Assembly: GCA_001717545.1 (NCBI GenBank)
Contig: CP017039.1
Coordinates: forward strand, 2,666,001-2,730,000
From: Anaerolineaceae bacterium oral taxon 439
Lineage (GTDB): Bacteria > Chloroflexota > Anaerolineae > Anaerolineales > Anaerolineaceae
Reading direction: 5' to 3'
Length of the DNA stretch: 64,000 nucleotides
A program made the translations under genes and the position numbers. Below are positions 1 to 64,000 of the stretch, in pieces. The notes beneath the pieces were generated by a model. It did no database searches and was not told the DNA's origin. It saw only the letters and a list, made by a program, of their open reading frames with translations. Every line of letters starts with the position of its first letter. Positions within the stretch are counted from its first letter, which is position 1.

Positions 1-424
1 GAATCAGATTCTTATCCTCAGAGCTGACATAATCCTGGAATATATCCTTATACTCAGCGTACGAGGATTCGCCTCCACCGAAGATAACATCAGCATAGGG
101 ATTATCGCCCTCAGCAGCTACGCGGGCAAGGAGCTCACCTGTACCGCCAGTAATAACCTCACATTTAATTCCATACTTTTCCTCAAATAAAGGCACAACT
201 GCATTCACCTGCGCATCCGTTGCTGGCGAATAAATAATCAAGGTCTTATCGTTCGTTTCTATCGAAGAGTTCGACGATACAGATTCCGAGGTCTGGGTAG
301 ATGGGGCAGCCGACGGTTCCGTAATAGATGTATCCGCTGCCTCGTTGCTGGTTCTGCAACTGACAAAACCGCATACCATGATCAATGCAATGATCAACAT
401 AAAAAATTTTTTTGCGTTTCCCAT
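1..424 (-). CDS. Ferric-type ABC transporter substrate-binding lipoprotein (3' end outside window)
   Basis: The N-terminal 141 residues are present; the rest lies beyond position 1. The start ATG at 424 has a good ribosome site (AAAGGAGAAAG, about 7 nt upstream). The protein opens with a hydrophobic signal (LIIALIMVCGFVSC), and Cys23 is the likely lipidated residue. A Ser/Thr-rich linker follows, then LIIYSPATDAQVNAVVPLFE and the GGTGELLARV segment, a pattern typical of AfuA/FutA-like solute-binding proteins (SBP_bac_6/8). These bind ferric iron or related ligands outside the membrane and deliver them to a permease. The gene lies just downstream of a YesM/YesN-like two-component pair on the same strand, which probably controls it. 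Iron as the ligand is inferred; phosphonate or 2-aminoethylphosphonate binders share the fold. Base composition is AT-rich. Confidence 0.75.
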   Translation of the reverse strand, partial: MGNAKKFFMLIIALIMVCGFVSCRTSNEAADTSITEPSAAPSTQTSESVSSNSSIETNDKTLIIYSPATDAQVNAVVPLFEEKYGIKCEVITGGTGELLARVAAEGDNPYADVIFGGGESSYAEYKDIFQDYVSSEDKNLI

Positions 425-536
425 ATTTTCTTTCTCCTTTTTATGTAATTTATACGAAAATATCTGTGCCGCCTATGGATTATTGACATAATACTTATTC
501 TCATAGAATTTCGCTACGCCAAATACTGACAATTTG

Positions 537-566
537 TAAAAAAAACTGCACTTTTGTCCCAGTGCA
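537..566 (-). terminator. Rho-independent terminator after the response-regulator gene
   Basis: On the minus strand a 6-bp stem (TGCACT/AGTGCA at 561-566 and 547-552) with an 8-nt loop is followed by eight T residues (complement of 538-545). It sits 7 bp beyond the response-regulator stop codon. It separates the regulator genes from the substrate-binding gene, which must then have its own promoter between 425 and 536. Confidence 0.75.
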
Positions 567-572
567 ATCTGT

Positions 573-1364
573 CTATTTTATTCTCTGTTCCTTGAGCAAG
601 CGGATGTACTCGCTGGGCGAACAACCAATATACTTTACGAAAACCTTATAAAAATACTGCGAGCTCGTAAATCCGCAATCCGTAGCTATCTCTTCCATCC
701 CCTTATTTCCGCATCTCAGTATTTCAATCGCTTCCCTTATTCTGTATCTGGAGAGATATTCATTGAAACCCATATTCATATCCCTCTTAAACTGTCTGAT
801 AAGGAAAGTCTCACTGTAATGCAACTCTTCGGCTATCATATAGAGAGTTATCTTCGTATTAAAGTGTTCCCTTATATACCTCAGCACCAACTCCGTCGCC
901 ACACTTTTCTTACGCATTTCCCTATCATCAACCAAAACCGGAATATTGATCAGCTCTGCCCTAGCCTTGAGCACCTCATTATAGGCTCGATCATGACTCA
1001 GGGCCTCTTTTGCGATCTTAACAGCTTCCCGTAGTTCGTCAAAATCCACAGGTTTAAGTAAATATCTGATTGCTCCAGCTTTCATAGCATGCTGTGCATA
1101 AGCAAAGTCCGCGTATCCGCTAAGAATAATGGCACTGTATACAAACTCTCTCGTATCCTCAAGTACTTGCAGGCCATTCTTTATTGGTATATTTATATCC
1201 ATGACAACAATATCAGGATGTTTCTCTCTGATTGCGCATACAGCTTCTTCACCATCCGCCGCCTCCAATATTTCGATGCAATCCATAGCATGCCAGTCTA
1301 CAGAACATACAAGCCCCCGTCTTATTACATTCTCATCCTCAACTATCAACAGCTTGTATCCCAA
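573..1364 (-). CDS. Response regulator, REC plus AraC-type HTH (YesN-like)
   Basis: This is a 263-residue two-component response regulator. Residues 1-120 form the receiver domain: acidic pair E9/D10, phospho-acceptor Asp56 in the VVMD motif, Ser82, and Lys104 in LLKP. Residues about 160-260 carry two AraC/XylS helix-turn-helix motifs (MIAEELHYSETFLIRQFK and IATDCGFTSSQYFYKVF). YesN-type regulators activate genes for extracellular nutrient uptake or polysaccharide use when phosphorylated by their YesM kinase. The start overlaps the kinase gene by 19 bp, so the two are co-transcribed and probably translationally coupled. The neighbouring substrate-binding protein gene is the likely target. Confidence 0.93.
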   Translation of the reverse strand: MGYKLLIVEDENVIRRGLVCSVDWHAMDCIEILEAADGEEAVCAIREKHPDIVVMDINIPIKNGLQVLEDTREFVYSAIILSGYADFAYAQHAMKAGAIRYLLKPVDFDELREAVKIAKEALSHDRAYNEVLKARAELINIPVLVDDREMRKKSVATELVLRYIREHFNTKITLYMIAEELHYSETFLIRQFKRDMNMGFNEYLSRYRIREAIEILRCGNKGMEEIATDCGFTSSQYFYKVFVKYIGCSPSEYIRLLKEQRIK

Positions 1365-3037
1365 TCTTTACTTTTCCTTTCTATAGCGATCCGGAGCAAA
1401 ACCTCTGTTCCTTCCTCCTTAGTACTGTTCAGCTCTAAACAACTCTCCGGGCCGAATTGAAGCTTAAGTCTCCTGGCTATATTTCTGAGCCCGTAATGGA
1501 TGGTTTTAATCCCACCTGACTCATTATTTATCAAATCCCTCATTCCCCTCAAGTTTTCCTCATCCATTCCCTTCCCATTATCTGAGACTCTCAGGTACAG
1601 ATAATCACTGTCGCTCCATATTTTTATCCCTACTTCCAATTTTTTTTGGTGCGGAAGCGCATACTTGATGCTATTTTCTACTATCGGCTGAAGGCAGAGC
1701 CTGGGACAGGGTCGGCGAATACAATCATTTGATATATCAATATTATAAATAAATCTGCCTTCGAATCTATATTGTATAATATCCATATAATCCTTGAGAT
1801 GCGCCAGATCCTCGCCAACTGTAACTATCTTGTCTTCGGCTCCTATACTATAACGAAGCAGGCTCGTAAGCTTTAAAATTATCCCATCTATATTATGGTC
1901 ACCCAAGCGCACACCGTACCGTATACACTCTAGCGTATTATAAAGAAAGTGCGGGTCAAACTGCGCCTCCAGTCGTAGTCTCTCCATCTGATTATTAAGC
2001 CTATCGAGTTCTATATTTTTTTCATTCAGGGCCTGAAGATGGTCAAGCATAATATTGATTCTGTCAGCTATGTCTTCGAATTCGTCTCCTGTAACAAGCT
2101 CTATTCTCTTTTCCATTCCAGACTTCTGGATTTCCGTGATCTCCGAACACAATTTATCCAGCGACTGAGAGTTGAGCTCAGCCAACCATTCTGTCAGATA
2201 GTTTCCGGAGAAACCCAAAGCAACTAATATTATGACAAGAGTTAAAATAACGACAGCGGTATATTGAGAACTATTCAATGGTTGAATCAAAGTGTAAACG
2301 ACAACGTCGTAATTTTGCGATCGACTGACAGCTATTCTGTATAAATTCCCTTTATAGACGAATCTGCCCCCATCGAATGAAAATTTGTGCATGGCGTCTA
2401 ACATGTTCCAGTCGGCAGCAGCAATTGTGTGACCTGCCGTATCAGTTATGACCCCGTCAAATTTGTTTTCCCACATAATTTTCTCTAAATCAGTCCCGCT
2501 TATAAAACAAGAGATTGAACCGCTGCGTTCTCCGTCGTCATATAAAGGCATGGTCATCACATACTCGCTGCTCTTGTTGAACTGGGAATAAGTAGAATAG
2601 TAGATGTTGGTGTCACCGACATTTTCCCCGGCAAGTTTTACAAATATCCTCCTGCGCATGGTCATCTCTTCATCTGAAAAGCTGCTGTATATCACATTTT
2701 CAGATGTGTCCATGAGAATAAAACTGCTGTCCAAAATTGCCCGCCGCTTAAACGAGTTTATATAATAGGCCATATAGTTGTTACTTATTTCATGCGCCAA
2801 TTTTTGATTGAGTACATTTTTGGTCTCTGCCTCATTTAGGAAATCTGTGTACTCTTGAAAACCTTTCTCCACCACGTCTGAAATCATAATATTATTCATC
2901 TTATTTCTATATATATTTAGTCCCACGCCATAAATTAGCAGTAGGATTGCCGCAATACAGAACACAGCTATCAAGATATATTCATAGTATCGTTTGAATT
3001 GAATTTTCAATTTTTTCTTATATGTTATCCTGGCCAT
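1346..3037 (-). CDS. Sensor histidine kinase, YesM/LytS-like (HisKA_7/His_kinase class)
   Basis: This is a 563-residue membrane sensor kinase. A first membrane helix lies near residues 17-40 and a second near 258-283; between them is an extracellular sensor region of about 215 residues (dCache-like in size). A HAMP-like linker and coiled coil follow. The kinase core has the phospho-acceptor motif AQFDPHFLYNTLECIRYG, an N box (LCLQPIVENSIKYAL) and a G box (VSDNGKGMDEENL), as in the YesM family. It phosphorylates the AraC-type regulator encoded directly downstream. The ligand is unknown; the adjacent iron-type binding protein suggests a metal or small-molecule signal. AT-rich composition suggests transfer, perhaps from a Firmicute. 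Confidence 0.93.
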   Translation of the reverse strand: MARITYKKKLKIQFKRYYEYILIAVFCIAAILLLIYGVGLNIYRNKMNNIMISDVVEKGFQEYTDFLNEAETKNVLNQKLAHEISNNYMAYYINSFKRRAILDSSFILMDTSENVIYSSFSDEEMTMRRRIFVKLAGENVGDTNIYYSTYSQFNKSSEYVMTMPLYDDGERSGSISCFISGTDLEKIMWENKFDGVITDTAGHTIAAADWNMLDAMHKFSFDGGRFVYKGNLYRIAVSRSQNYDVVVYTLIQPLNSSQYTAVVILTLVIILVALGFSGNYLTEWLAELNSQSLDKLCSEITEIQKSGMEKRIELVTGDEFEDIADRINIMLDHLQALNEKNIELDRLNNQMERLRLEAQFDPHFLYNTLECIRYGVRLGDHNIDGIILKLTSLLRYSIGAEDKIVTVGEDLAHLKDYMDIIQYRFEGRFIYNIDISNDCIRRPCPRLCLQPIVENSIKYALPHQKKLEVGIKIWSDSDYLYLRVSDNGKGMDEENLRGMRDLINNESGGIKTIHYGLRNIARRLKLQFGPESCLELNSTKEEGTEVLLRIAIERKSKDWDTSC

Positions 3038-3431
3038 CAGAACACCTCACTCGGTTTTAAGGAAGCATAATCCCAAATTAACGTTAGTCCCTTTTCGAAT
3101 AGCTTGGGTAACTAGACATAAATAAACGTTTTTATTTTTATCCGCGTCTTGAAAGTCTCATCCAATATTACAATACAAGAAATTAACACCTCGATATTCA
3201 AAATATTTAGTTTTCTTCAAACATTACAGATCACAGATATATCAGTTTGATGCAGATACCTGATGTCCAGGTTATTATTCCGCTGTCTAACGAGATCATA
3301 AGCCAATACAACGTCACAGACCGCACAGCCGTCGTATTCTAAATGCTGACAAGCAAACTTAACTTTGCTTTCGAAAATTCGAGGACTCTTCCGGTGCGCT
3401 CCGGAATATAATATATGATTACGCTGGTTCC
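3038..3431 (-). other. AT-rich intergenic stretch with an unrecognised short ORF
   Basis: About 390 bp separate the kinase start from the methyltransferase stop. The sequence is AT-rich up to about 3420 and then switches abruptly to GC-rich, marking the edge of the foreign-looking block. A 72-codon minus-strand frame at 3217-3435 (contains AHRKSPRIFESKVKF and CAVCDVVLAYDL) is open but has no convincing ribosome site and no family I recognise. It may be a decayed transposase or other remnant. The kinase promoter should lie within 3050-3190 but no clear consensus is visible. Confidence 0.35.
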
Positions 3432-4211
3432 TCAACTTTTATTATCAGACAGATTCGCCTCAATTTTCCGATAACACTGGTACAGCGCCAGATCGCCGCT
3501 TTTCCCGTCGGAATAGAACGTCGATTCCAGCGTCAACCCCGCTTCCCCCGCCAGCGCCGCCAGCGAAGCCTCACTAAACAGGTGCACATAGCGCAGTCCG
3601 ACCGCGTCGTTTGAGCCCGGAAGCGCGTACCGCCAGTCCAGCAGCGTATCGCCCGGTTCGACGTCGCCCTCGCTCAGCCCAATCGTCGACCAGGGAAGCG
3701 CCCGCGCCGCCAGCTTCGGCGAATTCTGAAACTGCCAGACCGAAAAAATCGCCTCGCCGCCGGGCCGAAGAAGACGCGCCGCGTTGGCGAAGACCGCCGC
3801 CTGCGCCGCTCTTCCCGGAATATGATGCAGCGCCGCGAAACAGGCGACGCCGTCAAAGCGCCGTTCGCCGAACGCGTCAGCCCAACCCGGATCGAGAAGA
3901 TCGAGTTCGCCGTAATCGATCCGGAACGAATTGGTCGAAAGCCCCGCCGTCAAAGCGCGCGCCTCGGATAAGAGCGCAGAACTGAAATCGCGGCCGCTGT
4001 ATCCCCCGCGGATTCCGAGCCTCGCCCACTCCGCCGCCAGCGCGCCGGAGCCGCAGCCCAGATCAAGCCATTCGCTCCCGTCCCGAACCGTCGCCAGAAA
4101 CGCGCGGACGCCCGGCTGAATCCGCCGCCGGGTTGCGGCGAACGCGCCCCCGAACGTCTCGTAAAACTCCCGATTCAGCTCGGCCAGCCGCCGAACGGTT
4201 CCCGCGCGCAT
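3432..4211 (-). CDS. Class I SAM-dependent methyltransferase, Trm9-like
   Basis: This is a 259-residue methyltransferase. SAM-binding motif I is WLDLGCGSGALAAEW (about residues 48-62), and the later acidic motif and the LLRPGGEAIFSVWQF segment are typical of Methyltransf_11/25 proteins. The N-terminal pattern (LNREFYETFGGAFAATRRR) and the PGGxxxxxVWQF segment recall the Trm9/ALKBH8 group, which modifies wobble uridines in tRNA; that substrate is only inferred. The start codon lies 5 bp after the serine dehydratase stop, so it is the last gene of an rdgB-sdaA-methyltransferase unit. It abuts the AT-rich block downstream. Confidence 0.8.
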   Translation of the reverse strand: MRAGTVRRLAELNREFYETFGGAFAATRRRIQPGVRAFLATVRDGSEWLDLGCGSGALAAEWARLGIRGGYSGRDFSSALLSEARALTAGLSTNSFRIDYGELDLLDPGWADAFGERRFDGVACFAALHHIPGRAAQAAVFANAARLLRPGGEAIFSVWQFQNSPKLAARALPWSTIGLSEGDVEPGDTLLDWRYALPGSNDAVGLRYVHLFSEASLAALAGEAGLTLESTFYSDGKSGDLALYQCYRKIEANLSDNKS

Positions 4212-4216
4212 GAGGC

Positions 4217-5464
4217 TTAACGTTTCCTGCGAATAACCGGGATAATATTCCCGACGATCTGGCCATGGCCCGATTTCGCGAATTTCGCTAATCCCCCTTC
4301 GCTCGTCTCCCGGTACAGCGAAGGCATATCCATTCCCGTCCGCATCATCGTCTCGACCACCTCGTCAAAGCTCACGAAATGCGTCCCGTCGCTGAAGAAA
4401 ACGTACTCGCCGCAGAAAATCGCCGTACCGACCGCAAACGCGTTGCGCTCGATACAGGGTACCTGAACCAGGCCCAAAATCGGATCGCAGGTCAGGCCCA
4501 GATGATGTTCCAGGGCCATTTCCGCCGCGTATTCGATCTGCCGGATGGAACAGGAATACAGCTGCGCGCACGCGGCGGCGGCCATCGACGCCGCCACGCC
4601 GACCTCCCCCTGGCAGCCGACCATCGCGCCGGAGATCGAACCGTTATGCTTGACGATATTCCCGATCAGCCCCGCCGTCGCCAGCGCCTTCAGGATCGTA
4701 TCTTCCGAATGATGTAAATTCTCTTCCAGATAGCGAAGCAACCCGGGAACCACGCCGCAGGAGCCGCAGGTCGGAGCGGTCACGACCTCGCCTCCGGTCG
4801 CGTTTTCCTCCGAAACCGCGAGCGTATACGAGATCATGCGCCCGACCGACGCCATCGTCGGATTCATCAAACGCCCGCGTTTCAAATAGGTCGACGCTTT
4901 CCGCGAAACGCCGAGACCGCCGGGAATAACCCCTTCGGTATTCAGCCCGCGTTCGATCGCCGCGTACATGACCCGGCGGACCTCCTTCAGATAATCCCAG
5001 ATTCCCGCCCCCTCGTACTCCTCGACATATTCCCAGAACTGCTTCCCCGTCCGGAAGCAATATTCCATGATCTCCGCTAAGGTTTTATGCGGATAGATCG
5101 GGAGCCGCTCGTCGTCGTTCGGCCCTTCCGAGAGCGCCCCGCCGCCGACCGAATATACGGTCCAGCTATGGATCTCGTCGCTCTGGTCGAACGTCGCGGT
5201 AAAACGCATCCCGTTTGGATGAAACGGAAGCGTTTTTTCCGGGACCCAGACGATCTCCGCCCGTCCCTGCGGTAAAACCTCCAGGATCGCTTTGTCGGTA
5301 AAATGCCCCTTCCCGGTCAGCGCCAGGCTTCCGTACAGCTCGACCATGAAATGCGACGCGGTCGGGTTTTCAGCGTAAAACCGCTCCGCCGCCCGCCGCG
5401 GGGCCATCGTATGACTGCTGCTCGGTCCATGCCCGATTCGGAATAAATGCCGAATTGTGTCCAT
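4217..5464 (-). CDS. sdaA: L-serine ammonia-lyase (iron-sulfur serine dehydratase), single chain
   Basis: This enzyme of 415 residues converts L-serine to pyruvate and ammonia using a [4Fe-4S] cluster. The N-terminal (beta) domain has the signature GHGPSSSHTMAPRRAA at residues 11-26. The C-terminal (alpha) domain has TAPTCGSCGVVPG around 229-241 and the cysteines of LTCDPILGLVQVPCIERN (C326, C337), the usual cluster-ligand region. Beta and alpha domains are fused in one chain as in E. coli SdaA, but the protein is about 40 residues shorter. It lies 84 bp downstream of rdgB and 5 bp upstream of the methyltransferase. A strict anaerobe can use this oxygen-labile enzyme to ferment serine. Confidence 0.95.
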   Translation of the reverse strand: MDTIRHLFRIGHGPSSSHTMAPRRAAERFYAENPTASHFMVELYGSLALTGKGHFTDKAILEVLPQGRAEIVWVPEKTLPFHPNGMRFTATFDQSDEIHSWTVYSVGGGALSEGPNDDERLPIYPHKTLAEIMEYCFRTGKQFWEYVEEYEGAGIWDYLKEVRRVMYAAIERGLNTEGVIPGGLGVSRKASTYLKRGRLMNPTMASVGRMISYTLAVSEENATGGEVVTAPTCGSCGVVPGLLRYLEENLHHSEDTILKALATAGLIGNIVKHNGSISGAMVGCQGEVGVAASMAAAACAQLYSCSIRQIEYAAEMALEHHLGLTCDPILGLVQVPCIERNAFAVGTAIFCGEYVFFSDGTHFVSFDEVVETMMRTGMDMPSLYRETSEGGLAKFAKSGHGQIVGNIIPVIRRKR

Positions 5465-5548
5465 GCTGTTTCCCTGCTTATCCTTTTCCTGATCCGTATG
5501 ACGCCCGGCTCTTCTGGAATGAGCGCCGTGGCGCTTCGTTCATGGCGC

Positions 5549-6145
5549 TTATCGAAGAATCCCCATCTCGATCATCCGGGCGCGCAGCGCGCGAAACGAA
5601 GCGCCGCGGTGGCTGATCGCGTTCTTCTCCGCCTCGCTCATCTCCGCCATCGTTTTTCCCAGCGACGGGACGTAAAAAATCGCGTCGTATCCAAACCCAT
5701 TCTCGCCGCGGTCCGCGTCTGAAATCTCGCCCTCGACCGTTCCGAGAACCGTTTCCGTCCGATCCGCGACGGGATCGTAAAACGCTGCGCAGCTGACAAA
5801 CCGCCCCTTCCATGGGCGCGGGAATGCGCTGAGCCGCTCGATCAGGTAGCGCCGCCGGTCACGATCGTCCGCCCCTGCCCAGGGGCAGAACCGATGCGAA
5901 TAGACGCCGGGACGCCCGTCGAGCGCGTCGGTTTCCAGTCCGGAATCGTCCGCGACCGCCGGAATCCCGGCCAGCGCCGCGAAAGCCTTCGCCTTCAGGA
6001 GCGCGTTTTCGGCGAATGTCTCGCCGGTTTCGTCGATTTCCGCCTCGATCCCGAGGTCCTCCGGCGTTACCCACTCGATCTCCGGCAGGATCGCCCGGAT
6101 TTCTTCAACCTTATGCGCATTGTTTGTCCCGATAATGAACTTCAA
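5549..6145 (-). CDS. rdgB: XTP/dITP diphosphatase (HAM1/RdgB family)
   Basis: This 198-residue house-cleaning pyrophosphatase hydrolyses ITP, dITP and XTP to monophosphates, keeping deaminated purines out of nucleic acids. The family motifs are all present: IGTNNAHKVEEI at the N terminus, VADDSGLETDALDGRPG with catalytic acidic residues, GFGYDAIFYVP, and SHRGASFRAL near the C terminus. Length is normal for the family. It is the first gene of a three-gene minus-strand unit with sdaA and the methyltransferase. An extended -10 box lies about 63 bp upstream. Confidence 0.95.
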   Translation of the reverse strand: MKFIIGTNNAHKVEEIRAILPEIEWVTPEDLGIEAEIDETGETFAENALLKAKAFAALAGIPAVADDSGLETDALDGRPGVYSHRFCPWAGADDRDRRRYLIERLSAFPRPWKGRFVSCAAFYDPVADRTETVLGTVEGEISDADRGENGFGYDAIFYVPSLGKTMAEMSEAEKNAISHRGASFRALRARMIEMGILR

Positions 6146-6464
6146 CCGTCCCCCGTTCCGACGCCCGTGTTAATGAATGCCAATTACGATCGTCATGTAT
6201 CGCTGTCAATTATATCAAGCCTTCGCACCCTGGCGGCGAACGCGCCGGTTTCTCATGTAAAAAAAGCCGTTCCAAACCGTCCGCTCCCGTTTCAGCCTCG
6301 CCGCGCTGCGCGCCCAAAACATTAAATCCCGTATTCGGCTGTCATTATTCTCCATGCTCTGCCGGTGAATCGCAGATACAATTTGCTGAACGGAACCGTA
6401 CGCGCCGGCAGGACCATTCAAAAAAAATCAGCGTTCGCCCGGCAGGTTTCAGGAAGGCAGGGAC
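6146..6464 (-). promoter_or_regulatory. Divergent intergenic region with extended -10 promoter for rdgB
   Basis: This is the 319-bp gap between the divergent rdgB and HAD genes. On the minus strand TTGATATAAT reads as an extended -10 (TG-A-TATAAT; box at 6209-6214) about 63 bp before the rdgB ATG, with no good -35. A TTGACA (complement of 6204-6209) overlaps it but has no matching -10 downstream. For the plus-strand HAD gene there is a good ribosome site (AGGAAGG, near 6450) but no obvious promoter. No gene is supported in the gap. Confidence 0.45.
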
Positions 6465-7193
6465 ATGACGAAAATTAAAGCAATCCTATTCGACCTGGAC
6501 GGGACGCTCCTCCCGGTCGATCAGGAAGAATTTACCAAAGCGTATTTCGGCCTGGTCGCGGCGAAAGCCGCCCCGCTCGGGTACGAACCCAAACGGCTCG
6601 TGGACGCGGTCTGGGCGGGAACGATCGCCATGGTCAAAAACGACGGGAAAGAATCCAACGAAACCGTCTTCTGGAAGAAGTTCAGTTCAATTTTCAGCGA
6701 AGACGCCCGAAAGGATCGGGAAGTCTTCGACGATTTCTATCGCGTCGAATTCAACGAGCTCAGGAAGATCTGCCGTCCGGACCCGGACGCCGCGGCCGCG
6801 CTGAAAAGGATTAAGGCGCTGGGGTTTCGGGTCGCGCTGGCGACGAACCCACTCTTCCCGTCGGTCGCGACCGAAAACCGGATCCGCTGGGCGGGGCTTG
6901 AGCCCGGAGATTTCGAATTCTATACCGCGTACGAAACGATCGGGTTAAGTAAACCGAACCCGAAGTATTACCTTGAAGTCGCGAACCGGATCGGGCTGGA
7001 GCCGAACGAATGCGCCATGGTTGGGAACGACGCGTTCGAAGACGGAATCGCCGGAACGGTCGGGATGCGCGTCTTCCTGCTGACGGATTGCCTGATCAAT
7101 AAAGACAACCGCGATATTTCCGCGATCCCGCATGGCGGTTTCGAGCGGATGATGGAATGGGCCGAGCGGCTGAATCAGCCAGCCGCGGAATAA
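6465..7193 (+). CDS. HAD-superfamily hydrolase (phosphatase)
   Basis: This 242-residue haloacid-dehalogenase-like hydrolase is probably a soluble phosphomonoesterase. Motif I is LFDLDGTLLPVD with nucleophile Asp10 and acid/base Asp12. Motif II is in VALATNPLF, motif III Lys in GLSKPNPKYY, and motif IV in MVGNDAFEDGIAG. The inserted helical cap at residues about 17-100 indicates a C1-cap, phosphoglycolate-phosphatase-like subclass. A ribosome site (AGGAAGG) precedes the ATG. A flavodoxin gene follows after 27 bp and the two share a terminator at 7778-7814. The substrate cannot be told from the sequence. Confidence 0.9.
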   Translation: MTKIKAILFDLDGTLLPVDQEEFTKAYFGLVAAKAAPLGYEPKRLVDAVWAGTIAMVKNDGKESNETVFWKKFSSIFSEDARKDREVFDDFYRVEFNELRKICRPDPDAAAALKRIKALGFRVALATNPLFPSVATENRIRWAGLEPGDFEFYTAYETIGLSKPNPKYYLEVANRIGLEPNECAMVGNDAFEDGIAGTVGMRVFLLTDCLINKDNRDISAIPHGGFERMMEWAERLNQPAAE

Positions 7194-7220
7194 TACAAAC
7201 GGGGAGGAGAATTTTCACAG

Positions 7221-7703
7221 ATGAAAAAGATCTTAGTCGCTTACTTTTCCGCAAGCGGCGTAACGCGCGCGGCCGCCGAAACGTTAGCGAAAGCGGCAGA
7301 GGCCGATCTCCTCGAAATCCGCCCTGAAACCCCGTACACGGACGCGGATCTGAACTGGAACGATCCGAAATCGCGGAGCACGGTTGAAATGAAAGACCGG
7401 GCGTTCCGACCGAAGATTGTCCCAATCGACGCGCAGATCGCCGAATATGACGTCGTTTTTCTGGGGTTCCCGATCTGGTGGTACGTTGCGCCGACGATTA
7501 TCAATACCTTCCTGGAATCGTACGATTTCTCCGGGAAACGAATTATTCTGTTCGCGACCTCGGGCGGAAGCGGCTTCGGACGAACCGTCGTCGGGCTCAG
7601 GCCAAGCGTTTCCAGCGCCGCCTCGATCGAACCGGGACGGATCCTGAATCGGCGCGCGACCGTCGACGAGCTGCGCGAATGGATAAAATCGTTGAAGCTT
7701 TGA
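7221..7703 (+). CDS. Flavodoxin family protein
   Basis: This 160-residue protein has a flavodoxin fold. The FMN phosphate loop is YFSASGVTRAA at residues 8-18, the isoalloxazine-contacting segment is LGFPIWWYVAPTIINTFLE, and ATSGGSGFG follows. This pattern fits the Flavodoxin_4 type found next to reductases in many anaerobes, where it acts as a low-potential electron carrier or as an NAD(P)H-dependent reductase. The start has a strong ribosome site (GGGGAGGAG). It is the second gene after the HAD hydrolase, and a strong terminator lies 75 bp beyond its stop. Confidence 0.92.
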   Translation: MKKILVAYFSASGVTRAAAETLAKAAEADLLEIRPETPYTDADLNWNDPKSRSTVEMKDRAFRPKIVPIDAQIAEYDVVFLGFPIWWYVAPTIINTFLESYDFSGKRIILFATSGGSGFGRTVVGLRPSVSSAASIEPGRILNRRATVDELREWIKSLKL

Positions 7704-7777
7704 ACGAATCCGTGAAGCCCGAACGCGCTGAATCGAAACGCGCGCTGCGAAAACGGGGAACGATATCCAAGCGAAAG

Positions 7778-7814
7778 GCCGCGCTCAGCAATCCAGTCGA
7801 GCGCGGCTTTCTTT
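7778..7814 (+). terminator. Rho-independent terminator after flavodoxin
   Basis: A perfect 9-bp stem GCCGCGCTC/GAGCGCGGC (7778-7786 and 7799-7807) with a 12-nt loop is followed by TTTCTTT. It ends the HAD-flavodoxin transcript before the convergent gene that stops at 7857. Confidence 0.9.
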
Positions 7815-7856
7815 AATTATTGCGTCACAGGTTCCCGCGAGTCGGTTCTCCGGCCG

Positions 7857-8768
7857 TTACAGTCCGAGAAAATCGATCGCGAAGAAATTCAGGATCGCCC
7901 CCTGCCAGATCCCTTTCTCGCCAGCCTCGGTCAGATACTCGACCTGCACGGTCGGGACGCTGAAATCGAGGGTAATCCCCTGAAGCTCGGGGGCTTCCCC
8001 GCCGTCGGCGCAGCTGTCAATTTCCTGCCGGGACGTCAGGATCGTCGGACTCTCGGAACCGCCGGCGCCGAAATCGGCGAATTCGCCGTTAACGTATTTC
8101 CCCGTCAGCCGATAATCCTCATTCATCCGCTCCGCATACGGTTCGATCTCGACGATCGAGTCGAAACGCGTCTTGCAGCTTTCCGTGCTCAGGTTCGCGA
8201 TTTTAAAGCTCATTGACGATTTCGTCCGGATATTCGTCGCCAGCGCCAGATTTCCTTCCATCGTCAGATCGGTTTTCGCCGCGCCGTCTTCGCCGTAAAA
8301 ACTGATCATCAATGGCGAATGATACGCTGCGCCCCAGCCGACCGGGGCTGAAACCGGTTCGTCAGGCATTGGCGCGATCGAGCGGAACCCCGTCATGCGC
8401 GAAACGAGGCTGACGCGAATAACCTCCGCGTTCGCGGGAATCGACGACCTGTCCCATTCCGCGCGGTACGCCAGCTCGTCGCAGTCGACCGCGTCCGCCG
8501 CCGAATCCGCGTCAATAAATCCGTTCATGACCGGCAGCGCGCATGATTTTTCCGCCGCGCCTGCCCCGATATGGAGATCGAACGATACCGACCCGGCCTC
8601 GCCAAGCTCGAAGTTTTCAAGCCTGAAGACCGCCTGATCGGCGACCTGCGCCGTCAGGAACGGCGGCTCAAACATCAGTCCGCCGCCGCCAAGCTCCTGC
8701 GCGAATGCGTACCCTGCCGTGCTGAACGCAAGCGCAAGACAAACAATCAGGATTATTCTTTTATACAT
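7857..8768 (-). CDS. Secreted protein of unknown function
   Basis: This is 303 residues from the ATG at 8768, chosen because GGAGGAA lies 5 nt upstream. A longer reading from 8891 would run through the tandem repeat as alternating Cys-Ile and is not credible. The N terminus is a classical signal peptide (YKRIILIVCLALAFSTAGYA then FAQE), so the product is exported. The mature part looks beta-rich, contains scattered Cys pairs (for example KSCALP, VDCDE, ESCKTRF), and has no family I recognise. The 5' leader carries a hexanucleotide array directly before the ribosome site, which suggests length-dependent expression. It is downstream of, and on the same strand as, the sugar ABC importer. Confidence 0.75.
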   Translation of the reverse strand: MYKRIILIVCLALAFSTAGYAFAQELGGGGLMFEPPFLTAQVADQAVFRLENFELGEAGSVSFDLHIGAGAAEKSCALPVMNGFIDADSAADAVDCDELAYRAEWDRSSIPANAEVIRVSLVSRMTGFRSIAPMPDEPVSAPVGWGAAYHSPLMISFYGEDGAAKTDLTMEGNLALATNIRTKSSMSFKIANLSTESCKTRFDSIVEIEPYAERMNEDYRLTGKYVNGEFADFGAGGSESPTILTSRQEIDSCADGGEAPELQGITLDFSVPTVQVEYLTEAGEKGIWQGAILNFFAIDFLGL

Positions 8769-8776
8769 TTTTCCTC

Positions 8777-8856
<80 letters not shown>

Positions 8857-8931
8857 ATAGAGAGTGTAGCGCTGTTACCAAATGCTGTCAATACCGCGTC
8901 GTCAATGATCCGACCTGTTCCGCTCCGCGAA

Positions 8932-9795
8932 TCATCCCTTGACCGCGCCGGAAGTCACGCCGGCGACGATATACTTTTGCAGGAAGACATAGAGAACCAG
9001 AATCGGCAGCATCGCCAACAGCAGCGCCGCCATGACCAGCCCGATATCCGTCGAATACGTTCCGTAGAACGCCTGCGTTGCAATAGGCAGCGTATACAGC
9101 TCCTTCCGGCCAAGAACGAGACTGGGGAGAAGGTAGTCGTTCCAAAACGCCATTGCGTTAATAATCGCCACGGTCGCGATCGTCGGTTTCAGCAGCGGAA
9201 AAACGATCCGCCAGAACGTCTGCCACCGGGTACAGCCGTCGATCTCCGCCGCCTCCTCAAGTCCGAGCGGAATATTCGTCCGGATCGCCCTTTCGAACAT
9301 GAACGTCGCCATGGAAACGGAAAAACCGATATGCATCAGGATCAAAGTCAGTCGGCTATTCAATACATTAAAAATTCCGCCGTAAACCGACACGATCGGG
9401 ACCATCAGGACCTGAAACGGAATAATCATGGACGCGATCATGAGCGCAAATAAGATCGTCGTCGCCTTCCATTTGTTCCGCGAAATAACGAACGCCGCCA
9501 TCGCCGAAACCAGGATCGTCAGGATCGTCGCGCTGATCGTAATCGTCAGCGAATTCCCGAATACATGCCAGAAATTCATCCGCCGCATCGCATTGGGAAA
9601 ATTCAGAAGCGTAAATCCATGCGCGCCGATCAGCGCCAGCGGATTTGAATTAATATCTCCCTTCGTCTTGAATACGTTAATAATGACGAGAAAAAAGGGA
9701 AAGATGAACATCAGGAAAACAATGATCAATATTGCAATCATGATTCCATGCGTAATATGTTTTCTTCGTAAAGCCTTTTCGCTGTCGGTCATCAT
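8932..9795 (-). CDS. Carbohydrate ABC transporter permease, MalG type
   Basis: This 287-residue inner-membrane permease has about six helices, the first at residues 16-38 (IMIAILIIVFLMFIFPFFLV). The cytoplasmic EAA loop is LEEAAEIDGCTRWQTFWRIV, which docks to the ATPase. It pairs with the MalF-like permease encoded upstream, whose stop overlaps this start by 4 bp. Together with the substrate-binding lipoprotein they form a CUT1-family importer for oligosaccharides or glycosides. No ATPase gene is present nearby, so a shared MsmK-like ATPase elsewhere is expected. The substrate is not predictable. Confidence 0.93.
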   Translation of the reverse strand: MMTDSEKALRRKHITHGIMIAILIIVFLMFIFPFFLVIINVFKTKGDINSNPLALIGAHGFTLLNFPNAMRRMNFWHVFGNSLTITISATILTILVSAMAAFVISRNKWKATTILFALMIASMIIPFQVLMVPIVSVYGGIFNVLNSRLTLILMHIGFSVSMATFMFERAIRTNIPLGLEEAAEIDGCTRWQTFWRIVFPLLKPTIATVAIINAMAFWNDYLLPSLVLGRKELYTLPIATQAFYGTYSTDIGLVMAALLLAMLPILVLYVFLQKYIVAGVTSGAVKG

Positions 9796-10670
9796 GCTTC
9801 CACCTCGTTTCGCTTACCAATCTGAACCTGCGTTATCCCGACAATCGCACAGATAACGAACAGGATCAGCGCCTCCGCCTGACCCAGACCGTAATTCTTA
9901 TAAACGAACGCCTGATTATAAACGTGCATCGCCGCCAGAACGGAGGAATTAAACGGTTCGCCTTTCGTCAACGACAGGTTGACGTCGTAAACGACGAAGC
10001 AGCGCGTAATACTCAGGAACAGACACTGAACGAACGAAGCGCGCATCAACGGAACGATCACGTTCCGCATCGCCTGAAACGGCGTGCATCCGTCGATCAT
10101 CGCCGCCTCTTTCAAATCTGAAGCGACGCTCATGAACCCCGCGACATAAATCAGCATCATATAACCCGCATACTGCCAGGTTGACACAAGAATCAGACAG
10201 AACATCGCCCCATTCGTCGTCGCCAGCAGCGACCCCACAGTTCCGCCGGCGATAGCGGTCCCGAGAGCCACAAACGCTCGGTTAAACACAAATTTCCAAA
10301 CATACCCGAGAACGATTCCGCCGATTAAATTCGGAACGAAAAAACCGGCCCGGAAGAAATTCTGTCCCCGGATACCGCTGGTAACCATATACGCTAATAA
10401 AAACGCAACGATATTGATCAGGATAACCGAAAAGAACGAATAAACAACCGTTCTTCCGAGCGCCTGCCAATATACGCCGTCCCGAAACGCCGCGATATAA
10501 TTCTCCAACCCGACGAACGGTTTCACCCGGGAAATCCCGTCCCAGCTGGTAAACGTCAGATACAGGCCGTAAACGAAGGGAACGATAACCGTTCCGAAGA
10601 AAAGGAAGCCGGCGGGACCCGCGAACATCAGAAACTGCTTCGTCTTATACATCAATGTATTTCGTTTCAT
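9792..10670 (-). CDS. Carbohydrate ABC transporter permease, MalF type
   Basis: This 292-residue permease of the CUT1 class has about six membrane helices beginning at residues 13-35 (FAGPAGFLFFGTVIVPFVY). Its EAA loop is LKEAAMIDGCTPFQAMRNVI near the C-terminal third. The last 4 bp overlap the MalG-type gene (ATGA-type junction), showing translational coupling. It lies 73 bp downstream of the substrate-binding gene, with a strong stem-loop in the gap. It forms the transmembrane heterodimer with the MalG-type partner. Confidence 0.93.
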   Translation of the reverse strand: MKRNTLMYKTKQFLMFAGPAGFLFFGTVIVPFVYGLYLTFTSWDGISRVKPFVGLENYIAAFRDGVYWQALGRTVVYSFFSVILINIVAFLLAYMVTSGIRGQNFFRAGFFVPNLIGGIVLGYVWKFVFNRAFVALGTAIAGGTVGSLLATTNGAMFCLILVSTWQYAGYMMLIYVAGFMSVASDLKEAAMIDGCTPFQAMRNVIVPLMRASFVQCLFLSITRCFVVYDVNLSLTKGEPFNSSVLAAMHVYNQAFVYKNYGLGQAEALILFVICAIVGITQVQIGKRNEVEA

Positions 10671-10690
10671 GCGAAACCTCTTTTGTTTGG

Positions 10691-10723
10691 AAACAGGCGT
10701 CGCGGTGTCCGCAACGCCTGTTT
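10691..10723 (-). repeat. Intercistronic stem-loop between binding-protein and permease genes
   Basis: A 10-bp perfect stem (AAACAGGCGT/ACGCCTGTTT at 10691-10700 and 10714-10723) has an inner GCGG/CCGC pairing. On the transcribed (minus) strand it is not followed by a U tract. It therefore more likely protects the binding-protein mRNA or partially attenuates read-through than fully terminates. This fits the usual excess of binding protein over permeases. Confidence 0.7.
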
Positions 10724-10743
10724 TATTCTGGGTAAACGATCCT

Positions 10744-12057
10744 TTATTGAGACGCGCCCGAAAGGGTCACGCCCTTCCAGTAATTCTGGATTTCCTCCGC
10801 GAATCCCGCGAGATCCGTCTGGTCGGCGAGATACTTCTGGAAAGCGGCGCCAACGATCGAATAGTGATCATCGGGCAGGTAGTTATAATTCGGGACCAGC
10901 CTATCGGAATCCGCGAAGCTCTTAACCGACTTTCCCAAAGGATCGGAAACCGGAAGCGTAATATTCGAATATGCGGGGACCAGGGCGCAGTCATTGACGA
11001 TAAAATCCTGACCCGCCTCGTCGTAAACGAGCCAGTTCAGGAAATCCTTCGCGGCAGCGCGCTGTTCATCGGAGATCGCCTCGGAAGCATCGATATAGAA
11101 ATATTTCGAGCCTCCGCCGACGAGCTTCGTATTGTAGTCGTCGTCGGTATTCTGCGGAACGGGCATGACCCCCATATTCTCCGAATAGTTATAAGCGTTA
11201 ATCACGGACCAGTCCCAGTTTCCGCCGAACATGAACGCGATCTCGCCCTCGGCCAGCTTCTGTTCCGTGACCTCCCGCTCGGCCGAAATCGCCGAACCCT
11301 TCGCGTAATTATTCTCTTTCAGGACATCGAACGTGTCCATCAGGGACAGGAAACGGGGATCGCTGATCAGCTCGACCGAACCGTCATGAAGACCCTGGAT
11401 AAACGCTGCCGGGTCGGGCTGTTCCTCGTAAACCTCAGTAAGATAATGGCCCGCCAAAGACCAGTCTTCCTTCATAACGCCGGTCGGCGATTCCATTCCG
11501 CCGGCTTTCAACGCCTCGATCAGCTCCGAAAAACCGTCGAGCGTTGAGACCGAAGTCAGATCGAAATCTTCGCCTGTAATGTTCTTAATCGCGTCCGCGT
11601 TGTAGATAACGCCGCGAGCCTCGATGCAGAACGGGAAACCGTAAACCTTACCGTCGATCGTAATTTCCTGCGTCGTATCCTTCGGCCAGTCCTGATCGGA
11701 TAAATCGATCGCATGATCCGCCGCCAACGCGTAAATGTCTTTTGCGTCCACCATGGCGACCGTATACGGGTCGTTTGAAGCGTACTTTGTCGCCAGATGC
11801 TGGGCAACGGTATCGCTCGAATAATAAACTTCGATATCGACGCCTTTTTCCTCGGAATATTTTTTCGCCATTTCCTCCATCTGGCTCTGAATTTCCATCT
11901 TCGAATTAAAGACGGTAATCGATACCTTACCCGAGCTGGAAGCGGGTTCGGAACCGCCGGAGGATTCCGTCGTCGAATCCTTACTTCCGCAGCCGGTTAA
12001 AGAAAGCAGAACCATTACCAAAACCAAAAACAAACCAAACAGCTTTTTCTTATCCAT
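10744..12057 (-). CDS. Carbohydrate ABC transporter substrate-binding lipoprotein
   Basis: This 437-residue extracellular binding protein belongs to the CUT1 (SBP_bac_1/8) class. The signal peptide ends in the lipobox LSLTGC, so Cys23 is lipid-anchored, and a Ser/Gly-rich linker follows (SKDSTTESSGGSEPASSS). The mature part begins with ITVFNSKMEIQSQMEEMAK and has the GEIAFMFGGNWDWSVI segment typical of the family. It is the first gene of the importer operon and has a strong promoter about 70 bp upstream, inside a 55-bp cassette that recurs at 13399-13453. Confidence 0.93.
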   Translation of the reverse strand: MDKKKLFGLFLVLVMVLLSLTGCGSKDSTTESSGGSEPASSSGKVSITVFNSKMEIQSQMEEMAKKYSEEKGVDIEVYYSSDTVAQHLATKYASNDPYTVAMVDAKDIYALAADHAIDLSDQDWPKDTTQEITIDGKVYGFPFCIEARGVIYNADAIKNITGEDFDLTSVSTLDGFSELIEALKAGGMESPTGVMKEDWSLAGHYLTEVYEEQPDPAAFIQGLHDGSVELISDPRFLSLMDTFDVLKENNYAKGSAISAEREVTEQKLAEGEIAFMFGGNWDWSVINAYNYSENMGVMPVPQNTDDDYNTKLVGGGSKYFYIDASEAISDEQRAAAKDFLNWLVYDEAGQDFIVNDCALVPAYSNITLPVSDPLGKSVKSFADSDRLVPNYNYLPDDHYSIVGAAFQKYLADQTDLAGFAEEIQNYWKGVTLSGASQ

Positions 12058-12110
12058 AGGAATCCTCTCTATAGTTGATTAATATACTTTTGGACGATGC
12101 CTCGCAGGCA

Positions 12111-12165
12111 CTTGCTTTTACAAGTTAATATTACCAGCATCCAAATCCTTGTCAAGAATAAATTT
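12111..12165 (-). promoter_or_regulatory. Promoter/operator cassette, copy A, driving the sugar importer operon
   Basis: On the minus strand TTGACA (complement of 12150-12155), a 16-bp spacer and TAATAT (complement of 12128-12133) form a strong housekeeping-type promoter. Immediately downstream of the -10 lies an inverted repeat ACTTG-N6-CAAGT (12110-12125 on plus), placed where a repressor would block initiation. The whole 55-bp block matches 13399-13453 at 53 positions. Confidence 0.85.
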
Positions 12166-12238
12166 CAGTCAAATCTACAGGTAGGCGTGCGAACATTTTT
12201 TTATGAAGCTTCCCTTCGCATGCGGGGGAAATCGGCAA

Positions 12239-12868
12239 TTACTCGTAAATCGTGAAATCATCGATCCAAGGATATGGATTATCTGCGTCGCTCGGCTTCA
12301 TGACGATTGAAATAAAGCCTCGATTAAATGCATCGTCTGAAAATACACATACCTGTTCGCCATTTACCAGCATTTTTATTATATCTTTTTTTATTTCTAT
12401 TCGCATATTATATTCATAGGATTTAAGCAACTTAACCTGTTCCTGATAAAACTCAAGCGTCTCTCCACTTTCTGTCATAAGGTAACATACCAACTTCTCA
12501 TCATAATATTTAAACCAATATCCGGCTTCAGATCCGTCTTGCCGTTTAACACCAATTTGCAATTCGTTACGTTTACCCCAGACTGTATCTATATTGCCCG
12601 TCTTGAATTCTATGATTCCATCGCCAAAATCAAGCGCGTCTAATTCGACTCGCGGGGCGGCCCCTTCGACCGGTTGAAGCGCTCCATTCACCATACGCCA
12701 CTTTCCTTCGACGGCAGTCCATTCCGGACGAATCCCCTCGTCGAAATTATCAAAGAACAGCTTATCGGACGATAGCTCCTGGACGAGCCCTTCGTCAGCG
12801 CAGGTCGCTGAGACAGCGAACAGGCACAATACGAACAATAAACTTAATACACAGAATCGTCTTCTCAT
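12239..12868 (-). CDS. Secreted protein with concanavalin-like (LamG/DUF1080-type) domain
   Basis: The protein has 209 residues. A signal peptide (FCVLSLLFVLCLFAVSATC, then ADE) directs export; whether Cys23 is lipidated is unclear because the -1 residue is Thr. The mature domain starts with FFDNFDEGIRPEWTAVEGKW and continues with GALQPVEG, FGDGIIEFKTG and a C-terminal WIDDFTIYE. This is the layout of DUF1080/3-keto-disaccharide-hydrolase-like or LamG jelly-roll domains that bind or cleave glycans. No catalytic residues can be asserted. Moderately AT-rich. It lies upstream of the importer promoter on the same strand and might serve glycan capture for that importer; this is only inferred. Confidence 0.7.
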   Translation of the reverse strand: MRRRFCVLSLLFVLCLFAVSATCADEGLVQELSSDKLFFDNFDEGIRPEWTAVEGKWRMVNGALQPVEGAAPRVELDALDFGDGIIEFKTGNIDTVWGKRNELQIGVKRQDGSEAGYWFKYYDEKLVCYLMTESGETLEFYQEQVKLLKSYEYNMRIEIKKDIIKMLVNGEQVCVFSDDAFNRGFISIVMKPSDADNPYPWIDDFTIYE

Positions 12869-13023
12869 ATTCTTTTCTCCTTATCTGATTGATATAAAAA
12901 TTTTACTATCAGTGCAGACGATCGTTAGTAGAAAAAACGTTATGAGCCGGATGTTTTCCGACGTAACTTTCCCGGTAATTGTATAGATAATTCGCGCATA
13001 AATCAATCCTGATAGGACCTCCT

Positions 13024-13263
13024 TCAATTTGTCAGCAAATTCCGTAGAATACTCTCAACATTTTCTGCCTTTTCCTGTGCTGTTCGCTCCCGTACGTACC
13101 GTTTCAGCCACAGCTCGCTATCCATTTCTCCCGCGCGTTGCCTGACTTCTTCTGCGCCACCGATTCGCTCGATCGTAATCGTTGTTGACTTGCCGTTAAT
13201 GCGAACCGATTTACTTAGGTAATAGGTCAGTGAATTCTTTGAAACGGATTTCGTTATTTTCAT
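13024..13263 (-). pseudogene. IS1634-like transposase, N-terminal fragment
   Basis: There are 79 codons. The N-terminal pattern (MKITKSVSKNSLTYYLSKSV, then INGKSTTITIERIG, then a charged segment ending in DSELWLKRYVRER) resembles the start of IS1634/IS4-superfamily transposases. Those are normally about 500-600 residues, and here the frame stops before any DDE catalytic region. A ribosome-binding GGGGCAGGTCC precedes the ATG. The body of the element is missing, so this is a remnant. It is just downstream of the second copy of the promoter cassette. The family call is from memory of the motif and is moderate in strength. Confidence 0.6.
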
Positions 13264-13398
13264 AAGGGGCAGGTCCTTTCCCCTTTATTAGATCACATAT
13301 TCACATATAGCGCTATATATAATTCAACAGAAATTTAACAAAAAAACCCTTTTATGAGAAGTTTTCAGCTTTTTCTTTTTTTACTGTCAAACTTCCGA

Positions 13399-13453
13399 CT
13401 TGCCTTTACAAGTTAATATTACCAGCATCCAAAACCTTGTCAAGAATAAATTT
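13399..13453 (-). repeat. Promoter/operator cassette, copy B
   Basis: This is a second copy of the 12111-12165 block, with two mismatches in 55 bp. It keeps the -35 TTGACA (complement of 13438-13443), the -10 TAATAT (complement of 13416-13421) and the ACTTG-N6-CAAGT inverted repeat. It faces the transposase fragment 135 bp away. It may be a duplicated control region, or may mark the site where an element inserted and lost the gene once served by this promoter. Confidence 0.9.
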
Positions 13454-13494
13454 TCGGCCATACTTTATCCTTGCAGTATCGGCAGGAAAGAATC

Positions 13495-13503
13495 TGCTAT
13501 AAT
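13495..13503 (+). promoter_or_regulatory. Extended -10 promoter for the YeaO-like gene
   Basis: TG-C-TATAAT is a full extended -10 element, with no good -35 at 17 bp. It lies about 110 bp before the YeaO-like ATG and about 80 bp before the small leader ORF. Confidence 0.55.
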
Positions 13504-13612
13504 CGTAATAGTTGAATCATAGCCGGGCAAACCTTGCCTCCCTGAAACAGACGAACAAGACATTTGAATCGTGACTGGAAATATGAAACTGTTGCTCGGC
13601 GAGACGGTCTAA

Positions 13613-13981
13613 ATGGGACACACGCTGAAAATTATCCGTGTATATGAACTCAAAGAAGGCGTCCCAGGCTACCGGGTGCTGGTGGATCGACTGTGGCCGC
13701 GGGGCCTCCGCAAGGAGACCCTGAGACTGGACCGTTGGGCGAAGGAGATTGCCCCCTCGCCGGACCTGCGAAAATGGTTTGGTCATTTGGAGGAACGCCT
13801 TGAAGCGTTTAAGGCCCTCTACCGGGCGGAGTTGGACGGCAGTACCGACGCTCGCGCCTTTGCGCGGGACGTGGCCGAAATACTGGAAAAACAGGATGTG
13901 CTGCTGCTCTATGCCGCCAAAAGTCCGACCTGCAACCATGCCGCGATCCTGCGGGAATGGCTGGCGGAACAGGAAGAATAA
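13613..13981 (+). CDS. DUF488 family protein, YeaO-like
   Basis: This is a 122-residue cytoplasmic protein of the DUF488/YeaO family, recognised by YRVLVDRLWPRGLRKE at about residues 19-34, WAKEIAPSPDLRKWFGH and LLLYAAKSPTCNHA. The biochemical function of the family is not established. No Shine-Dalgarno sequence lies in front of the ATG. Instead a 9-codon frame (MKLLLGETV, 13583-13612) ends in TAA exactly abutting this ATG, so translation is probably coupled to it. GC-rich, unlike the block to its left. It converges with the rRNA operon. Confidence 0.88.
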   Translation: MGHTLKIIRVYELKEGVPGYRVLVDRLWPRGLRKETLRLDRWAKEIAPSPDLRKWFGHLEERLEAFKALYRAELDGSTDARAFARDVAEILEKQDVLLLYAAKSPTCNHAAILREWLAEQEE

Positions 13982-14096
13982 CGAATCCATTCCAATCCGT
14001 GCCGCCCGCTGTTTATTCAGCCCAGGCGCCGTCAGGCTTCATAAATTTCTTCTTTTTCAAAGATAAAAATTGATCGCAGACATACGATCTGATAAA

Positions 14097-14145
14097 TAAA
14101 AAAGAAGACGTTGGCGCCCCTACGTCGCTTCGCACCTGGGACGCC
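14097..14145 (-). terminator. rRNA operon terminator
   Basis: On the minus strand GGCGTCCC (complement of 14138-14145) pairs with GGGGCGCC (complement of 14113-14120; one G-U pair). Then comes AACGTCTTCTTTTTT, whose T tract ends at 14098. It lies about 20 nt after the 5S 3' end. The 19-bp stretch at 14098-14116 is repeated exactly at 14154-14172, covering the end of 5S and its own T tract. Confidence 0.85.
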
Positions 14146-14165
14146 GTTAAAACAAAAAAGAAGAC

Positions 14166-14281
14166 GTTGGCGATTTCCTACTCTCCCAGGAGGTCGCCCT
14201 CCAAGTACCATCGGCGTTGACGCGCTTGACTTCCGGGTTCGGGATGTGTCCGGGTATTCCCACGTCGCTTTCGTCACCAAC
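14166..14281 (-). rRNA. rrf: 5S ribosomal RNA
   Basis: The 116-nt minus-strand sequence has paired ends (GTTGGTGA at the 5' end, TCGCCAAC at the 3' end) and the conserved 5S core (complement of GGTACTTGGAG and of CGATGGTAC near 14200-14212). It lies 69 bp after the 23S 3' end, the normal last position of the operon. Ends are assigned from the terminal helix. Confidence 0.93.
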
Positions 14282-14350
14282 ATCTTCTCAATCGTTTACA
14301 GTATGTAGCTCTTCCTTACAGAAGCCCCGAAAAGACCCCTGTTCCTTCCA

Positions 14351-17270
<2,920 letters not shown>

Positions 17271-17494
17271 ATGCAAGGAGCAGGGCTCTTTTCCCTTCCC
17301 CTTACTTTCTTCGTTCTCGGTTTTTTTACCTTGACTTTTTTTCTTGGTTACTTTTGTTAAATCTTTCAGATTTCTCTTCTGTTTGATTTAGCCTACATAC
17401 TGTATTCGATTGTCAATGTGCCCGTCTTCCTCTTTGAAAGACTTTTACTAATCGAATCCACAGATTCGCTCAGTAAAACTCCCTCAAATCCCTG

Positions 17495-17567
17495 TGGAGA
17501 TGGGGGGACTCGAACCCCCCGCTTCTGCCTTGCAAAGGCAGCGCTCTCCCGGCTGAGCTACATCCCC
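17495..17567 (-). tRNA. tRNA-Ala (anticodon TGC)
   Basis: 73 nt. The acceptor stem GGGGATG pairs with the 3' side ATCTCC (one mismatch/wobble) and ends in discriminator A. The anticodon loop TTTGCAA gives TGC, and the T loop is TTCGAGT. CCA is not encoded. It sits in the 16S-23S spacer after tRNA-Ile. Confidence 0.96.
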
Positions 17568-17580
17568 CTCCTCGTCCTTG

Positions 17581-17654
17581 TGGGCCATTCAGGACTCGAA
17601 CCTGAGACCTCGCCCTTATCAGAGGCGCGCTCTAACCAGCTGAGCTAATAGCCC
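17581..17654 (-). tRNA. tRNA-Ile (anticodon GAT)
   Basis: 74 nt. The acceptor stem GGGCTAT/ATGGCCC carries discriminator A, the anticodon loop CTGATAA gives GAT, and the T loop is TTCGAGT. This is the first tRNA of the 16S-23S spacer, 13 nt before tRNA-Ala: the classical Ile-Ala spacer pair. Confidence 0.96.
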
Positions 17655-17782
17655 TCCTTTGACAATTCAGAACCAGCAGAAATACCCCACCAGTCCCCCG
17701 TTCGAGACCTGATTCTGCTCCCGCTTCCTCAGGGTTTCTTTCGATCGTCTTCAGCCCTTGGACCTCCGACTCTCTCCATTTA

Positions 17783-19282
<1,500 letters not shown>

Positions 19283-19418
19283 TTCTTACGGCCTCTCGGC
19301 CGCCTTTTCCTTCTCTGCTCTCTCGGAATTTATCTGGTTTCTTCTGTATTTCTGCTGCTTCTCAATTGTCAAAGTGCTTCCTTACTTCGCCCTTCCTTCC
19401 GTCCGAGCGCAAGTAAGT

Positions 19419-19446
19419 ATTATACGGGCTTTTCTTTTCCTGTCAA
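19419..19446 (-). promoter_or_regulatory. rRNA promoter, proximal (P2)
   Basis: TTGACA (complement of 19441-19446), a 16-bp spacer and TATAAT (complement of 19419-19424) are both exact consensus. It lies about 140 bp before the 16S 5' end. Confidence 0.92.
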
Positions 19447-19546
19447 GCCCCATCGCTTTTTTCGTGACTTCACCAGCTCCGCCGCCTGACTGCCCGTATT
19501 CCTTTTTTCAATGTCCGCGCTCTTTCCCTCTGCGCAACAGTCCCCT

Positions 19547-19574
19547 ATTATACGCTCTACCTTCTCCCTGTCAA
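19547..19574 (-). promoter_or_regulatory. rRNA promoter, distal (P1)
   Basis: TTGACA (complement of 19569-19574), a 16-bp spacer and TATAAT (complement of 19547-19552) repeat the architecture of P2, 128 bp further upstream. Tandem perfect promoters are typical of rRNA operons. Confidence 0.92.
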
Positions 19575-19868
19575 CCTGCTCCCTCTTTTTCCGTGACGCT
19601 TTGTAATTAGTTTGTGATATTGTTTTAGAGAAGTTTTTCAGAAACTGACCTGTCGGCTATCATAACGCAAGCTTGACAGATGGAAATATGTTTTTTCATC
19701 TCCTTTCTCCTCAAGAGATTTTAACGTGAGCTACGCAAGATGGGAAAAACAATATGTCGCTTATCCAGCAAAACAAGTGACAAAAATCATCTTGTTTTTC
19801 TCATGACTGCATCTAAAATATAAGATATATTATATGGTCAAATTTATTTTACACTCAGAGGTGATCCT

Positions 19869-21428
19869 ATGCATGGACAGAAGGCAGTCTGTCTGGTTTT
19901 AATCATCACAGCGTTCCTTCTCGTCCCGATCCCATCCCAAGTCTTCGCAATCTCCGAATTCAACTGGGAGCTTCGCGCTTATCGGGACTTTTCCGTCGCC
20001 TGCGCCTTTTCTACAAGCGACGCGAATCCGCCCGGGAACGATGTCCTTCGCATCCACTGCGGCGATCGGATCGCGTCCGAATTCGCGCTGACGCCGCAAT
20101 GCGACGATCCGACGTTTCTGGCCTGCGACGGCTATTTTCTTCGTGGCTTTTCGCTCCAGTCTGATCCGCACGAAGACATTTGGATCGGCAGCAGCTCATT
20201 CATGGGGCTGCGCGAAATTGAAATCCGTCCGTTGAACTGCGAACCCAACGCCATCTGCGATCAGATTCCGATTATCGAATTCTCCGTACGGTCCCAGTCA
20301 GACGCGCAGTCTGTTTTCCAAATCACGATCGATAACGAAGATTTCACATGCGCAGCGCCAGTCTGCCAGATTGCTTTAGCGCCGCCTTCCTCTAAAAAGA
20401 ATTCATGGATCACCGCAAGCCTGATCGATCCGGAGGGAACCAGTGGAAAGCTGCACCATATTTTTTTTCGATTTAAACGGCTCATGCGCTCCCCGGATCT
20501 TTTTTTTCTGGAATGGCTCTGGTGCGATCGGTTCGGGGACTCGCTATACGGGGCGGAAAACTGGTACGTCGTCCCGTCGCCCTTAGAGCTGGGCAGACTG
20601 GACGGAACCGTATTAGCGCCCAGTCAGACGGAAGACGATATCTATACGGAATATCAGCTCTACGGCCTCTGCGCAGAGTTCATCAGAAACGGCACGGTTC
20701 GCGCTCGCGACTGTCCAGGATTCGGGCTTTTAGACGGGAAAACTCCCAACGGATGCGGAATCGACGCATGCCGTGAGCAGGTTATCCTGCGCCAGAACGA
20801 CGCGAACCAGCAGATTACGCGCGCCGGAACCGCGTTTCGAATTCCGCCGGGACTCCTGAAAAACGTCCTGCTGGGCGAATCTCAATTCACGAAATTTTCC
20901 GGACAACCCGGAGAAATCGGAGCGGGTCATCTGACTCAGCTTGGCGTGGATACGTTGCTGCGATGGTCGCCTTCGACGTTCGCGTCCGCGTGCGCGGAAG
21001 TTTACCCGCTTCTGCCGGAGCTCTGCGCCGCGGGATATGAGGCCATGGACGAGCCGCATCGCCGCCTCCTTCGCGGCGTTATCGTCCGGGAAGCGCGCGC
21101 GGACGAAGGTATTATGCTGACCGCCAGAATTCTTTTCGCCTGCGAAAGACAGGTTGGCTGGATCATTATTGATCTGCGGAATCGGCCGCTGCAGCATATT
21201 ACGGATTATCAGACGTTGTGGAAGCTGTCGGTCGCGACCTATCATGCCGGCGCCGAATGTACGAGGCAGGCGATTACGCGAACGGTGAAACAGCAATATG
21301 CGATCCAGTGGACGAATATTAGAAGGAACTATGTCGGGAAATGCCGCTCAGCTCCGGCTTACGTGGATATCGTATTCAGTCCCGACTATCCCAGGTATCC
21401 GCCGCTTATGTCCAGCGCGGATCACTGA
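19869..21428 (+). CDS. Secreted protein with lysozyme/transglycosylase-like segment
   Basis: The protein has 519 residues. The signal peptide (CLVLIITAFLLVPIPSQVFA) is cleaved near residue 27. Residues about 30-300 are a Cys-rich, probably beta-rich region with many paired cysteines (for example C124/C130, C161/C166) and no family I recognise. Residues about 322-365 (FRIPPGLLKNVLLGESQF, then GEIGAGHLTQLGVDTLL) resemble the core of SLT lytic transglycosylases, where Glu337 would be the catalytic acid and GAGHLTQL replaces the usual GxxGLMQ. If so, it cleaves peptidoglycan. The GAGDEGI-like rest is undetermined. Ribosome site GAGGTGAT precedes the ATG. It stands alone, divergent from the rRNA operon. 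Confidence 0.65.
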   Translation: MHGQKAVCLVLIITAFLLVPIPSQVFAISEFNWELRAYRDFSVACAFSTSDANPPGNDVLRIHCGDRIASEFALTPQCDDPTFLACDGYFLRGFSLQSDPHEDIWIGSSSFMGLREIEIRPLNCEPNAICDQIPIIEFSVRSQSDAQSVFQITIDNEDFTCAAPVCQIALAPPSSKKNSWITASLIDPEGTSGKLHHIFFRFKRLMRSPDLFFLEWLWCDRFGDSLYGAENWYVVPSPLELGRLDGTVLAPSQTEDDIYTEYQLYGLCAEFIRNGTVRARDCPGFGLLDGKTPNGCGIDACREQVILRQNDANQQITRAGTAFRIPPGLLKNVLLGESQFTKFSGQPGEIGAGHLTQLGVDTLLRWSPSTFASACAEVYPLLPELCAAGYEAMDEPHRRLLRGVIVREARADEGIMLTARILFACERQVGWIIIDLRNRPLQHITDYQTLWKLSVATYHAGAECTRQAITRTVKQQYAIQWTNIRRNYVGKCRSAPAYVDIVFSPDYPRYPPLMSSADH

Positions 21429-21612
21429 ACTTCCGCTCGCCTTGCGCAAAATCGAGCCGCTTCTGAAGTTCCTCCTGATTCATCGTATAAACCTTCGCGC
21501 TCAATTTTAATGGGTGTGAAATGAACAGCAATCGCTTTCGGTTTTGAGCACGGCGTCCGCCGGGAAGGTCGCCAACATTGGAATAGAACATCATATGACC
21601 GATTTTATGCAC
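21406..21612 (-). pseudogene. Possible 3' fragment of an unrecognised gene
   Basis: A 68-codon minus-strand frame contains GGRRAQNRKRLLFISHPLKL and YTMNQEELQKRLDFAQGERK. It reads like a natural protein C terminus (amphipathic, mixed composition) rather than a random shadow. It lacks a good ribosome site, and its end overlaps the stop region of the convergent secreted-protein gene by 23 bp. I do not recognise the family. It may be the decayed end of a displaced gene at the edge of the AT-rich sugar cluster. Confidence 0.25.
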
Positions 21613-21646
21613 AAGCGTTTTGGAACGTACCTATAGAAAAAACTGC

Positions 21647-22432
21647 TTATTTTTCTGGCCTGACATCAATTTCAAACCTGTTTCTATCTCCACGATAATG
21701 CGAAAATGCATAATCTATGACAATTCCAGCTTCATTTCTGGCAATCGTATTAAAACATAATATGGGGCTATCTACAGCTATTTGAAGAAGCAGGGCATCC
21801 TCGCCAGAAGCGTTTTCAGCCGAAACAATCGTCTTTGTCTGCTCGATTCGCGTCATAGGATTATTTTTTAACGTCTCATACAACGATTCAAAACGGAAAT
21901 CATGGCTTAAAATAAAGCTGCAATATTCAAATGGTAAAAAATTATGGATTGTAACCAACGGTTCATCATCCGCAAATCTCCGCCTGAACATTGATATGAT
22001 TTTAGTCCCAGCTGATAACCCCATAGAACCTGACAGCTCAGAAGAACCCGGAATGATACTTAGATGAATCAATTCTGTTTTAGAAGTTTTCCCCAGCTGC
22101 TTTACTTGCTGATAAAAAGGTTCGAAAGGATGAATATGACTAATCTCTGATTTCGGATAAGTTACGAACGTGCCCTTGCTTGTCCGTCGGTCAAGCCAAC
22201 CCTCTTGAACCAATTCGGCGATTGCTTGTCGAACTGTAGAGCGACTAATCTGATAAGTTTCCTGAAGTTCAGCTTCCGTCGGAATAATATCTCCCTCTCG
22301 ATATAATTTGTTCTGAATTTTTTCGAACAAGATACTTTTCAGCTGATAGTATAAAGGGATCGGAATATCGCGATTTAGCTGGTCTTTATCTTTTAGCGAG
22401 TCGTTTTCTGTTTTCATTCGCTCAATTTTCAC
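21647..22432 (-). CDS. GntR-family transcriptional regulator, HutC/UTRA subfamily
   Basis: This is a 261-residue DNA-binding repressor. A winged helix-turn-helix spans residues about 25-95 (PLYYQLKSILFEKIQNKLYR, then LQETYQISRSTVRQAIAELV, then GTFVTYP). The C-terminal UTRA ligand-binding domain spans about 110-258 (SMGLSAGTKIISMFRRRFAD, IVIDYAFSHYRGDRNRFEI). UTRA regulators bind sugar phosphates or related metabolites. It is transcribed away from the sugar cluster starting at 22636 and shares the 203-bp control region with it, so it very likely represses that cluster and itself. Confidence 0.93.
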   Translation of the reverse strand: MKIERMKTENDSLKDKDQLNRDIPIPLYYQLKSILFEKIQNKLYREGDIIPTEAELQETYQISRSTVRQAIAELVQEGWLDRRTSKGTFVTYPKSEISHIHPFEPFYQQVKQLGKTSKTELIHLSIIPGSSELSGSMGLSAGTKIISMFRRRFADDEPLVTIHNFLPFEYCSFILSHDFRFESLYETLKNNPMTRIEQTKTIVSAENASGEDALLLQIAVDSPILCFNTIARNEAGIVIDYAFSHYRGDRNRFEIDVRPEK

Positions 22433-22446
22433 TTAGTAAAAGTTCT

Positions 22447-22584
22447 TGTATAATCTCATGCCCTTGTTCGCATGAACTAACAATATTTTATCAAGCAATC
22501 TCAAACAAGAAACTTGTCATCGCTTTTTTATGAGGTAAGTCACTACAAAAAAATTTGACAGGATAAAAAAACATGAGAAAATAT
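22447..22584. promoter_or_regulatory. Divergent promoters and candidate GntR operators
   Basis: Rightward: TTGACA at 22555-22560 with an AAATAT-like -10 near 22579-22584. Leftward: TATACA (complement of 22447-22452) about 15 bp before the GntR start. Candidate operator 1 is GTTC-N4-GAAC at 22466-22477, overlapping the leftward -35 region. A related sequence, TTGTACGAACAT near 22595, follows the rightward promoter. Operator assignment is inferred from symmetry and position. Confidence 0.5.
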
Positions 22585-22635
22585 GAACAACACTTTGTAC
22601 GAACATAATTACAAACGGACAAATACGAGGATGTC

Positions 22636-23580
22636 ATGAAATTTCTCTGTATCGGAATGATGGTATGCGACTATATCATTACTCAAATCCCCATGGAAAT
22701 AATGTCAATAAACGGAGCCGTAATCCGCGATTTAAAAATTACAGGAGGCGGAGACGCATTAAATGTTGCCGTAGCTCTTTCTCAGTTAGGAGAGCAGGTC
22801 GCTATAGCAGGTCGAATCGCAGACGATCTCCCGGGAAAATACCTGCTGGAATACTGCGAGGGAAACAATGTCGGCGTTAACGGCGTAGTTACAGATAAAA
22901 ATTTTAAAACCGCAACTACCTTCGCTATTGTAGACCCGACGGGCGAAAGACATTTTCTAATTGAGAATAAAATCTACGAGACTTATACGGACAAGATAGC
23001 TCCGCTATCAGCAATCGCGGGAAACGACATCATATACATCGGAAGCGCCTTAACGTTCCCGCAAATGGATCAGGGAGGAATTGCGAAGATTTTTTCCCAT
23101 GCGAAGAACCTTGGAAAAATAACGGCGATGGATGCGGCTATTCACGGACAAACATACAATAAAAATCTTCTCCGCTCTCTTCGGCCGGCGTTAGAAACAA
23201 CGGATATTTTTCTTCCGAGCCTTGCGGAGATGATTGTCCTGACGAATCAGCGGAATCCTTACAAAATTGCGGATTGCTTTAAAGAATTCGGAATAAAAAC
23301 GTTGGTGATAAAACTTGGAAAGGATGGATGTTATGTAACTGATTTTAACATGGAAAAAATCATACAGGCTGTTCCTGTTCCTCACGTAATTGACACGACT
23401 GGAGCAGGAGATACATTTGTGGCTGGGTTCCTATGTGGATGGGCTCATGGATATAACCCGTTTGATTGCGCAAAAATCGGGAATATCGCCGCATCATACT
23501 CTATTCAACAAATCGGTAGCGGAATCGGATTACCGACATTCACCGACCTTGCCAAAAGTTTAATATCTGAATCTTATTAA
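22636..23580 (+). CDS. PfkB/ribokinase-family sugar kinase
   Basis: This is a 314-residue kinase. The N-terminal substrate motif is GGDALNVAVALSQLG (about 39-53). The C-terminal PfkB signature DTTGAGDTFVAGF has the catalytic base Asp259 and the GAGD anion hole at 256-259. It transfers phosphate from ATP to a sugar hydroxyl in the cytoplasm. It is the first gene of a cluster with an aldolase, so it probably makes a ketose 1-phosphate or bisphosphate for cleavage. The gene is preceded by GAGG 7 nt before ATG. AT-rich compared with the flanks. The specific sugar is unknown. Confidence 0.92.
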   Translation: MKFLCIGMMVCDYIITQIPMEIMSINGAVIRDLKITGGGDALNVAVALSQLGEQVAIAGRIADDLPGKYLLEYCEGNNVGVNGVVTDKNFKTATTFAIVDPTGERHFLIENKIYETYTDKIAPLSAIAGNDIIYIGSALTFPQMDQGGIAKIFSHAKNLGKITAMDAAIHGQTYNKNLLRSLRPALETTDIFLPSLAEMIVLTNQRNPYKIADCFKEFGIKTLVIKLGKDGCYVTDFNMEKIIQAVPVPHVIDTTGAGDTFVAGFLCGWAHGYNPFDCAKIGNIAASYSIQQIGSGIGLPTFTDLAKSLISESY

Positions 23581-23591
23581 TAGGAGAATCT

Positions 23592-24437
23592 ATGAAATTT
23601 GCGCCAATGAAAGAATTATTGTATTTTGCTGAGAAGAAAGGAATCGCGTATGGAGCTTTTGTGACGGTTTCGTATGAGACAGCTTTAGCAGCAATTGAAG
23701 CGGGATCGGAATTAAATATTCCCGTAATTTTTATCACAGGAACAGATTGCTGCGATCTGATGGGAGGATTTGAGGCTACCGTTGAAACCGTAAAAAGGGC
23801 GGCAGCGCGAGCAACAATCCCGATCGTGCTTCATCTCGATCACGCAAAAACGTTTGAAGACTGCGCGAAAGCGATTAACGCAGGGTATTCGTCCGTTATG
23901 ATCGATGGATCAGCGCTCCCATTTGCAGAGAATGTCGAATTGACACGAAAGGTTGTAGAACTGGCTCATCCCTTAAGCATCACGGTTGAGGGTGAATTGG
24001 GCCGTCTTGTAGGCGAGGAAGGCGATCTCCTTGTGAAAGGACCAGAAGCTGCGCAAACTGATCCGGATGAAGCAAGAGAATTTGTTGCAAAAACTGAAGT
24101 TGATTGCCTTGCAGTCAGTATCGGGACGCAGCACGGACAATATACAGCTGAACCAAATCTGAATATCAGAAGATTGAAAGCAATTAAAGAGAAAGTAAAC
24201 GTTCCGCTCGTTCTTCATGGCGGATCAGGAACTCCGATCGACCAGATTCAGGATTCGATTCGAAACGGAATCCGGAAAATAAACGTTGCTACAGATGTGC
24301 TGATTGCGGTCGCCAATTCGTTTGAAGAAATGAAAAGAAATCCGGATTTTAAATACAATACGGCGATGTTCGTTAATTCGAAAGAAGCCGCAAAGCGTCT
24401 CATCCTTCTGAAGATGAAACAATTTAGTATGCATTAA
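23592..24437 (+). CDS. Class II fructose/tagatose-bisphosphate-type aldolase
   Basis: This is a 281-residue zinc-dependent aldolase of the FbaA/GatY/KbaY family. The motifs are LHLDHAKTFEDC (zinc His and catalytic Asp near residue 80), SVMIDGSALPFAENVE, VEGELGRLVGEEGD, and LHGGSGTP near 212-219. It cleaves a ketose phosphate to dihydroxyacetone phosphate and an aldehyde. It lies 11 bp after the kinase, with a GGAG ribosome site. Together they suggest kinase-then-aldolase breakdown of an imported sugar. The actual substrate could be a tagatose, fructose or unusual ketose phosphate. Confidence 0.92.
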   Translation: MKFAPMKELLYFAEKKGIAYGAFVTVSYETALAAIEAGSELNIPVIFITGTDCCDLMGGFEATVETVKRAAARATIPIVLHLDHAKTFEDCAKAINAGYSSVMIDGSALPFAENVELTRKVVELAHPLSITVEGELGRLVGEEGDLLVKGPEAAQTDPDEAREFVAKTEVDCLAVSIGTQHGQYTAEPNLNIRRLKAIKEKVNVPLVLHGGSGTPIDQIQDSIRNGIRKINVATDVLIAVANSFEEMKRNPDFKYNTAMFVNSKEAAKRLILLKMKQFSMH

Positions 24438-24470
24438 TTAAATTGGAATTTAAATGAAAGGAATGTAATC

Positions 24471-25523
24471 ATGAAAAGGAGTCTATTCTTCGTTGCAGCT
24501 TTCGCGGTGTTGATTGGAATGGCTGCAGCGCCTGTACATGCAGACAAAGACATCAACGCGACCGTCATCTGGAGAGCATTCGACGATCAGTTTCAAAGCG
24601 GTTTTCGAATTATCATGGAACATGAGGCCGAAAAAATTGATGGAATAACGCTGGAAATGCAAGATGGCGAGAATGACGTCTCAAAAACTACGAATAAACT
24701 TGAGGCGGCGTTGACAAAAGGAGCAGATGCAATTGCCGTTTGTGCGCCGGATCGCTTATGTACAGCCGAATTAATGAAGAAAGCTGATGCAGAGAATGTT
24801 CCTGTCGTCTTTTTTAATATGGAGCCAATGGCTGAAACAATGGAGGCCTACGATTCTATATGGTATGTTGGCGCGCAGGCCAAAGAATCCGGCGTTATGT
24901 GTGCTCAGGCGCTGATTAATTACTGGAATGAAAACAAAGGAATCGCCGATAAAAATGGTGATAATATCCTGCAACTCGTTATTCTCCAAGGAGAAATCGG
25001 TCAACAGGACGTTATTCTCCGTACGGAAGCTTATGAAGAAACATTAACTGAACAGGGAATAGATTATGAGATAATTGCTATCGATACGGCAAACTGGGAT
25101 AAAGCTCAGGCTCTTGACAAAATGAACGCATGGATTACGGCGTTCGGAATCGACGGTGTCGAAGGCGTTTTGGCCAATAACGACAGCATGGCAATGGGAG
25201 CAGTCCAGGCTGCGCTGAATAATGGGTACAATAAAGGGGATCCCAATAAGTTTATTCCCATCGTCGGAATCGACGCGACAATCGAAGCGCTTCAAGCGAT
25301 GAAAGCCGGATCATTACTTGGAACCGTTCTAAACGATCGTACAAGCCAATCCATAGCAGTTGTAAATATCTTAAAAGCAATCGGAAATGGAGAAACCATT
25401 ATTGATGCTGAGACAGTTGGCGTAAGCAGTAAGATCGAAGGAAATTATATTTGGATTCCATATGAAATCGTAAATCAGGATAACTTAGAAGAGACTTTAG
25501 AGCTGATGCTGGAATTTAACTAA
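24471..25523 (+). CDS. Sugar ABC transporter substrate-binding protein (MglB/RbsB-like)
   Basis: This 350-residue binding protein is of the Peripla_BP_4 class. The signal peptide (LFFVAAFAVLIGMAAAPVHA) ends with an AxA-type site and has no lipobox, so it would not be lipid-anchored, unlike the other binding proteins in this window. Family features include FNMEPMAETMEAY, VILQGEIGQQD and NNDSMAMGAVQAAL, closest in style to galactose/glucose-type MglB. It follows the aldolase by 33 bp and precedes the ATPase. A stem-loop follows its stop codon. Confidence 0.92.
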   Translation: MKRSLFFVAAFAVLIGMAAAPVHADKDINATVIWRAFDDQFQSGFRIIMEHEAEKIDGITLEMQDGENDVSKTTNKLEAALTKGADAIAVCAPDRLCTAELMKKADAENVPVVFFNMEPMAETMEAYDSIWYVGAQAKESGVMCAQALINYWNENKGIADKNGDNILQLVILQGEIGQQDVILRTEAYEETLTEQGIDYEIIAIDTANWDKAQALDKMNAWITAFGIDGVEGVLANNDSMAMGAVQAALNNGYNKGDPNKFIPIVGIDATIEALQAMKAGSLLGTVLNDRTSQSIAVVNILKAIGNGETIIDAETVGVSSKIEGNYIWIPYEIVNQDNLEETLELMLEFN

Positions 25524-25538
25524 AGCCCTACCATATCG

Positions 25539-25574
25539 TTCTCCCATATGCCTTATAGAAGGCACATGGGAGAA
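25539..25574 (+). repeat. Intercistronic stem-loop after the binding-protein gene
   Basis: TTCTCCCAT (25539-25547) pairs with ATGGGAGAA (25566-25574), and an inner TGCC/GGCA pairing closes the loop. No T tract follows. As at 10691, the hairpin lies between a binding-protein gene and the next transporter gene, suggesting mRNA 3'-end protection. Confidence 0.7.
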
Positions 25575-25619
25575 TAAGAAAAGCAGCACAATCTTTCAAA
25601 CTTTGTCAACGAGGGTTTC

Positions 25620-27146
25620 ATGAGTGTGAATCGGCTTGAAATAAGAGGAATCAGTAAGAGTTTTCCTGGCGTCAGAGCATTAGACAATATAGATTTAACT
25701 ATAAAACCTGGCGTCGTGCATGCAATCGTTGGCGAAAACGGTGCTGGAAAATCAACCCTGATGAAGTGCCTGTTTGGAATTTACAAGCCTGATAAGGGAA
25801 AAATTCTTATCGACGGCAGCGAAGCGATCATAGATTCGCCTGGAAAAGCGCTTCAACTTGGAATCGCTATGATTCATCAGGAATTGAACCCTATTCCATT
25901 CAGGAATATTATGGATAATATTTGGGTAGGCCGATTTCCAACAAGTGGAGTAGTCGTCGACGAAGTCAAAATGAGACAGAAGACGAAGGCGCTATTTGAA
26001 AGTCTTGACTTTGATATCAACCCGGATACATTAGCCCGAAAATTATCGATATCCCAGTTACAAGCAGTTGAAATTGCCAAGGCGATTTCGTATGACGCAA
26101 AGATTATTATTATGGATGAACCAACCTCGTCGTTAACTGACACTGAGACAGGGCATTTATTCAAACTCATTCGCAAATTAAAACATGAGAACCGATCTAT
26201 CATTTACATCTCTCATAAGTTGGAAGAAATTTTTGAAATTGCTGATGAAATAACGGTCCTGCGTGACGGAATGAACGTCGGCGTCTGGAAAGCAAAAGAG
26301 ATACAAATTGAAGAAGTCATCAAAAAAATGGTTGGGAGAACCATGCAGGAACGATTTCCGGCTCGAATTAGAACCACAAAACAAGACCTTCTGTTGGAAG
26401 TGGATTCGCTTAGCAGTGCCGACAGGAATTCGTTTTCTGACATAAGTTTCTGTCTATATAAAGGGGAGATATTGGGAATCGGAGGATTAGTCGGAGCGCA
26501 GCGAACCGAATTAATCGAATCTCTTTTTGGCCTGCACAAAATCGCTAAAGGAAGCATACGATTAAATGGAAAAGAGATCAAAAACCGCAATCCGGAAGAA
26601 GCAATTCAAAATAGATTTGCCCTATTAACAGAGGATCGTCGTGCCACAGGGATCGTGCCAATGTTATCCGTTGAAGAAAATACGCTAACGGTCGCATATA
26701 AAAAGATCGTAAAAAATTTTCCCGGTTTTTTCAGGCCTCAAACGTTAAAGACTATCGTAAAAGAAATATGCACAAAATTAAACATTCGAACGCCATCGCT
26801 CGAAACGCAGATCAGGAATTTATCAGGAGGAAACCAGCAGAAAGTTTTAATTGGAAGATGGCTTCTCGCGGAAAGCAAGATTCTGATCTTAGACGAACCA
26901 ACTCGCGGCATTGATGTCGGATCAAAATATGAAATTTATAAAATTATGCAGGAGTTCGTCGAAAATGGGGCTTCTATTCTAATGGTCTCGTCTGAAATGC
27001 CGGAGCTTCTCGGCATGTCCGACAGAATCTTAGTCATGTGCGCAGGGAAGTTAACAGGGACACTAAATCATAGCAACGCATCTCAGGTTGAAGTCATGAA
27101 ACTGGCAACAGCTTTTACACTTAGAAGGCAGGAGGAATCACGGTGA
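25620..27146 (+). CDS. Sugar ABC transporter ATPase, two-domain (MglA/RbsA-like)
   Basis: This is a 508-residue fused double nucleotide-binding protein of the CUT2 class. In the first domain, Walker A is GENGAGKST at residues 38-46, the signature is LSISQLQAVEIAKA and Walker B is IIIMDEPTSSL. The second domain has the expected degenerate Walker A (GGLVGAQRTELIESLFG), the signature LSGGNQQKVLIGRWL and Walker B KILILDEPTRGID. It powers import with the permease encoded next, whose start overlaps its end by 4 bp. Confidence 0.95.
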   Translation: MSVNRLEIRGISKSFPGVRALDNIDLTIKPGVVHAIVGENGAGKSTLMKCLFGIYKPDKGKILIDGSEAIIDSPGKALQLGIAMIHQELNPIPFRNIMDNIWVGRFPTSGVVVDEVKMRQKTKALFESLDFDINPDTLARKLSISQLQAVEIAKAISYDAKIIIMDEPTSSLTDTETGHLFKLIRKLKHENRSIIYISHKLEEIFEIADEITVLRDGMNVGVWKAKEIQIEEVIKKMVGRTMQERFPARIRTTKQDLLLEVDSLSSADRNSFSDISFCLYKGEILGIGGLVGAQRTELIESLFGLHKIAKGSIRLNGKEIKNRNPEEAIQNRFALLTEDRRATGIVPMLSVEENTLTVAYKKIVKNFPGFFRPQTLKTIVKEICTKLNIRTPSLETQIRNLSGGNQQKVLIGRWLLAESKILILDEPTRGIDVGSKYEIYKIMQEFVENGASILMVSSEMPELLGMSDRILVMCAGKLTGTLNHSNASQVEVMKLATAFTLRRQEESR

Positions 27147-28150
27147 ACTATCTGAATTCAATCAGCAGCAGGAAAATCAAACAATTCATCATAGACAAAG
27201 CATTAGTCTTAGTCCTCATTTTTATGATCCTCTTCATGGTGATAATTGAACCCACGTTCCTTCAGTGGCGTGTTATTAAAGACATCTTAACACAGTCTTC
27301 AGTTAAGCTTATTGTTGCTTTAGGTTTATTATTCCCGCTTTTGCTTGGCGGAACGGATCTGGCCGGCGGGCGGCAAGTCGGTTTAGCTGCCGTCATTGTC
27401 GCATCGATGAGCCAGCCACTACTAAATTCGCATCGCTTTTTCCCGAATCTCCCGGAATTGCCCATCCTGGTCCCCATCTTTACCGCCTTAACAATTACAG
27501 CCTTGATTGGACTGATCAATGGCCTGATGATTGCGAAACTGAAAATGGCACCTTTCATTGCAACCTACGGAATGGCAACAATCGTATATGGAATAAATTG
27601 TCTCTATTTCGCGAAACCGCCGAACCGCTAGCAGCCCATTGGGGGGATCCGAGACGACCTGACGTTTTTAAGTTCGTATAAAGTCTTTGGAGAATTCAGC
27701 TTATTGATCGTCATCGCGTTAATAGCTGCGGTACTTTGCTGGTTTTTACTGAATCGGACCGTTTTTGGAAAACATCTATATATTGTCGGCGGGAATTCAG
27801 AAGCGGCGAAAGTATCCGGCGTAAACGTCAGCAGCATCATCATCGCCGCTTTTATAATTGAGAGCTGTCTTGTCGGATTCGCTGGGATCCTTGAGGTTGC
27901 AAGAACCGGTGGAGCAAACAGTGCTTATGGATTCTCTTATGAATTCGATGCAATTTCATCTTGTGTCGTGGGCGGGGTATCCTTAAGCGGAGGAATCGGT
28001 AAAATTTCCGGCGTTATCATCGGAGTTATTATTTTCACAATCATAAGTTATGGCCTCGCCTTTATCGGTGTCAATCCGAACTGGCAATTAATTATTAAGG
28101 GCTTAATTATTTGCAGCGCTGTCGCTTTAGACATGAGAAAAAACGCATAA
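27143..28150 (+). pseudogene. Sugar ABC transporter permease (MglC-like) with in-frame TAG
   Basis: The frame from 27143 to 28150 would encode 335 residues, the normal MglC length, but codon 163 (27629-27631) is TAG. The reading frame is otherwise intact on both sides: upstream residues 1-162 carry the first helices and LLGGTDLAGGRQVGLAAVIV, and downstream sequence continues as QPIGGIRDDLTFL, then GGNSEAAKVSGVNVSSI, GGVSLSGGIGKISGVIIGVI and YGLAFIGVNPNWQLIIKG. There is no frameshift. The TAG is flanked by CGC and CAG, so a single C-to-T change from CAG is plausible. It is either a recent nonsense mutation, a sequencing error, or a suppressed codon. If truncated, the importer would be inactive. 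The start overlaps the ATPase gene by 4 bp. Confidence 0.85.
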
Positions 28151-28173
28151 ATCAAAAAAGAAAAGGATAATCT

Positions 28174-29067
28174 ATGGAAAAGATCAAAATCAGTAATAGG
28201 CTCTCTCTCTCACGAATCGTACAAGGTTTTTGGAGGCTAACCGATTGGAATTACACTACCGACGAGCTGATAAGGTTTATGCATACGTGTATCGACATGG
28301 GAATTACAACTTTCGATACCGCTGAGATATACGGACGAACTGTATGCGAAACGCTCATGGGAAAAGCTTTTAAGAAGGATCCGACACTTATCAAGAGAAT
28401 TGAGCTTGTTACAAAAACAGGGATCTTCGAGAAAGAAATTAGCGGGGAAAAAATCGGTTACTACAACACAAGGTATTCAAGAGTTATGCAATCCTGCAAA
28501 GAAAGTATAACTCGTTTAGGAATTGATAAAATCGATTTATACCTGATTCATCGAGAGGACCCATGCTTTAATCCCTGGGATACTGGACGCGCATTAGAGG
28601 AATTACAAAAGGAAGGGCTGGTTTTAGAAATTGGCGTATCAAACTTTGATCCATTTAAGTTCGAAGCGCTGAATGCTGCGGTAAACGGAAAATTAGTGAC
28701 AAATCAGATTGAATGGAATCCGATTTGTTTCGAACATTTCAATTCGGGCATGATTGACTATTTAGCCATGAAAAAACTGCATCCAATGATCTGGTCACCA
28801 CTTGCCGGGGGGAAGCTATTTGACAACAGTTGTCAACGCAGTCTCAATGTTATGAAAAAAGTAACTGAAATCGCCAAGAGGCATAATGCGCAAATAGAAT
28901 CGATCCTTTATGCCTGGATTCTGTACCATCCTGTCGAGGCAATTCCGATCTCTGGAAGTCGAAACGTAGAACGAATCAGACGTGCTGTCAAAGGGCTCGA
29001 TATAAAACTCGATCATGCAGAGTGGTATGAGCTTTATACAGCAAGCGGACAACAAACCTTACGCTAA
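28174..29067 (+). CDS. Aldo/keto reductase (YdhF-like)
   Basis: This is a 297-residue NAD(P)H-dependent oxidoreductase with a TIM barrel. The catalytic tetrad is visible: Asp48 and Tyr53 in FDTAEIYG, Lys81 in LVTKTG, and His126 in YLIHRED. The cofactor-binding C-terminal segment is PISGSRNVERIRRAVKG. It is the last gene of the sugar cluster, 23 bp after the permease with an AAAGGA ribosome site. In the pathway it may reduce the aldehyde released by the aldolase or interconvert an aldose and a polyol; neither can be decided from sequence. Confidence 0.93.
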   Translation: MEKIKISNRLSLSRIVQGFWRLTDWNYTTDELIRFMHTCIDMGITTFDTAEIYGRTVCETLMGKAFKKDPTLIKRIELVTKTGIFEKEISGEKIGYYNTRYSRVMQSCKESITRLGIDKIDLYLIHREDPCFNPWDTGRALEELQKEGLVLEIGVSNFDPFKFEALNAAVNGKLVTNQIEWNPICFEHFNSGMIDYLAMKKLHPMIWSPLAGGKLFDNSCQRSLNVMKKVTEIAKRHNAQIESILYAWILYHPVEAIPISGSRNVERIRRAVKGLDIKLDHAEWYELYTASGQQTLR

Positions 29068-29102
29068 GGAATCACGCGAGCGTTAAGGCTCAGGACGGAT
29101 CG

Positions 29103-29744
29103 CTATAATCCTACCGAACGCACCTTTTCCGCGACCGCCTTCGCCAGCGGCAGCTGCGACAATTCAGAGATATGCATCCAATCCAGCTCGTTCGGCGACA
29201 CAAACGGATTAATATCCAGCGCGTCGCATCCTTCTTCCGCGGCAAATCGCAGCATCCAGGGAACCATCGCCGCCGATTTCTCTGCGCAGCCCGGTCCCAT
29301 ATGTCCATAGACGGTTGGGACCGTCTCGATCCGCGGATCGATCTTCATCGGCGCCAGGACAAGGATCCGCGGTCCGTCACGCCAGACCGGAAGCTGCTTC
29401 GCTGTCTGGAGAAGAACGCGAAGCCCTTCCGCGATGTTATACCCTGTCGCAGCGAATCGCGCTTTACAGTCGTTCGTCCCCAGCATGAGGATCAGCAGGT
29501 CGATCGGCGAATTCGTCGATAGAACCGGACGCAACGTCGCCAACCCGCTCAGTCCTTCACAGAGCGGATCGTCAAAAACCGTCGTCCGCCCTGAGAGTCC
29601 CTCAGGGCGGACCTCATATCGATCCCCCAGGAGCGCTCCCAGCCGCGTCGTCCAGCGGACGTCGTCGTCAAACCGCCCGCCGGTTCGCGGATCGGCTCCA
29701 TACGTATTTGAATCGCCATAGCAGACAACCCGGATTTTATTCAT
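29103..29744 (-). CDS. SGNH/GDSL-family hydrolase
   Basis: This is a 213-residue esterase-like protein. Block I is VVCYGDSNTYGADP with nucleophile Ser12, block II is the Gly of PEGLSGRTTV, block III is LMLGTNDCK with the oxyanion Asn, and the C-terminal catalytic pair is probably Asp-x-x-His in ELDWMHIS. The layout resembles arylesterase/acyl-CoA thioesterase-I-like SGNH enzymes acting on short esters or acetylated sugars. No signal peptide, so it is cytoplasmic. It converges with the aldo/keto reductase gene and lies 29 bp downstream of the PHP protein gene. Confidence 0.9.
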   Translation of the reverse strand: MNKIRVVCYGDSNTYGADPRTGGRFDDDVRWTTRLGALLGDRYEVRPEGLSGRTTVFDDPLCEGLSGLATLRPVLSTNSPIDLLILMLGTNDCKARFAATGYNIAEGLRVLLQTAKQLPVWRDGPRILVLAPMKIDPRIETVPTVYGHMGPGCAEKSAAMVPWMLRFAAEEGCDALDINPFVSPNELDWMHISELSQLPLAKAVAEKVRSVGL

Positions 29745-29773
29745 ACGTTCACCCCCGAATCAATACTGCGAGC

Positions 29774-30451
29774 TCAACGATCCTCCGGATCGCCGCTCTC
29801 CCGATATAGCCCGAATTTCTTCCGAAGGACCGCCGATCGCGAGGCGATCCGGACCCATTTCGGCGACGGCGTCCCAACCACTTCGGCGTTCCGAATCGCA
29901 GCGCGCAGCTCCTCCGCCGTCGAAAACGGCGCCAACCGCAGCGCCATCCGCCCCAATTCAAACAGCCCATGCGCGTCGGAACCCGCCGTTCCGCAAAGGC
30001 TCCGCGCCTTCGCGAAGTTCGTCGCTTTCTCGTTCGCGTCTTTCGTATTCCGACCGTTCGCGATCTCAATCGCGTCTAAATATTCCTGATACCGGATCAT
30101 CTCGTCTTCATACCAGCCATGCCGGCTGAACGAATACGGATGGGAAAGCGAGATAAACGCACCCTGATCGCGAAGACGCCGGAAAGCTTCGGCCGGCTCC
30201 AACCCGGCCGGGATTTCCTCTTCAACGAAAAAAGCTAAAATCTCGCCGCGCGTCGTCAATATTTCCTCGCCGACGATCACAAAATCCGGATACCGTTTCT
30301 GCAGCCGGATCGCTCCTTGAATCGAATTATGATCCGTGATGACCAGCTTCCCCAAATTCAGTTCATGCGCCCGCTCAATTAACGCGCTGAGCTTCGTGAC
30401 CGAATCGGGGGAAAATTCGCTGTGTACATGAAAATCAACTAAAATTTTCAA
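29774..30451 (-). CDS. PHP-domain phosphoesterase
   Basis: The protein has 225 residues from a TTG start at 30451, chosen because CAGGAGAAC lies 8 nt upstream and the protein then begins MKILVDFHVHSEFSPDS, as PHP proteins do. Longer readings extend nonsensically through the Thr/Pro-repeat gene in another frame. Metal-binding motifs of the PHP domain are present: HVH near residues 8-10, ITDHNSIQGA, SLSHPYSFSRHG, and GSDAHGLFELG near the end. The family hydrolyses phosphate esters (for example YciV-like nucleases or histidinol-phosphatase-like enzymes). It starts 23 bp after the TP-rich protein gene. Confidence 0.9.
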   Translation of the reverse strand: MKILVDFHVHSEFSPDSVTKLSALIERAHELNLGKLVITDHNSIQGAIRLQKRYPDFVIVGEEILTTRGEILAFFVEEEIPAGLEPAEAFRRLRDQGAFISLSHPYSFSRHGWYEDEMIRYQEYLDAIEIANGRNTKDANEKATNFAKARSLCGTAGSDAHGLFELGRMALRLAPFSTAEELRAAIRNAEVVGTPSPKWVRIASRSAVLRKKFGLYRESGDPEDR

Positions 30452-30474
30452 TTTATTGTTCTCCTGATAAATCG

Positions 30475-31584
30475 CTACCGAACCGGATTCACCGTATCGG
30501 TCGGACGCGGCGTCCTGGTTGGAACGAGCGTCGGCGTCGAGGTCAGCGTCGGCGTCGGCTGGCGCGTATCGGTCGGGCGCGGCGTCCGCGTCGCGGTCGG
30601 CGTCGCCGTATTCGTTGACGTATTCGTTGGCGTCCACGTCACGGTCGGCGTCAGCGTATCCGTTCCGGTCGGCGTAATCGTCGCTGTCAGCGTCACCGTT
30701 CCCGTTACTGTTGCGGTTCGCGTTGCCGTCGGCGTCCAGGTCCCGGTCGCGGGCGGTGTGTCCGTTGCCGTCGGGACTTCGCTCGCGGTCGCGGTCGGCG
30801 TTAGCGGCATTCCCTCGATAACGAACCCCTCGCTCATGAACCATTCCGACCCTAAGAAAACCTGCAATTCATACGCGCCGGGCAGCCAATCGTCCGGATC
30901 CTCCGGTTCGCAGGTCACAAAATTATATCCGCCAGTCGAAATATCCCAGACGACCGTCGATTCGCAAAGCGCTACCCGATCGTCCAGCCGCATCCAAACG
31001 AATGAGATCTGCGTCCCCAAAACGAGCTTATCGTACGAATAAAAACCGTTCAGTTTCCTCAACGGATTCATAAAACGAACCGAAGGCTCGATCGGGAAAC
31101 CGTCATCGCCAATCTCCTCGGCGAATTGAATCGGACTGAAAAGGACCTCCGTTCCCGGATCGACCTGGCTGGTCGCCATCGCTCGAAGCGAATCCGGAAG
31201 CGCGGGCGTATTCGTAATCGACGGCGTTTCGGAAACCGTCGGCGAAAGCGTCATCGTCGGCGGCAGCGTTATCGTCGCAGTTTCGGTAATCGTCGGCGTC
31301 AGCGTGATCGTCGGCGACGGCGGGAAAACGGTATAAAACGCCGGCTCAGCGTAATTATTCAGCGCCCAGGACGCCCCGGCTAATACGATCGACATGATAA
31401 TCAGCTTCCAGCCGCGCGCGATCGCTTCCTGACGCTTCCTGAAATAAACGAGTTTCAGTCCGCGCCGGAGCGTACTGATCCCCAGCAGGAACGCCAGAAT
31501 CGATCCGAACAGGGCCAGAAAGAGCGCCGCGTTCACGCCGGAAATGACGTCGATATTCAGGTTTAAAACCCGCGTCCAGTCCAT
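30475..31584 (-). CDS. Membrane-anchored Thr/Pro-repeat protein
   Basis: This is 369 residues from the ATG at 31584. An ATG at 31593 overlaps the TATAAT box and is unlikely to be used. Two hydrophobic helices lie near residues 14-38 and 61-82, so most of the chain is probably extracytoplasmic. Two low-complexity Thr/Pro-rich stretches (TPTITETATITLPPT-type near 92-130, and TPTATRTPRPTDT-type from about 270 to the end) flank a globular part containing LCESTVVWDISTGGYNF and AYELQVFLGSEWFMSEGF. Such TP linkers are common in Anaerolineae surface proteins. Function unknown. Confidence 0.8.
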   Translation of the reverse strand: MDWTRVLNLNIDVISGVNAALFLALFGSILAFLLGISTLRRGLKLVYFRKRQEAIARGWKLIIMSIVLAGASWALNNYAEPAFYTVFPPSPTITLTPTITETATITLPPTMTLSPTVSETPSITNTPALPDSLRAMATSQVDPGTEVLFSPIQFAEEIGDDGFPIEPSVRFMNPLRKLNGFYSYDKLVLGTQISFVWMRLDDRVALCESTVVWDISTGGYNFVTCEPEDPDDWLPGAYELQVFLGSEWFMSEGFVIEGMPLTPTATASEVPTATDTPPATGTWTPTATRTATVTGTVTLTATITPTGTDTLTPTVTWTPTNTSTNTATPTATRTPRPTDTRQPTPTLTSTPTLVPTRTPRPTDTVNPVR

Positions 31585-31591
31585 GCCCTGC

Positions 31592-31600
31592 ATTATATCA
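31592..31600 (-). promoter_or_regulatory. Extended -10 promoter implying a leaderless transcript
   Basis: TG-A-TATAAT (complement of 31592-31600) lies 7 nt before the ATG at 31584. With the usual -10 to +1 distance, transcription would begin at or next to the start codon, and there is no Shine-Dalgarno sequence. The -35 is poor. Confidence 0.5.
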
Positions 31601-31635
31601 CGCAGAGGATCGCCGCCTTCTTCCCGGCCCGGGCG

Positions 31636-33216
31636 TTATCGTCCGATTAATTTCGGAACCAGATTTTCCTTATACACGAGAATTTCATAACCTTCGAAAC
31701 GATCGACCTTCGCCGGTTCGCCGAAAAGCGTGATAATCGAATCTTCCGAAACGTCTAAATAGCCCCAATCGTCGAGAAGAACGAACGTATACGGCGCCTC
31801 CGAAAACCAGCCCGGCTTATAGAACCAGCGCTGTTCTTCAACGTAAACCGGAACCAGGTCTGAATCGCGATGCACCGTGATCGCGCGGATTTTAACCTGA
31901 TCATGCGACGAAACCGTCACGCTCGATGCGTTCCAATAGTGCGCAAAACCAAAACGGTAGCCATTTTCCACCAGATACGCCGCAACCCGATCAAAGCGCG
32001 TATCCGGCCGTCCAAACGTAAGAGGCGGGAAATTCACTGCAATCAAAAGCGCCGCGACCAGCGCCAACCCGACCCGCATGGACAGCCAGCCGCCGATCCT
32101 CCGTTGCGGAATATTGCGGTGATTCACCCGGCGAACGATCAGGATTGCGGTAAAGACGGGCAGGAACGAAATATAGCGGGTAAACTCGGACGTCACCAAT
32201 ACGTCGGTAAAGACGCAGACCGCCGCCATGACCGCCATCGACAGCGCTAACAGGACGGCGAAAAGATCCTGATGCCGCCGCTTTAAATAAGCATAAATCG
32301 TTTCGATAACAACCAGCACCATCCCGATGATCAGGACGGCGGCCGCGATCCAGCGCAGCGTACTGAGCGCCGTAATCGGCGTCTGGCGCGTCGTCCCGTT
32401 CATGAGCTCCACGACGCCTTGGGCGAACCGATTCCAATTTATTCCGATCTGATCCAGCGCGGTGAAATTTTTCCTGGATAAGATCTGATTTTTAACCGCG
32501 CCGCCAACGCTGAAATATAACCGATCCAGTCCGACGCCGGCTCCGCTTCCAACCGAGGTCAGCGCGATGACCCGGACGCAGCGCATCCGCCCAAAACGCG
32601 GCGTCTCGTTCATCAATTCCCATCCGCAAAGCAAAACTACCGAAAGCACGGCGATCACGACGATCAGGAAATCGCCGGTGACCCCGATCGCGGTCACGAT
32701 TAACAGCGCCGTCGCCCATCCCCAGGACGTTTTCCCGTCCGTCAGGATTCGCGCCGCAATCGCCATGATAACGAGCGCAGCTGCGAACGCGGCCGTATGA
32801 CCGCGAAAATGGCCCGTCTTTTCGACCGTCGCGACAACCGCGATTCCATAATACAGCAGCGCGTCGAGCGGCGTCAGCGCGTCGACCCGATCGCGGAGCA
32901 GCAGCAGCCCGAACCAGAGAAACACCGTCAGGATCATCGCCTCCGCCAGAACGTACGCGAACGGCTGGACCCCAAGAAGCGCGGCGCTCAGCCCATAAAA
33001 CGGGAGCTCGGTCGTCAGGAAGCTGATCCCTGTCAGGACCCAATCCTTCAGGAAAAAGTTCCCGCCGATCCAGTCCCGCCCCTCAAGGACATGATTCGCG
33101 AAATCAGAATTGATCGGGACCCTCGCCATCGTCGTAAAAGCCGTCAGCGCAATTCCAGCCAGCGCTGCTCCGACCAGCAGCCATTTACAAATCGGATGAT
33201 GCAGGATGGACCTCAT
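31636..33216 (-). CDS. Polytopic membrane protein of unknown function (GT-C-like architecture)
   Basis: This 526-residue protein has about 11-12 predicted membrane helices in the first 400 residues and a C-terminal hydrophilic domain of about 110 residues (from FGRPDTRFDRVAAYLVENGY). The first extracytoplasmic loop (MARVPINSDFANHVLEGRDW) places acidic residues after helix 1, as in GT-C glycosyltransferases that use lipid-linked sugars. This is only an architectural resemblance. It is followed on the same strand by the TP-rich protein 52 bp away. No recognised family. Confidence 0.65.
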   Translation of the reverse strand: MRSILHHPICKWLLVGAALAGIALTAFTTMARVPINSDFANHVLEGRDWIGGNFFLKDWVLTGISFLTTELPFYGLSAALLGVQPFAYVLAEAMILTVFLWFGLLLLRDRVDALTPLDALLYYGIAVVATVEKTGHFRGHTAAFAAALVIMAIAARILTDGKTSWGWATALLIVTAIGVTGDFLIVVIAVLSVVLLCGWELMNETPRFGRMRCVRVIALTSVGSGAGVGLDRLYFSVGGAVKNQILSRKNFTALDQIGINWNRFAQGVVELMNGTTRQTPITALSTLRWIAAAVLIIGMVLVVIETIYAYLKRRHQDLFAVLLALSMAVMAAVCVFTDVLVTSEFTRYISFLPVFTAILIVRRVNHRNIPQRRIGGWLSMRVGLALVAALLIAVNFPPLTFGRPDTRFDRVAAYLVENGYRFGFAHYWNASSVTVSSHDQVKIRAITVHRDSDLVPVYVEEQRWFYKPGWFSEAPYTFVLLDDWGYLDVSEDSIITLFGEPAKVDRFEGYEILVYKENLVPKLIGR

Positions 33217-33557
33217 TTAACCATACCTCCGTTCGCTTTTCCGAATCCGTTTCGGGATGAATCAATTAATAGAATAGTCTACCGCCAATAATGAACGCCG
33301 CGGAATGATTCGCGGAATGTGCGTTACCTCCTTTTTTCGCCCGTCGGTGCGGCCGCTAAACGCCGGCGCGCGATCGATAAGCGATCCGCTTCGGTCTGTC
33401 TCAAATCGTCGTGCCCCCTGAGCTGACGATTTTCATGACGCCCGTTTCGCGTTTCACTCGCCGATTCCTGCGCCTTACCGAAAAAACGAAGACGGGAGGT
33501 TCGTTTTCGTGTATGATGACAGCATCAATGAGGAAAGGAAGGAGGAGGAAAAGCTTC
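33217..33557. other. Divergent intergenic region before the LytTR gene
   Basis: This is 341 bp, GC-rich in the middle. TATGAT at 33513-33518 is a possible -10 for the LytTR gene, with a weak -35. An AT-rich patch at 33262-33290 could hold the leftward promoter. Apparent coding potential at 33411-33557 is an in-frame extension of the LytTR gene without a ribosome site. No gene is supported. Confidence 0.4.
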
Positions 33558-33992
33558 ATGAAAGTCAGCGTTGAAATCTCCGAAAATTATAAACCGCCTC
33601 GCGCGGTCATTTACGCGGACGCGATGACTGAGGAAATCCGAAAGATCATCGACTGGTTAGGGCAGAACGATACACTGCTGATCGGGCAGTTGGATGAACG
33701 GCTGGTCGTCATCAAGCCGGAAGAAGTTTACATGATCCGGATAGAGGAAGGGAACACGATTATCCATACTGAAACGGGAAAATATTATTCCGGGAAACGG
33801 CTTTATGAAATGATCCGCCTGCTTGGGCGTGGATTCATGCAGATTTCGAAGCAAACTATTATTAATCTTTCTTATATAAAAAGCGTGGAAGCCGGCTTCA
33901 GCGGTACGCTTCTTCTCAAGCTGAAGAACGGCCTTTCCGACTACGTGTCAAGAAAATACCTGCCGGAATTAAAAAAATATCTGGGAATCTGA
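33558..33992 (+). CDS. LytTR-domain DNA-binding regulator
   Basis: This is 144 residues from ATG 33558, chosen because GGAAGGAGGAGGAAAAG lies just upstream. Residues about 50-144 form a LytTR DNA-binding domain (YMIRIEEGNTIIHTETGKYY, then GRGFMQISKQTIINLSYIKS, then NGLSDYVSRKYLPELKKYL). There is no receiver domain. The N-terminal 45 residues are a small alpha/beta cap common to LytTR proteins that pair with DUF3021 membrane partners. The DUF3021 gene follows after 12 bp. Such pairs form LytTR regulatory systems in which the membrane protein holds the regulator in check. Confidence 0.9.
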   Translation: MKVSVEISENYKPPRAVIYADAMTEEIRKIIDWLGQNDTLLIGQLDERLVVIKPEEVYMIRIEEGNTIIHTETGKYYSGKRLYEMIRLLGRGFMQISKQTIINLSYIKSVEAGFSGTLLLKLKNGLSDYVSRKYLPELKKYLGI

Positions 33993-34004
33993 GGAGAGAT
34001 CATC

Positions 34005-34463
34005 ATGAACAAAACTGTTAAAGAAGTGTTATCCAACACGTTTCAGTCGATCGGGTACGCCGCCGTCATATTCTGTGTCGTCGGGGTCATTTTTGACCTG
34101 ATATTCAAAGGCAATCTGGTGAGGGAAAACTATACGTACACCAGAATGGCGGCCGGCATGTTCGTCATCGGGATCGGGTTCGGCGTTCCAACGCTCGTTT
34201 ATAAGAATGAAAAGATACCGCTCCCGGTTCAGGGGCTGATCCATATGGGAATCGGCTGCGTCGTTATGACGATGACCGCGTTCGCTGTCGGCTGGATCCC
34301 GACCGATCAGGGAATCGGCGCCATCCTCTGGACGATCCTTGGAGAGATTGCCATCGCGCTCGTCATCTGGTTCATTATCTATCTGCATCAGAAAAAACTG
34401 GCAAACGAGATGAACCGCCGGATCAGCCAGATTGAAGTAAGCGGCCCCAATCATTTACGGTAA
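34005..34463 (+). CDS. DUF3021 family membrane protein
   Basis: This 152-residue protein has four predicted membrane helices (near residues 13-35, 45-66, 76-98 and 108-130) and a basic C-terminal tail. This is the DUF3021 layout (KEVLSNTFQSIGYAAVIF, then PVQGLIHMGIGCVVMTMTAF, then IIWFIIYLHQKKLANEMN-like end). DUF3021 genes regularly lie next to LytTR regulators and are thought to inhibit them or sense membrane signals. A ribosome site (GAGGAGAGA) precedes the ATG, and a strong terminator follows at 34484. Confidence 0.85.
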   Translation: MNKTVKEVLSNTFQSIGYAAVIFCVVGVIFDLIFKGNLVRENYTYTRMAAGMFVIGIGFGVPTLVYKNEKIPLPVQGLIHMGIGCVVMTMTAFAVGWIPTDQGIGAILWTILGEIAIALVIWFIIYLHQKKLANEMNRRISQIEVSGPNHLR

Positions 34464-34483
34464 AAAAGGCAGGGAAAACTGAG

Positions 34484-34512
34484 CGGCAGGGGCTTCTCCC
34501 TGCCGTTTTTAT
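34484..34512 (+). terminator. Rho-independent terminator after LytTR-DUF3021
   Basis: An 8-bp perfect stem CGGCAGGG/CCCTGCCG (34484-34491, 34498-34505) with a 6-nt loop is followed by TTTTTATAT. Confidence 0.92.
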
Positions 34513-34712
34513 ATCGAAATTTTCTGAGCGGCGCCCGGACGCTCCGGTTTTATCGTAACGATCCGGTCACGGCATGATAAAATTCATTAACAACTGCGGA
34601 ATCCTCTGCTCATCAGAAAAGCTTTCAATTTTCCGAATATAGTAGCGGCCGATGAAAACGGGAAAACCAGCGGAAAAACCGTCGCAGACCCAAACGAAAG
34701 AGGCGAACCATC

Positions 34713-35249
34713 ATGAAAGAATTAACGATTCAGGACGTAAATATCAGCCCAATCCCGCTTTTTGCGGACGAATGGGCGTTGGTCACAGCAGGAACGAAAG
34801 AAACCGGATTTAACACGATGACGATCAGCTGGCGGCATGTCGGCGCAATCTGGGGCGCAAATCAGGGAATGCCGACCGCGACGATTTATATCCGCCCGCA
34901 GCGATACACGAAGGAATTCGTCGATCGCGAGCCGCTTTTCACGATTTCCTACCTTTCCGCCGATTACCGGAAGGAGCTCCTCTACCTGGGCGGTCGATCG
35001 GGCCGCGACGAGGATAAGGTCGCGAATTCAGGGTTGACACCCGTTTTCGGCGATGGGTTTACTTACTTTGCGGAAGCGAAAATGGTGCTGGTCTGCCGGA
35101 AGGTATACGCCGCGCCGATTTTGGAAAGCGGCTTTATGGACCGATCGATTATCGATGGAAATTATCCGCAACGCGATTATCATACGATGTATATCGGAGA
35201 AATCGTTAAAATCCTCGGAGTGGAAACGAGCGCGAACAGCCCGAAATAA
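34713..35249 (+). CDS. Flavin reductase-like domain protein
   Basis: This 178-residue protein has the flavin-reductase/split-barrel FMN-binding fold. The N-terminal segment ALVTAGTKETGFNTMTISW matches the FMN-binding region, and ATIYIRPQRYTKEFVD, FTISYLSADYRKELLYLG and GRDEDKVANSGL follow as in the DIM6/NTAB family. Members reduce FMN with NAD(P)H or use bound FMN for small redox reactions. It stands alone with a GAGGCGAACC-type ribosome site and precedes a DUF308 gene by 78 bp. Confidence 0.9.
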   Translation: MKELTIQDVNISPIPLFADEWALVTAGTKETGFNTMTISWRHVGAIWGANQGMPTATIYIRPQRYTKEFVDREPLFTISYLSADYRKELLYLGGRSGRDEDKVANSGLTPVFGDGFTYFAEAKMVLVCRKVYAAPILESGFMDRSIIDGNYPQRDYHTMYIGEIVKILGVETSANSPK

Positions 35250-35327
35250 ACGCGTTGTGTTCCGCTGTTGACTGACGACGGTTTTTCATAAAAGGCGTAA
35301 AGGAATGAGATTGAAAGCGAGGACAAA

Positions 35328-35885
35328 ATGAAAAAGTTGAGTTTCAATTTAGAGCTGGTTTTCCTGTTTGTCTGCGAGATCCTGATTGGGATCGTACTGC
35401 TGATCAACCCGATCGGATTCGCGAACCTGAGCATCCAGATTTTCGGTATCGCGCTGATTATCAGCGGTATTTTTTCCGGCATCGGCTATATCCGATCGGA
35501 TCCCAGAAGAGCAATGCATGGATTAAAGTTGTTTAAAGCGCTTGCATTCATAATACTCGGAATTATCTGCTTCACGGGGCCGAACTGGTTCCTGGCGACG
35601 TTCCCGATCCTGACCGTCCTTTACGGGATTTTCATTCTTCTTGTCGGCCTCTTCAGGGTCCAATGGGCGGCGGACATGTTCCGGCTGAAGATGGAACGAT
35701 GGTGGATCGCCGCGATCAGCGCGGTCCTCTCAATCCTGTTGGGATGTGTCATTATCCTGAACCCGTTCTTCGCGACCGCCGTGCTTTGGACCGTTACCGC
35801 GCTGACGCTGATCGTGTTCGGCGCTGTCGACTTGGTTTTCCTCCTGATTTCCGGATTCGGAAAAGAAGGGGAAAAGATTGTGTGA
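35328..35885 (+). CDS. DUF308 (HdeD-like) membrane protein
   Basis: This 185-residue protein has six predicted membrane helices in three hairpins. The pattern fits the DUF308/HdeD family: LIGIVLLINPIGFANLSIQI, then ALIISGIFSGIGYIRSD, GIICFTGPNWFLATFPIL and LGCVIILNPFFATAVLW. HdeD is linked to acid resistance in E. coli, but most homologues are uncharacterised. The gene ends 4 nt before a strong bidirectional terminator. Confidence 0.85.
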   Translation: MKKLSFNLELVFLFVCEILIGIVLLINPIGFANLSIQIFGIALIISGIFSGIGYIRSDPRRAMHGLKLFKALAFIILGIICFTGPNWFLATFPILTVLYGIFILLVGLFRVQWAADMFRLKMERWWIAAISAVLSILLGCVIILNPFFATAVLWTVTALTLIVFGAVDLVFLLISGFGKEGEKIV

Positions 35886-35888
35886 ATT

Positions 35889-35922
35889 AAAAAGCCCAAC
35901 GTGTTTGGATTCGTTGGGCTTT
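35889..35922. terminator. Bidirectional terminator between DUF308 and pyrF
   Basis: The 11-bp stem AAAGCCCAACG/CGTTGGGCTTT (35891-35901, 35912-35922) has A and T flanks on both sides. It can terminate the rightward DUF308 transcript and, less strongly, the leftward pyr operon that stops at 35970. Confidence 0.88.
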
Positions 35923-35969
35923 GACCATTTGCAGACCGGGCGCGAACCTCCGCGCTCATTTTTATTTCT

Positions 35970-36896
35970 CTAAAACGCCGAACGCAGATCGTCGCGCATC
36001 GCCAGCGCGGCTTTCCGCGAAGCGGCGGCGAATTCAATCCCCAGCTTCGGCGCGTCGGCGAATTCCGGATCCTTCCGCCAGGCGGCGATAATCCCGCGCG
36101 ATGAATTTACGATACAGCCGACGCCGTCCTTATCGAAAAAGCCTTTCAGGTCAGCGCCTTTTCCCCCCTGTGCGCCGTAACCCGGAACGAGGAAAAACGT
36201 ATGCGGAAGCTGCGCGCGGAGTTCGACGCCCTGAATCGGATGGGTCGCGCCGACGACCGCGCCGACGAGACTGTACCCGAACGCGCCGATATGGTCCTGC
36301 CCCCAGCGATGAACCAGGTCGGCGATCAGGCGATAAACCGGCCGCCCGTCGACGAGAAGATCCTGAAGCTCTGAGCTTGACGGGTTCGACGTCTTGACCA
36401 AAACGAAAAGCCCGCGATTCATAGCAGCGGCCGCCTTGACGAACGGCGCGATCCCGTCGGTTCCGAAGTAAGGATTGACCGTAATAAAATCCTCTTTCCA
36501 AAGATCGTAGGTTTCGCCCTCGACCTGCGTTCCGCCCAGGTGCGCGGCGTAGGCTTCGGCGGTCGAGGAAATATCGCCGCGCTTGACATCGCCAATTACG
36601 ATAAGGCCCTTCTCTCTGGCGTATGCGACCGTTCGCAGGTATGCGTCGAGTCCGTCAAGCCCGTAGCGCTCGTACATGGCGATTTGCGGCTTGACGGCGG
36701 GAACGATATCCGCGACAGCGTCAATAATCGCGCGATTAAAGGCGAGGAAGCTTTCCGCGGCCGCCTTCGGCGTTTTTCCGTATCGATCGAAAGCCTCGAG
36801 CTTCAAACCCTCCGGAATCATGTTCATCGCCGGATCAAGTCCGACGACGGTCGGATTCGCTTTTTCGCGGATTGCGCAAATCAGTTGATCAATCAT
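35970..36896 (-). CDS. pyrF: Orotidine 5'-phosphate decarboxylase, type 2
   Basis: This 308-residue enzyme performs the last step of UMP synthesis. The active-site motif GDVKRGDIS places Asp103, Lys105 and Asp108 in the catalytic D-K-D array. The N terminus NPTVVGLDPAMNMIP and the phosphate-binding end (GCIVNSSRGIIAAWRK) fit the longer PyrF type 2 (about 270-310 residues). It is the last gene of pyrB-pyrI-pyrC-pyrF and its start overlaps the pyrC stop by 8 bp. Confidence 0.95.
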   Translation of the reverse strand: MIDQLICAIREKANPTVVGLDPAMNMIPEGLKLEAFDRYGKTPKAAAESFLAFNRAIIDAVADIVPAVKPQIAMYERYGLDGLDAYLRTVAYAREKGLIVIGDVKRGDISSTAEAYAAHLGGTQVEGETYDLWKEDFITVNPYFGTDGIAPFVKAAAAMNRGLFVLVKTSNPSSSELQDLLVDGRPVYRLIADLVHRWGQDHIGAFGYSLVGAVVGATHPIQGVELRAQLPHTFFLVPGYGAQGGKGADLKGFFDKDGVGCIVNSSRGIIAAWRKDPEFADAPKLGIEFAAASRKAALAMRDDLRSAF

Positions 36897-38187
36897 GATA
36901 AATAACCTTTCCGTCTATAATCGTCCATTTTACTTTCCCGGTAAACGGCCGTCCGGCGAAAGGTGAATGCCTGGCTTTCGAAAGCGACTTCGCCGGATCG
37001 ACGACGAAGGTCTCGTTCAGGTCGACGAGCGTCAGGTCCGCCGCAGCGCCCACGCGAAGCTCCCCGCGGTCCAGCCCGAGGATCCGGGCCGGCCTCGCGG
37101 CCATCATCTCAATCAGCCGTGAAAGCGTCGTCAGCCCGCTTTTGACCAGCACGGTATAGCTGATGCAGAAGGAGGTCTCCAGTCCGGTCACGCCGAAAGG
37201 CGCTTCCGAGACCGGGCGATTTTTCTCTTCGGCGGTGTGCGGCGCATGATCCGTCGCGATCGCGTCGATCGTCCCGTCGAGCAGCCCCTCGATCAGCGCC
37301 GCGCGGTCGGTTTCGTTCCCCAGCGGTGGGTTCATCTTGAATTGCCCGTTTTCCGCGAGAACGTCGTCCTCCGACAGCGTCAGATAATGCGGCCCGGTTT
37401 CCGCCGTAACCGCGATCCCGCGCGCTTTCGCCCAACGGATCAGCGACACCGACGACGCCGTGCTGATGTGGCAGAAATGCACCGGGCAGCCGGTAGCCTC
37501 CGACAGCAGGATATCGCGGGCGACGATAATCGATTCGGCTTCCGCCGGAATCCCGATAACGCCCAGCCGCTCCGACGCCGCGCCCAGCCGCATGCAGCCG
37601 CCGCACAGGCCGATTTCTTCGGCATGCGAAAAAATTTTCAACCCGTTCGCATGAATCGCGATCATCGCCTCGCGCATCCGGCGCGGGTTCATCACGGATT
37701 TCCCGTCTTCGCTGACGGCGGAAAGCCCCCGCCCCATCAGCCGGAAGCATTCGTTCTGAACGGCGTTCAGCGCCGCATAATCAGTCAGTTCCTCGCCCCG
37801 CTCGCCCCGGGTAATCGTTCCCAGCGGAAGAACGTGAACCCCGTTCGCCGCGGCCGCGGCGCGTTCGATCCGTTCCAGCGTCTCGACCGTGTCGATCGTC
37901 GGCTTCGTATTCGGCATCGGGCAAACCGTCGTCACACCGCCGCGCGCCGCCGCGAGGCACCCGCTTTCGGTCGTCTCTTTTTCCGGAAAGCCGGGATCGC
38001 GGAAATGTACATGCAGGTCGATCAGGCCGGGAAGGACGGTCAAGCCGCTCCCGTCGATCGTTTCCGCGCCTGATCCCGCGCTCTCTGGCGCGGCGAGCGA
38101 ACGAAGCCGCCCGTTTTCGACGAGCACGTTCGTCTTCGCGTCCGAAGCGCTACCTGGAAGACTGACGTTTTTTATAAATAAGTTCAT
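36889..38187 (-). CDS. pyrC: Dihydroorotase
   Basis: The protein is 432 residues from ATG 38187 (MNLFIKNVSL), preferred to an ATG at 38196 and to a longer frame to 38337 because those lie deep inside pyrI without a ribosome site. It cyclises carbamoyl-aspartate to dihydroorotate. Metal ligands His59 and His61 are in LIDLHVHFRDPG; further family motifs are CPMPNTKP, HFCHISTAS and IATDHAPHTAEEK (catalytic Asp). This is the class I (PyrC/allantoinase-like) layout. It overlaps pyrI by 38 bp and pyrF by 8 bp. Confidence 0.94.
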   Translation of the reverse strand: MNLFIKNVSLPGSASDAKTNVLVENGRLRSLAAPESAGSGAETIDGSGLTVLPGLIDLHVHFRDPGFPEKETTESGCLAAARGGVTTVCPMPNTKPTIDTVETLERIERAAAAANGVHVLPLGTITRGERGEELTDYAALNAVQNECFRLMGRGLSAVSEDGKSVMNPRRMREAMIAIHANGLKIFSHAEEIGLCGGCMRLGAASERLGVIGIPAEAESIIVARDILLSEATGCPVHFCHISTASSVSLIRWAKARGIAVTAETGPHYLTLSEDDVLAENGQFKMNPPLGNETDRAALIEGLLDGTIDAIATDHAPHTAEEKNRPVSEAPFGVTGLETSFCISYTVLVKSGLTTLSRLIEMMAARPARILGLDRGELRVGAAADLTLVDLNETFVVDPAKSLSKARHSPFAGRPFTGKVKWTIIDGKVIYHD

Positions 38188-38623
38188 CAACTCCATCCTT
38201 TTCCATACTGACCCTGTCGTCGCAGTATTCACAGCGGTAAACGCGCCGTTCCGGATCGACAAGATGGAAAATATGCGGCGCGTTGGCTTCGATTGAGGTA
38301 ACGCAGCGCGGATTCCGACAATGAATAATATCGACAACTTTATCTGGAAGCGCCAGTTTAATTTTCCTGACGACTTTATGATTCTCGATAATATTCACGG
38401 TCGCGTTTGGATCGAGAAGCCCCAGCTCGCTCAGGTCGAGATCGACGACATCTTTAATCTTGATAACGTCTTTGCGCCCGAGGATCGTTGAATCCGCGTT
38501 CATGAGGAAGGCGACCGTATGATTCGAGGTATCGATATTCAGGCAGGACAGAATTTTCGCGCCGACGCCGGCTGTGATATGATCGATGACGATGCCGCGT
38601 TCAATACTGTTGACAACTAACAT
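38150..38623 (-). CDS. pyrI: Aspartate carbamoyltransferase regulatory subunit
   Basis: This is a 157-residue regulatory chain. The N-terminal allosteric domain (NSIERGIVIDHI, VAFLMNADSTILGRKDVIKI) binds nucleotides. The C-terminal zinc domain has the four ligands Cys102, Cys107, Cys131 and Cys134 in HCRNPRC and YRCEYC. It confers CTP/ATP control on the catalytic subunit encoded 3 bp upstream, so the enzyme is of the E. coli-like PyrBI type. It overlaps pyrC by 38 bp. Confidence 0.95.
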   Translation of the reverse strand: MLVVNSIERGIVIDHITAGVGAKILSCLNIDTSNHTVAFLMNADSTILGRKDVIKIKDVVDLDLSELGLLDPNATVNIIENHKVVRKIKLALPDKVVDIIHCRNPRCVTSIEANAPHIFHLVDPERRVYRCEYCDDRVSMEKDGVDELIYKKRQSSR

Positions 38624-38626
38624 AGT

Positions 38627-39553
38627 TTATTCCTCCGCTCCGAGAATCTTCATGAGTAACGCCATGCGAACGAACATACCGTATTTGGCCTGACGGAAAT
38701 ACGCGGCGCGCGGGTCGCTGTCGATCTCGACCGCGATTTCGTTGACGCGCGGGAGCGGATGCATGACGATCATGTCCGCTTTCGCGCTTTCCATCTTCGT
38801 CGCGTCGAGGATATAGCGATCCTTCAGTCGGACGTAATCCTCCTCGTTAAAAAAGCGCTCTTTCTGAACCCGCGTCATGTACAGGATATCCAGTTTCGAC
38901 AGGACCGGGGTCAGCTTCCGGACCTCTTCAAACGGGATCCCGTTCCTGATCAGGATCCCGTCTCGAACGTAATCCGGAACGACGAGCTCGTCCGGGGAAA
39001 TCAGGACGAATCTGATCCCCTGATAGCGGGATAACGCCTTGATCAGCGAATGAACCGTGCGGCCAAATTTCAGATCGCCGCAGATTCCGACCGTCAGGTT
39101 TTCAAGCGTTCCTTTTTCCTGAAGAATCGTCAGCAGGTCGGTCAGCGTCTGGGTTGGATGATGATGCCCGCCGTCGCCGGCGTTGATGACGGGAATATCG
39201 GCCGCGTTCGCGCCGATTCGCGGGGCGCCTTCCTTGGGGTGACGCATGACGGCAATATCGGCGTAACAGGCGACGGTCCGAAGCGTATCGGCGATCGATT
39301 CGCCCTTCGCCGCCGACGAAGAATTCGCTTCCGCGAAACCAATGACCTGCCCGCCGAGCCGGAGCATCGCCGCTTCAAAGCTGAAACGCGTCCGCGTCGA
39401 CGGCTCGTAAAATAACGTCGCTAATAAATATCCGTCTAACGCATGGGCATAGCTGCGCGGATCGGCGATGATTTTTCGGGCGAGATCGAAAATCTCTCCC
39501 ATCTCGTCCACACTGAAGTCCATCGGTTCAAGCAAGTCGCTGCCTTTCAGCAT
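38627..39553 (-). CDS. pyrB: Aspartate carbamoyltransferase catalytic subunit
   Basis: This 308-residue enzyme condenses carbamoyl phosphate and aspartate, the committed step of pyrimidine synthesis. The carbamoyl-phosphate motif [13 protein letters not shown] has STRTR at residues 52-56. [10 protein letters not shown] lies at 132-141 and [10 protein letters not shown] near 260. It is the first structural gene of pyrBICF and has the companion regulatory gene pyrI. A short leader ORF and a terminator lie 50-140 bp upstream, pointing to attenuation control. Confidence 0.96.
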
Positions 39554-39598
39554 AATCGTTTCCTACCTTTCGTAATCGCCCGATTCCGAGCTTTTTGC

Positions 39599-39629
39599 AA
39601 AAAAAAAACCTCCATCCTCCGGAGGTTTA
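39599..39629 (-). terminator. pyr operon attenuator (intrinsic terminator upstream of pyrB)
   Basis: On the minus strand AAACCTCC (complement of 39621-39628) pairs perfectly with GGAGGTTT (complement of 39606-39613), with a 7-nt loop and a run of ten T (complement of 39599-39608). It lies 46 nt before the pyrB ATG, downstream of the promoter at 39749-39777, so it must be passed to reach pyrB. The leader ORF stop codon overlaps its 5' arm. Confidence 0.85.
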
Positions 39630-39695
39630 ATTCTTAGCGATCAATAATTCGAGAAAGGATAACGAGCCGATTTTTCGCAGGTTTTTTTCATCCAT
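39627..39695 (-). CDS. Putative pyr leader peptide (22 residues)
   Basis: The ATG at 39695 is preceded by GGGAGAG at 5 nt spacing, and the 22-codon frame (MDEKNLRKIGSL, then SFLELLIAKN) ends in TAA at 39627-39629, overlapping the first bases of the attenuator stem. A ribosome finishing this ORF would cover the 5' arm and prevent the terminator. The second half of the leader is U-rich (TTATCC, TTTCTC, TTATTG on the RNA strand), a place where polymerase could pause when UTP is low. This matches the logic of E. coli pyrL-pyrBI attenuation, though the peptide itself is unrelated. Coding is inferred, not proven. Confidence 0.55.
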   Translation of the reverse strand: MDEKNLRKIGSLSFLELLIAKN

Positions 39696-39748
39696 TTTCT
39701 CTCCCGACTGGCGCGGCTGCGCGCCGGATTGTTACTGCCTTCGGGAGG

Positions 39749-39777
39749 ATGATAGCCCAAAGAATTGCCGCTGTCAA
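39749..39777 (-). promoter_or_regulatory. pyr operon promoter
   Basis: TTGACA (complement of 39772-39777), a 17-bp spacer and TATCAT (complement of 39749-39754). Transcription should start near 39741, giving a leader of about 190 nt with the leader ORF and attenuator. The surrounding 39554-39939 gap holds no other gene. Confidence 0.88.
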
Positions 39778-39939
39778 CCGGTTTTTCGATTTTCCTGACA
39801 CGAAAAGAGGAGGCGGCAATTGAAATAGTAAATGCACCGATGAGGGGGCCTGTGGGCAAAATGGCTTGGGTTAGCGGTCTGAAAAAACGTCTGCACAGTC
39901 CCTACAGCTTAGCTGCATTTACATTGACAATTGATTTCC

Positions 39940-40290
39940 TTACCCGAACAGCTCCCGATGCGCCAGGATCGCGGCCCCCGCGCTGCAGGCCGGACATAAG
40001 CAGTACCGGCTGCCATTGGCCTTCGCCTCCGTAAAAGCAACGATCATTTCCTTCACCTTCTCCTTACCAAAATGCCGCATTCCCGCTTCAGAAGCGAAAA
40101 AGCTCAGCGAATCATCGATCGTATTGACATCCTCCTCCAAAGCCGCGATCAGCTTCGAGGACAAATCGCTTTCGCGATCCGTCCCAACCGCCGCGAGCCA
40201 TTCCTCTCCAAGCTCCCGCAGCGGCGGATAGCAGGACTCCGCCGAAACCAGCTCCCGAACGAACGCAACTGCCTGATTCTTATCTGACAT
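39940..40290 (-). CDS. Small conserved cytoplasmic protein, unknown function
   Basis: This is a 116-residue mainly helical protein with a conserved-looking C-terminal Cys motif (YCLCPACSAGAAILAHRE). The pattern (RELGEEWLAAVGTDRE, LIAALEEDVNTIDDSLSFF, KANGSRYCLCPAC) resembles a family of about 110 residues that I recall from anaerobic Firmicutes, sometimes mislabelled as Hsp90; that link is from memory. The CxC-PxC array could bind a metal. A strong AAGGAGGAT ribosome site precedes the ATG. It stands alone between the pyr leader and the secreted-paralog array. Confidence 0.65.
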   Translation of the reverse strand: MSDKNQAVAFVRELVSAESCYPPLRELGEEWLAAVGTDRESDLSSKLIAALEEDVNTIDDSLSFFASEAGMRHFGKEKVKEMIVAFTEAKANGSRYCLCPACSAGAAILAHRELFG

Positions 40291-40410
40291 AAGTATCCTC
40301 CTTGATATTCTTGCCTGTAATGATAGCCTGAAATGGATATATTTTGCCGTTTCCGGCGCGGAACCGCATACAAGGCCGCCGCGGCCCGCGCCGGGTTCAG
40401 CTAAGCCAGG

Positions 40411-42369
40411 CTACCTGACGTCAACGACCGTGCTCCAGGCCGGGTCGCAATCGTAAAACGTCATATTCATCGGATCATAATCTTCTGGATATATTTCCCA
40501 CATTTTAGATAAACAGAACGAAATCTTAACCTTTTCCGTTTTTTCAAACGAATCATTATCCGCTTCATTTACGTGAACCTGCGTGAAGCCGGTATACGTA
40601 AACATGCGATCATAAAGCTTAAGCTGCGTTCCATCATCAGCTTCCAGAAAAACATGACTGTTATTAAGTTCAGGAGAAAATTGGTCATTGAACCCACTCA
40701 TGAACAGGATCGGCTGAATTGGATTGAAGCGCAAACTTTTCATCGTCAAATCATGCCCATTAATCGATATCGTTTTATTTATCGCGACATCTTTCGTTAA
40801 TTCCGCCAGCTCCGAGCCGTCCGTTTCAAATTCAAAGACCCATGGACCCTCCTCTGAGAAACATCGATACGTCCAGTACTCACTGTAAGATTCTTTATCT
40901 TCCCAGCATGTTTGAACATCGCGCACCGTCACACGAACTTGAATCGGGTCTTTCGGGGAGACGTAGCCTTCCCTTTTCATCAAAGAATTGCTGACCATAT
41001 TCATTACGACCAGCGGCTCCTCGTTTACATCGTTAATTCCCGGCTCGCCGCCACCGCCGCCCCCATGCAGCTTGGATGTCTCAAATTCCGGCGGATAAGG
41101 AAGGACAGGCCCGACATCAATCCACGCAGAACCAATCTCAAAACCTTTCAATAATTTTTGATCCTTCTTTAATTTATCCGTCCCGACTAAGAGAGAAACG
41201 GAGATATTATCTTCAGTCACCATCACCTTATCCAACAGGATCACAGTCCCATTCGGCGTCGTCTGTGCCAGCCGCACTGGCTTCGTATATTCGTTCTCTG
41301 AATCAAAGAAATCCCAAAGCCTATATTCCGGTTCAAAATCTGACATGAATTCTTCCAAATCAGTCGATTCCAACACTGTCGGAACGGTCATCGTCCCGAT
41401 CGCCTCATATCGCTCAATCCCCTGTCCTTCGTTCGCTGGGCCTGAAGCCGTTGCGAAGTAAGGCTTAATCGTCAGCGTTTCGGCATCCTTGATCCAATTC
41501 CACCCGTTATTATCTGCATCAGAATAAAAAGTCATATGCTCCCAAGCCGTCGCATCCTCTAACGGATAGCTATCTTCGTGGGTAAGTTGAATCTTATTTC
41601 CGCTTCCATCCTCAATAACGAAACCTAATAGATTCTCCGACGTAACGGTAGAGAAATATGAATCAAATTCTTCGTTATAGATAAGCTCATGTTCTTTAAG
41701 ATAACGAGTAACGCTAATCTGCGTCCGGAGCGGCGAGGAAACCATCTCGTCCACATCATACAGCGTATGCCCTGATAATATCGATTGATCCAACGTTTCG
41801 GATCGCGTCGACGCTCGCAGTTTTCGCCCATCCGCGTTGAACGAAATTTCCCATGGACCTTCTAATGTCTTTGGAAATCCCATTCCGCCGTCAGAATAAG
41901 ACATTTCAGTGAAAGAAACCGTCATTGGTATTTCGTCATTTTCCAAAACCTCTTTCGGAACCCTGGCGCTTAGAACGAACGTCACCGTTCCTTCGCAAAA
42001 AACGGAATCGTCTCCGGAGCCTCGGTCCCAGTCCCGCCAGATATCATACGACTCTTCGCCTATCCGCAGTCCATTTTTTTCATACCCGAATCCGAGCGAA
42101 TTAGCGTTCAGAATCTTTTCCGACGTCAGCGTTACGGAAAGATGAACGGTATCTCTTTCCAATATCAGCTCATTTAATCTGACGATAACGCCTTCAACCT
42201 CTTCGGACGCAGCGTCCAGCTTCTGAATCAACCCCTGATCATCCTTAATTCCGAACCAGTCGGCCAGCGTCGGCAACGCTCCATCTTCAGCGCGGCTCAC
42301 CGTCGGGACAGCGATCATCGCCGCCAGAACCAGCAGCAATACCGGATAAACCATCGTCTTTATTTTCAT
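40411..42369 (-). CDS. Secreted DUF4179-like paralog 1
   Basis: The protein has 652 residues. A signal peptide (VYPVLLLVLAAMIAVPTVSR, then AED) directs export. The first half (LADWFGIKDDQGLIQKLDAA onward) matches the extracytoplasmic domain of the anti-sigma factor encoded at 47711. The second half (DLEEFMSDFEPEYRLW onward) matches the protein at 46649. A conserved poly-Gly loop (HGGGGGGEPGINDVNEEPLV) lies near residue 440. Cysteines in QTCWED, RCFSEEG, SFCLS and FYDCDPAW recur in the paralogs. It is the last gene of the array. A role as an ECF-controlled surface protein or decoy of the sensor domain is inferred. Confidence 0.8.
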   Translation of the reverse strand: MKIKTMVYPVLLLVLAAMIAVPTVSRAEDGALPTLADWFGIKDDQGLIQKLDAASEEVEGVIVRLNELILERDTVHLSVTLTSEKILNANSLGFGYEKNGLRIGEESYDIWRDWDRGSGDDSVFCEGTVTFVLSARVPKEVLENDEIPMTVSFTEMSYSDGGMGFPKTLEGPWEISFNADGRKLRASTRSETLDQSILSGHTLYDVDEMVSSPLRTQISVTRYLKEHELIYNEEFDSYFSTVTSENLLGFVIEDGSGNKIQLTHEDSYPLEDATAWEHMTFYSDADNNGWNWIKDAETLTIKPYFATASGPANEGQGIERYEAIGTMTVPTVLESTDLEEFMSDFEPEYRLWDFFDSENEYTKPVRLAQTTPNGTVILLDKVMVTEDNISVSLLVGTDKLKKDQKLLKGFEIGSAWIDVGPVLPYPPEFETSKLHGGGGGGEPGINDVNEEPLVVMNMVSNSLMKREGYVSPKDPIQVRVTVRDVQTCWEDKESYSEYWTYRCFSEEGPWVFEFETDGSELAELTKDVAINKTISINGHDLTMKSLRFNPIQPILFMSGFNDQFSPELNNSHVFLEADDGTQLKLYDRMFTYTGFTQVHVNEADNDSFEKTEKVKISFCLSKMWEIYPEDYDPMNMTFYDCDPAWSTVVDVR

Positions 42370-42394
42370 TGAATTCCTCCTTATCGATGATTAG

Positions 42395-42441
42395 AGCGGG
42401 CCCGGCCTCGCCGGCAATCGGCGTCAGGAAACGGGCCCGCT
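42395..42441 (-). repeat. Intercistronic hairpin between paralogs 1 and 2
   Basis: AGCGGGCCCG/CGGGCCCGCT (42395-42404, 42432-42441) form a 10-bp stem; each arm contains a GGGCCC palindrome. No T tract lies on the transcribed side, so it is more a processing or stability element than a terminator. Confidence 0.65.
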
Positions 42442-42454
42442 TTTCCGTGGAACG

Positions 42455-44440
42455 TTACGGAAGCGCGATCACGACGTCCTGCGCGCCCTCGCAGTCGTAA
42501 AACTTCGGATCCTCCGGATCAAAATCCTCTGGGAACTCCGTGTAGTCCGAGAACTCCGGATAGCCGCAGCCGAACAGCGTCAGCGTCTCCGTCTTCTCCA
42601 GCGACGCGATCAGCTCGGGATCGACGATTTTCCTGGATAACCGCCTGAATGGCGCATCATCATATTCCAGGCGCATCGTCTTCCCGTCATCCGTCCTCGC
42701 GAAAATCGCATCCATTCCATCGTCTGCCCAGTTCGAATTTTCAATCTCGACAAAGAAAATCAGCTGCATCGGATTAAAGCGCAGCCGGTACAGCGACAAT
42801 TCACCCTGCCCGACCGTCAGCGTCTCGTCCAAATCAAACTCTTCCGTCTTCGCCGCCAGCTCCGCCCCGTCGGTCTCGAACTCAAACGTCCATTCGCCGT
42901 TTTCCCGGAAACAATGCGAATCAAAGTACAGGTCCTCTTCCGCCTCGGACTTGCCCCAGCAAACCTGATAATTTTGAATCGTCAGCCTGACCTGAATCGG
43001 ATCGCTGGCCGAAACGTAATCGTCTAAGAACATCAGGTCGCTCCGGACGCTGTCCACCGCCACAAACGGGTCGTCGTTGAGCTTATGCAGGTATGGACCG
43101 CCGCCCCCGCCGCCTCCATAGCGCGGCTTGAAATAATTTTCGGGATACGGGATCCGCGGCCCAACTTCGATCGTGTACGAACCGATCTGAAAATCGGACG
43201 GCTCCTGATCCAGGGCCTCCGGAAGCCCCATTAAAACCGTGACGAATAAATCGTTCTCCGTCACCAGAACCTTATCCAGCATCAGCGCCGTTCCAGCTTT
43301 CGTCTCATGCAGATGACGAACCGGCTTCACGTATGGGCTCGACGTATCGAGCGAACCAAGCAGCGGATCTTCAACGATATACTCCGGCTCGAACGAGAAC
43401 ATGAACCGATCCAGTTCGGTCGGGAAATCTCCGGCCGCCAACCGGATCGGCTCCAGCGCCATATACCGTTCGATCCCTTCGCCGCCCTGGCTCGGCCCCG
43501 CGGACGTCGCGACATACGGCGTCAGCGTTACATATTCCGCGTCCTTCAGCCAGCTCCAGCCGTTAGCCTCCGCGTCGGTCCTGAAGCCCCGATGAAGCGG
43601 CGTATCCTCGTCCGGCGGCCCCCCCCAATACGTATAAACCTCCGTGTCCAAATGCGTCCGGTTCCCCTCGTCGTCCGACAGGACGAATCCCAGCATCGAG
43701 CTGTTATACAGGTCCTGGCGCCGGTCCGCATCCGTCCCAGCCTTTCCCTGCCGCACGATCGGCAGCGTCAACGCTGCCCGGGCGCCGAACGGCGTCAGCG
43801 TCAGCGTATCGATCACGATCAATCGATCGTCGACCAGGATCGGACGATCGACCGCGATTTTCCGTACCGACTTCCATCTCGCGTCGAGATCCAGCAAAAA
43901 ATTAAAATACCAGCTTCCGCCGAATTCAATCCATCCTTCTTCCGTCCTGGCGCTTATTTTTGAAATACTGAGCGACAGATCCAGTTCGTCGCCATGAATG
44001 AATTCGTCCGGAATCTCCGCCGTCAGGACCAGCTGCATCGCGCCGGGGCGCAGGATCTCCGATTCGTCGGACAGCGCCGAATCGTATCGGTCAAACCCTT
44101 CCAGCGGAAAAGATTCCATCCCCAGCCAAAGCAGGTTTACATCAGATCCGAATTGTAAATCGTACAGGTCTTCAATCCGGTCCGAGACGACGTACGTCGA
44201 TAAATAAAGCTGATTTCCGTCGAGCAGGGCTTCTCGAAGCTGAATTTCAATTCCGTAGTGAACCTGCGCCGGGAGATCGAGTTGCTGAATCATGCCCGCG
44301 TCGTCCCCGTCCTCAACCCCAAACCACTTTGCCAACGGCTGATACGGTTCCCCGTCTTCGGCGTAGCCCGCCGTCGGAACGGCGATCAGCGCCGCCAGAA
44401 CCAATAGCAATACCAGATAAACGTTCAATTTTATTTTCAT
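42455..44440 (-). CDS. Secreted DUF4179-like paralog 2
   Basis: The protein has 661 residues with a signal peptide (VYLVLLLVLAALIAVPTAGY, then AED) almost identical to that of paralog 1. The first half starts LAKWFGVEDGDDAGMIQQLD and aligns with the anti-sigma sensor domain. The second half has the poly-Gly loop RYGGGGGGGPYLHKLNDDPF, then YVSASDPIQVRLTI, and the cysteines in QVCWGKS, SHCFRENG, FGCGYP and FYDCEGA. It lies between paralogs 1 and 3, with hairpins on both sides. Function unknown. Being exported and sharing both modules with its neighbours, it probably assembles with, or competes for, the same ligand. Confidence 0.8.
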   Translation of the reverse strand: MKIKLNVYLVLLLVLAALIAVPTAGYAEDGEPYQPLAKWFGVEDGDDAGMIQQLDLPAQVHYGIEIQLREALLDGNQLYLSTYVVSDRIEDLYDLQFGSDVNLLWLGMESFPLEGFDRYDSALSDESEILRPGAMQLVLTAEIPDEFIHGDELDLSLSISKISARTEEGWIEFGGSWYFNFLLDLDARWKSVRKIAVDRPILVDDRLIVIDTLTLTPFGARAALTLPIVRQGKAGTDADRRQDLYNSSMLGFVLSDDEGNRTHLDTEVYTYWGGPPDEDTPLHRGFRTDAEANGWSWLKDAEYVTLTPYVATSAGPSQGGEGIERYMALEPIRLAAGDFPTELDRFMFSFEPEYIVEDPLLGSLDTSSPYVKPVRHLHETKAGTALMLDKVLVTENDLFVTVLMGLPEALDQEPSDFQIGSYTIEVGPRIPYPENYFKPRYGGGGGGGPYLHKLNDDPFVAVDSVRSDLMFLDDYVSASDPIQVRLTIQNYQVCWGKSEAEEDLYFDSHCFRENGEWTFEFETDGAELAAKTEEFDLDETLTVGQGELSLYRLRFNPMQLIFFVEIENSNWADDGMDAIFARTDDGKTMRLEYDDAPFRRLSRKIVDPELIASLEKTETLTLFGCGYPEFSDYTEFPEDFDPEDPKFYDCEGAQDVVIALP

Positions 44441-44474
44441 TCGCTTTCTCCTTATCCCTGACTTAAAAGAACAT

Positions 44475-44500
44475 GCGGGCGGCCCGAATGAACCGCCCGC
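44475..44500 (-). repeat. Intercistronic hairpin between paralogs 2 and 3
   Basis: GCGGGCGG/CCGCCCGC (44475-44482, 44493-44500) form an 8-bp stem with a 10-nt loop. On the transcribed strand it is followed by ATGTTCTTTTAAG, a weak T tract, so partial termination is possible. Confidence 0.65.
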
Positions 44501-44510
44501 TGATCCTGAT

Positions 44511-46469
44511 TCAGTTGAGGTCGATGACCGCGCTCCACGCCGGATCGCAGATATAGTAATCCAGATCGGAGTAATAATAACCGGCAGGAACCTTTTCCGG
44601 GTCGGGGACGCAGAAGCCGATTTTCAGCTTCTCCGTTTTTTCCAATGCCGCGATTTCGTCCGGATCAACCGTTTTTAAGGAAAAACCTGAAAACGGATAG
44701 GAACGCGGATTCAATCGCAGCCGCGTCCCGTTATCCGTCTCAACATACGCGTTCGAATAGGATCCGTCCCACTTTAAATCACCGGTAAAAAGGATCAGCT
44801 CCATCGGATTAAAGCGCAGCCGGTTCAGCTTTATTTCGGTTCCTTCGACGTCGACCGTTTCGTCTAATTCGATCTCTTTCGTCAGCCTCGCCAGCTCCGC
44901 GCCGTCGGTGTCAAACTCAAACGTCAGAGGTTCCGTTTCAGTATAACAGGCCGACGTATACCGTTGAGGGGCTATTTCTTCATCCCAGCAGACTTCCACC
45001 CGCAGTATCCGGACTTTGACATGCATCGGATCTTTCACAGACACATATCCGTCACTGTACATCAGGTTCCTGCCAATTCCGTCGTAAACGACCAGCGGAT
45101 CTTCATGGACAACGTTGATATACGGGCCTCCGCCGCCTCCGCCGCCGAGTTTGATTTCAAAATAATCCGGCGGGTATGGGACGACCGGCGAAACGTCGAT
45201 ATCATATCCGTTGATTTGGAAATCGGACGGAACAACGAGATTCTTCCCGTTCTTCTCCGCGATTCCCATCAGGACAGATATATAAATATTGTCCTCCGTG
45301 ACAAGAACTTTATCGAGCATGACCGTCAGCCCGTTTTTCGTCGTCTGCATCAGACGCACCGGTTTAACATACGCGTTCCGCGTGTCGAGCCCCCCGTATA
45401 ACGTGTAATCCGGCTCAAAATCCTCCATAAACGTTTCGATTTCGGTCGGTTCCGACGCGGTTTTTACCTGAATCGGTTCCAGCGGCAGGTAGCGGTCTAT
45501 GCCGTCCGCTTCCATATTCTGCGGCCCGGCAAGGGACGTCATGACCGGCGTCACCGTAATTTCTTTCGCCTCTTTAAGCCATGCCCAACCGTTATTCTCG
45601 GCCGTCGAAAAATAATCGATCTCGACGACCGGTTTCGGTTGTTCCGAAAGATAGTCATATTCGGGATACGCCGCTTCGATCCGATTCCCGTTTTCATCCG
45701 TAACGATAAAACCGTGTAAATTCCCCGGCGTCGAATAAAGCCAGGAGCCTTTCTCGAAGTCGTCTCGTTCGAGAACTTCTTTCGGAAGCATTCGTTCGAC
45801 GCTGATCCGCGCGCGCATCGGCGAACAAGTCAGCGTAAGCGCCGTAAATAATTCCCCGTCTCCAACGAACGGGTAATCGAGTTCAAATCCGCGCGTCAGC
45901 TCTCTCGGTTTCGTCATGTCCGCCGTAAAATCGAACGACCAAAACCCGTGTAAATCGACGCCCAGCAAGCCTCCCTCATCCGGGATATAGATCTTATCAA
46001 TCGCCAGATGCATCGGGACTTTATCGCCGCTCAATAACGATTCCGGGACGACAGCCGTCAGCACGACCTGAACCGCGCCGTCCCGTTTTCCGTCCGGGAA
46101 AAGCGCGTACGCGGCTGAACTTGACGAACTCCCATACAAATCAAAAAAATCAAGCAGCCCGATCCTCAGCCCATTCTCAATATGACCAAGCTGCAGCGAA
46201 TTCACATCCTCAATTCGATCAGATTTGACCATGATCGAGAGGTGGACCCGATGATTTTCAATCAGGATCTCACGCAATTCGATCCCGATCCCATGATGCG
46301 TTACCGGCGGAAGATCGATCGCCTGAACCAGTCCCTCCGGATCCTCAAAGTCAAACCACTCCCGAAGCGGGACGTAGTCCGCGTCTTCCGCGAAAACCCC
46401 GCCCGCCAGCACACAGCAACCGAATATGACCCATAAAAGCGGCAGCAACAGATAAGTTTTTCGATTCAT
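44511..46469 (-). CDS. Secreted DUF4179-like paralog 3
   Basis: The protein has 652 residues. The signal peptide (LLLPLLWVIFGCCVLAGGVF, then AEDADY) could be cleaved at an Ala site. The sensor-like first half (LREWFDFEDPEGLVQAIDLP, THHGIGIELREILIEN) is the closest of the three to the anti-sigma domain, which has LREWFAIQSHPELVETLDVP. The second half has LGGGGGGGPYINVVHEDPLV, YVSVKDPMHVKVRI and FYI/YYICDPAWSAVIDL. It is preceded by its own ECF-type promoter (46584-46611), which should drive paralogs 3, 2 and 1. A good ribosome site (AAAGGAG) precedes the ATG. Confidence 0.82.
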   Translation of the reverse strand: MNRKTYLLLPLLWVIFGCCVLAGGVFAEDADYVPLREWFDFEDPEGLVQAIDLPPVTHHGIGIELREILIENHRVHLSIMVKSDRIEDVNSLQLGHIENGLRIGLLDFFDLYGSSSSSAAYALFPDGKRDGAVQVVLTAVVPESLLSGDKVPMHLAIDKIYIPDEGGLLGVDLHGFWSFDFTADMTKPRELTRGFELDYPFVGDGELFTALTLTCSPMRARISVERMLPKEVLERDDFEKGSWLYSTPGNLHGFIVTDENGNRIEAAYPEYDYLSEQPKPVVEIDYFSTAENNGWAWLKEAKEITVTPVMTSLAGPQNMEADGIDRYLPLEPIQVKTASEPTEIETFMEDFEPDYTLYGGLDTRNAYVKPVRLMQTTKNGLTVMLDKVLVTEDNIYISVLMGIAEKNGKNLVVPSDFQINGYDIDVSPVVPYPPDYFEIKLGGGGGGGPYINVVHEDPLVVYDGIGRNLMYSDGYVSVKDPMHVKVRILRVEVCWDEEIAPQRYTSACYTETEPLTFEFDTDGAELARLTKEIELDETVDVEGTEIKLNRLRFNPMELILFTGDLKWDGSYSNAYVETDNGTRLRLNPRSYPFSGFSLKTVDPDEIAALEKTEKLKIGFCVPDPEKVPAGYYYSDLDYYICDPAWSAVIDLN

Positions 46470-46583
46470 GACAACTCCTTTACTTGCGAACGATCAACCT
46501 GCGCGCGACCCGTTCACGCCCGATCGCGCATCGTCATGTCCTTAGGGGACGAGCCCTGCCTGCGTACAACATCCCCATTGTAA

Positions 46584-46611
46584 TAGACGTTTCATTCGTA
46601 AAAAAAGTTCC
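46584..46611 (-). promoter_or_regulatory. ECF-type promoter upstream of paralog 3
   Basis: On the minus strand GGAACTTTTTTT starts at 46611, and after 17 bp comes CGTCTA (complement of 46584-46589). GGAAC plus CGTCTA at 16-17 bp spacing is the classic bipartite pattern of ECF sigma factors. It lies 115 bp before paralog 3 and after the stop of the 46649 gene, so it gives the downstream paralogs a sigma-dependent start independent of the sigma operon promoter. Confidence 0.72.
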
Positions 46612-46648
46612 AACGTTTTCTTAAAATTCTGGCGATGCGTTCTGAGCG

Positions 46649-47698
46649 TTATTCGAGATCGATGACCGTGCTCCACGCCGGATCGCAGGTATAAAACCTG
46701 ATACTCTCCCAATCGTAATCTTTCGGCGGTTCGCCGTTGATCCGATTCAGGCAGAACATAACTTTCAAGGCTTTCGTTTTTTCTAACGATTCATTAAGCG
46801 CTTCGGCAACAATCTTTCTATCAAATCCATTATAGGGATTACTACGCTCAAAAAGACGGAGTTGCGTCCCGTCGTCCGCTTCAATGAAAGCCGTAAGACC
46901 ATAAATAGAATCTTCCTGATATCCACGATTTGCGCCGCGTCCGCTTGTGAAAAGAATGATGTGGAACGGATTAAAACGCAGTCGATCCAACGAGAACTTC
47001 TTCCCGTCGATTTCAAACGTTTCATGCATCTCAAATTCTTTCGTTTTCGCGGCTAATTCCGCGCCATCCGTATCGAACTCAAAATTCCAAGGACCGTTTT
47101 CTTTAAAACAGCGAGGCTCGGAATAATCATCAATAACAACAACGTCCCAACATATCTCATACTTTAGAATCGTAACCTTAATATGCATCGGATCTTTCGG
47201 CGAGACGTACCCGTCATCGAACATCAATTCACTCCGAATAAAATCGTAAACAACAAACGGATCGTCATGGATTTTATTCAGAATCGGCCCGCCTCCGCCG
47301 ACTCCGCCATGAATTATTTCAAAATAATCCGGCGGATACGGTATGTGCGGCGTAACTTCCATCATTGAGAGTCCAAGTTGAAAACTGCTTGGAGCCGCCC
47401 AATTCTCACCTCGCGGTTCCACCCCCAGCAACACGGAAACAGTGACATCGTCCTCGGTAACGAGGACTTTATCGAGCATAATGACAACGCCGTCATCCGT
47501 CGTTACCGCCTGACGCACCGGCTTTGCATACGGACTTGTTGTATCCATTCCTGATAAAAATGTTTTGTCTGATGTCGGATAATCCGGCTCAAAATCCTCC
47601 ATGAATTTTTCGAGATCGCTCTGCGCTGTCACGGCTGTCAAAGCAAACAACAACATCAGCATGGCACACAAAAAGACGAACAGTCGATAGTTCTTCAT
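46649..47698 (-). CDS. Secreted protein equal to the C-terminal half of the paralogs (split partner)
   Basis: The protein has 349 residues. It has its own signal peptide (LFVFLCAMLMLLFALTAVTA, then QSD) joined directly to DLEKFMEDFEPDYPTSD, the point where the second half of the full-length paralogs begins. It then follows them to the end: HGGVGGGGPILNKIHDDPFV, YVSPKDPMHIKVTI, EICWDVV, RCFKENG, MFCLNR and FYTCDPAWSTVIDL. The missing first half is present in the anti-sigma protein encoded 12 bp upstream, which ends in GIERFHALEPINVSL. The two genes together equal one paralog plus an anti-sigma head. Confidence 0.85.
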   Translation of the reverse strand: MKNYRLFVFLCAMLMLLFALTAVTAQSDLEKFMEDFEPDYPTSDKTFLSGMDTTSPYAKPVRQAVTTDDGVVIMLDKVLVTEDDVTVSVLLGVEPRGENWAAPSSFQLGLSMMEVTPHIPYPPDYFEIIHGGVGGGGPILNKIHDDPFVVYDFIRSELMFDDGYVSPKDPMHIKVTILKYEICWDVVVIDDYSEPRCFKENGPWNFEFDTDGAELAAKTKEFEMHETFEIDGKKFSLDRLRFNPFHIILFTSGRGANRGYQEDSIYGLTAFIEADDGTQLRLFERSNPYNGFDRKIVAEALNESLEKTKALKVMFCLNRINGEPPKDYDWESIRFYTCDPAWSTVIDLE

Positions 47699-47710
47699 AT
47701 CTTCTCTCTC

Positions 47711-48898
47711 CTATTTCAGACTGACATTGATTGGTTCCAACGCATGGAAACGCTCAATCCCGGGCGCATTACCCTGAGGTCCGGCAAGCGTTACAATATA
47801 CGGCGTCAGCGTCACAGACTCGGCGTCTTTAAGCCATTCCCAACCGTTATTTTCACTATCCGAATAAAAAACGCATTCCTGCAGCTCTTCGATTTCAGAG
47901 GTGTAGTCAATGTCACGGCGAGATATTTCAGCCCGGTTTCCGTGACCGTCCTGGAGGACAAACCCCAATAAATTTCCCTGCGAGTCGGAGGACCAGAATT
48001 TGTGTCCATAAATTTCGCCGACAAATTGTTCCACCTTCAAAAAACGTTGAACGCGAATCCGTGAACGAATCGGGGAAAAAAGCATTTCAACCGCCGTATA
48101 CGTTCGTCGGTCGCCGGTAAATGTACGGTCAATGGCAACCGTGCGCGTCAGGTCTTTGGCTTTCTTTCCGTTGACCGTAAATTCAAAGACCCAAGGACCA
48201 TTAAGATGTGTTCCGGGACTGTCTGAATAATCCGAAATCGAATCGATTTGCAATTTCATGGGAATCTCGCCGTCGGTAAGGAATTCCTTCGCAACATCCG
48301 CGCGCAAAATAATCATGATCCTCGATTTCGGATCACTTTCGTCGGAATACCCCAAATGCTGTGATTGGTACCACCATTCTTGATTCAAAGCGAAGGATTG
48401 ATTCCCAATCGTCAGTCCGTCCTGAACAATACCGATCTGATGTGTAAAGTTAGTAATCTCCTTGCCGGCGCTTACGAATACCGAAAAATACACCCGGTTA
48501 TCCTCGATCAGCACCTCTTCCAACTTCATCTCAACGCCATGATGGCTTACTGCCGGAACGTCGAGCGTCTCGACCAGTTCGGGATGCGATTGAATCGCGA
48601 ACCACTCGCGCAGCGACTGCGTCAATTCCGCCCAGACGATTTTTCCGGTCGGCGTAGACAAAAAAATCAGTAAAACGACGCAGACCGCCGCGATCGCGCC
48701 GAAAACGGGACGGCGTCCGCGCGTAAAAGGCCGTAAAAATCGGAACCGCGCCGGTTTTGCTCCCTCTCCCGCGGCCAACGCGGCATACGTTTCAAGGCAT
48801 ACGTCGCATTCTTTCAGATGGGCTTCCATCTCGGACATCCGCCGTTCCGACAGCTGCCCGCTCAGGTACAGCGCCCATTCGTACGCTTCAATGTGCAT
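47711..48898 (-). CDS. Anti-sigma factor with zinc-finger head and DUF4179-like sensor domain
   Basis: The protein has 395 residues. Residues 1-45 form a ZAS-type anti-sigma head with His27, Cys31 and Cys34 (AHLKECDVC). A basic linker leads to one membrane helix at about 66-82 (FGAIAAVCVVLLIFLS), then an extracytoplasmic domain of about 310 residues starting LTQSLREWFAIQSHPELVET. It should hold the ECF sigma factor encoded upstream (11-bp overlap) at the membrane until a signal is sensed outside. The sensor domain is the same module as the first half of the three secreted paralogs. Confidence 0.9.
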   Translation of the reverse strand: MHIEAYEWALYLSGQLSERRMSEMEAHLKECDVCLETYAALAAGEGAKPARFRFLRPFTRGRRPVFGAIAAVCVVLLIFLSTPTGKIVWAELTQSLREWFAIQSHPELVETLDVPAVSHHGVEMKLEEVLIEDNRVYFSVFVSAGKEITNFTHQIGIVQDGLTIGNQSFALNQEWWYQSQHLGYSDESDPKSRIMIILRADVAKEFLTDGEIPMKLQIDSISDYSDSPGTHLNGPWVFEFTVNGKKAKDLTRTVAIDRTFTGDRRTYTAVEMLFSPIRSRIRVQRFLKVEQFVGEIYGHKFWSSDSQGNLLGFVLQDGHGNRAEISRRDIDYTSEIEELQECVFYSDSENNGWEWLKDAESVTLTPYIVTLAGPQGNAPGIERFHALEPINVSLK

Positions 48899-49436
48899 TA
48901 GTATTCCTCCATTTCTCGCGAATCATCTGACGCGCGCGGTAAATTCGCGTTTCGACCGTGCGCGGGCTCAGTTCCAACGCCGCGGCAATTTCCTTGACCG
49001 AGCGGTTGGTTCGGTAATACATCTCCAAAGGAACACGGTAAAGTTCATCCAGTTCGCCGATCAGCCGCCGCACCTCTGAAAGCGTCTCATCGGCGATAAT
49101 TTCCGCTTCAGGAAGGCGCGAATTCGGCGACGGGACCCGGTCTTCGTCAAGCTCGTCCAAGCTGAGCCAATCTTGTTCTCCGCGCCACTTTTTCTTCGTG
49201 TCGATCGCGTGATTCACGGCGATCCGCGCGATCCAGGCTTTGAAATTGGCACCGGACCAGCTGTCCATCGCAAAATAAATCTTTTGCAGAACTTCACAAT
49301 AGAGGTCGTCCGTGCCGTCGGGCGTCCGGATAATCCCGTAAATAATCTTTTTAAGATACGCTTCGTACGGACTGACCTTCGCCTCAAACAGGCCATACGG
49401 CATGCGGCGTGGTATCGTTGCTGTTTCCTGTTTCAA
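48888..49436 (-). CDS. ECF-subfamily RNA polymerase sigma-70 factor
   Basis: The protein has 182 residues. Region 2 spans about 20-90 (YEAYLKKIIYGIIRTPDGTD, then LQKIYFAMDSW and FKAWIARIAVNHAIDTKKKW), and region 4 spans about 120-178 (LDELYRVPLEMYYRTNRSVK, IAAALELSPRTVETRIYRAR). No region 1 or 3, as expected for ECF factors. Its last 11 bp overlap the anti-sigma gene, the normal partner-switch layout. The promoter upstream is unclear: TTGACG lies near 49487-49492 without a convincing -10, and I see no GGAAC/CGTCTA pair there. Its likely target is the promoter at 46584-46611. Confidence 0.95.
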   Translation of the reverse strand: MKQETATIPRRMPYGLFEAKVSPYEAYLKKIIYGIIRTPDGTDDLYCEVLQKIYFAMDSWSGANFKAWIARIAVNHAIDTKKKWRGEQDWLSLDELDEDRVPSPNSRLPEAEIIADETLSEVRRLIGELDELYRVPLEMYYRTNRSVKEIAAALELSPRTVETRIYRARQMIREKWRNTNAH

Positions 49437-49677
49437 GAATGCTCTCCTTTCCGCCTTAATTTAAAAGACGAAAAAATCGAATGGACTACGTCAAAGGTGA
49501 AGCCCTGCAATCAATATGATCGCGCAAACCGAAATCCATTCGATCCAAATCGAAGGATATAAGGCCGAAAAGCGACGATCGGATATCGCCTACCTAAACA
49601 CTCGATTATTAACGAAAAAACGTCCGACAACGCGGACGTACCATCAAAAACAGGAGAAAAACAGGATTTTACGCAAG

Positions 49678-49750
49678 CGCCCCCAAGGGAATTCGAATCC
49701 CTGTTTTGGCCTTGAGAGGGCCACGTCCTTGGCCGCTAGACGATGGGGGC
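49678..49750 (-). tRNA. tRNA-Glu (anticodon CTC)
   Basis: 73 nt. The acceptor stem GCCCCCA/TGGGGGC carries discriminator G, the D arm is CTAGCGGCCAAGG, the anticodon loop CTCTCAA gives CTC, and the T loop is TTCGAAT. CCA is not encoded. It stands alone between the ECF operon and the riboflavin transporter. Confidence 0.95.
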
Positions 49751-49817
49751 AAAGCGAATAAGATTTTACCACAGCTTTCCCGAAAAACGTTTAAATCATT
49801 CCTGTTTCGCTTCTGCC

Positions 49818-50603
49818 TCACCCCGCAGCGCCGATCAACGCGCGCAGCCGCCGCGTCAGGTCAAGGAACTCCCGATCGTAACGCAGCTCGGACGATCGCG
49901 GCCGCGGCAAATCAATTCTGACGTCAGCCGTGATCCGGCCCGGCGGCGGCGAAAAAATCAGGATCCGATCCGCTGAAAGCGCCGCCTCAAAAACCGAATG
50001 CGTTACCATGACGACGCTCGGACGCGCCTCCTCCCAGATTCGCATCAGCTCCAACGTCAGCGTATCGCGCGTCAGCGAATCGAGCGCGCCGAACGGCTCG
50101 TCCAGCAGCAGCAACTCCGGCTCCTGGATCAGCGCCCGCGCAATCGCGACCCGCTGCGCCATACCGCCGGATAACGTCTCCGGCCATTCATTTTCGACAC
50201 CCCGGAGACCGACGCGCCCGAACCAGTCCAGCGCGCGCGCTTCCGCTTCCGCCTTCGAAACGCCGCGAATCCGAAGCGGGAGCGTCACGTTTTCCAGCGC
50301 GCTCATCCAGGGCAGCAGGTTTGAATTCTGAAATACGAGCGCCCGCGTCGGCGACGGATCGTCCGGGCTCCAGCGCCGCTCCGGGCCGTCGTCCCGCTGA
50401 ACCGTGATCGTCCCTTCCGTCGGAGCGAGAACGCCGGCCATGACGCGGAGCAGCGTGCTCTTCCCCGCGCCGGACGGGCCCAGAATACAGACGAACTCCG
50501 AAGGATGAACAGCCAGATCGACGTTTGAAACCGCCTGAAATTCGCCGTCGGCCCCCTCGAATTGAACCGAAAGCTGACGGATTCGGATCGTCGTCCGGCT
50601 CAT
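49818..50603 (-). CDS. ABC transporter ATPase, probable riboflavin importer subunit
   Basis: This 261-residue ATPase is of the SsuB/TauB/ThiZ type. Walker A is LGPSGAGKSTLLRV, the Q loop is LVFQNSNLLPW, the signature is LSGGMAQRVAIARAL, Walker B is LLLLDEPFGALD, and the H loop is MVTHSVFEAAL. Alone, the family would suggest nitrate, sulfonate or pyrimidine-precursor uptake. The FMN riboswitch that governs the three-gene operon points to riboflavin or a flavin precursor. It starts 1 bp after the binding-protein gene and is the last gene of the unit. Confidence 0.88.
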   Translation of the reverse strand: MSRTTIRIRQLSVQFEGADGEFQAVSNVDLAVHPSEFVCILGPSGAGKSTLLRVMAGVLAPTEGTITVQRDDGPERRWSPDDPSPTRALVFQNSNLLPWMSALENVTLPLRIRGVSKAEAEARALDWFGRVGLRGVENEWPETLSGGMAQRVAIARALIQEPELLLLDEPFGALDSLTRDTLTLELMRIWEEARPSVVMVTHSVFEAALSADRILIFSPPPGRITADVRIDLPRPRSSELRYDREFLDLTRRLRALIGAAG

Positions 50604-50604
50604 T

Positions 50605-51618
50605 TTATTCTCCCGCCAACGCTGCGGGAATGAAATCGTTCGTGAACGCCGCGTGAATATCGATATCCGCCGTCAGGTACCCCATCCGGCGCATGACCTC
50701 CGCCATCGTCTCCCAGGCCGCCGGATTTGACGCGCCCAACGGCCGACCGTCCGCAGCGTACAGTTTCATTGTCTCCTCAAGGACCCGCTTCTGAAGCTCC
50801 TGATCCGCGACATCCTTCAGGTTCTCGATCCGCTGCAAACAGATTTGATACGCTTCCTCCGGATGATCGAGCGTATACTGGATCCCGCGTAAAAATGCCC
50901 GCGTCATGCGCTCGACCAGCGCCGGATTTTCGCGAATGACCGCTTCATTCGTAATCAGTCCGTTCGAGACCATCTCCGCCGAATCGGCGACCCGGATTAA
51001 ATGGACCTGCTCCCCCAGCGCTTCCAGCTGAACCGGTTCGTTCGTCGTGTACACGACGCCGGCATCCAAAGCGTCCGTCGTCAGCAGCTCCACCTGAGCG
51101 TAACCGACCGCTTCCAGCGCCAGATCCTGATCGCGCATGCCCGCCTCCTGAAGCAGCGCCTCCAACCCGATATAACTCGCGCCGGACAACGCGGGGATCC
51201 CTACCTTTTTTCCCTTGAGCGCTTCAACCGTCGTCAGCCCTTTTTCCGCGAGCGAAACGATCCCGACCGGATACCGCCGGTACCATTCGGCAATGTAAAC
51301 CAGCGGGAGTCCCTGGTTCCGGCCCAATAAAACCTGTTCCCCGGAGCAGATCCCGAACGGAATCGACCCCGCCCCGACCAGCGCGACTGTGTCGATTTCC
51401 ATATTATGATCGAGCGTCACGCTCAGGTCTTCATCAGCGAAGAACCCTTTTTCGACTGCGACGTAAAGCGGAGCGAACTGAACGTTGGGAACGAACCCGA
51501 CCGGGAGCGTAATTTCCTCCGCGGCATACCCGACCCGCAGCGCGCAAACCAGCGCGGCCGCCAGCACAACATAGATCATCGTTAACTTCTTTTTCACCTG
51601 ATAACCTCTTTGATTCAT
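50605..51618 (-). CDS. ribY: NMT1/THI5-like substrate-binding protein, probable riboflavin binder RibY
   Basis: This 337-residue exported binding protein starts with a signal peptide (LTMIYVVLAAALVCALRVGYA). The mature part begins ITLPVGFVPNVQFAPLYVAV, then EKGFFADEDLSVTLDH, as in the NMT1/THI5 family, and has GKKVGIPALSGASYIGLEAL. In Chloroflexota, proteins of this family next to a SsuC-like permease under an FMN riboswitch are known as RibXY, a riboflavin transporter. No lipobox is visible. The gene lies between the permease (31 bp upstream) and the ATPase. Confidence 0.85.
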   Translation of the reverse strand: MNQRGYQVKKKLTMIYVVLAAALVCALRVGYAAEEITLPVGFVPNVQFAPLYVAVEKGFFADEDLSVTLDHNMEIDTVALVGAGSIPFGICSGEQVLLGRNQGLPLVYIAEWYRRYPVGIVSLAEKGLTTVEALKGKKVGIPALSGASYIGLEALLQEAGMRDQDLALEAVGYAQVELLTTDALDAGVVYTTNEPVQLEALGEQVHLIRVADSAEMVSNGLITNEAVIRENPALVERMTRAFLRGIQYTLDHPEEAYQICLQRIENLKDVADQELQKRVLEETMKLYAADGRPLGASNPAAWETMAEVMRRMGYLTADIDIHAAFTNDFIPAALAGE

Positions 51619-51649
51619 TTATAAAAGTACTTCAGCATCGTCAACGCAG

Positions 51650-52444
51650 CTATTTGACCGCCTGCCAGCGCAGCACGCGTTTTTCCAGTCGGGCGATCGC
51701 CTGGTACAGCGTTATCGCCATCACCATCAGCGTCAGTACCGCGACAAAAACCATCGCCGTATCATACTGCCCCCGCGCCGTATTAATCAGGTAGCCCAAC
51801 CCCGACTTCGCCCCGGACAGCTCGCCGACAACCGCGCCCAAAACGCTCAGCGTCGCGCTGATCCGCAGTCCGTTGAAAAACGACGGCATAACCGCCGGAA
51901 TCTCCAGATACCGCAGCACTGCAATCGGTCCAACGTTCATCGACGTCAGGACGTCGCGGTAATTCCGCGGAATTTCCCGAATACCAGCGACGACGCTGAC
52001 CTGAATCGGGAAAAACACGACCAGAGAACAAATCAATATTTTCGGAGCTAATCCTGAACCCAGCCAGATGATAAATAATGGCGCGACCGCCGCTAACGGG
52101 ATCGCCTGCGTCGCGACGATATACGGATAAAGGACCTGCTCCAGCGCCGGATGATGCGCCAGGAAGAAGCCGCTGATCGCGCCCGCGCCGATCCCGATCG
52201 CCAGACCGAAGGCGATCTCCATCAAGGTAACGCCCATATTCGAGACCAGCACGCCGGATTTCAGCGATACGCCGAAGCGCGCGAGGATCAGCGACGGCGG
52301 CGGGAGGATAAACGCCGGGAACGCGCTGAAGCGGACAGCGGATTCCCAGATCGCCAACCCCAAAAGAACGGAAAGCGGCGGAATAAACCGCGCAAAGCGA
52401 TTTTCTTTTATCGGCCGGGGCTTCGGCCCGATTCGTCCATTCAT
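51650..52444 (-). CDS. ribX: ABC transporter permease, probable riboflavin permease RibX
   Basis: The protein is 264 residues from ATG 52444; an upstream TTG at 52447 is less likely. It has five to six membrane helices, and the EAA-like loop includes SMNVGPIAVLRYLEIPAVMP, as in SsuC/ThiX permeases. It is the first gene of the operon. Its only Shine-Dalgarno candidate (GGAG, complement of 52456-52459) lies inside the 3' arm of the riboswitch terminator, so transcription and translation may both depend on the riboswitch state. Assignment to riboflavin rests on the riboswitch and on known RibXY systems. Confidence 0.85.
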   Translation of the reverse strand: MNGRIGPKPRPIKENRFARFIPPLSVLLGLAIWESAVRFSAFPAFILPPPSLILARFGVSLKSGVLVSNMGVTLMEIAFGLAIGIGAGAISGFFLAHHPALEQVLYPYIVATQAIPLAAVAPLFIIWLGSGLAPKILICSLVVFFPIQVSVVAGIREIPRNYRDVLTSMNVGPIAVLRYLEIPAVMPSFFNGLRISATLSVLGAVVGELSGAKSGLGYLINTARGQYDTAMVFVAVLTLMVMAITLYQAIARLEKRVLRWQAVK

Positions 52445-52448
52445 CAAT

Positions 52449-52472
52449 AAAAAAACTCCAATCCCTGGAGCT
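52449..52472 (-). terminator. Riboswitch-controlled terminator before ribX
   Basis: On the minus strand CTCCA (complement of 52466-52470) pairs with TGGAG (complement of 52456-52460), extended by G-U and A-U pairs. Seven T follow (complement of 52449-52455). It ends 4 nt before the ribX ATG, so it is the expression platform of the FMN riboswitch. Its 3' arm includes the GGAG ribosome site. Confidence 0.85.
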
Positions 52473-52511
52473 TCTGATTCGAAAACAGGACTTCGTCCGC
52501 AAATTCGCGCT

Positions 52512-52633
52512 GCCTTTTTTCATCCGGACTCTACCGTCGATTCCGGAATTGCGCCGGATCAGCGCCGCGTACGGCGCGCGTGGATTATACCACCGGTCGG
52601 GAATCGGCTCATGCCTCACCCTGCCCCAAAGGT
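52512..52633 (-). promoter_or_regulatory. FMN riboswitch (RFN element)
   Basis: Read on the minus strand, the conserved blocks of the RFN element appear in order: GGGGCAGGGTGA, GATTCCCGACCGGTGGT, TAATCCACG, a variable stem (CGCGCCGTACGCGGCG), GATCCGGCGCAATTCCGG, then ATCGACGGTAGAGTCCGGAT followed by GAAAAAAGG. The closing P1 helix is CCTTT/AAAGG. FMN binding normally turns expression off. Downstream lies a terminator and the ribXY-ATPase operon. An insertion (GGCATGAGCC) lies in the first conserved arm. Confidence 0.92.
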
Positions 52634-52820
52634 TTTCTTTTCTATTGAATTTTACCGCAAAACGTGGTAACGCCGCAAAAAAATCCTGACGTCGGGGCCG
52701 ATCCCACAGGAATGTGGGTTGTCAAGTCCTTTTTTGATTTATTGCCGCAGCTTCTTGACCGCAAAAGTTTTTCCGTTATACTAATCATACAAATCATACT
52801 TAAAACCAGGAGGCAGGAAA

Positions 52821-53045
52821 ATGAAATACCCAGAGGGAAAATATGCTTGGACTGTTAAGGTAGGAGAAAAGGGACAGTTTGTTATACCTAAAGAAGCCCG
52901 TGATATTTTCAACATTAAACCCGGCGATACTTTAATCGTTCTTGCGGATATAAACAAAGGTATCGCCATTCCACCTAAAGATATGTTCGCACATTTGATG
53001 GATACGATTTTCAATCAAGATGCGCCAAAGGAGGACAAAGAATGA
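52821..53045 (+). CDS. AbrB/SpoVT-type DNA-binding protein
   Basis: This 74-residue protein has a swapped-hairpin AbrB domain: TVKVGEKGQFVIPKEARDIF, then NIKPGDTLIVLADINKG, at residues 11-47. Such proteins bind DNA as dimers and often regulate the genes next to them. The stop overlaps the ABC ATPase start by 4 bp, so it belongs to the exporter operon and probably controls it. A good AGGAGG site precedes the ATG, and a housekeeping-like TTATAC/AATCAT patch lies near 52775-52790. AT-rich and unlike the GC-rich neighbours. Confidence 0.9.
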   Translation: MKYPEGKYAWTVKVGEKGQFVIPKEARDIFNIKPGDTLIVLADINKGIAIPPKDMFAHLMDTIFNQDAPKEDKE

Positions 53046-53767
53046 ATGCTATTATCATTAAAGAGCTTACAAAAAAATACGGAAAAATAGTCGCCGTAAA
53101 TAATCTTAATTTGACAATTGAGCAAGGCGAGTTATTCGCCCTGCTTGGCGTAAATGGAGCGGGGAAAACGACAACGATTAAAATGTTATCCTGCTTGATA
53201 AAACCCACAAGCGGCGATGCTTTTCTTCTTGGCGACAGCATTATCGCGAATCCTCATGCAATAAATGAAAAAACCAATATCTCGCCACAGGAAACGGCAG
53301 TAGCCGCAAATTTATCTGTTTTAGAAAATTTAGAACTTATTGCAGGAATATATGGACAGGATCGTAAAACGGCAAATAAAAAAGCCCATGAAACAGCGCA
53401 AAAATTTGGTTTGGAAAATGAATTGAATAAAAAAGCCAAAGATTTATCGGGTGGAATGCAACGTCGTCTTTCTATTGCTATGGCTCTGATTTCAGAACCT
53501 CAAATTTTGTTTTTAGATGAACCAACTTTAGGACTCGATGTCCTGGCTCGTCGTGAACTATGGGCTTCCATCAAATCATTAAAAGGAAAAGTTACGATAA
53601 TTCTTACAACCCATTATATGGATGAGGTCGAAAATTTATCTGACCGTGTGGGAATAATGGCAAAGGGACAATTAACGGCTGTGGGAACCGTAACAGAATT
53701 AACTACGCAAACGGGTACTTCTAAATTAGAGGATGCCTTTGTTGAGCTTATAGGAGGTGTGCTATGA
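53042..53767 (+). CDS. ABC transporter ATPase, drug/multidrug-export type
   Basis: This is a 241-residue single-domain ATPase. Walker A is LGVNGAGKTTTIKML, the signature is LSGGMQRRLSIAMAL, Walker B is ILFLDEPTLGLDV, and the H loop is LTTHYMDEVENL. This is the DrrA/CcmA-like class that pairs with ABC-2 permeases. It overlaps the AbrB gene upstream and the permease downstream by 4 bp each, a tightly coupled AbrB-ATPase-permease unit. Likely role: export of a drug, lipid or peptide; the substrate is unknown. AT-rich, Firmicute-like codon use. Confidence 0.94.
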   Translation: MNAIIIKELTKKYGKIVAVNNLNLTIEQGELFALLGVNGAGKTTTIKMLSCLIKPTSGDAFLLGDSIIANPHAINEKTNISPQETAVAANLSVLENLELIAGIYGQDRKTANKKAHETAQKFGLENELNKKAKDLSGGMQRRLSIAMALISEPQILFLDEPTLGLDVLARRELWASIKSLKGKVTIILTTHYMDEVENLSDRVGIMAKGQLTAVGTVTELTTQTGTSKLEDAFVELIGGVL

Positions 53768-54513
53768 GAATGTTTCTATTTGCAAAACGTAATATCAAAG
53801 AGATTTTGCGCGACCCTATTAATCTCTTTTTTAGTCTTGGCTTTCCGCTTATTCTGTTAGTCCTGCTGTCTATTCTCAATTCTGCTATACCATCCGAAGC
53901 GAAAAACACGATGTTTCAAATAAAAAATCTCGCGCCGGGCTTGGCAATGTTCGGCAGCGTATTTATGGCATTATTTGCAGGTATGTTGTTATCAAAAGAC
54001 CGTACATCTTCTTTCTTAATGCGTTTGTTTACATCTCCTATGACTGCGACGGATTTTATTTTAGGCTATACTTTACCTATGATAGTTATGACGGTCGTAC
54101 AAGCTGCAATAACCTTATGGGCGGCGGGAGCTTTTGGACTTGATATAAATACCAATATCCTTTTTGCGATTATGATGACAGCCTTAACTTCATTGTTTTT
54201 TGTTGGTACGGGTTTATTTTTTGGCAGCATTTTGAATGATAAAGCGGTCGGTGGTGTTTGCGGAGCATTATTAACCAATATTGCAGGTTGGCTGTCTGGA
54301 GTTTTTATTCCAATTGATTTAATAGGCGGCGTTTTCAAAACAATAACAAATATTTTGCCGTTCTATCATAGTACTGAAGCAATAAAGATAAGTTTAAGCG
54401 GTGATTTCAGGCAGATTTTTCCTCATTTGGTCGTCGTAACAGGATATACTATCGTTATTTTCACTCTCGCTATTATCGCTTTTAATCGTAAAATGAATGG
54501 AGAAAAATCATAA
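53764..54513 (+). CDS. ABC-2 type permease
   Basis: This 249-residue membrane protein has six predicted helices: near 21-41 (LFFSLGFPLILLVLLSILNS), 59-79, 99-125, 132-158, 165-187 and 222-243. The layout and the segment VGTGLFFGSILNDKAVGGVC are typical of ABC2_membrane/DrrB-like exporters. It is the transmembrane partner of the ATPase encoded immediately upstream (4-bp overlap). The operon ends in a hairpin at 54563-54599. AT-rich throughout. Confidence 0.92.
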   Translation: MRMFLFAKRNIKEILRDPINLFFSLGFPLILLVLLSILNSAIPSEAKNTMFQIKNLAPGLAMFGSVFMALFAGMLLSKDRTSSFLMRLFTSPMTATDFILGYTLPMIVMTVVQAAITLWAAGAFGLDINTNILFAIMMTALTSLFFVGTGLFFGSILNDKAVGGVCGALLTNIAGWLSGVFIPIDLIGGVFKTITNILPFYHSTEAIKISLSGDFRQIFPHLVVVTGYTIVIFTLAIIAFNRKMNGEKS

Positions 54514-54562
54514 AATATAAGCATTAAATTTACAGCAAGATCATCTTAAAATGTGTGCGGGC

Positions 54563-54600
54563 GCAGCGACACAGTAAATCTATGCCGCTGCATTTTTATT
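54563..54600 (+). terminator. Terminator after the ABC exporter operon
   Basis: GCAGCG/CGCTGC (54563-54568, 54586-54591) form a 6-bp stem with a 17-nt loop, followed by ATTTTTATTATA. The stem is short but the T-rich tail is good. Confidence 0.65.
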
Positions 54601-54775
54601 ATAATTGACAAATATTTTTTAACACGTTTTCATTGATCTAACTCTTGCTTCTTTACCTGTAGGAAGTTAGAAAACTTAATGCAACGGTAAAGTAGAAAAC
54701 AGGGCTGCGTTTACTCTGACAACTCACCGTCCCACACGGCTGCGTTTCCCTGCCCTGAACATCCCGAAAGCACCG

Positions 54776-55597
54776 TTACGCCCTTCCGCTCTGAAGCCGG
54801 AGCAGCTTTTGAATCGCGGCGCGCGACGGTTCGGTAAACTCGGTCAGCAGCTTCCGCGCGATCCGGGGCGTCATGACGCCCGGCGTCTCGCTCTCTAAAA
54901 TTAATCGGATCGTATACGACGTCTCGATCGGCGAACGATCCAGCAGCTTCGTCGTCAGCTCCAATAATTCGGGCTGCATCGTCGTCGGCCCGGTCCGGAG
55001 CAGCTTTTCCAGCAGCGAAAAGACAACTGGAAGATTCTGGAACCCGTCGAACTCAATCAGGAAAATCAGCGTCTCAACGCCAAGCTCCTGATCCTTTTTT
55101 TCGTTCGATAAAACCCAGCTGCGCGCCTGATCCAGAAGCCGTTCAGAATCTGCCTGCCGAACAAGGCTGCCCGCGCTGCGAATAAAAACGCGGAGCTCGC
55201 CCGTGTCGAAACCCATCCGCGACCAGGCCTCGATGCGCTGGAAAACGTCGTTGCTGTACCCGATCGGAGCCAGCCCCAGAATACGCGCGCCGATCGTGCG
55301 AATTTCCGGCGCGCCGGTCGTCATCATCCGATCGCTCAGCTGAAGCGCGGCGTCCGGATGATCCGCGACCGTCTGGAACAACGCGATCTCGAGCTCGCGA
55401 AGCACGATCAGCGGAACGTTCAGTTCCGCCGAATGCGCCGTGAGCAGGATAGCGGTCCCTGCCGGGTTCCGCGCCGTTCGATACTTTTCAAACAGTTCGA
55501 GAAGCGTTTTTTCAAACGCGTCCGGGTCGGTGAAATTCCACATCAGCGCGTTAATTTCTTTACGGAGCTGAAGGAGGTTGACGGCGGTCATATCCAC
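54776..55597 (-). CDS. All-helical protein of unknown function (HEAT-like)
   Basis: This is a 273-residue soluble protein made almost wholly of predicted amphipathic helices of 15-20 residues, such as LQLRKEINALMWNF, TIGARILGLAPIGY, LGVETLIFLIEFDGF and TPRIARKLLTEFTEPSRAAI. This suggests an alpha-solenoid (HEAT/ARM or AlkD-like). No catalytic motif is visible. The ATG at 55597 or 55591 could start translation. It follows proS on the same strand, separated by 132 bp with a strong hairpin. I do not recognise the family. Confidence 0.65.
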   Translation of the reverse strand: MDMTAVNLLQLRKEINALMWNFTDPDAFEKTLLELFEKYRTARNPAGTAILLTAHSAELNVPLIVLRELEIALFQTVADHPDAALQLSDRMMTTGAPEIRTIGARILGLAPIGYSNDVFQRIEAWSRMGFDTGELRVFIRSAGSLVRQADSERLLDQARSWVLSNEKKDQELGVETLIFLIEFDGFQNLPVVFSLLEKLLRTGPTTMQPELLELTTKLLDRSPIETSYTIRLILESETPGVMTPRIARKLLTEFTEPSRAAIQKLLRLQSGRA

Positions 55598-55673
55598 GCG
55601 CTCCTTTCTTCGGTTGGACGAACGTTCTGAAGCTGACAGGAATCCATGGAAAGGATGGGGAACTTCGAGACTT

Positions 55674-55708
55674 CAGGAGAAAGCGGAGCGTCCGTCCGCT
55701 TTCTCCTG
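55674..55708. repeat. Strong inverted repeat downstream of proS
   Basis: A perfect 14-bp stem (55674-55687 with 55695-55708; arms CAGGAGAAAGCGGA and its complement) surrounds a 7-nt loop. No T tract follows on either strand, so it is not a classical terminator. It may protect or process the proS transcript. Confidence 0.75.
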
Positions 55709-55729
55709 GAAAGCTTGCTGGAAAGATTG

Positions 55730-57437
<1,708 letters not shown>

Positions 57438-57534
57438 TCCCAATCATTCTACCATTACCCGCCGCTTTCCCGTCCGACCGAACGCGTCATGCCTGACGGA
57501 CGATAAAAAATCCAAACCACGGTAAAATAAATTC

Positions 57535-58323
57535 ATGATCCAACCTCGCTTTGCCCTGTCCCGATCGGCGCTGAAACGCGTCGGAGTTTCTTTCCTCGCC
57601 GCGCTCGGAGCAGCGCTTCTCTTCCTGATCGTGGTCGCGCTGCGCGACGAACGAATCGGCGGGAGGGAAATCCTCTTCGCCGCCGCCGGATTCGTCGGAG
57701 TCTTCGCAGTCTCGATGTTCCTGCTGCGAAACGTCGATATCGCCGCGAAAGAAAACGTCATTGCCGCAAGCGGCGCCGTGGCGGTCGCGCTCGGCGTCAT
57801 GATTTTCCGGCTGATCCCGCTTCCGGCTCAGCTCTTCCTGCTGACCGGCGTCCAGGCGGAAATTCTCGATCTCGAACCGGGGACGGAAATCGAGCTGTAT
57901 TGGGCGTACTGGAGCGACGGGATTTCGAAAGACGGCGAAGATACGCCGCGCTCCCTCCGGGATATCAGCTATAACGATTTCAGCGCAACCGGAAGCTGGA
58001 CGGTCAGCGAAGCGGGAATCCTGCGTACGAACGAGAAGGGGGCCGCGCTCCGATTCCTGAACCTCGGGCCGCACGACGGCTTTCCGGTTCTCAGCTTTCG
58101 CACGATCGGGGGCGACGCGCTCATCGCGCTGCGGCAGAACGGGAAAAGATCTTTCTACTCGATCAACGGAAATTTCACGGACCCGACGCCGGTTTTCGGT
58201 CGGCATGCGCTGCGGCTGCATCGCGTGGCCGCGTTTTCAGCGGAAACGATCGCGATTGGATCCGTCCTGTTTCCGATCCTCGCGGCGTTGACCGTCCGTC
58301 TTTTCCAAAAAAATTCGACATGA
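57535..58323 (+). CDS. Membrane protein of unknown function
   Basis: The protein has 262 residues. Three N-terminal helices (near 15-36, 45-62 and 72-95) are followed by an extracytoplasmic domain of about 120 residues (EIELYWAYWSDGISKDGEDT, WTVSEAGILRTNEKG, FPVLSFRTIGGDALI) and a last helix at 236-256. There is no Shine-Dalgarno sequence. TAAAAT at 57523-57528 lies 6 nt before the ATG, consistent with a leaderless start. The stop overlaps the YfhO-like gene by 4 bp, so the two probably work together at the membrane, perhaps in surface glycosylation. Confidence 0.7.
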   Translation: MIQPRFALSRSALKRVGVSFLAALGAALLFLIVVALRDERIGGREILFAAAGFVGVFAVSMFLLRNVDIAAKENVIAASGAVAVALGVMIFRLIPLPAQLFLLTGVQAEILDLEPGTEIELYWAYWSDGISKDGEDTPRSLRDISYNDFSATGSWTVSEAGILRTNEKGAALRFLNLGPHDGFPVLSFRTIGGDALIALRQNGKRSFYSINGNFTDPTPVFGRHALRLHRVAAFSAETIAIGSVLFPILAALTVRLFQKNST

Positions 58324-60812
58324 AACAGCTTCGCGACCGTTCACCCGCTATTCTCATCAGCGCTTTTTTTGCGCCGGTCATCCTGCTGATCCTTGTATTG
58401 ATGAACCTCGGCGTATATCCGTTTGGCGAAGGGACCTTCCTGCGCGCCGATATGAACAGCCAGTACAGCGCCTTTTTAACTTACCTGCGTTCAATCCTTC
58501 TGGGCGAAAACGACCTGTTTTATTCGTTCTCGATGAACGGCGGCGGGAATTTTTATTTTCTTTATACTTACTACCTTGCCAACCCGTTCAACTGGCTCAT
58601 GGCGCTCATTCCAGCAGAAGACATTCCCCAGGCACTGACGTTTTTTATCCTTATCCGCTTGGGGCTGGCGGGGCTGACGATGAACCTGTACCTGCGGCGG
58701 ATCAGGCCGTCCTCGTTCGGCTGGGGAACGCTGCTCTTTTCGACGTCGTACGCGCTGATGACGTATACGCTCGTCTGCGCTGAGAATTACTTTTTTATCG
58801 ACGGCGTCGTCATGCTCCCGCTCGTCCTGATCGGGATCGAGGATATCTTCGAACGGAAATCCTTCCTCGGCTACGCGCTCGCGCTGGGGTTCATGCTGTT
58901 GATCCAGTTTTATATCGGCTGGATGATCTGTATTTTCGCGGTACTGTACTTCCTGTTCAGGATTTTGAATCGCTCAGGAAACGGGAAGCGGTCGAACCGG
59001 GGCGCGCTGCGCCGTTTTATCGCCGGTTCGCTTCTTGCCGCGCTCTGTGCCTCGATCATCCTCGTTCCGGTCGCGGCGGGGTTGTCCGCGCTTCCGAAGG
59101 ATACGAATATCCCCTGGACGCAAAAGATTTCCAATTTCAGTTTTTTCAGCCTGCTCGGGAAAAACCTGCCGGGCGCGTATGACACGATGGAATTTCGATA
59201 CGGACTGCCCGGAATTTACAGCGGCGCGCTGATAACCGTTTATTTTCTGCTCTATCTTACCGCGGACGCCGTGACCCGAAAAGAACGGCTGCTGACGGCG
59301 GGCATGCTGCTTTTCCTCTGGATCAGCTTTTGGAGCTATGGGCTGAACCGCGTCTGGCATGGATTCGCCGAGCCGGTCTGGTGGCCTTACCGCTACTCGT
59401 TTCTTTTCAGCTTCTGGCTCATTCGCGCGGCGGCGCTGAGATTCCCCACGGACGAACGGGCGCCGTCCGGAAAACGGCTCCTTCTCAGCGGGATCCTTGC
59501 CGTCGCCTGCTGGCTGCCGCTCCTGACCGGGTTTCATCTCGCGAGCCTGCGCCTGACCTTGATTGAATCGGCGTTTCTCCTTTTTTTCATGCTTGCCGAA
59601 ACGCTGCGCGGGAAGCTCGGGCGGGCGTTCCTGCCCGCCGTCTCCGTCGTCGTCCTGATGAATCTATATCTGCATGCGTCGACGATCCTCGGTCCAAACC
59701 TGACCGACCCCAACCCCGCGGAACCGTATCGCGAACGGATCCGGGCTTTTTCCGCGCTGCTGGATCCCGTCGCGAAAGGTCGGACCGATTTATTCAGGAT
59801 CGAAAATCTGGATATCCGCGACAGCAACGACCCGATGCGGCTCGGATATCAGGGACTCACGCATTATTCTTCAACGGTAAGCTACGCTGATTATTTATTT
59901 CCGCTCCGGATTTTCGGCGTTCCGCAGCGGCACTACTGGACGACCGTCACGGAGGGCGTTCCCGCCGCGACGCTCTCGCTTTTCGGGATCGAAGCGACGT
60001 TGAAAAGCGCGACGGAAATATCCATGAATCCCAACGCGCTTCCGATCGCTTTTTCCGCTCCCAGCTCGATTATTCGCAGCGTTATTCTTACCCATCTCCC
60101 ATACGAGAACCTGAACGCTGCGTTCAAGGCCATATCCGGCGAAGATTTCGGGCCGATTTACGAAGCGGTCGAAAGCGAAAAAACGCCGGAATCCGACGGT
60201 GAAACGATCTGGAATTTTCGTCCGCGTCAAATCGCCCCGGTTTACATGTACGTTGAAAATCAGGAAATCGAACCGAACCTGATCGAATCCGCCGCGGGGC
60301 CGCAAACGATTCAGGTATTTCCCGACGAATCTTACCTTCTCGGGACGATCCAACAGGGGGAAAACGTTCGCGTGACCTCCCATCCGGATCCCAATTCCGC
60401 GGATCCCGCCGGCAATCGCGTTTTCTACAGCGAATCCCTTGACGTCCTCGGCCGCTACGCGGGCGTCATTCAGCCGCGCGGCGTCCCGGTCGAAAAAATC
60501 CGCCCGTCGCAGCTGCGCGCGCGATTCACCGGCGACGCCGAAACGCCGTACCTGTTTTTCTCGATCCTTTACGACGAGGGCTGGAAAGCGTACGTCGACG
60601 GCGAGGAACGGCTCCTGATCCCCGCGCTGAATTATTTCATGATGATCCAGGCCGACCCCGGAACGCATGTCGTCGAGCTGCGCTACACGCCGCCGGGATT
60701 CCGGACCGGCGCCGCGCTGTCGTTCGCGGGGATCGCGCTGCTGCTGATCGCCGCGTTCATGGAGCGAAAGAAATCCGAGCCCATGGACCCCAAAGCTGAC
60801 GGCTTCGTGTAA
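58320..60812 (+). CDS. YfhO-family membrane protein (GT-C glycosyltransferase-like)
   Basis: This 830-residue polytopic protein has about 12-13 helices in the first 460 residues and a large extracytoplasmic C-terminal domain, closing with one last helix near 793-813. Family hallmarks: the first outer loop LRADMNSQYSAFLTYLRSIL with an acidic residue after helix 1, SMNGGGNFYFLYTYYLANPF, and the C-terminal ILYDEGWKAYVDGEE. YfhO proteins are linked to glycosylation of cell-wall polymers such as lipoteichoic acid using lipid-linked sugars. The start overlaps the upstream gene (ATGA). A methyltransferase gene follows after 9 bp. Confidence 0.9.
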   Translation: MKQLRDRSPAILISAFFAPVILLILVLMNLGVYPFGEGTFLRADMNSQYSAFLTYLRSILLGENDLFYSFSMNGGGNFYFLYTYYLANPFNWLMALIPAEDIPQALTFFILIRLGLAGLTMNLYLRRIRPSSFGWGTLLFSTSYALMTYTLVCAENYFFIDGVVMLPLVLIGIEDIFERKSFLGYALALGFMLLIQFYIGWMICIFAVLYFLFRILNRSGNGKRSNRGALRRFIAGSLLAALCASIILVPVAAGLSALPKDTNIPWTQKISNFSFFSLLGKNLPGAYDTMEFRYGLPGIYSGALITVYFLLYLTADAVTRKERLLTAGMLLFLWISFWSYGLNRVWHGFAEPVWWPYRYSFLFSFWLIRAAALRFPTDERAPSGKRLLLSGILAVACWLPLLTGFHLASLRLTLIESAFLLFFMLAETLRGKLGRAFLPAVSVVVLMNLYLHASTILGPNLTDPNPAEPYRERIRAFSALLDPVAKGRTDLFRIENLDIRDSNDPMRLGYQGLTHYSSTVSYADYLFPLRIFGVPQRHYWTTVTEGVPAATLSLFGIEATLKSATEISMNPNALPIAFSAPSSIIRSVILTHLPYENLNAAFKAISGEDFGPIYEAVESEKTPESDGETIWNFRPRQIAPVYMYVENQEIEPNLIESAAGPQTIQVFPDESYLLGTIQQGENVRVTSHPDPNSADPAGNRVFYSESLDVLGRYAGVIQPRGVPVEKIRPSQLRARFTGDAETPYLFFSILYDEGWKAYVDGEERLLIPALNYFMMIQADPGTHVVELRYTPPGFRTGAALSFAGIALLLIAAFMERKKSEPMDPKADGFV

Positions 60813-60821
60813 ACTTAAATC

Positions 60822-61817
60822 ATGGTTCCAGAAGACGCAATGCCGCTGATTCTCTCCGCGCTCCGGCTCAGGAGCGCCGCGCCGGACGGAGCCGTCCGCC
60901 TTTTCAACGGGTTTTACGAAGGTTATCCGCCGCTTTCGATCGACCGTTACGGCGATACGATCGTTTTCCAGTCCTTCGCGAAAAGCGGGCTCGATCCGGC
61001 GATCCGAAACGCGCTGATAGAGACGTTCCATTCCGATCCGACCGTCGGCGCGATCCTGCTGAAAGAGCGCTTTTCAAAGGCTCAGCGCGAGCGGAACGGC
61101 GTTTTCCTGTTCGGAGAAAAAGGCTGCGAACGGGTCCGCGAATTCGGCGTCAGCTATCCGATCCGGTTGACGCTGAATCAGGACTGTTCGTTTTATCTCG
61201 ACACGACGTTACTGCGAAAGTACATGATCGAGAATTCAGGCGGAAAAACCGTATTAAATACCTTCGCCTATACCGGATCGCTCGGGCTGGCGGCGCTCGC
61301 CGGCGGCGCTCGGAAAGTCGTCCAGACCGACCTGAATCCCGCATTTCTGAAAATCTGCGAAGACGAAGCCGAACGCGCGGGGATCAGCCCAAGCCGACAT
61401 GAAAACGTCGCCGCCGACTTCTTCGCGCTGACGACCGCGTATCGAAGGGCCGGAAAACGCTTCGATATCGTCATCCTCGATCCGCCGTTTTTTTCGTTGA
61501 CCGGGCGGGGACGCGTCGATCAGGAGCGTTCTTTTATCGCGTTGATCAATAAAGCGCGCCCGCTCGTCGCCGACGGCGGGACGCTGATCGTCGTGAATAA
61601 CGCGCTTTACCTTTCGGGAGCGGCGTTCTTATCCGAAATCCGGTCGCGCCTCCCAGGCCAGTATATAACCGCGCTCCCTCCGATCCCGGTCCCTGAATCC
61701 TTTATCGGACGCTGCGCGTCCGCAAAGCTTCCCGCCGATCCCGCCCCGTTCAATCACCCGACAAAAATCCTTCCGCTCCGCGTTCGAAGAAAAGACGGAC
61801 GCGGAACGAGCGAATAA
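60822..61817 (+). CDS. Class I SAM-dependent rRNA methyltransferase, RlmI/RlmK-like
   Basis: The protein has 331 residues. The N-terminal part (VRLFNGFYEGYPPLSIDRYG) resembles the EEHEE/PUA-adjacent region of RlmI-type enzymes, without a full PUA domain. The methyltransferase domain has motif I VLNTFAYTGSLGLAALAGGA, an acidic motif VVQTDLNPAFLKICEDEAER and the catalytic DIVILDPPFFSL. Such enzymes methylate cytosine C5 or guanine N7/N2 in 23S rRNA. It sits 9 bp after the YfhO gene and 12 bp before the lipoprotein gene. The exact target base is not predictable. Confidence 0.88.
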   Translation: MVPEDAMPLILSALRLRSAAPDGAVRLFNGFYEGYPPLSIDRYGDTIVFQSFAKSGLDPAIRNALIETFHSDPTVGAILLKERFSKAQRERNGVFLFGEKGCERVREFGVSYPIRLTLNQDCSFYLDTTLLRKYMIENSGGKTVLNTFAYTGSLGLAALAGGARKVVQTDLNPAFLKICEDEAERAGISPSRHENVAADFFALTTAYRRAGKRFDIVILDPPFFSLTGRGRVDQERSFIALINKARPLVADGGTLIVVNNALYLSGAAFLSEIRSRLPGQYITALPPIPVPESFIGRCASAKLPADPAPFNHPTKILPLRVRRKDGRGTSE

Positions 61818-61829
61818 AGGAGGCCGCGC

Positions 61830-63179
61830 TTGACCGCGAGAAGAAAAGCTCTTTCGTTGATCCTGATTTTCCTGGCCGTGATCGCTCTCTGCGGCTGTAC
61901 AGTTGAAATATATGATCTTCAGCCGGTTCTTCCGACTGTCCTGACGCCGACGCCCTTCCGGACCGCGACCCCGGTCTCGCGGCAGGCGCTTCCGCTCCTT
62001 GACGCGCTGGCGACGAGTACCCCGCCGATTCATCTTGCGCCAACGCCGGTAACGGCCCAGACCGCGGTCGATATTCTTGACGTCCGCATGATCGACGGCG
62101 GGATTGGCTGGGCAATCGCCCATCTCCCGAACGGAATCGGCAAGCTAATTGTCCGGACCGTCGACGGCGGGGAGACCTGGGAAAACGTAACGCCGCCGGA
62201 GCTGATTTACGATAACCTCGGACGGAACCTCGAACCCGCCGCTTACTTCATCGACGCGAATCAGGCGTTTATCCTTTACTGGGAGACCGATCGCTGGACG
62301 CCCGAACGCGGCGTACAGGTCTACCGGACGCGCGACGCGGGGGCGAGCTGGACCCCGTTTGACCTTCCGATCGAAGGGTACACGCTCCAACAATTCAGCG
62401 ACGTCAAAATCCGTTTTCTGACGCCGCAGTTCGGCTGGATTTTCGCGACGCTGAGCCGGACCTCCGATCTTCAATTCGTCGGGCTGTACACGACCGTCAA
62501 CGGCGGCGACAGCTGGAACATGATGATTTCCTCCGATTCAACCAACATGCCGCCGAAAGGAATTAAAAATGGCGCGGTTTTCCGAAACGCCGCCGAAGGC
62601 TGGATCAGCGGAACGAATCCGAGCGACTCGCCGGGAACGATGCTGTATCAGACGAAAGACGGGGGGAACAGGTGGGCGGCGGTACCGCTTCCCGACCCGG
62701 TCGGGGACGGCGTTCCGTCCGACCTGTTCACCAGCGGGATGTATTCCTGCGAGATGTCCGTTCCGGTTTTTGTCGATATTCTTTATCAGTACGCCTGGTC
62801 GCGGGTCGCCTGCCGCGGGGGATCGATCGACGGCCAGATCGCTTTTGTGTACTGGACATACGACAGCGGCGCGACCTGGCTTTCCTATAAACTCCCGGCC
62901 GCAGTCGGTCACCTGACCTTTTACGGGATTTATCAGGGCTGGTACTCCGTTCCGAACGACGGCGAAGATCCGTCGTTCCCGTTCAAAATCCTGACGACGC
63001 AGGACGGCGGCTCAACCTGGATGACGATCGCCAATACCGCGTGGGACAGCAGGCTTCAATTTATCACGCCGGCGATCGGGTTCGGGATCGTCGATTTTCA
63101 GGGGCGCGCTGCGTTCGTCAAGTCGACAGACGGCGGTTATAACTGGGTCCAGTCGTTCCCGATGCTGAATCCGGATTAA
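61830..63179 (+). CDS. Lipoprotein with YCF48/BNR-like beta-propeller repeats
   Basis: The protein is 449 residues from a TTG start with a strong AAAGGAGG site 7 nt upstream. The signal peptide ends in the lipobox VIALCGC, so it is membrane-anchored. A Thr/Pro-rich linker follows (PTVLTPTPFRTATP). The rest has about seven repeats of the form xTxDGGxxW: RTVDGGETW, RTRDAGASW, TTVNGGDSW, QTKDGGNRW, WTYDSGATW, TTQDGGSTW and KSTDGGYNW. These are the Asp-box-like repeats of YCF48/BNR beta propellers. Function outside photosystem assembly is unknown. It ends the operon that starts at 57535. Confidence 0.88.
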   Translation: MTARRKALSLILIFLAVIALCGCTVEIYDLQPVLPTVLTPTPFRTATPVSRQALPLLDALATSTPPIHLAPTPVTAQTAVDILDVRMIDGGIGWAIAHLPNGIGKLIVRTVDGGETWENVTPPELIYDNLGRNLEPAAYFIDANQAFILYWETDRWTPERGVQVYRTRDAGASWTPFDLPIEGYTLQQFSDVKIRFLTPQFGWIFATLSRTSDLQFVGLYTTVNGGDSWNMMISSDSTNMPPKGIKNGAVFRNAAEGWISGTNPSDSPGTMLYQTKDGGNRWAAVPLPDPVGDGVPSDLFTSGMYSCEMSVPVFVDILYQYAWSRVACRGGSIDGQIAFVYWTYDSGATWLSYKLPAAVGHLTFYGIYQGWYSVPNDGEDPSFPFKILTTQDGGSTWMTIANTAWDSRLQFITPAIGFGIVDFQGRAAFVKSTDGGYNWVQSFPMLNPD

Positions 63180-63265
63180 ATAGGGAAGATCCGCACAGCC
63201 TCCGGCTCTCCGTTGGCGCTTCGCTGCTTCTCCACTGATGTACCTTAAGAATTCCGAAAGGCCGG

Positions 63266-64000
63266 TCAGCAGATCCAGTAATAATTCGTCCATCCGATCC
63301 AGAGCAGCGTCTGGATCACGGCCAGCGCGGCGCAGAGCCAGCGGAACGCTTCTTCATTACGGATCCGCAGCGACGCGAAAATCGCCGCTGGGAAAACGAC
63401 GAGCGTATACCGCGTCATCGAATACATCAGCCCTGACGCGCCATACGCCAGCATCAAGCCGGTCGCGTAAACGGCGTATGCGCGGAGCGTCTTCTCCCGC
63501 CAGATCGCCCATGCGCTGATCGTCAGGTACGCGAGGAACGCCGCCCGATCGAGGATCGCGAGCTGCGGCGACGGATCGCGCAGCGCGTCGATCGACTCGC
63601 GAAGAATCCCGATCGGGCTGACCGTCCCGCGCGCCCAGGCTTTCTGAGCCATGAAGAAGGCGAAAAAATTCCCGGTCTTCAGGTAAAGCGTGAAAAAATG
63701 CGCCGCGATCGCCAGCGGGACGAGAAGGAACCACGTCCAGCGCCAGCCCAGTCTCCGAAAATCCCACTCGCGCCGCGACATGTAAATCCAGGCCGGAACA
63801 AGAACGATCACGAATCCGTTCGCCCGCGTCAGCGCCGCCAGCGCCGCGAAAACCGCCGACAGCGCCCATCGGTCCCGTTCCGCCGCGACGCAGACGCACA
63901 GGCTCAGGAAGAAAAATAAACTTTCCGTGTAGAACGCGGAAAAAATATACGCCGCCGGAAGACAGACCGTCAGCAGCGCCGTCCGTCCGGCGACGGCTTC
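63266..64000 (-). CDS. PIG-V-like mannosyltransferase / GT-C membrane protein (5' end outside window)
   Basis: There are 244 residues, open to the right edge of the window. The frame continues upstream of the internal GTG at 63811 without a stop. At the visible start it reads YIFSAFYTESLFFFLSL and then AALAALTRANGFVI, the hallmark of PIG-V-type GPI-mannosyltransferase-like proteins of bacteria. Several helices follow, ending in LLWIGWTNYYWIC. Such enzymes move sugars from polyprenyl-phosphate donors outside the membrane. It converges with the YCF48-like lipoprotein gene. Confidence 0.8.
   Translation of the reverse strand, partial: EAVAGRTALLTVCLPAAYIFSAFYTESLFFFLSLCVCVAAERDRWALSAVFAALAALTRANGFVIVLVPAWIYMSRREWDFRRLGWRWTWFLLVPLAIAAHFFTLYLKTGNFFAFFMAQKAWARGTVSPIGILRESIDALRDPSPQLAILDRAAFLAYLTISAWAIWREKTLRAYAVYATGLMLAYGASGLMYSMTRYTLVVFPAAIFASLRIRNEEAFRWLCAALAVIQTLLWIGWTNYYWIC

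Follow-up and report, generated by a model that had tools for sequence, protein, structure and literature searches.

Downstream of an ECF sigma/anti-sigma gene pair in the 64-kb window (the whole stretch of DNA that was analysed) lie four genes for predicted exported proteins that are homologous to the ectodomain of the anti-sigma factor itself. Such exported relatives, encoded beside a membrane sensor, suggest that the system may have its own extracellular trap or partner for the thing that is sensed. Most likely, the anti-sigma factor is gated by signal peptidase in an RsiV-like manner, and its operon also makes soluble relatives that bind either the same ligand or the sensor. We favour an induced ligand trap, with a co-receptor close behind, and tentatively propose that the switch, of the DUF4179 (RsiV/BAS1627-like) kind, and the exported relatives of its sensor domain together form an inducible soluble-receptor trap. 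The locus comprises the following features:

49463..49495, minus strand: candidate autoregulatory ECF promoter TTTGACGTA-N16-CGTCTTTT, 5' of the sigma gene (matrix score)
48888..49436, minus strand: ECF sigma factor, 182 aa (Pfam and TIGR02937)
47711..48898, minus strand: anti-sigma factor, 395 aa, with HxxxCxxC zinc finger, TM segment, VWA site and ectodomain A (zf-HC2, motif, 3FBQ fold)
46649..47698, minus strand: predicted exported protein B of 349 aa, in which module B follows a signal-peptide-like N-terminus (ORF, alignment)
44511..46469, minus strand: predicted exported A-B fusion F1, 652 aa (ORF, alignment, model)
44475..44500, minus strand: GC-rich hairpin in the F1-F2 gap with a weak T tail, perhaps a terminator or attenuator (terminator scan, folding)
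42455..44440, minus strand: predicted exported A-B fusion F2, 661 aa (ORF, alignment)
42370..42454, minus strand: GC-rich hairpin in the F2-F3 gap, without T tail (folding z -3.1, -37 kcal/mol)
40411..42369, minus strand: predicted exported A-B fusion F3, 652 aa (ORF, alignment)

The sigma gene, the anti-sigma gene and the four genes for exported proteins are all read in the same direction. The sigma gene (48888-49436) and the anti-sigma gene (47711-48898) overlap by 11 bp, the B gene starts 12 bp after the anti-sigma gene, and F1 is preceded by a 179-bp gap. The ORF coordinates and the overlap reported by a first-pass annotation were recovered, as was its assignment of the pair to a sigma factor and a zinc-finger anti-sigma factor. 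The sigma protein is short (182 aa) and has Sigma70 regions 2 and 4 only, which makes it an ECF sigma factor; it matches Sigma70_r4_2 (48 bits) and Sigma70_r2 (26.9 bits), both above the Pfam cut-offs, and TIGR02937 (64.4 bits, cut-off 42.9), and falls under the cut-off of every NCBIfam equivalog sigma model among the matches listed. Searches of the window genome with F1 as query and with profile A2 hit five and seven places, respectively, every one at this locus, and found no further array copies elsewhere in that genome; the viral contigs and plasmids searched gave no lead.

The anti-sigma factor has the HxxxCxxC N-domain followed by a TM segment that characterizes zinc-finger anti-sigma (ZAS) proteins, and it matches zf-HC2 of Pfam (23.3 bits, cut-off 22.2). 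Its single hydrophobic (TM) segment starts at residue 65, and a signal-peptidase-like VWA site occupies residues 88-90. The order HxxxCxxC, TM segment, [AV][WL]A and mildly amphipathic stretch is common to 8/8 anti-sigmas found in the genus, the [AV][WL]A-type pattern having been picked after reading the sequences. In these eight proteins, the best hydrophobic window starts 22-25 residues before the motif does, small residues stand at -3 and -1 just past the TM segment in every case (VWA, AWA or VLA), and the stretch after the site has helical moments of 0.31-0.48 (no control set). In the structural model of the anti-sigma factor, residues 47-90 have a pLDDT <50 and the site is followed by only a short helix (96-99); a guarding helix pair gains no support from this model. 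A site-2 protease family is present in the window genome and also in 14/14 control genomes, and its presence therefore does not count as evidence.

The ectodomain had been described as DUF4179-type, and this description is in keeping with sub-threshold Pfam matches together with a fold match to 3FBQ, which excerpts of PMC6066255 give as the ectodomain of a DUF4179 anti-sigma. The DUF4179 model (PF13786) scores 18 bits (E 0.0039) in the anti-sigma, 22.4 in F1 and 17 in F2, below the curated cut-off of 30.1; its best DNA match in the window genome (25.5) is located at the start of F2, and a relative's anti-sigma (L023) reaches 28.4. DUF5643 (PF18705) exceeds its cut-off of 34 in F3 (36 bits) and stays under it in F1 (30.4), B (21.7) and the anti-sigma (18), F2 being absent among the matches listed. 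DUF4163/DUF3298, the lysozyme-binding ectodomain of RsiV, gave no Pfam match up to E 1; the anti-sigma is not filed as RsiV, though its gating may resemble that of RsiV. At E <=0.001, the only Foldseek match of the anti-sigma model is 3FBQ (E 1.2e-9; TM-scores of 0.43 for the query and 0.57 for the target). The alignment of the anti-sigma model to 3FBQ spans 249 residues (Z 13.9, 12% identity), and that of the A half of F1 spans 247 (Z 14.5). In the VIA lists, 3FBQ is the one match that stands out; the Ig-like, adaptin-ear and adhesin folds that appear at Z 5-8 are taken as common beta-sandwich likeness. Three Foldseek matches of the F1 model (E 4.5e-4 to 9.3e-4) have TM-scores of 0.05-0.23, and a PDB sequence search with A1 and A2 found no sequence match to solved structures.

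The first-pass annotation had proposed that the first halves of three 652-661-residue proteins repeat the anti-sigma ectodomain, and had named lack of similarity after residue 85 as a reason to abandon the idea. The similarity is strong: the anti-sigma is 37% identical to F1 (E 2.3e-59), 31% to F2 (E 9.5e-41) and 32% to F3 (E 1.4e-53), and the local-alignment scores between the ectodomain (after residue 85) and the first halves of the fusions are 371-502, compared with 48-66 for the best of 200 shuffles. Beyond that proposal, the second module also stands alone, with a signal-peptide-like N-terminus, in the gene 46649-47698 between the anti-sigma gene and the fusions, with 43-49% identity between B and the C-halves of the latter. 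Module B is itself a divergent copy of ectodomain A (25% over 95 aa, E 1.9e-6; profile-profile comparison with hhalign 99.3%, E 4.6e-20). Secretion, which had also been claimed, is predicted from a hydrophobic N-terminus with an A-x-A-like site and from the lack of anchor motifs, B and F1-F3 having no lipobox, no LPXTG and no second hydrophobic segment. The A-x-A-like cut sites of F1-F3 end at residue 27 and are shortly followed by an LREWF-type segment, as in the anti-sigma (spacing by eye). The acidity of these proteins was discarded as a hint of a cationic ligand, because other exported proteins of the window are similarly acidic.

The fusion of A and B in F1-F3 suggests, by gene-fusion logic, that the two modules contact each other. 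Protein B, and the B parts of the fusions, could bind the anti-sigma ectodomain A directly in the manner of RseB, setting a threshold or stopping cleavage, with the fusions as self-contained or competing versions. Such a co-receptor or brake is possible, if somewhat doubtful. It would fit the position of B directly behind the anti-sigma gene, its company with this anti-sigma clade in 4/4 genomes that have the clade, and the presence of one B lineage per anti-sigma clade. However, the pTM of 0.49 leaves the A-B interface in the F1 model too uncertain to trust, a Pfam search of B and F1-F3 up to E 1 showed no RseB-type domain, and three extra fusions, as well as the five whole B genes and one partial copy that one relative carries on two contigs, exceed the needs of a simple brake.

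An anti-sigma gene followed by an exported relative recurs in four congeners (5/14 genus genomes counting that of the window), and a demonstrated exported relative adjoins the anti-sigma at 6/8 anti-sigma loci. The annotation would have given up its proposal had the array occurred in no relative; the pairing of anti-sigma and exported relative is found in congeners, whereas the A-B fusion form is found in the window genome only and in the relatives B or B-like sequences occur as genes of their own. The view of the array as an amplification of the locus's sensor domain calls for a correction: in the tree, only the A halves of the fusions group with the window genome's own anti-sigma, and B, an older paralogue lineage, forms one clade across all four genomes having it.

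These relationships also bear on the idea that the beta-sandwich fold of the ectodomain has been reused for a sigma-controlled exported structural, adhesive or matrix protein that shares no ligand with the sensor. Tandem beta-rich modules, exported and present as multiple copies in diverged arrays, would suit such envelope or surface building blocks, as would their weak structural resemblance to adhesin domains, which are one of many beta-sandwich matches. Nevertheless, this reading is unlikely: LPXTG, lipobox and a second hydrophobic segment are missing, and it leaves unexplained both the exported relatives beside a same-fold sensor at 6/8 loci and the grouping of the A halves with their own anti-sigma. 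It is very improbable that the array is a mere byproduct of local duplication, that is, tandem copies of the sensor region that have lost the cytoplasmic half and drift without a selected role. The copies are indeed tandem, diverged and of lineage-specific number, and two copies in one relative share a 332-bp tract at 98.5% identity, but the four array genes of the window are uninterrupted and encode signal-peptide-like N-termini, B has been kept as a single clade in four genomes, its conserved residues including 37 columns that are invariant among 13 rows, and a separate exported lineage (G001S, G008bS; 98/91) lies behind other anti-sigmas.

Two candidates were rejected as relatives: G047 (E 6e-4 only, with an ORF that looks unrelated by eye) and G007dS, an exported protein whose gene follows that of the anti-sigma on G007 C257 (hhalign probability 0.6%; a 26-row profile gave no match at E 10), which was kept as a tree row on the longest branch. 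The orphan G007eS (C544) does qualify as a relative (E 3.6e-21); its open frame lacks a hydrophobic N-terminus, and the locus counts do not include it. Alignment A1 omits an incomplete B copy found at the G007 C121 edge, the 5' end of the G003 anti-sigma is cut by the contig, and alignment A3 was unused because the anti-sigma rows fell on the B half. In other Chloroflexota (9 of 10 non-own loci, G652 left out), a DUF5643-match gene lies beside an ECF-type sigma gene at 7/9 loci, and no self-relative was found among the neighbouring ORFs at 9/9 loci by BLASTP at E 0.01, a test that detects 5/7 sensor/downstream-gene pairs in the genus.

The promoter-like site of the sigma gene scores 24.5 and is the best in the 64-kb window, with the next elsewhere at 12.9 and the maxima of six shuffled windows at 13.6-19.3, using a matrix made from the sites of five relatives only. 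In leave-one-out scoring, 0/200 shuffles reach the window site, and the site is clear in 6/7 sigma genes of the genus (<=1 of 200 shuffles) and weak in one. Because the site is common to the sigma genes, autoregulation of the sigma gene via its own promoter is suggested. The sigma, anti-sigma and B genes, with an overlap at one junction and 12 bp between genes at the other, have the packing of a single operon. The claim that the exported proteins are produced in response to the same signal is indirectly supported by this packing and by the site before the sigma gene, but the array genes have no significant promoter-like site upstream in the matrix scan of the window. The sequence TTGGAACTT-N15-CGTC before F1, good by eye, was rejected as a sigma-dependent promoter; it scores 11.4, which ranks sixth of 43 sites >8 in the window and is under each of the six shuffled maxima. 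The F1-F2 gap has a folding z of -3.2, and terminator-like sites in the scanned region number 18 versus a shuffled mean of 14.7, the class not being enriched. A strict promoter pattern gave five matches in five genomes, from 3/5 of them, versus four for a reversed-pattern control; three are located upstream of sigma genes, one within an ORF in antisense orientation (L084) and one in a 468-aa ORF (L085). By number, the matches do not exceed chance; what does is the placement of the three at sigma genes. Thus a wider regulon was rejected and none can be claimed beyond the sigma gene.

Following the precedent of RsiV, binding of a ligand to ectodomain A would expose the signal-peptidase site, signal peptidase and then site-2 protease would destroy the anti-sigma, and the freed sigma factor would transcribe its own operon. 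Read-through would raise B and, at least partly, F1-F3, against the co-expression of which stand the lack of a significant promoter-like site, the 179-bp gap and the hairpins between the fusions. In the proposed trap, the mature exported proteins would bind this ligand in the extracellular space, with A and B presumably acting together because they are physically joined in F1-F3, and would neutralise it, so that its removal would switch the response off. That the membrane sensor induces exported, diversified ectodomain versions, single and tandem-fused, which capture an attacker outside the cell and terminate the response, with an array size that varies between related species, is conceivable but has the poorer prospects.

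The soluble relatives offer ready-made, exported and purifiable probes for the ligand of a DUF4179/3FBQ-type sensor. If they are a trap, the locus would be a simple genetic form of feedback by ligand removal; if they bind the sensor instead, sensor and relatives would make up a paralogous co-receptor pair. Neither soluble-relative ligand-removal feedback nor a paralogous sensor/co-receptor pair was found in the literature searched, and a listing on RsgI gave no lead.

As in the RsiV/sigma-V system of Bacillus subtilis, an ECF sigma factor is combined with a single-TM anti-sigma factor (excerpts of PMC6066255 and PMC5014341), and a DUF4179-like segment carries the TM, a signal-peptidase-type site and an amphipathic stretch, just as DUF4179 of RsiV is described in excerpts of PMC6066255 as holding TM, signal-peptidase site and amphipathic helices. 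In contrast to the ectodomain found here, that of RsiV is DUF4163/DUF3298 (excerpts of PMC6066255 and PMC5014341). Like the proposed trap, RsiV acts on its ligand: it senses and also inhibits lysozyme (excerpts of PMC5014341). Those excerpts of PMC6066255 and PMC5014341 mention no secreted ectodomain relatives of RsiV, whereas the window locus has four. The BAS1627-type DUF4179 anti-sigma (3FBQ) is alike in ectodomain fold at a very low sequence identity (12%). An exported partner gene directly behind a sigma/anti-sigma pair is shared with RseA/RseB of E. coli, where RseB binds RseA directly. For the inducible soluble-receptor reading, soluble cytokine receptors are a comparable design. Unlike RseB, the exported proteins of the window are homologous to the anti-sigma ectodomain and are partly fused to a copy of it.

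Behind a promoter-like site, the array runs through an ECF sigma gene and its anti-sigma gene into four genes for exported proteins, as follows:

40411-49495, minus strand: the whole array, in the order promoter-like site, sigma, anti-sigma, four exported-protein genes
49463-49495, minus strand: promoter-like site
48888-49436, minus strand: ECF sigma gene
47711-48898, minus strand: anti-sigma gene, its ectodomain being module A
46649-47698, minus strand: stand-alone exported module B
44511-46469, minus strand: F1, exported A-B fusion
42455-44440, minus strand: F2, exported A-B fusion
40411-42369, minus strand: F3, exported A-B fusion

The first-pass annotation had described a sigma/anti-sigma locus amplified into a tandem array of secreted copies of its own sensor domain. 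The repetition of the anti-sigma ectodomain in three large exported proteins is borne out: module A is homologous to the first half of each fusion (E 2e-59, 9e-41 and 1e-53 for F1, F2 and F3), and the stand-alone B shares 43-49% identity with the second halves (E 6e-97 to 2e-79). A and B are also distantly related to each other, both in pairwise alignment (25% over 95 aa, E 2e-6) and in profile comparison (99.3% probability, E 4.6e-20). As the two modules are homologous to each other and to the fusion halves, the sensor's fold is, judged from sequence, the building block of every array gene. A whole-genome search revealed no further copies elsewhere in the same genome. It should be noted that a 116-aa gene without Pfam match (39940-40290, minus strand) lies 120 bp behind F3; it does not clearly belong to the array.

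In a tree of 28 domains with several long branches, 13 B modules form a single clade (100/100), and the anti-sigma ectodomains of the window and of the congener genomes G003, G007 and G008 form another together with the A halves of the fusions (100/100). These A halves group with the anti-sigma of their own genome (100/99) and with one another (94/84). The groupings therefore indicate that B is an older partner travelling with this anti-sigma clade and that the fusions arose in the window's lineage out of its own A and B, so that "copies of its own sensor" describes the A halves, but not B. Whether a single fusion was then duplicated is less clear: among the B halves, F1 and F3 join the stand-alone B (95/91) with F2 outside, whereas the A half of F1 pairs most closely with that of F2 (99/93). 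Given this disagreement, the copies may have exchanged sequence later, or fusion may have happened more than once. In G007, a 332-bp tract is 98.5% identical between the genes B1 and B2 (5917-6248 and 7027-7358 of the DNA stretch L023), which elsewhere agree at about 40-83% when compared in 60-base steps; the tract would reflect either gene conversion or an error in assembling the MAG.

The B-module profile matched 5 of 14 genus genomes, but the G001 matches are weak cross-hits, and thus B proper is present in four. In an even class sample, B occurred in one of 396 genomes, that of the window, the other carriers lying outside the sample; the A profile matched 5 of 147 family genomes, all within the genus. 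Carriers with a named record are listed as MAGs of uncultured Anaerolineaceae and Chloroflexi. The congener loci are (efp and similar gene names were read off translations):

G003: anti-sigma, three B, then efp; contig begins inside the anti-sigma
G007: sigma, anti-sigma, four B; at a contig end
G007, further contig: one whole and one partial B, then efp
G008: sigma, anti-sigma, B
G008, second locus: sigma, anti-sigma, exported protein of 330 aa
G001: sigma, anti-sigma, exported protein of 333 aa
G007, contig C257: sigma, anti-sigma, exported protein with no detectable relation to the array
G007, contig C300: sigma and anti-sigma alone

With the window included, a sigma gene is present at seven of the eight anti-sigma loci (the exception being the truncated G003), and a demonstrated exported relative adjoins the anti-sigma in six, so that the neighbourhood comparison proposed in the first pass did find the combination in relatives. 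An orphan ectodomain relative on G007 contig C544 (4245-5309 of the stretch L083) is an open frame without a hydrophobic N-terminus, and the 9 kb of sequence covering it has no sigma or anti-sigma match. The comparison set comprised 9 of 10 non-own DUF5643 loci from 400 phylum genomes: seven of the nine have a sigma gene, and none has a relative of its own sensor (ORFs of at least 90 aa, 8-14 kb each, BLASTP). This contrast is good, not complete, because BLASTP at E 0.01 recovers five of the seven sensor/downstream-gene pairs tested in the genus, one of the two misses being the unproven G007dS, the exported protein of contig C257.

Sites of the type TTTGAMGTA-N16-CGTC, first spotted by eye, precede the sigma genes whose upstream DNA was available. 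In leave-one-out scoring, no more than 1 of 200 shuffles matched the site at six of seven sigma genes; that of G008 is weak (score 13.5, reached in 3 of 200). The G007 site lies 1 base ahead of the assumed sigma start, which is therefore probably wrong. With a matrix from five relatives, the window's site scores 24.5 versus 12.9 for the next site elsewhere, and it looks like the picture of an autoregulated ECF operon. The 16 control regions, which take in the stretches ahead of B, F1, F2 and F3, gave no score above 11.3, the value found before F1. The sigma and anti-sigma genes overlap by 11 bp, as reported earlier, and a gap of 12 separates the anti-sigma from B; given this tight packing, B very likely belongs to the sigma's own operon. 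The following gaps are wider (179, 70 and 85 bp for B-F1, F1-F2 and F2-F3), with hairpins between the fusions, and thus transcription may run on into F1-F3 with declining strength, or these genes may have promoters of their own.

Elsewhere in the window, 13-14 TATACA copies (8778-8859) occupy the leader of an exported protein without Pfam match, between a TTGACA-17-TACACT site recognized by eye and a likely ribosome-binding site, possibly as a phase-variable expression tract. An FMN riboswitch (52508-52637, minus strand) precedes the genes of an ABC transporter, perhaps an importer of flavin precursors, whose binding protein (50605-51618) is NMT1/THI5-like, and an rRNA operon (14165-19280, minus strand) has two tRNAs between 16S and 23S.

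Regions 2 and 4 of the sigma protein exceed the Pfam cut-offs; in the anti-sigma, the zf-HC2 finger only just does so, and the DUF4179 and DUF5643 matches are sub-threshold. All eight genus anti-sigmas found share HxxxCxxC and a single hydrophobic segment. AlphaFold models of middling confidence were made of the anti-sigma (pLDDT 74, pTM 0.65) and F1 (pLDDT 76, pTM 0.49). The sole PDB match of the anti-sigma model reaching E 0.001 was 3FBQ (E 1.2e-9, TM-score 0.43/0.57; Z 13.9, rmsd 4.2 over 249 residues), described in PMC6066255 as the ectodomain of a DUF4179 anti-sigma, and the A half of F1 matched it similarly (Z 14.5 over 247).

We tentatively favour the reading that the locus is an inducible soluble-receptor trap, although we would put it at somewhat under an even chance: the genes that follow the sensor's own promoter-like site encode several exported versions of the sensor fold, and these relatives would trap the ligand once the system is induced. 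It is preferred because of that gene arrangement, and because RsiV, according to PMC5014341, both senses and inhibits its ligand. The constant A-B pairing and the fusions would fit nearly as well if the exported proteins served as co-receptor or brake, which we consider only somewhat less likely than the trap. A structural role of these proteins seems less likely again; a scan for motifs and hydrophobicity found neither a lipobox nor LPXTG in the four, and no hydrophobic segment beyond the first. Mere drift of the array is very improbable. In a literature collection with coverage mostly outside subscription journals, DUF4179 occurs in 4 papers and DUF5643 in none. Among the matches listed there, titles and abstract openings on decoys and secreted ectodomain paralogues did not contain the arrangement, nor did those on ECF30 anti-sigmas and Chloroflexi ECF systems.

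The trap reading invites comparison with B. subtilis RsiV, whose DUF4179 segment, according to PMC6066255, holds the transmembrane segment, the signal-peptidase cut and amphipathic helices guarding the cut. The two guarding helices were not seen in the anti-sigma model, where residues 47-90 have a pLDDT under 50 and a helix at 96-99 alone follows. In all eight genus anti-sigmas found, a VWA, AWA or VLA triplet begins 22-25 residues past the point where the best 19-residue hydrophobic window starts, and a mildly amphipathic stretch comes next, so that hydrophobic segment, signal-peptidase-like triplet and amphipathic stretch resemble the RsiV segment as described there. In F1, F2 and F3, candidate A-x-A-like cut sites (VFA, GYA and SRA) end at residue 27, shortly ahead, in the alignment, of the LREWF-type segment common to the ectodomain, and thus the mature proteins would match the ectodomain that an RsiV-type cut releases.
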